From: Clostridia bacterium
GTDB lineage: Bacteria > Bacillota_A > Clostridia > Oscillospirales > CAG-272
Assembly: GCA_017529175.1 (NCBI GenBank)
Contig: JAFXNX010000156.1
Span: 1 to 11,509, forward strand
Length of the DNA stretch: 11,509 nucleotides
Reading direction: 5' to 3'
Every line of letters begins with the position of its first letter. Within the stretch, counting starts at the first letter, position 1. Positions 1 through 11,509 of this stretch are shown piece by piece. The position numbers and the translations under genes were made by a program. The notes under the pieces are model-generated. The model was not told where the DNA came from. It searched no databases and saw only the letters and a list, made by a program, of their open reading frames with translations.

Positions 1-56
1 AAAGTACGATTATACGACTATCTATAAATTTGCATAAACAATTTGAATATATGAAA

Positions 57-81
57 AGCGGGTCGCGCTATGCGACCCGCT
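57..81 (-). terminator. Rho-independent terminator after the flavodoxin-like gene
   Basis: A perfect 10-bp inverted repeat (AGCGGGTCGC / GCGACCCGCT) with a 5-nt loop lies about 18 nt past the stop codon of the gene ending at 100. Read on the minus strand it is followed by TTTTCATAT, a short T-run. The GC-rich stem in an AT-rich gap fits an intrinsic terminator that closes the minus-strand series. The T-tract is only four residues, so efficiency may be modest. Positions 1-56 beyond it are AT-rich and show no gene. Confidence 0.8.
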
Positions 82-99
82 GATCTATTTTTTGTGAGA

Positions 100-534
100 T
101 CATTCTGCTTTTCCGAAAGTATCGTCGATGACTTTTTCAACCCATTTTACGATATTTGTGCGTTCTTCAAGAGATATCTTCTTTCCGAAGATGCCGCCGC
201 CGTCGACTGTGTAGATGTCGTCGATAACGTTTGTTCCGGCTTCCTTAAGTATATTAATGACCGATGCGACGCCTTTGCCCGCGGGGTCTCCGTCAACTAT
301 GAGCGCTGTGTTGAGCGCGCGGGTCTTGTTGAGCTCACCGCAGAATCTTCTGAGCTTGTCTTCCGGCTCATCTTTGATCGACATTACGATAACTACAAGC
401 TTTTCTTTGTCGCAGGGAAAAGCCGGCGGCACGTCGTCAGTCTGGCACTTGAATGCTTCCGCGATCGCCGTTGCAAACGTGACGACTTTCTTCTTTGTTG
501 TAGAGTAAATAACTCTCATTTTTACGTTCTGCAT
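100..534 (-). CDS. Small flavodoxin-like protein (144 aa)
   Basis: The length and alternating beta/alpha pattern fit a short-chain flavodoxin-fold protein. The N-terminal strand VIYSTTKK at about residues 8-15 leads into a helix, a second strand VVIVMSI lies near 47-53, ALIVDG near 77-82, and a C-terminal helix ends the chain. The region that binds FMN phosphate in flavodoxins (T/S-x-T-G-N-T) appears here as S-T-T-K-K-K, so FMN binding is not assured. It could be a flavodoxin relative with another role. The start is well placed behind AGGAGG, 7 nt before the ATG. A promoter-like pair lies just upstream and a terminator just downstream, so it may be a single-gene unit after the ECF gene. No signal peptide or membrane segment is visible. 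The family call is from fold-level resemblance only. Confidence 0.6.
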   Translation of the reverse strand: MQNVKMRVIYSTTKKKVVTFATAIAEAFKCQTDDVPPAFPCDKEKLVVIVMSIKDEPEDKLRRFCGELNKTRALNTALIVDGDPAGKGVASVINILKEAGTNVIDDIYTVDGGGIFGKKISLEERTNIVKWVEKVIDDTFGKAE

Positions 535-560
535 TTTATTTCCTCCTAAATATTAATTTC

Positions 561-587
561 ATTATAAATAATATACCATATAATCAA
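561..587 (-). promoter_or_regulatory. Possible housekeeping promoter of the flavodoxin-like gene
   Basis: On the minus strand TTGATT (582-587) is followed 15 bp later by TATAAT (561-566), then a short AT-rich leader with AGGAGG before the ATG at 534. The spacer is shorter than the ideal 17 bp and the whole gap is AT-rich, so this is a weak call. No terminator is seen between the ECF gene (stop at 613) and this site, so read-through is also possible. Confidence 0.35.
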
Positions 588-612
588 AGAAAATGGAATA
601 GGAAGGGGAAAA

Positions 613-1206
613 TTATTTTCGCGAAAGATACTTCTTTCCGAGCTCGGTGATCCTGTATATTGCGGGTGACAGAATAATATTCAAAAGAAGTTCAAATACA
701 AAGTTGAAACCGATAAACACGGTGATCACGAATATAAGGGGATTTGTTATCGTGTCTTCGCTGAAGTTCTGCAGATAATTTCTGAAAACCGTAAGGCATC
801 CTATAAGGAATACTCCGGTATTGACGACAGGGCAGGTGAGAGCTGCCAAAAAGACTCCCGGGTACTTGTTTTTATTATTCGAAAAAGGTTTAAAGACAAG
901 ACCCGATGCAAGCCCTGCAAGAGTGCCTTTTAAAAGTACGATAAAAATCGTTCCGGCGGGACTGAACGCGTAAAACGCGGCAGCGTCTCCCGATAACAAA
1001 ACCGTAACGCCGAAAACGAGTCCGAACCAGGCGCCGGCGACGGGCCCGTAGAGAACTGCGCCGATAACTATCGGAACGAGAACGAGAGAAATGGAAAAGG
1101 TGCTGAATCTGATGACCGCTCCCAAAAGCTGCAAAAGTACGACGATTGCAGTTACGAGAGCGATTTGCACAAGCTTTATAAGCTTTGCGCGGTTATTATT
1201 TGCCAT
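613..1206 (-). CDS. ECF transporter S component (vitamin uptake, substrate possibly pantothenate)
   Basis: A 197-residue hydrophobic protein with about six predicted membrane segments (roughly residues 12-33, 37-55, 57-72, 84-104, 114-138 and 156-180). The stretch LVLVPIVIGAVLYGPVAGA at 41-59 is the typical core of ECF substrate-binding S components, and the length fits that family. S components bind a vitamin or metal in the membrane and couple to a shared EcfT/EcfA/EcfA' module, which is not in this window. The substrate cannot be read from the sequence. The gene lies directly after coaX, and both have the same half-site palindrome over their -10 boxes, so pantothenate or a related CoA precursor is a reasonable inference. 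The start ATG has GGGAGG 9 nt upstream. Confidence 0.85.
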   Translation of the reverse strand: MANNNRAKLIKLVQIALVTAIVVLLQLLGAVIRFSTFSISLVLVPIVIGAVLYGPVAGAWFGLVFGVTVLLSGDAAAFYAFSPAGTIFIVLLKGTLAGLASGLVFKPFSNNKNKYPGVFLAALTCPVVNTGVFLIGCLTVFRNYLQNFSEDTITNPLIFVITVFIGFNFVFELLLNIILSPAIYRITELGKKYLSRK

Positions 1207-1221
1207 AACGGTATACCTCCC

Positions 1222-1262
1222 GGGGCTTTGACCCGAATACTGCCGTCCGGAGAATGCTCCGG
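1222..1262 (-). promoter_or_regulatory. Structured leader of the ECF S component gene
   Basis: If transcription starts downstream of the TATAAT at 1302-1307, the mRNA leader is about 90 nt. It contains a perfect 6-bp hairpin CCGGAG-N4-CTCCGG (1247-1262). Nearer the start codon, CGGG can pair with CCCG, and the latter immediately precedes the GGGAGG ribosome binding site. I do not recognise a known riboswitch class. The structure could be a simple translational control element or incidental. Confidence 0.3.
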
Positions 1263-1300
1263 TACAGCGTATGCATAAAATATATGAAAGAAAATAGCTT

Positions 1301-1341
1301 AATTATACAAAACTAAATAACTTGAAAAGTTTTGTATAATT
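1301..1341 (-). promoter_or_regulatory. Operator-like palindrome and -10 box upstream of the ECF gene
   Basis: The arms AATTATACAAAACT (1301-1314) and AGTTTTGTATAATT (1328-1341) are a perfect 14-bp inverted repeat around a 13-nt spacer. Read on the minus strand the distal arm contains TATAAT (1302-1307), usable as a -10 for the ECF gene. No good -35 is visible, which is common at activated or repressed promoters. The same 11-bp half-site is repeated upstream of coaX. It also lies just past the coaX stop at 1347 and could form an RNA hairpin there, but there is no GC stem or T-run typical of a terminator. Confidence 0.6.
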
Positions 1342-1346
1342 CAAAT

Positions 1347-2120
1347 TTATCTTCTGTTCATTCGATAGAGAATGACACTTCCGCGCAGCGTAAGATCGCG
1401 GTCTATTGTTATGCTGTGTTTGCAAAACGGCACAACATAAGGGGAAAACTCGCCCGTTGCAACAAGCGAGAGCTCGTCCTCGTTGTCGCAAAGTTCCATA
1501 GAGAGTCTTTCGATCAAGCCGTCGATCATTGCAATATGACCGTTTATAATGCCGCTTTGAATACTTTGCGCAGAATTTTGTCCAATTAGATTTTTCGGTT
1601 TTGATATATCCACGTCGGACAGAAGCGCCGCGGAATCCGACAGCGCCGACGCGCATACCTTGATACCGGGATGGATTATTACTCCGGTCAGATCTCCCGA
1701 TCTGTCGATCGCGGTCAGTGTAGTAGCTGTGCCCATGTCGATTATAATGATCGGAGTTTTATGATCCGCTTTTGCGGCGGCTGTATTTGATACAATATCC
1801 GCGCCGAGCTCGGAGGGGTCCTTTATCTTAAGTTTGAAACCCGTATGCGTTCCGCTTCCGATAATGAACGGTTTTATACCGAAGAGCTCCTCGAGCGCAC
1901 GCGAGACGGACGGAGTAATTGAAGGTACGACAGATGAAATTACGACAGCGTCGATTTTCGCTTGAAGGGTTTCATCAAGAAACTGTTTGATGAGAAGGCG
2001 ATACTCATCCGAACTGCGATGAGTTTTTGATGCGAATGAGGATCTGCTTATTATAATATCATTATCATCAAATACAGCTGATTTTATGAAAGAATTGCCG
2101 ATTTCAATGGAAAATACCAT
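1347..2120 (-). CDS. coaX: Type III pantothenate kinase
   Basis: CoaX phosphorylates pantothenate with ATP, the first step of coenzyme A synthesis. It is a cytosolic dimer of the ASKHA fold. The family signatures are present in order: the N-terminal phosphate loop (IEIGNS), LGAD with the probable catalytic Asp, DMGTATT, GVIIHPG and SIQSGI. The length of 257-261 residues is usual. I chose the ATG at 2120 rather than 2132 because it places IEIGNS exactly where the family has its DxGNT motif and has GGGGG 6 nt upstream. It also leaves a leader of about 19 nt after the predicted -10 box, whereas the 2132 start would leave about 7. Oddities are Glu for the usual Asp in the first motif, and Ile after the catalytic Asp, where GADR is common. 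It is followed by an ECF S component under a similar operator. Confidence 0.92.
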   Translation of the reverse strand: MVFSIEIGNSFIKSAVFDDNDIIISRSSFASKTHRSSDEYRLLIKQFLDETLQAKIDAVVISSVVPSITPSVSRALEELFGIKPFIIGSGTHTGFKLKIKDPSELGADIVSNTAAAKADHKTPIIIIDMGTATTLTAIDRSGDLTGVIIHPGIKVCASALSDSAALLSDVDISKPKNLIGQNSAQSIQSGIINGHIAMIDGLIERLSMELCDNEDELSLVATGEFSPYVVPFCKHSITIDRDLTLRGSVILYRMNRR

Positions 2121-2145
2121 ATTTACCCCCATTTCGCTTCCCTTA

Positions 2146-2173
2146 ATTATACAAAATTTGCATTTTGTATAAT
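2146..2173 (-). promoter_or_regulatory. Operator-like palindrome and -10 box of coaX
   Basis: A perfect 12-bp inverted repeat (ATTATACAAAAT / ATTTTGTATAAT) with a 4-nt centre. Read on the minus strand the coaX-proximal arm contains TATAAT (2146-2151). It continues as TTTTGTATAATTAAG, 15 bases shared exactly with the site before the ECF gene. The placement over a -10 box suggests a dimeric repressor site. The cognate regulator is not in the window. spoIIID, the nearest upstream gene, has an unrelated type of DNA site in characterised species. Confidence 0.65.
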
Positions 2174-2202
2174 AGTTTGTAGATTTTTACGGAGCTCTTA
2201 TA

Positions 2203-2475
2203 TTATATATGTCTCTCTTCCCTCAAACGGTCATACTTGATTTTTGTGGCAATACCGCCTCTTATATGTCTTTCGCTCTTATTCTTTTCAAGTATATCCG
2301 ACGCCGCTTCGTACAGCGGACGGTCAATACTCTTCAACCGTTCGCGAAGATCTTTATGTACGGTCGATTTACTGATACCGAAATGCTTTGCTGTCTCTCT
2401 TACGGTTGATCCGTGTTCCGTCAGATACTCTGCCAGCGCTCGGCATCTTTCATCAGCGGATAAATAATCCCTCAT
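2203..2475 (-). CDS. spoIIID: Sporulation transcriptional regulator SpoIIID
   Basis: A 90-residue DNA-binding protein of the mother cell during sporulation. SpoIIID activates and represses genes of the sigma-E regulon and helps turn on sigma-K synthesis. The match is strong along its length: an N-terminal MRDY, a helix-turn-helix with TVRETAKHFGISKSTVHKDL at about 24-43, and a basic C-terminal part with the conserved RHIRGGIATKIKY at about 69-81. The C-terminal basic helix is known to add DNA contacts in the family. The length is normal. The start ATG has GAGGTGAGG just upstream. The gene lies about 80 bp after the SDR gene and about 80 bp before coaX, with its own sigma-E-like promoter inside an inverted repeat. 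It shows that the organism belongs to an endospore-forming lineage. Confidence 0.96.
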   Translation of the reverse strand: MRDYLSADERCRALAEYLTEHGSTVRETAKHFGISKSTVHKDLRERLKSIDRPLYEAASDILEKNKSERHIRGGIATKIKYDRLREERHI

Positions 2476-2479
2476 ATCC

Positions 2480-2523
2480 TCACCTCAACATATAAAATAC
2501 TGTCGTATTATATGTTGAGGTGA
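2480..2523 (-). repeat. Long inverted repeat covering the spoIIID -10 region and RBS
   Basis: TCACCTCAACATATAA (2480-2495) and TTATATGTTGAGGTGA (2508-2523) are perfect 16-bp complements. In RNA the helix can be extended by AATAC/GTATT (2496-2500 with 2505-2509) with a small bulge, closing on the 4-nt loop TGTC. The arm nearest the gene holds most of the spoIIID ribosome binding site (GAGGTGAGG, 2478-2486). The far arm holds the predicted sigma-E -10 box. It could be an RBS-locking hairpin in read-through RNA, a DNA operator, or both. Confidence 0.75.
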
Positions 2524-2535
2524 AGTTTTATATGA
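2507..2535 (-). promoter_or_regulatory. Sigma-E-like promoter of spoIIID
   Basis: On the minus strand TCATATA (2529-2535) is separated by 14 bp from CATATAAT (2507-2514). This resembles the sigma-E pattern of an ATA-rich -35 and a CATA-type -10 at that spacing, and spoIIID is a sigma-E target in Bacillus. The start of transcription would be near 2500, inside the loop of the inverted repeat. The call is by eye from the consensus in an AT-rich gap. Confidence 0.5.
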
Positions 2536-2557
2536 TTACGGATAAATGTGAACTCTG

Positions 2558-3586
2558 TTATTTTAGCATTACCTGTCCGCCTGTTACGGGAACTGCCTGA
2601 CCTGTTTCGTACTTCTGGTCGATGATATATGAGATCGCAAGACATACGTCTTCGGTCCTGCATCCTCTTCCGAGCGGGACTTTCGCTTCATAAAAGCGTC
2701 TGACGTCGTCGACGGTAGTCGCTCCGGGTACTTTTCCCGCTTTGAGGTACTGAACGAAGAGTCCCTTTTCGGGATCCGACCACAGCGGACCGTCAAGGAA
2801 ATTACCGGGACAGATCGCATTAACTTTGATACCGAAAGGCGCAAGTTCGAGAGCAAATGACTGCGTAAGTCCGATACCTCCGAATTTACTTCCGGCATAA
2901 GCGAAATTCTTGTTGCTTCCTTCAAGACCGGATTTTGAGTTGATCTCGATAATATCAAACATTATATCTTTATTCACTTCTCTTTGAAGCTTCATTATGA
3001 GAGATGCGTATTTCGCGCAAAGGAAATATGCGTTATAATTGACGTTTTCGACAAGTGTGAACGCGCGAAGCGTCATTTCTTCAAGACTTCCCGCGCGTAC
3101 GATCCCCGCGTTGTTTACGAATACGTCAAGACCGCCGAAACGAAGTACGGTCGCTTCCACAAGCGCTTCAACAGACTCTTCTTTTGTAACGTCGCAGAAT
3201 ACAGCGAGCGTCTCGACACCGTTCTTTTTGCATATTGCCTCCGCAGCGCCTCTCGCGCCGTCGGCGTTCATATCCGCTATGACGACAGACGCTCCGCGGG
3301 ATGCGAGATAATCGGCAATTCCGTAGCCGAATCCCTGCGCGCTTCCCGTGACGATCGCGATCTTCCCCGTTAGCGCTCTGTCTCCGGTTACCGGCGTCAC
3401 TTCAAACGCACCGGCTCCCTTAACGCATATTTTTTTAAATGTGAGACCTTTCAGAGTCTGAAGGTCCTCTTCCGCTATCGTTATCGCGCTGTCGTCAGTA
3501 TTCGGTGTGTATCTTACAGTCACCTTACCGTCGCCGTCTCCGTATAAAAATCTGAGTTTCGGCGCTATTGTCGCGGCATTTTTCAT
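2558..3586 (-). CDS. SDR-family dehydrogenase, sorbitol-6-phosphate dehydrogenase-like
   Basis: A classical short-chain dehydrogenase/reductase that oxidises or reduces a hydroxyl/keto group with NAD(H). The Rossmann glycine motif TGSAQGFGYGIA is at 80-91, Asp105 after the second strand favours NAD over NADP, NNAG is at 148-151, and the catalytic set is Ser217, Tyr230 and Lys234. The part around PGNFLDGPLW (260-269) and the C-terminal TGGQVM resemble sugar-alcohol-phosphate dehydrogenases and the SDR half of bifunctional rhamnulose-phosphate aldolases. The true substrate is not determined. The first 70 or so residues precede the Rossmann fold and are unlike the catalytic core, so the chain is about 80 residues longer than a typical SDR. 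The start is supported by GGGGAG upstream. It lies 31 bp after the PHP gene and is probably cotranscribed. Confidence 0.8.
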   Translation of the reverse strand: MKNAATIAPKLRFLYGDGDGKVTVRYTPNTDDSAITIAEEDLQTLKGLTFKKICVKGAGAFEVTPVTGDRALTGKIAIVTGSAQGFGYGIADYLASRGASVVIADMNADGARGAAEAICKKNGVETLAVFCDVTKEESVEALVEATVLRFGGLDVFVNNAGIVRAGSLEEMTLRAFTLVENVNYNAYFLCAKYASLIMKLQREVNKDIMFDIIEINSKSGLEGSNKNFAYAGSKFGGIGLTQSFALELAPFGIKVNAICPGNFLDGPLWSDPEKGLFVQYLKAGKVPGATTVDDVRRFYEAKVPLGRGCRTEDVCLAISYIIDQKYETGQAVPVTGGQVMLK

Positions 3587-3617
3587 TTTACTTTCTCCCC
3601 TTCTTCAGTCTTTTGAT

Positions 3618-4904
3618 CTATCTTTTTCCGTATCCGCCGGCGGTTGAATAATAATCTATTCTTGTCTCGAGCGGATACTTTTTGTTTTTCTTTGAAAACA
3701 TTGAGTCGTCCAAATTCTTTGTTGCGCATATTTCGTGACCGATAAGCGCAAACGTTGATTTTTTAAGATGTCTGAACTCGGGCTTTGCGATCTCTTCGCA
3801 TATAAACGACTGTCTCGGCTGGTTGATATCTTCACCGCTGATCTGGAAAAGACCGTGCTCACGGCAAAGACGCATAACTCTTGAGAGCTGCTCGGGCGTA
3901 TTCCTTGACGGCATATAAGTTACGGCGTCAAATCCGAGCGCGACGAGCTCGTCAAACAGCATATTGAGAAAATCATCTTCGAACTTTTGCGCTTTTTTGT
4001 CGCCTGTCGGACTTTCGGCAACGTCTCCGAGATACGCGTATGCGCTTATTGCCCCGATGATATCGCAAAGATTAATATAATCGCGGATATTCAAAAGCTC
4101 GTCGTCAGCGTCTACGTATACCTTTTCCATAAGACTGCTCTTAAGTATCCCGAGCAGGTCGTATTTATAATACTTGTCGGGGGATGCGAGGACGCTCTCA
4201 CGCTTTTTCGGCGGTATTTTTGAGCCGATCAGCTTTTCGATAAGGGCGACGGCGCTTTCTCTGTCGTGTGATGCTGTTATCTTCTCTACGAGCGCGAACA
4301 TTATATGGCGTTCCGTCACACTTCCCTGCCTCTCGTATTGAGACAGCGGCAGTACGTCGTCGTCAAAGGAGAGCACTATATTATAAGGAGCGCAAAGAGA
4401 GTTGATATTTTCGCATATCTTTCTGTTTCTCTCGTTTCGAAGCTCCCTTTTCTTGCACAGCACGGACTCGAGATCGTCAAGGCACTGATGCGGTATACCG
4501 TGGAGCGCAACGTATGCGCAAGAGATCTGATCGGGGTTGTTGAGACGTCTGCCGTAGAGTCTCGTTCCCTCGAGTGAAACGCGAAGCTCGCATCCCACGG
4601 TGACCGGCATACCGAGTATTCTTCCGGCTTCAATGAACTCTTTTGCGCCGCCGACGCTGTCGTGATCCATAATTCCCGCCGTTGCAAGCCCCGCTCTCCA
4701 CGCTTCATACAGAGCGGCGCACGGCGTATAAGGAGAAAACGAGAACGTCGTGTGGATATGATTGTTGACGTACTCCGTAGTGTCCGGTACAAGATAAATG
4801 CCGGAAAGATGAGCTCTGTAAAGAGCGGAAAGCGCATTTAACCTCTCCGCCGGGTCGAGCGAGGGGTCATATATCGCGTTTTTGTACAGTTGTATCTCAT
4901 TCAT
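3618..4904 (-). CDS. PHP-domain metal-dependent phosphoesterase
   Basis: The polymerase-and-histidinol-phosphatase fold is shown by NNHIHTTFSFSPY (His49, His51), MDHDSVGG (His81, Asp82) and GCEL (Glu106), which supply metal ligands for phosphate ester hydrolysis. A later Asp in SGEDINQ, where the family has its late ligands, supports a complete barrel. At 428 residues it is longer than minimal PHP enzymes, with a large helical insert between about 150 and 300. Substrate unknown: a sugar phosphate, nucleotide or nucleic acid end are all possible. It is not full DNA polymerase III or PolX, since no polymerase domain is present. Its ATG overlaps the end of the methyltransferase gene by 8 bp, suggesting translational coupling. 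It is followed by the SDR gene. Confidence 0.8.
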   Translation of the reverse strand: MNEIQLYKNAIYDPSLDPAERLNALSALYRAHLSGIYLVPDTTEYVNNHIHTTFSFSPYTPCAALYEAWRAGLATAGIMDHDSVGGAKEFIEAGRILGMPVTVGCELRVSLEGTRLYGRRLNNPDQISCAYVALHGIPHQCLDDLESVLCKKRELRNERNRKICENINSLCAPYNIVLSFDDDVLPLSQYERQGSVTERHIMFALVEKITASHDRESAVALIEKLIGSKIPPKKRESVLASPDKYYKYDLLGILKSSLMEKVYVDADDELLNIRDYINLCDIIGAISAYAYLGDVAESPTGDKKAQKFEDDFLNMLFDELVALGFDAVTYMPSRNTPEQLSRVMRLCREHGLFQISGEDINQPRQSFICEEIAKPEFRHLKKSTFALIGHEICATKNLDDSMFSKKNKKYPLETRIDYYSTAGGYGKR

Positions 4905-6078
4905 ATATATTGTCCTTCCCGGTCATGAAGCTGTATGATCTGTTATAGTATTCGCAAAGCTGTTTCGCTTCTTTTGATTCAATATTGAAATTACGTCGTC
5001 TGATACCCCTGATAAGAACGTTTTTCGGCGTTTCCTCGGGGTCGATAAGTTCGATCGCGTCTGTTTTGTATCCGGACGCCTCGAGCTTTGCAAGGCGCAG
5101 CGCGTCAGTTGCGCATGATGCGATCTTTTGCTTGAGTATAGAATATTTTGATATGAATTCAAGCTGCGGGCAGTCCATTATCCTCATCATTTCGTGCTGA
5201 CAGCAAGGAGTCGAAAGTATGACCTTCGCGCCGCTCTTTACTGCGAAATCAAGCACCATGTCTGTTGCCGTATCGCAGGCGTGAAGAGATATTACGAGGT
5301 CGACTCTCGTCCCGGGAGTGTACGTCGTTATATCGGCGCAGGAAAAGACCATACCGTCATATGAGAGCTTTGCGGCGACGGACGCGCAGAATTCGATCAC
5401 TGACGCTTTGAGGTCGACGCAGTACATTCGCACGTCGCGGGAGAGTTTATCCGCGAGGTACGAGTAGACGGCGAAGCTGAGGTAGCTCTTACCACAGCAC
5501 ATATCATAGACGTAGATCGTACCGTCTTCCGGTAGATGCTTCATAATATCGCGCACCTGCTCTGCGAATCTGTTGATCTGACGGAATTTTGACTGTCTTT
5601 TGTCGTGTACTCTGCCGTTTTTGTCCGATATTCCGAGTTCGATAAGAAAGCTCTCGTCGCCGCTGAACAAATAGTTCTTTTCACGGTCGTTTCCGACCGG
5701 GAAGCGGATCACAGAGGGGTGCGCGGCAAGTGACTTGAAACTCGTATTGACGGCTCCTTTGTTTGACACGAGAAGCGTCGCGGTGCTGTCGCAGCACACA
5801 AGCTGTACGTTTTTTGCGCCGAGTGACAACATCTCGTCAACGACGCCGCCTGCTTCGTCAAGCTGAGAGTTCTTGTGTTTTACTCTTCCCTCCGTGAGCT
5901 GATATTCGAGTTGAATTATGCTTTTTCCGGAAATACTCTTCGGAGTTCCTTTGATTTTCTTCACTTCTCCCGTACGGAAAGAGGACGCTGTGATATTGAC
6001 TATGGTGCCGCAGGCGAGAGCGTGGCAAAACGCCTCTTTGAAGCGGGAGATCTTTTCGGTGTTGTCTCCTGTACCCAT
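4897..6078 (-). CDS. Class I SAM-dependent methyltransferase (Methyltransf_32 type)
   Basis: The C-terminal half has a Rossmann-type SAM site: KFRQINRFAE at 164-173, motif I YDMCCGKSYLSF at 181-192, an acidic strand end at Asp222, DLVISLHACDTATD at 250-263, and STPCCQHE at 289-296. The LHACD and PCCQHE motifs are typical of the Methyltransf_32 group, which includes GSTCD/METTL25-like proteins. The substrate is unknown; an RNA target is possible but not shown. The N-terminal 160 residues form a separate domain that I do not recognise. The ATG is 1 nt after the plsY stop, with a weak AAAGAG before it. The end overlaps the PHP gene by 8 bp, so this is a mid-operon gene. Confidence 0.85.
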   Translation of the reverse strand: MGTGDNTEKISRFKEAFCHALACGTIVNITASSFRTGEVKKIKGTPKSISGKSIIQLEYQLTEGRVKHKNSQLDEAGGVVDEMLSLGAKNVQLVCCDSTATLLVSNKGAVNTSFKSLAAHPSVIRFPVGNDREKNYLFSGDESFLIELGISDKNGRVHDKRQSKFRQINRFAEQVRDIMKHLPEDGTIYVYDMCCGKSYLSFAVYSYLADKLSRDVRMYCVDLKASVIEFCASVAAKLSYDGMVFSCADITTYTPGTRVDLVISLHACDTATDMVLDFAVKSGAKVILSTPCCQHEMMRIMDCPQLEFISKYSILKQKIASCATDALRLAKLEASGYKTDAIELIDPEETPKNVLIRGIRRRNFNIESKEAKQLCEYYNRSYSFMTGKDNIYE

Positions 6079-6079
6079 A

Positions 6080-6796
6080 TTACTCTTTATTACCGTCCGT
6101 GCCGTGTTTTGAAAACGATATCTTTGATTCTCTGTGCTCGCTGAGCTTTATGATATTAGTGCGGTGCTTCAGGATGACGATCAGCGCGATAATGAAAGCG
6201 AAAATAACGCCGACGTACTCCATATTCTGCGCGTTTGACATTTTAAGTACTATAAACAGCACCGGAGGATACAGAGCGACCGCGATGATCGAACCGAGAG
6301 ACACGTACTTTGAGATAATGACGGTTATCAGAAAAGCCGAAAGACAGATAATGAAAGTTGTGAGGTTGGTAAACGCGATTATGAATGCGACTGTCGCAAC
6401 TCCCTTTCCGCCTTTGAATTTGAAGAAAACGGGGAAAATATGACCGATAATGCAGAACAGACCCGCAACGTACGTGCCGGGCAAATTGTAAACGTACGCG
6501 CCGAGTACAACGGCGGCGACCGCTTTTAGTCCGTCAAGAAAGAACGTTATAAGTCCGGACGCCGTTCCGTGTGTACGGAGCATATTCGTCGAGCCCGCGT
6601 TACCGCTTCCGTGTGTGCGGATATCGTCTTTAAAAAAGACCTTTGATATTATAATACTGAAATTGATGCTGCCGATGAAATATCCCGCAACCGCTAATGC
6701 TAAACAACCGATCAGGATGACAGTCCCGATACTGTCGGGATATTTTTTCATCATAACGTCTTGAAGATAATTGTGACTGTAGATCAGATCGTACAC
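6080..6796 (-). CDS. plsY: Acyl-phosphate:glycerol-3-phosphate acyltransferase PlsY
   Basis: An integral membrane enzyme that transfers the acyl group of acyl-phosphate to glycerol-3-phosphate, the first acylation in phospholipid synthesis. The family loops are clear: GSINFSIIISK near 42-52 running to HGSGNAGSTNMLR at 62-74, GHIFPVFFKFKGGKGVA at 108-124, and HRTNI at 201-205 before the C-terminal tail. About five to six membrane segments are visible. At 238 residues it is longer than usual (about 190-205), with extra residues at both ends. The start is a GTG 4 nt after the der stop, with GGAGG 9 nt upstream. An internal ATG-ATG about 15 codons later has no comparable RBS but would give a more typical N-terminus. 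Confidence 0.95.
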   Translation of the reverse strand: MYDLIYSHNYLQDVMMKKYPDSIGTVILIGCLALAVAGYFIGSINFSIIISKVFFKDDIRTHGSGNAGSTNMLRTHGTASGLITFFLDGLKAVAAVVLGAYVYNLPGTYVAGLFCIIGHIFPVFFKFKGGKGVATVAFIIAFTNLTTFIICLSAFLITVIISKYVSLGSIIAVALYPPVLFIVLKMSNAQNMEYVGVIFAFIIALIVILKHRTNIIKLSEHRESKISFSKHGTDGNKE

Positions 6797-6800
6797 CGAT

Positions 6801-8132
6801 TCAATCCTCCTCGCCTTTTTGTCTGATTATTATGCGGATCGGCGTCCCTCTGAAGCCGAAAGTTTTACGCAGACAGTTTTCTATGTATCTCTGATATGAA
6901 AAATGGAACAGTTCCGAATCATTGCAGAAAATGACGAATGTGGGCGGCGCGACTGAAGTCTGCGTCATATAGTAGATCTTGAGCCGTCTGCCTTTATCGG
7001 ACGGAGGCTGTACTCTGTTTACCGCGTCAGCCAGAATGTCGTTGAGCATTCCGGTCGTGACTCTCATCGTCGTCTGATTGTAAACGTAATTGATCATATC
7101 AAAGAGCTTGTCCACTCTCTGACCCGTTTTGGCAGAGATGAAAAGGATCGGGGCGTACGTCATATATGCAAGCGCCTCGTATACGTCTTTTGTGAAAGAG
7201 TTGACCGTACCGTTATCCTTATCTATGCTGTCCCATTTATTTACCGCGATAATGCAAGCTTTGCCCGCCTCGTGAGCGATGCCCGCGATCTTCTCGTCCT
7301 GCTCTGTGATACCTTCTCCGGCGTCAATGAGCAGTATACAGACGTTCGCTCGCTCAACAGCCATCTTGGCGCGCAGAACGCTGAATTTTTCGATCTTGTC
7401 GTTTACCCTGCTTTTCCTGCGGATCCCGGCGGTGTCGATGAAATTATAGCTTCCCTGCTCGTTTTCAAAGCGTGTGTCAATGGCGTCTCTTGTCGTGCCG
7501 GCAATATCGGAAACGATAAGGCGGTCATCGCCGAGTATCTTGTTGATAAGCGAGCTCTTCCCTGCGTTCGGTTTGCCGATGACAGCGACGCTAATACAGT
7601 CGTCGTCATCGTCATCCTGCTCGGGGATCTCCGGAAGCGCGTCTATCACGGCGTCGAGAATGTCGCCTGTACCTGTACCGTGTATCGAGGAAACCGGAAT
7701 TAGGTCCCGGCCGAAACCGAGTTCGTAAAACTCGTAGAAATCGGGTGGAAGGTTTCCGATCGAATCCGCTTTGTTTATGCACGGGATCACGGGTTTTCCG
7801 CTCATTTTGAGCATCGTCGCTATCTCTCTGTCGTCTGCCGTGACTCCGGTTTTCAGGTCGCACATAAACAGAATTACGTCAGCCGTTGTAATAGCGATCT
7901 CCGCCTGCTCTCTCATTTTTTTAAGTATGACGTCGTCCGTCTTCGGCTCGATCCCTCCGGTATCTATGACGAGAAGCTTTACACCTCGCCACTCTGTCTC
8001 TCCGTATATTCTGTCTCTGGTGATGCCGGGAGTGTCTTCGACTATTGCTCTGCGTTCTCCTATCAGCTTGTTGAAGAGCGTGCTTTTTCCGACGTTCGGT
8101 CTGCCGACAATGGCAATTACTGGTTTGTACAT
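6801..8132 (-). CDS. der: Ribosome biogenesis GTPase Der (EngA)
   Basis: Der has two GTPase domains in tandem and a KH-like RNA-binding domain, and acts in maturation of the 50S ribosomal subunit. Domain 1: GRPNVGKS at 10-17, DTGG at 57-60, NKAD at 120-123. Domain 2: GKPNAGKS at 186-193, DTAG at 233-236, NKWD at 298-301. The C-terminal KH-like part runs from about 355 to 440 and ends with the typical GFRGTPIRI. The domains are joined by an acidic linker with six consecutive Asp near 173-178. The length of 443 residues is standard. The ATG has GGAG 5 nt upstream and lies 22 bp after the DUF512 gene, the usual clostridial neighbour. Confidence 0.98.
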   Translation of the reverse strand: MYKPVIAIVGRPNVGKSTLFNKLIGERRAIVEDTPGITRDRIYGETEWRGVKLLVIDTGGIEPKTDDVILKKMREQAEIAITTADVILFMCDLKTGVTADDREIATMLKMSGKPVIPCINKADSIGNLPPDFYEFYELGFGRDLIPVSSIHGTGTGDILDAVIDALPEIPEQDDDDDDCISVAVIGKPNAGKSSLINKILGDDRLIVSDIAGTTRDAIDTRFENEQGSYNFIDTAGIRRKSRVNDKIEKFSVLRAKMAVERANVCILLIDAGEGITEQDEKIAGIAHEAGKACIIAVNKWDSIDKDNGTVNSFTKDVYEALAYMTYAPILFISAKTGQRVDKLFDMINYVYNQTTMRVTTGMLNDILADAVNRVQPPSDKGRRLKIYYMTQTSVAPPTFVIFCNDSELFHFSYQRYIENCLRKTFGFRGTPIRIIIRQKGEED

Positions 8133-8154
8133 AATTTCTCCGTTGTAGTATTTT

Positions 8155-9468
8155 CTATTCTCCGAGCAGCGAGTAGAGGAAGTCTGCTCCGTCGTTCTCG
8201 CTGAACTTTATTCCGACTCCGAGTTTTTCGGAAAGACCGTCCGGCGTCTCTCCGCAAAGGAAGAGGTCTCCTTCTGCTCGGAGCATCGTTCTCGACAGAA
8301 GAAGCTCGTCACCGAGCGCTCGTCCCGCAAGCTGATCCGCAAGATCGGCTCCGGTTAAGAGTCCCGTGACAGTAACTTCTCCACCGAAAAAATTGTTTTT
8401 TATCTTATATACCTTCGCTTTTATACCGGGGCATTTTGATGAAAGGGCATCGGCGCAGCGGCGTATCAGATCGTATGACGCCTCTCCCGTCGCGACACTG
8501 ACGCTGCGGCATATCTTTTTGTCATCCTCTGTCAAAGTCAGGAGCGCCGTATTGAATTCATACTCGAACGACGAGATCATTCCGACGCCGTTTTCGATCT
8601 GGGAAAACTCTTCCCAGTACTCGTACGGCGGAAGTTCTTTTCCGGATTTGACGTAAAATTCATCCGAGGCAAAGAAAACGCGGGAGCCGAGCGATGAAAG
8701 ACATCCCTCGGCAAACTTTTCCACCTGCTCTAAAACTGCCGCGCATTCCGCGGGAGTGAAAGGTTCTAGCGGATAAAGGCCTCCTCTGTGCGCCGTGAGA
8801 CCGGCGGGGACTACGGATACGCTCTCCATCTGCGGATAAAGCTTTGCAAGATCGCGCATTGTTTTATCGAGGTTTTCGCCGTCGTTTATTCCTTTGCAAA
8901 GAACGATCTGACCTCTCATTGATATTCCCGCGTCGTGCAGTACGTCAAGATATTCAAGCACTTCGCCCGCCCGCGGATTTACCATCATCTTTTTGCGAAG
9001 TTCCGGGTCGGTCGTATGCACGGAAATATTAACGGGGGATATGTGCATCTCGATGATTCTGTCAATATCGTGTCTGTCAAGATTCGTCAGCGTTATGTAG
9101 TTTCCGTGCAGGAAAGAAAGACGCGAATCGTCGTCTTTAAAGTACAAAGACTTTCTCATACCCCGCGGGAGCTGATCGATAAAGCAGAATATACATTTAT
9201 TCTGACAACGCATCTTTTTGTCCATCAGCGGCGTTTCAAATTCAAGACCGACGTCGTCGTATGTGTCCTTGTCAATATGAAACGAAAGCTGCTCGCCGTC
9301 CCGCATCACGCGAAGGTCGACCGATTCTTCCGCAAGATAAAAGCGAAAATCAAGAACGTCCGATATAGGATGTCCGTTGATCGAAACAAGCGCGTCACCG
9401 CTTTTGACACCCGCCCTGTCAGCTCGTGAATGTCTGTCGACAGATATGATCTTTACCATATTTTTCAC
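8155..9468 (-). CDS. PDZ / radical SAM / DUF512 protein
   Basis: A cytosolic protein found next to der in many clostridia, of unestablished function. An N-terminal PDZ-like domain (about 5-62) precedes the radical SAM cluster motif C-x3-C-x2-C (Cys88, Cys92, Cys95), which binds a [4Fe-4S] cluster. The following segment DQLPRGMRKSLYFKDDD is highly characteristic. The rest is the DUF512 region (to about 425). The listed start is a GTG; an in-frame ATG at 9459 (MVKIISVDRHSRADRAG) matches the usual family start better, and both share the nearby GGAGCGG. The gene begins 9-18 bp after the dockerin protein's stop, so the two may be cotranscribed. Confidence 0.93.
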   Translation of the reverse strand: MKNMVKIISVDRHSRADRAGVKSGDALVSINGHPISDVLDFRFYLAEESVDLRVMRDGEQLSFHIDKDTYDDVGLEFETPLMDKKMRCQNKCIFCFIDQLPRGMRKSLYFKDDDSRLSFLHGNYITLTNLDRHDIDRIIEMHISPVNISVHTTDPELRKKMMVNPRAGEVLEYLDVLHDAGISMRGQIVLCKGINDGENLDKTMRDLAKLYPQMESVSVVPAGLTAHRGGLYPLEPFTPAECAAVLEQVEKFAEGCLSSLGSRVFFASDEFYVKSGKELPPYEYWEEFSQIENGVGMISSFEYEFNTALLTLTEDDKKICRSVSVATGEASYDLIRRCADALSSKCPGIKAKVYKIKNNFFGGEVTVTGLLTGADLADQLAGRALGDELLLSRTMLRAEGDLFLCGETPDGLSEKLGVGIKFSENDGADFLYSLLGE

Positions 9469-9477
9469 CCGCTCCGG

Positions 9478-11509
9478 TCAGTTATCCGCCGGAAGTTTAT
9501 CTATATTACTCGTCAGGTAGCGGCGAAGATACAGAACGTCCGAATAATCAATACTGTCGCTTCCGTCGACGTCCGCTCTGTTATAGTCAAGATCGCTGTC
9601 ACTTACAAGCGACGAGAGAAACTTTCTGATAAGCAGAATATCTTTTGTATTTACTTTGCCGTCGCGGTTCGCGTCGCCGAAGAATGCGGTTTGGCTGACA
9701 ATTGAAACAGTCCCCGCGTCTGTTGCTGGATATACGTTTTGCCCGGAACGCTTCACGTCGCCTGAATTGTACGTAACGTCGACCGGGATATTTCCGGCGG
9801 GTGTATTATTTGCGGTGAACCTGCACAGAACAGTAAGCTCTGACGGCACGCTTCCCGCAAGAGACAGCGTTATTTTATCCGATGATACGGAGAAGCTTGA
9901 AAAGCTTGTCCCGAGCGGCGAGACTGAGATAAGCGCGAGCTTACTGTGATCGTACTCAAGATAAAACACTGCGCTCGTTCCGCCCGAAAAGTTCTTGAGC
10001 GTGACCGGAAGCGTGAACGTTTTGCCCGCCGGTATCTCACAATCGGAGACACAGATCAGCGGACCGGTCCCGTTATAATGAGGAATGGAAAGTTCCGTAT
10101 ACGAATAACCGCACACTGAACATATTTTCACGATAGAACCGTCTGTATCGACCTTAGGACGGGAAAACACCGTATTGTACGTGTGAGCTTTGATCGGTAT
10201 CTCAACTGTTATGAATTCTCCGCAAGACGTGTCTTTACAGTATACTCTTTTTGATCCCGCGGCGGTACAGGTCGCGTCAGTAATTATCTGTTCCGCGCCG
10301 GTAAAATCATGAACGTGAGGGCTGAGGACAGTAAATGAAACAGTATCGCCCGTAGTCGTATAGCCGTTAATTCCCGAAAGATACGAATTGATCGAGTCAA
10401 CTCTTGCGCTGTAGCTCCCCGCGGGGAGTATCACGCTGTATTCAGTGGTGGAAAGAGATGTTGAGACGACTGTCGTGTTATTTGACTTGTTGATGATCGT
10501 CAGCTCATATCCATCGCAGTTTGCGGCGTCGTTCCATGTAATACTCGTCGTCTCTCCGCCGAGACCGGGCGTCACGACGGGCGTGGCTTTACCGGGAGCG
10601 GCGGTGGGGACAAGAGACCAAACCTGACTTGCAGATGCGCTGTTGTACGTTGTTACGTTTACGAGCGTCTTTGAGTCCTTTGTATAAAGGTCCATAACGC
10701 ACGAAGGAGCTTGAACGCACCTTATGATATATCCTTCGGCAGTTGCGTCAAAGTACCATTCCTGGGAGGCGTCGCCGGTCGGCTCGTAAAGAGTCACTCT
10801 CTTTCCGCTCTGAACTATCGTTGCATAGACGTTGGCGACGTGGCTCGTAGTGTACTTCGGTTTTAGTACGTAGCCGTATGTCTGTTTTTTTACGTTGATC
10901 TTGAAATAATTATTTGCTTCGAGAGACGCAACGCCGAGATCGGTACCGTTGCTTTGCTGCTTTGACGGGACAGTAAGATATTTACCCGTGCTGTTGTTTC
11001 TGATGTAATAATCGCCCTCGGTTATCGTTGCATAAACGACCTCACCGCCGCTTGAGCCGTATTTCGTCCAGTATGTCCCTCGCGACAGGTTTCCGCGTCT
11101 TTCGTGAAGCGACGAAACGCCGCGCTCAAAATACTTTGACCAGTTATATCCGGCGTCATATGCGCCGTCCGCGGTGTTGGGTATACCGAGTATCTTTGTA
11201 TACGCGTACTTTTCGCTGTTATTGAGTTCGTATACAAGATACGACATCTGCCCGTTAACGGTGGTATAGTCAAGTCCGTTCGACGCGCAGTAATCTTTCA
11301 GCGAATCTATCCTTCCGGCGTGCCACTGACAAAGACCGTAACTCGGCAGACCGTCGACGTCGATCCCGTACGCTGTCGGGATAAAACGCGATTCTTCATA
11401 AATATTTGCAAGAACGCCGCAGGCTTGAGCAGCGTTGAAATGGAGCGTGTTTGTCAGAAAATCATATATGAGGGTCTCATTTGACGCAGCGTATACTTCG
11501 GGTATGTAC
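9478..11509 (-). CDS. Secreted lysozyme-lectin-cohesin-dockerin protein (partial, N-terminus outside window)
   Basis: The frame is open to the window edge, giving 676 residues; the first in-window Met (at 11247) is internal to a domain, so the true start lies beyond. Modules in order, in fragment numbering: a phage-tail-type lysozyme domain (about 10-150) with EES at 38-40, the probable catalytic Glu, and YGLCQWH at 57-63; a ricin-type beta-trefoil (about 165-301) with QEW and QVW; an Fn3-like domain (about 310-395); a segment with paired Cys (about 398-476); a cohesin domain (about 482-605); and a type I dockerin (about 610-672). The dockerin's first calcium loop is canonical (DANRDGKVNTKD); the second is DVDGSDSIDYSD. 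The first in-window residues (IPEVYAA) look like the end of a signal peptide. The protein is predicted to be exported, cleave peptidoglycan, bind glycans and join a cohesin-dockerin complex. It could act on its own wall or on other bacteria. Confidence 0.85.
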   Translation of the reverse strand, partial: YIPEVYAASNETLIYDFLTNTLHFNAAQACGVLANIYEESRFIPTAYGIDVDGLPSYGLCQWHAGRIDSLKDYCASNGLDYTTVNGQMSYLVYELNNSEKYAYTKILGIPNTADGAYDAGYNWSKYFERGVSSLHERRGNLSRGTYWTKYGSSGGEVVYATITEGDYYIRNNSTGKYLTVPSKQQSNGTDLGVASLEANNYFKINVKKQTYGYVLKPKYTTSHVANVYATIVQSGKRVTLYEPTGDASQEWYFDATAEGYIIRCVQAPSCVMDLYTKDSKTLVNVTTYNSASASQVWSLVPTAAPGKATPVVTPGLGGETTSITWNDAANCDGYELTIINKSNNTTVVSTSLSTTEYSVILPAGSYSARVDSINSYLSGINGYTTTGDTVSFTVLSPHVHDFTGAEQIITDATCTAAGSKRVYCKDTSCGEFITVEIPIKAHTYNTVFSRPKVDTDGSIVKICSVCGYSYTELSIPHYNGTGPLICVSDCEIPAGKTFTLPVTLKNFSGGTSAVFYLEYDHSKLALISVSPLGTSFSSFSVSSDKITLSLAGSVPSELTVLCRFTANNTPAGNIPVDVTYNSGDVKRSGQNVYPATDAGTVSIVSQTAFFGDANRDGKVNTKDILLIRKFLSSLVSDSDLDYNRADVDGSDSIDYSDVLYLRRYLTSNIDKLPADN

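Follow-up and report, generated by a model that had tools for sequence, protein, structure and literature searches.

In phage T4 gene e, the ribosome-binding site (RBS) is hidden in a long RNA, and translation proceeds from a short RNA that begins within the repeat. In the fold-back inhibition of IS10/Tn10 transposase, the 5' arm of an impinging transcript hides the RBS, and RNA from the element's own promoter is free of this arm. These systems involve, respectively, a phage gene with an early/late switch and a mobile element with a terminal repeat, and in this they differ from the case considered here, the spoIIID gene of a Clostridia bacterium. The preliminary description of this DNA likened the locus to T4 gene e, and the logic of long and short RNAs is indeed alike, but a closer precedent is provided by sigG (spoIIIG) of Bacillus subtilis, for which a read-through hairpin of the same logic, acting in the same developmental programme, has been proposed (PMC5942855). 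The spoIIID gene of B. subtilis is itself translationally controlled upstream of its start (Decatur 1997, as cited in PMC4474612), a feature that the locus described below would share. Among the other sources considered, the MraW/cmpA stem-loops (PMC13317604) were set aside as another mechanism, the consulted part of PMC517825 mentions read-through into spoIIIA only, that of PMC3395874 contains nothing on a spoIIID read-through lock, and a 2020 C. difficile start-site paper (PMC7438776) treats SigE promoters. No description of a read-through lock on spoIIID or spoIVA was found by title or abstract start in the open-licence literature searched.

The spoIIID locus and its predicted read-through hairpin

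The window analysed here is the whole 11,509-nt stretch of contig JAFXNX010000156.1. The gene scan covered ten ORFs, all on the minus strand; there are also overlapping ORFs on the plus strand. In minus-strand order, a short-chain dehydrogenase (SDR) gene (3586-2558) is followed by an 82-nt gap, spoIIID (2475-2203), coaX (2132-1347) and an ECF-type transporter gene (1206-613). The SDR product is sorbitol-6-phosphate dehydrogenase-like, with NF009050 as its top NCBIfam match (E 8.1e-70, under the cut-off of that model). The spoIIID gene encodes 90 aa from an ATG at 2475-2473; its product matched TIGR02844 with an E-value of 4.4e-29 and 100.6 bits, under the cut-off of 111.5, and returned 3,730 homologues at E<=0.001. 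As the preliminary description had claimed, no terminator separates the two genes: the minus-strand search listed no terminator-like site between the SDR stop (2558) and spoIIID. The sequence of the window hence presents the co-directional, terminator-less upstream gene expected of a sigG-type lock, and the SDR gene is the presumed source of read-through RNA reaching spoIIID.

Several other features of the window were recorded. Rfam returned no matches at gathering score across its length. A hairpin at 57-81, AGCGGGTCGCGC...GCGACCCGCT, is terminator-like on both strands and is likely a bidirectional terminator. The palindrome ATTATACAAAAT-N4-ATTTTGTATAAT precedes coaX, and a related palindrome, AATTATACAAAACT-N13-AGTTTTGTATAATT, lies in the interval from coaX to the ECF transporter gene; the pair, located at 2146-2173 and 1301-1341, resembles operators recognised by a single regulator of pantothenate/vitamin genes. 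At 9478-11247 (minus strand), residues 511-585 of a 589-aa ORF match the end of a CelK cellobiosidase model (positions 817-889; E 5e-6, far under the cut-off), which suggests a dockerin-like C-terminal end.

A 16-bp perfect inverted repeat, TCACCTCAACATATAA (2523-2508) against TTATATGTTGAGGTGA (2495-2480) on the minus strand, lies in the SDR-spoIIID gap. It extends to 31 nt at 77% complementarity and is the longest of six such repeats that the search listed within 60 nt in the window. This repeat had been reported in the preliminary description, as had the location of most of the RBS in its gene-proximal arm, and both points were borne out, with the GAGGTGA of the RBS falling inside the proximal arm (2480-2495). 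In the minimum-free-energy fold of the read-through RNA, however, the helix proved larger than originally stated. The predicted hairpin spans 2472-2535 and comprises 27 pairs (2535-2530/2472-2477, 2525-2509/2478-2494 and 2508-2505/2497-2500) closed by a loop at 2501-2504, so that the start codon is paired together with the RBS and the -35 element is included. The possibility that this hairpin is the intrinsic terminator of the SDR gene was rejected, as it lacks a U tract and coincides with no listed site.

Promoters were located with a matrix built from 89 of 210 spoIIID loci, the window among the 89. The matrix reads kTnATAa, 15 nt, CATATANT, GTAnCAA; transcription probably begins some 13 nt downstream of the C in CATA. 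We take the matrix to describe a sigma-E promoter from its resemblance to the B. subtilis consensus. The window scored 15.2, against a median of 13.1 for the 210 loci, and both of its elements fit the matrix, of which it was one of the inputs. The predicted -35, TCATAT (2530-2535, minus strand), pairs in the read-through RNA with AUAUGA around the start codon; the predicted -10, CATATAAT (2514-2507), follows TCATAT after a 15-nt spacer and overlaps the distal, anti-RBS arm (2508-2523), in line with the sigma-E-like -10 originally noted in that arm. The matrix derived from relatives places the transcription start at A2501, give or take a few nucleotides, inside the hairpin loop and downstream of the distal arm, leaving a predicted leader of 26 nt (2501-2476). 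One arm would thus cover the RBS and start codon and the other would lie upstream of the predicted start, as in a sigG-type lock. Within this leader, a three-codon frame (ATG TTG AGG TGA, 2491-2480, minus strand) overlaps the spoIIID RBS; by eye it has no evident RBS of its own and is probably incidental.

Folding of both transcripts, one of the checks proposed in the preliminary description, separated them. The read-through RNA gave z-scores of -6.2 (121 nt) and -9.5 (58-nt element), with 0/200 shuffles as good in either, whereas RNAs beginning at 2505 and 2503 showed no significant structure excess (z -0.9 and -1.2, with 37/200 and 25/200 shuffles as good). The mean unpaired probability of the Shine-Dalgarno sequence and start codon in the window was 0.006 in the read-through RNA, rising to 0.30 with a shuffled spacer and to 0.61 in RNA begun at the predicted start. 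In silico, then, RNA from the gene's own promoter cannot form the hairpin, and the modelled folds agree with the earlier proposals that read-through RNA would hide the RBS and that sigma-E RNA, starting near 2500 without the distal arm, would leave it open.

We consider it likely that the spoIIID promoter region doubles as a selected RNA lock against read-through. RNA reading through from the upstream gene would carry the promoter as RNA, and its spacer and -10 (in the window, also its -35) would pair with the RBS and start codon, blocking ribosomes. RNA made by sigma-E polymerase would begin in the hairpin loop, without the distal arm, and expose the RBS, so that SpoIIID would be made from mother-cell sporulation transcripts only. 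Selection would maintain the complementarity of the arms through changes of letters, and would act most strongly where a nearby co-directional upstream gene lacks a terminator. What the analysis shows are the sequences, the statistics of complementarity, and how the latter is positioned and varies with context; we infer the start site, the occurrence of read-through RNA in growing cells and the translational block.

Complementarity between promoter and RBS in relatives

The comparative analysis encompassed 210 loci: 74 non-duplicates from a first set comprising the best 80 of 589 confirmed loci, 134 fetched from the matches listed for a family set (246 genomes drawn from one family, 182 with a match), one from a genus search, and the window itself. 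Promoters, start codons and upstream genes were all called by simple scripts, and the start and promoter callers were blind to complementarity. A first, cruder -10 caller, which dropped 17 of the 210 loci by score or distance, was later replaced by the matrix caller.

Among 27 genomes compared, the nearest were G189, G148 and G103, whose neighbouring radical-SAM proteins show identities of 80, 75 and 69%, respectively. By eye, the promoter flank of G189 pairs elsewhere in the same RBS/start region (GAGCATCATAT/ATATGATGCTC), and those of G148 (GCATCATAT/ATATGATGC) and G103 (CTTTCATATAAT/ATTATATGAAAG) pair with other parts of it. When the window, G189 and G148 are aligned, arm letters and register differ and complementarity stays. 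Only G189 is individually significant among the three in the shuffle test described below; G148 and G103 lie outside the significant loci. The preliminary description had held that a repeat not conserved in close relatives would refute a lock. In these genomes and across the 210 loci, it is the complementarity that has been kept, but not the letters. It had also proposed to look for covarying arms. Strict compensatory pairs are few: in two small close clusters they amounted to 1/15 in one alignment and 0/12 in the other, neither above shuffles.

The excess was quantified in two ways. In a swap test, the duplex energy between each promoter (from 20 nt ahead of the -10 start to 10 nt past it) and its own RBS/start region (-20 to +6) was compared with that obtained when loci were exchanged. 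Over the 210 loci, own pairs averaged -12.42 kcal/mol and swapped pairs -9.16 kcal/mol (z -17.9; 0/5000 permutations). A first version on 193 of the 210 loci gave z -15.7, against controls of -1.3 for the gene interior and -2.7, a small excess, for the upstream region. Own pairs of general genes likewise exceeded swapped ones (z -3.3 to -6.1). In the shuffle test, dinucleotide shuffling was confined to the 20 nt lying 5' of the -10. The excess persisted in the 210 loci (mean -2.39, t -10.0), 49 of which reached p<=0.05 where 10.5 were expected, and in 130 sequence clusters (mean -1.94, t -7.6). No excess was seen in 260 general genes (+0.06, t 0.5). A promoter-free version returned a similar result for 209 of the 210 loci (-2.73, t -9.4), again with general genes null (t -0.9). 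On the RBS side, pairing in the 49 significant loci most often involved positions -10 to -8, and several significant relatives presented helices of near 8-13 pairs. A predicted lock downstream of a co-directional gene is also present in a cultured bacterium, Kineothrix sp. MSJ-39 (locus L033, p 0.005).

Position of the excess, gene order and alternative explanations

A position profile was computed for the 161 of 210 loci with a promoter score of at least 8, 40 of which belonged to the near co-directional class of the first context classification. The excess peaked at -10..+3 of the -10 (mean -2.56, 49/161 significant), and the same peak was deeper in the near co-directional class (-5.31, 24/40 significant). 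Windows from -60 to -19 showed no excess (t +0.3 to -1.0), and leader windows beginning at +6, +10 and +13 were not significant over all loci (t -1.4, -0.3 and -1.5; n=98, 56 and 37); in the near co-directional class, the +6 window gave t -2.0 (n=17, none significant singly). An earlier profile, obtained with the cruder promoter caller and with swaps that left composition uncorrected, had shown excess in leader windows +10 to +22 (t -3.7 to -2.3, n=84 to 42). An ordinary leader hairpin would give an excess over the leader, and a lock specific to read-through RNA requires one over the spacer and -10. Together, the swap, shuffle, promoter-free and position tests indicate a pairing that has been selected and kept while its letters change, a further property of a sigG-type lock.

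The excess also depended on gene order. Loci with a co-directional upstream gene, no terminator and less than 100 nt of separation were significant in 23 of 50 cases (mean -4.63), compared with 5/24 for those at 100 nt or more, 4/31 for co-directional loci with a terminator and 15/101 for divergent ones (mean -1.61, t -6.6); two of four loci with too little sequence for a context class were also significant. The contrast between the first class and the other three (23/50 vs 24/156) had P 2.6e-5 by loci and 0.0024 by clusters. These counts follow a revised classification, which drops the promoter-overlapping ORFs that the first one had taken for divergent genes; the accessibility and stop-distance figures below follow the first. 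In its near co-directional class (55 loci), median accessibility was 0.23 in read-through RNA, 0.50 in sigma-E RNA and 0.33 with a shuffled spacer, the first and last differing with P 3e-7, and in the other two classes read-through and shuffled-spacer values were alike (P 0.6 and 0.11). The shorter RNA was more open than the longer one in every class, and the arm is isolated by the shuffled-spacer comparison only. The excess at divergent loci, weaker but real, is unexplained by read-through from the adjacent gene, unless upstream genes have been misread or more distant transcription matters. Three loci classed as divergent in the first classification (L016, L047 and L176) carry strong anti-RBS arms despite a seemingly divergent upstream ORF.

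The lock interpretation of the preliminary description is supported by comparison rather than by experiment, and this support rests on the whole locus set, with its overall excess (t -10.0), the location of that excess over the spacer and -10, and its greatest strength in the gene order where read-through is expected. The most resilient alternative, in our estimation still improbable, is a coupling device in which ribosomes finishing the upstream gene would melt the hairpin and allow spoIIID to be translated from the long RNA, much as usd, upstream of B. subtilis spoIIID, is needed for its translation (PMC4474612). Of the 26 significant co-directional terminator-less loci of the first classification, 14 do have the upstream stop in the arm or no more than 15 nt from it, but in the other 12 the distance exceeds 15 nt, and the SDR stop of the window is located 22-23 nt upstream of the hairpin arm. 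The arm is positioned relative to the promoter, not at one distance from the stop. Moreover, usd sits behind the sigma-E promoter, whereas the predicted sigma-E leader of the window is too short for a usd-like gene, contains only the three-codon frame if the predicted start is assumed, and is open, with the blocking arm outside it.

It is very unlikely that the repeat acts as DNA, as the operator of a dimeric repressor at the sigma-E promoter. A 16-bp palindrome over the -10 is typical operator geometry, and the two palindromes near coaX look operator-like; a protein site would nevertheless be expected to keep its letters, and here letters and register vary between neighbouring genomes with complementarity kept, the partner of the arm being the RBS/start region and not the gene interior (the control with z -1.3). 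We give equally little credence to RNase III-type processing, in which the long helix of the read-through RNA would be cut and the lock would operate by RNA destruction rather than by hiding the RBS. A 27-pair helix is in principle long enough for such cleavage, but the 8-13-pair helices of several relatives would be expected to be poor substrates and yet cover the RBS. Composition or chance, whereby promoter spacers, mildly pyrimidine-rich just upstream of the -10, would match purine-rich RBSs, has the swap-test excess of general genes in its favour but is largely refuted, as the spoIIID excess outlasts dinucleotide shuffling of the spacer and general genes turn null.

Other sporulation genes and comparison with the lock proposed for sigG

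Evidence of a similar complementarity was obtained for other sporulation genes of the same family. For spoIVA, 30 loci (L222-L251) showed an excess in the promoter-free test (t -6.1, 12 significant) and in the promoter-anchored test (t -4.3), with some gene calls that look wrong (e.g. L236 and L246) kept in the set. For sigG, 27 of 30 loci (L282-L311) remained after an RBS filter and gave t -4.0 in the promoter-free test, with 6 significant; as no promoter model was used, the arm is not placed relative to the start site. Examples of complementarity between the upstream region and the RBS include L237, L248 and L249 for spoIVA, and L297 and L304 for sigG. The excess of spoIIIAA was only weak (n=30, t -2.2). 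For spoIID-like genes, of whose 30 loci the first 23 were used, there was none (t -0.4), but most of these matches were low-scoring paralogues and the set is an unclean control.

The read-through lock proposed here for spoIIID differs from that proposed for B. subtilis sigG (PMC5942855) in gene, sigma factor and bacterial class, and in that its complementarity persists over many genomes while the letters change, and depends on gene order. Comparison of sequences suggests that the spoIIID lock most likely joins the known sigG kind, and that its breadth across the Clostridia is new. With less assurance, we favour the broader proposition that early sporulation promoters of the Clostridia (those of spoIIID, spoIVA and perhaps sigG) are two-layer devices, whose spacer and -10 serve as a binding site of the sporulation polymerase in DNA and as a cis-antisense to the gene's own RBS in RNA, with the complementarity rebuilt in new letters whenever gene order places the gene downstream of a vegetative operon.

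Such a lock would show how sporulation genes lying within vegetative operons can be kept silent without terminators. It would make a testable rule, in which gene order predicts an anti-RBS arm in the promoter, out of the single case proposed for B. subtilis sigG. It would also imply that long RNA-seq transcripts over sporulation genes need not mean protein. If the broader proposition is true, two-layer promoters would constitute a general, terminator-free insulation of developmental genes from read-through.
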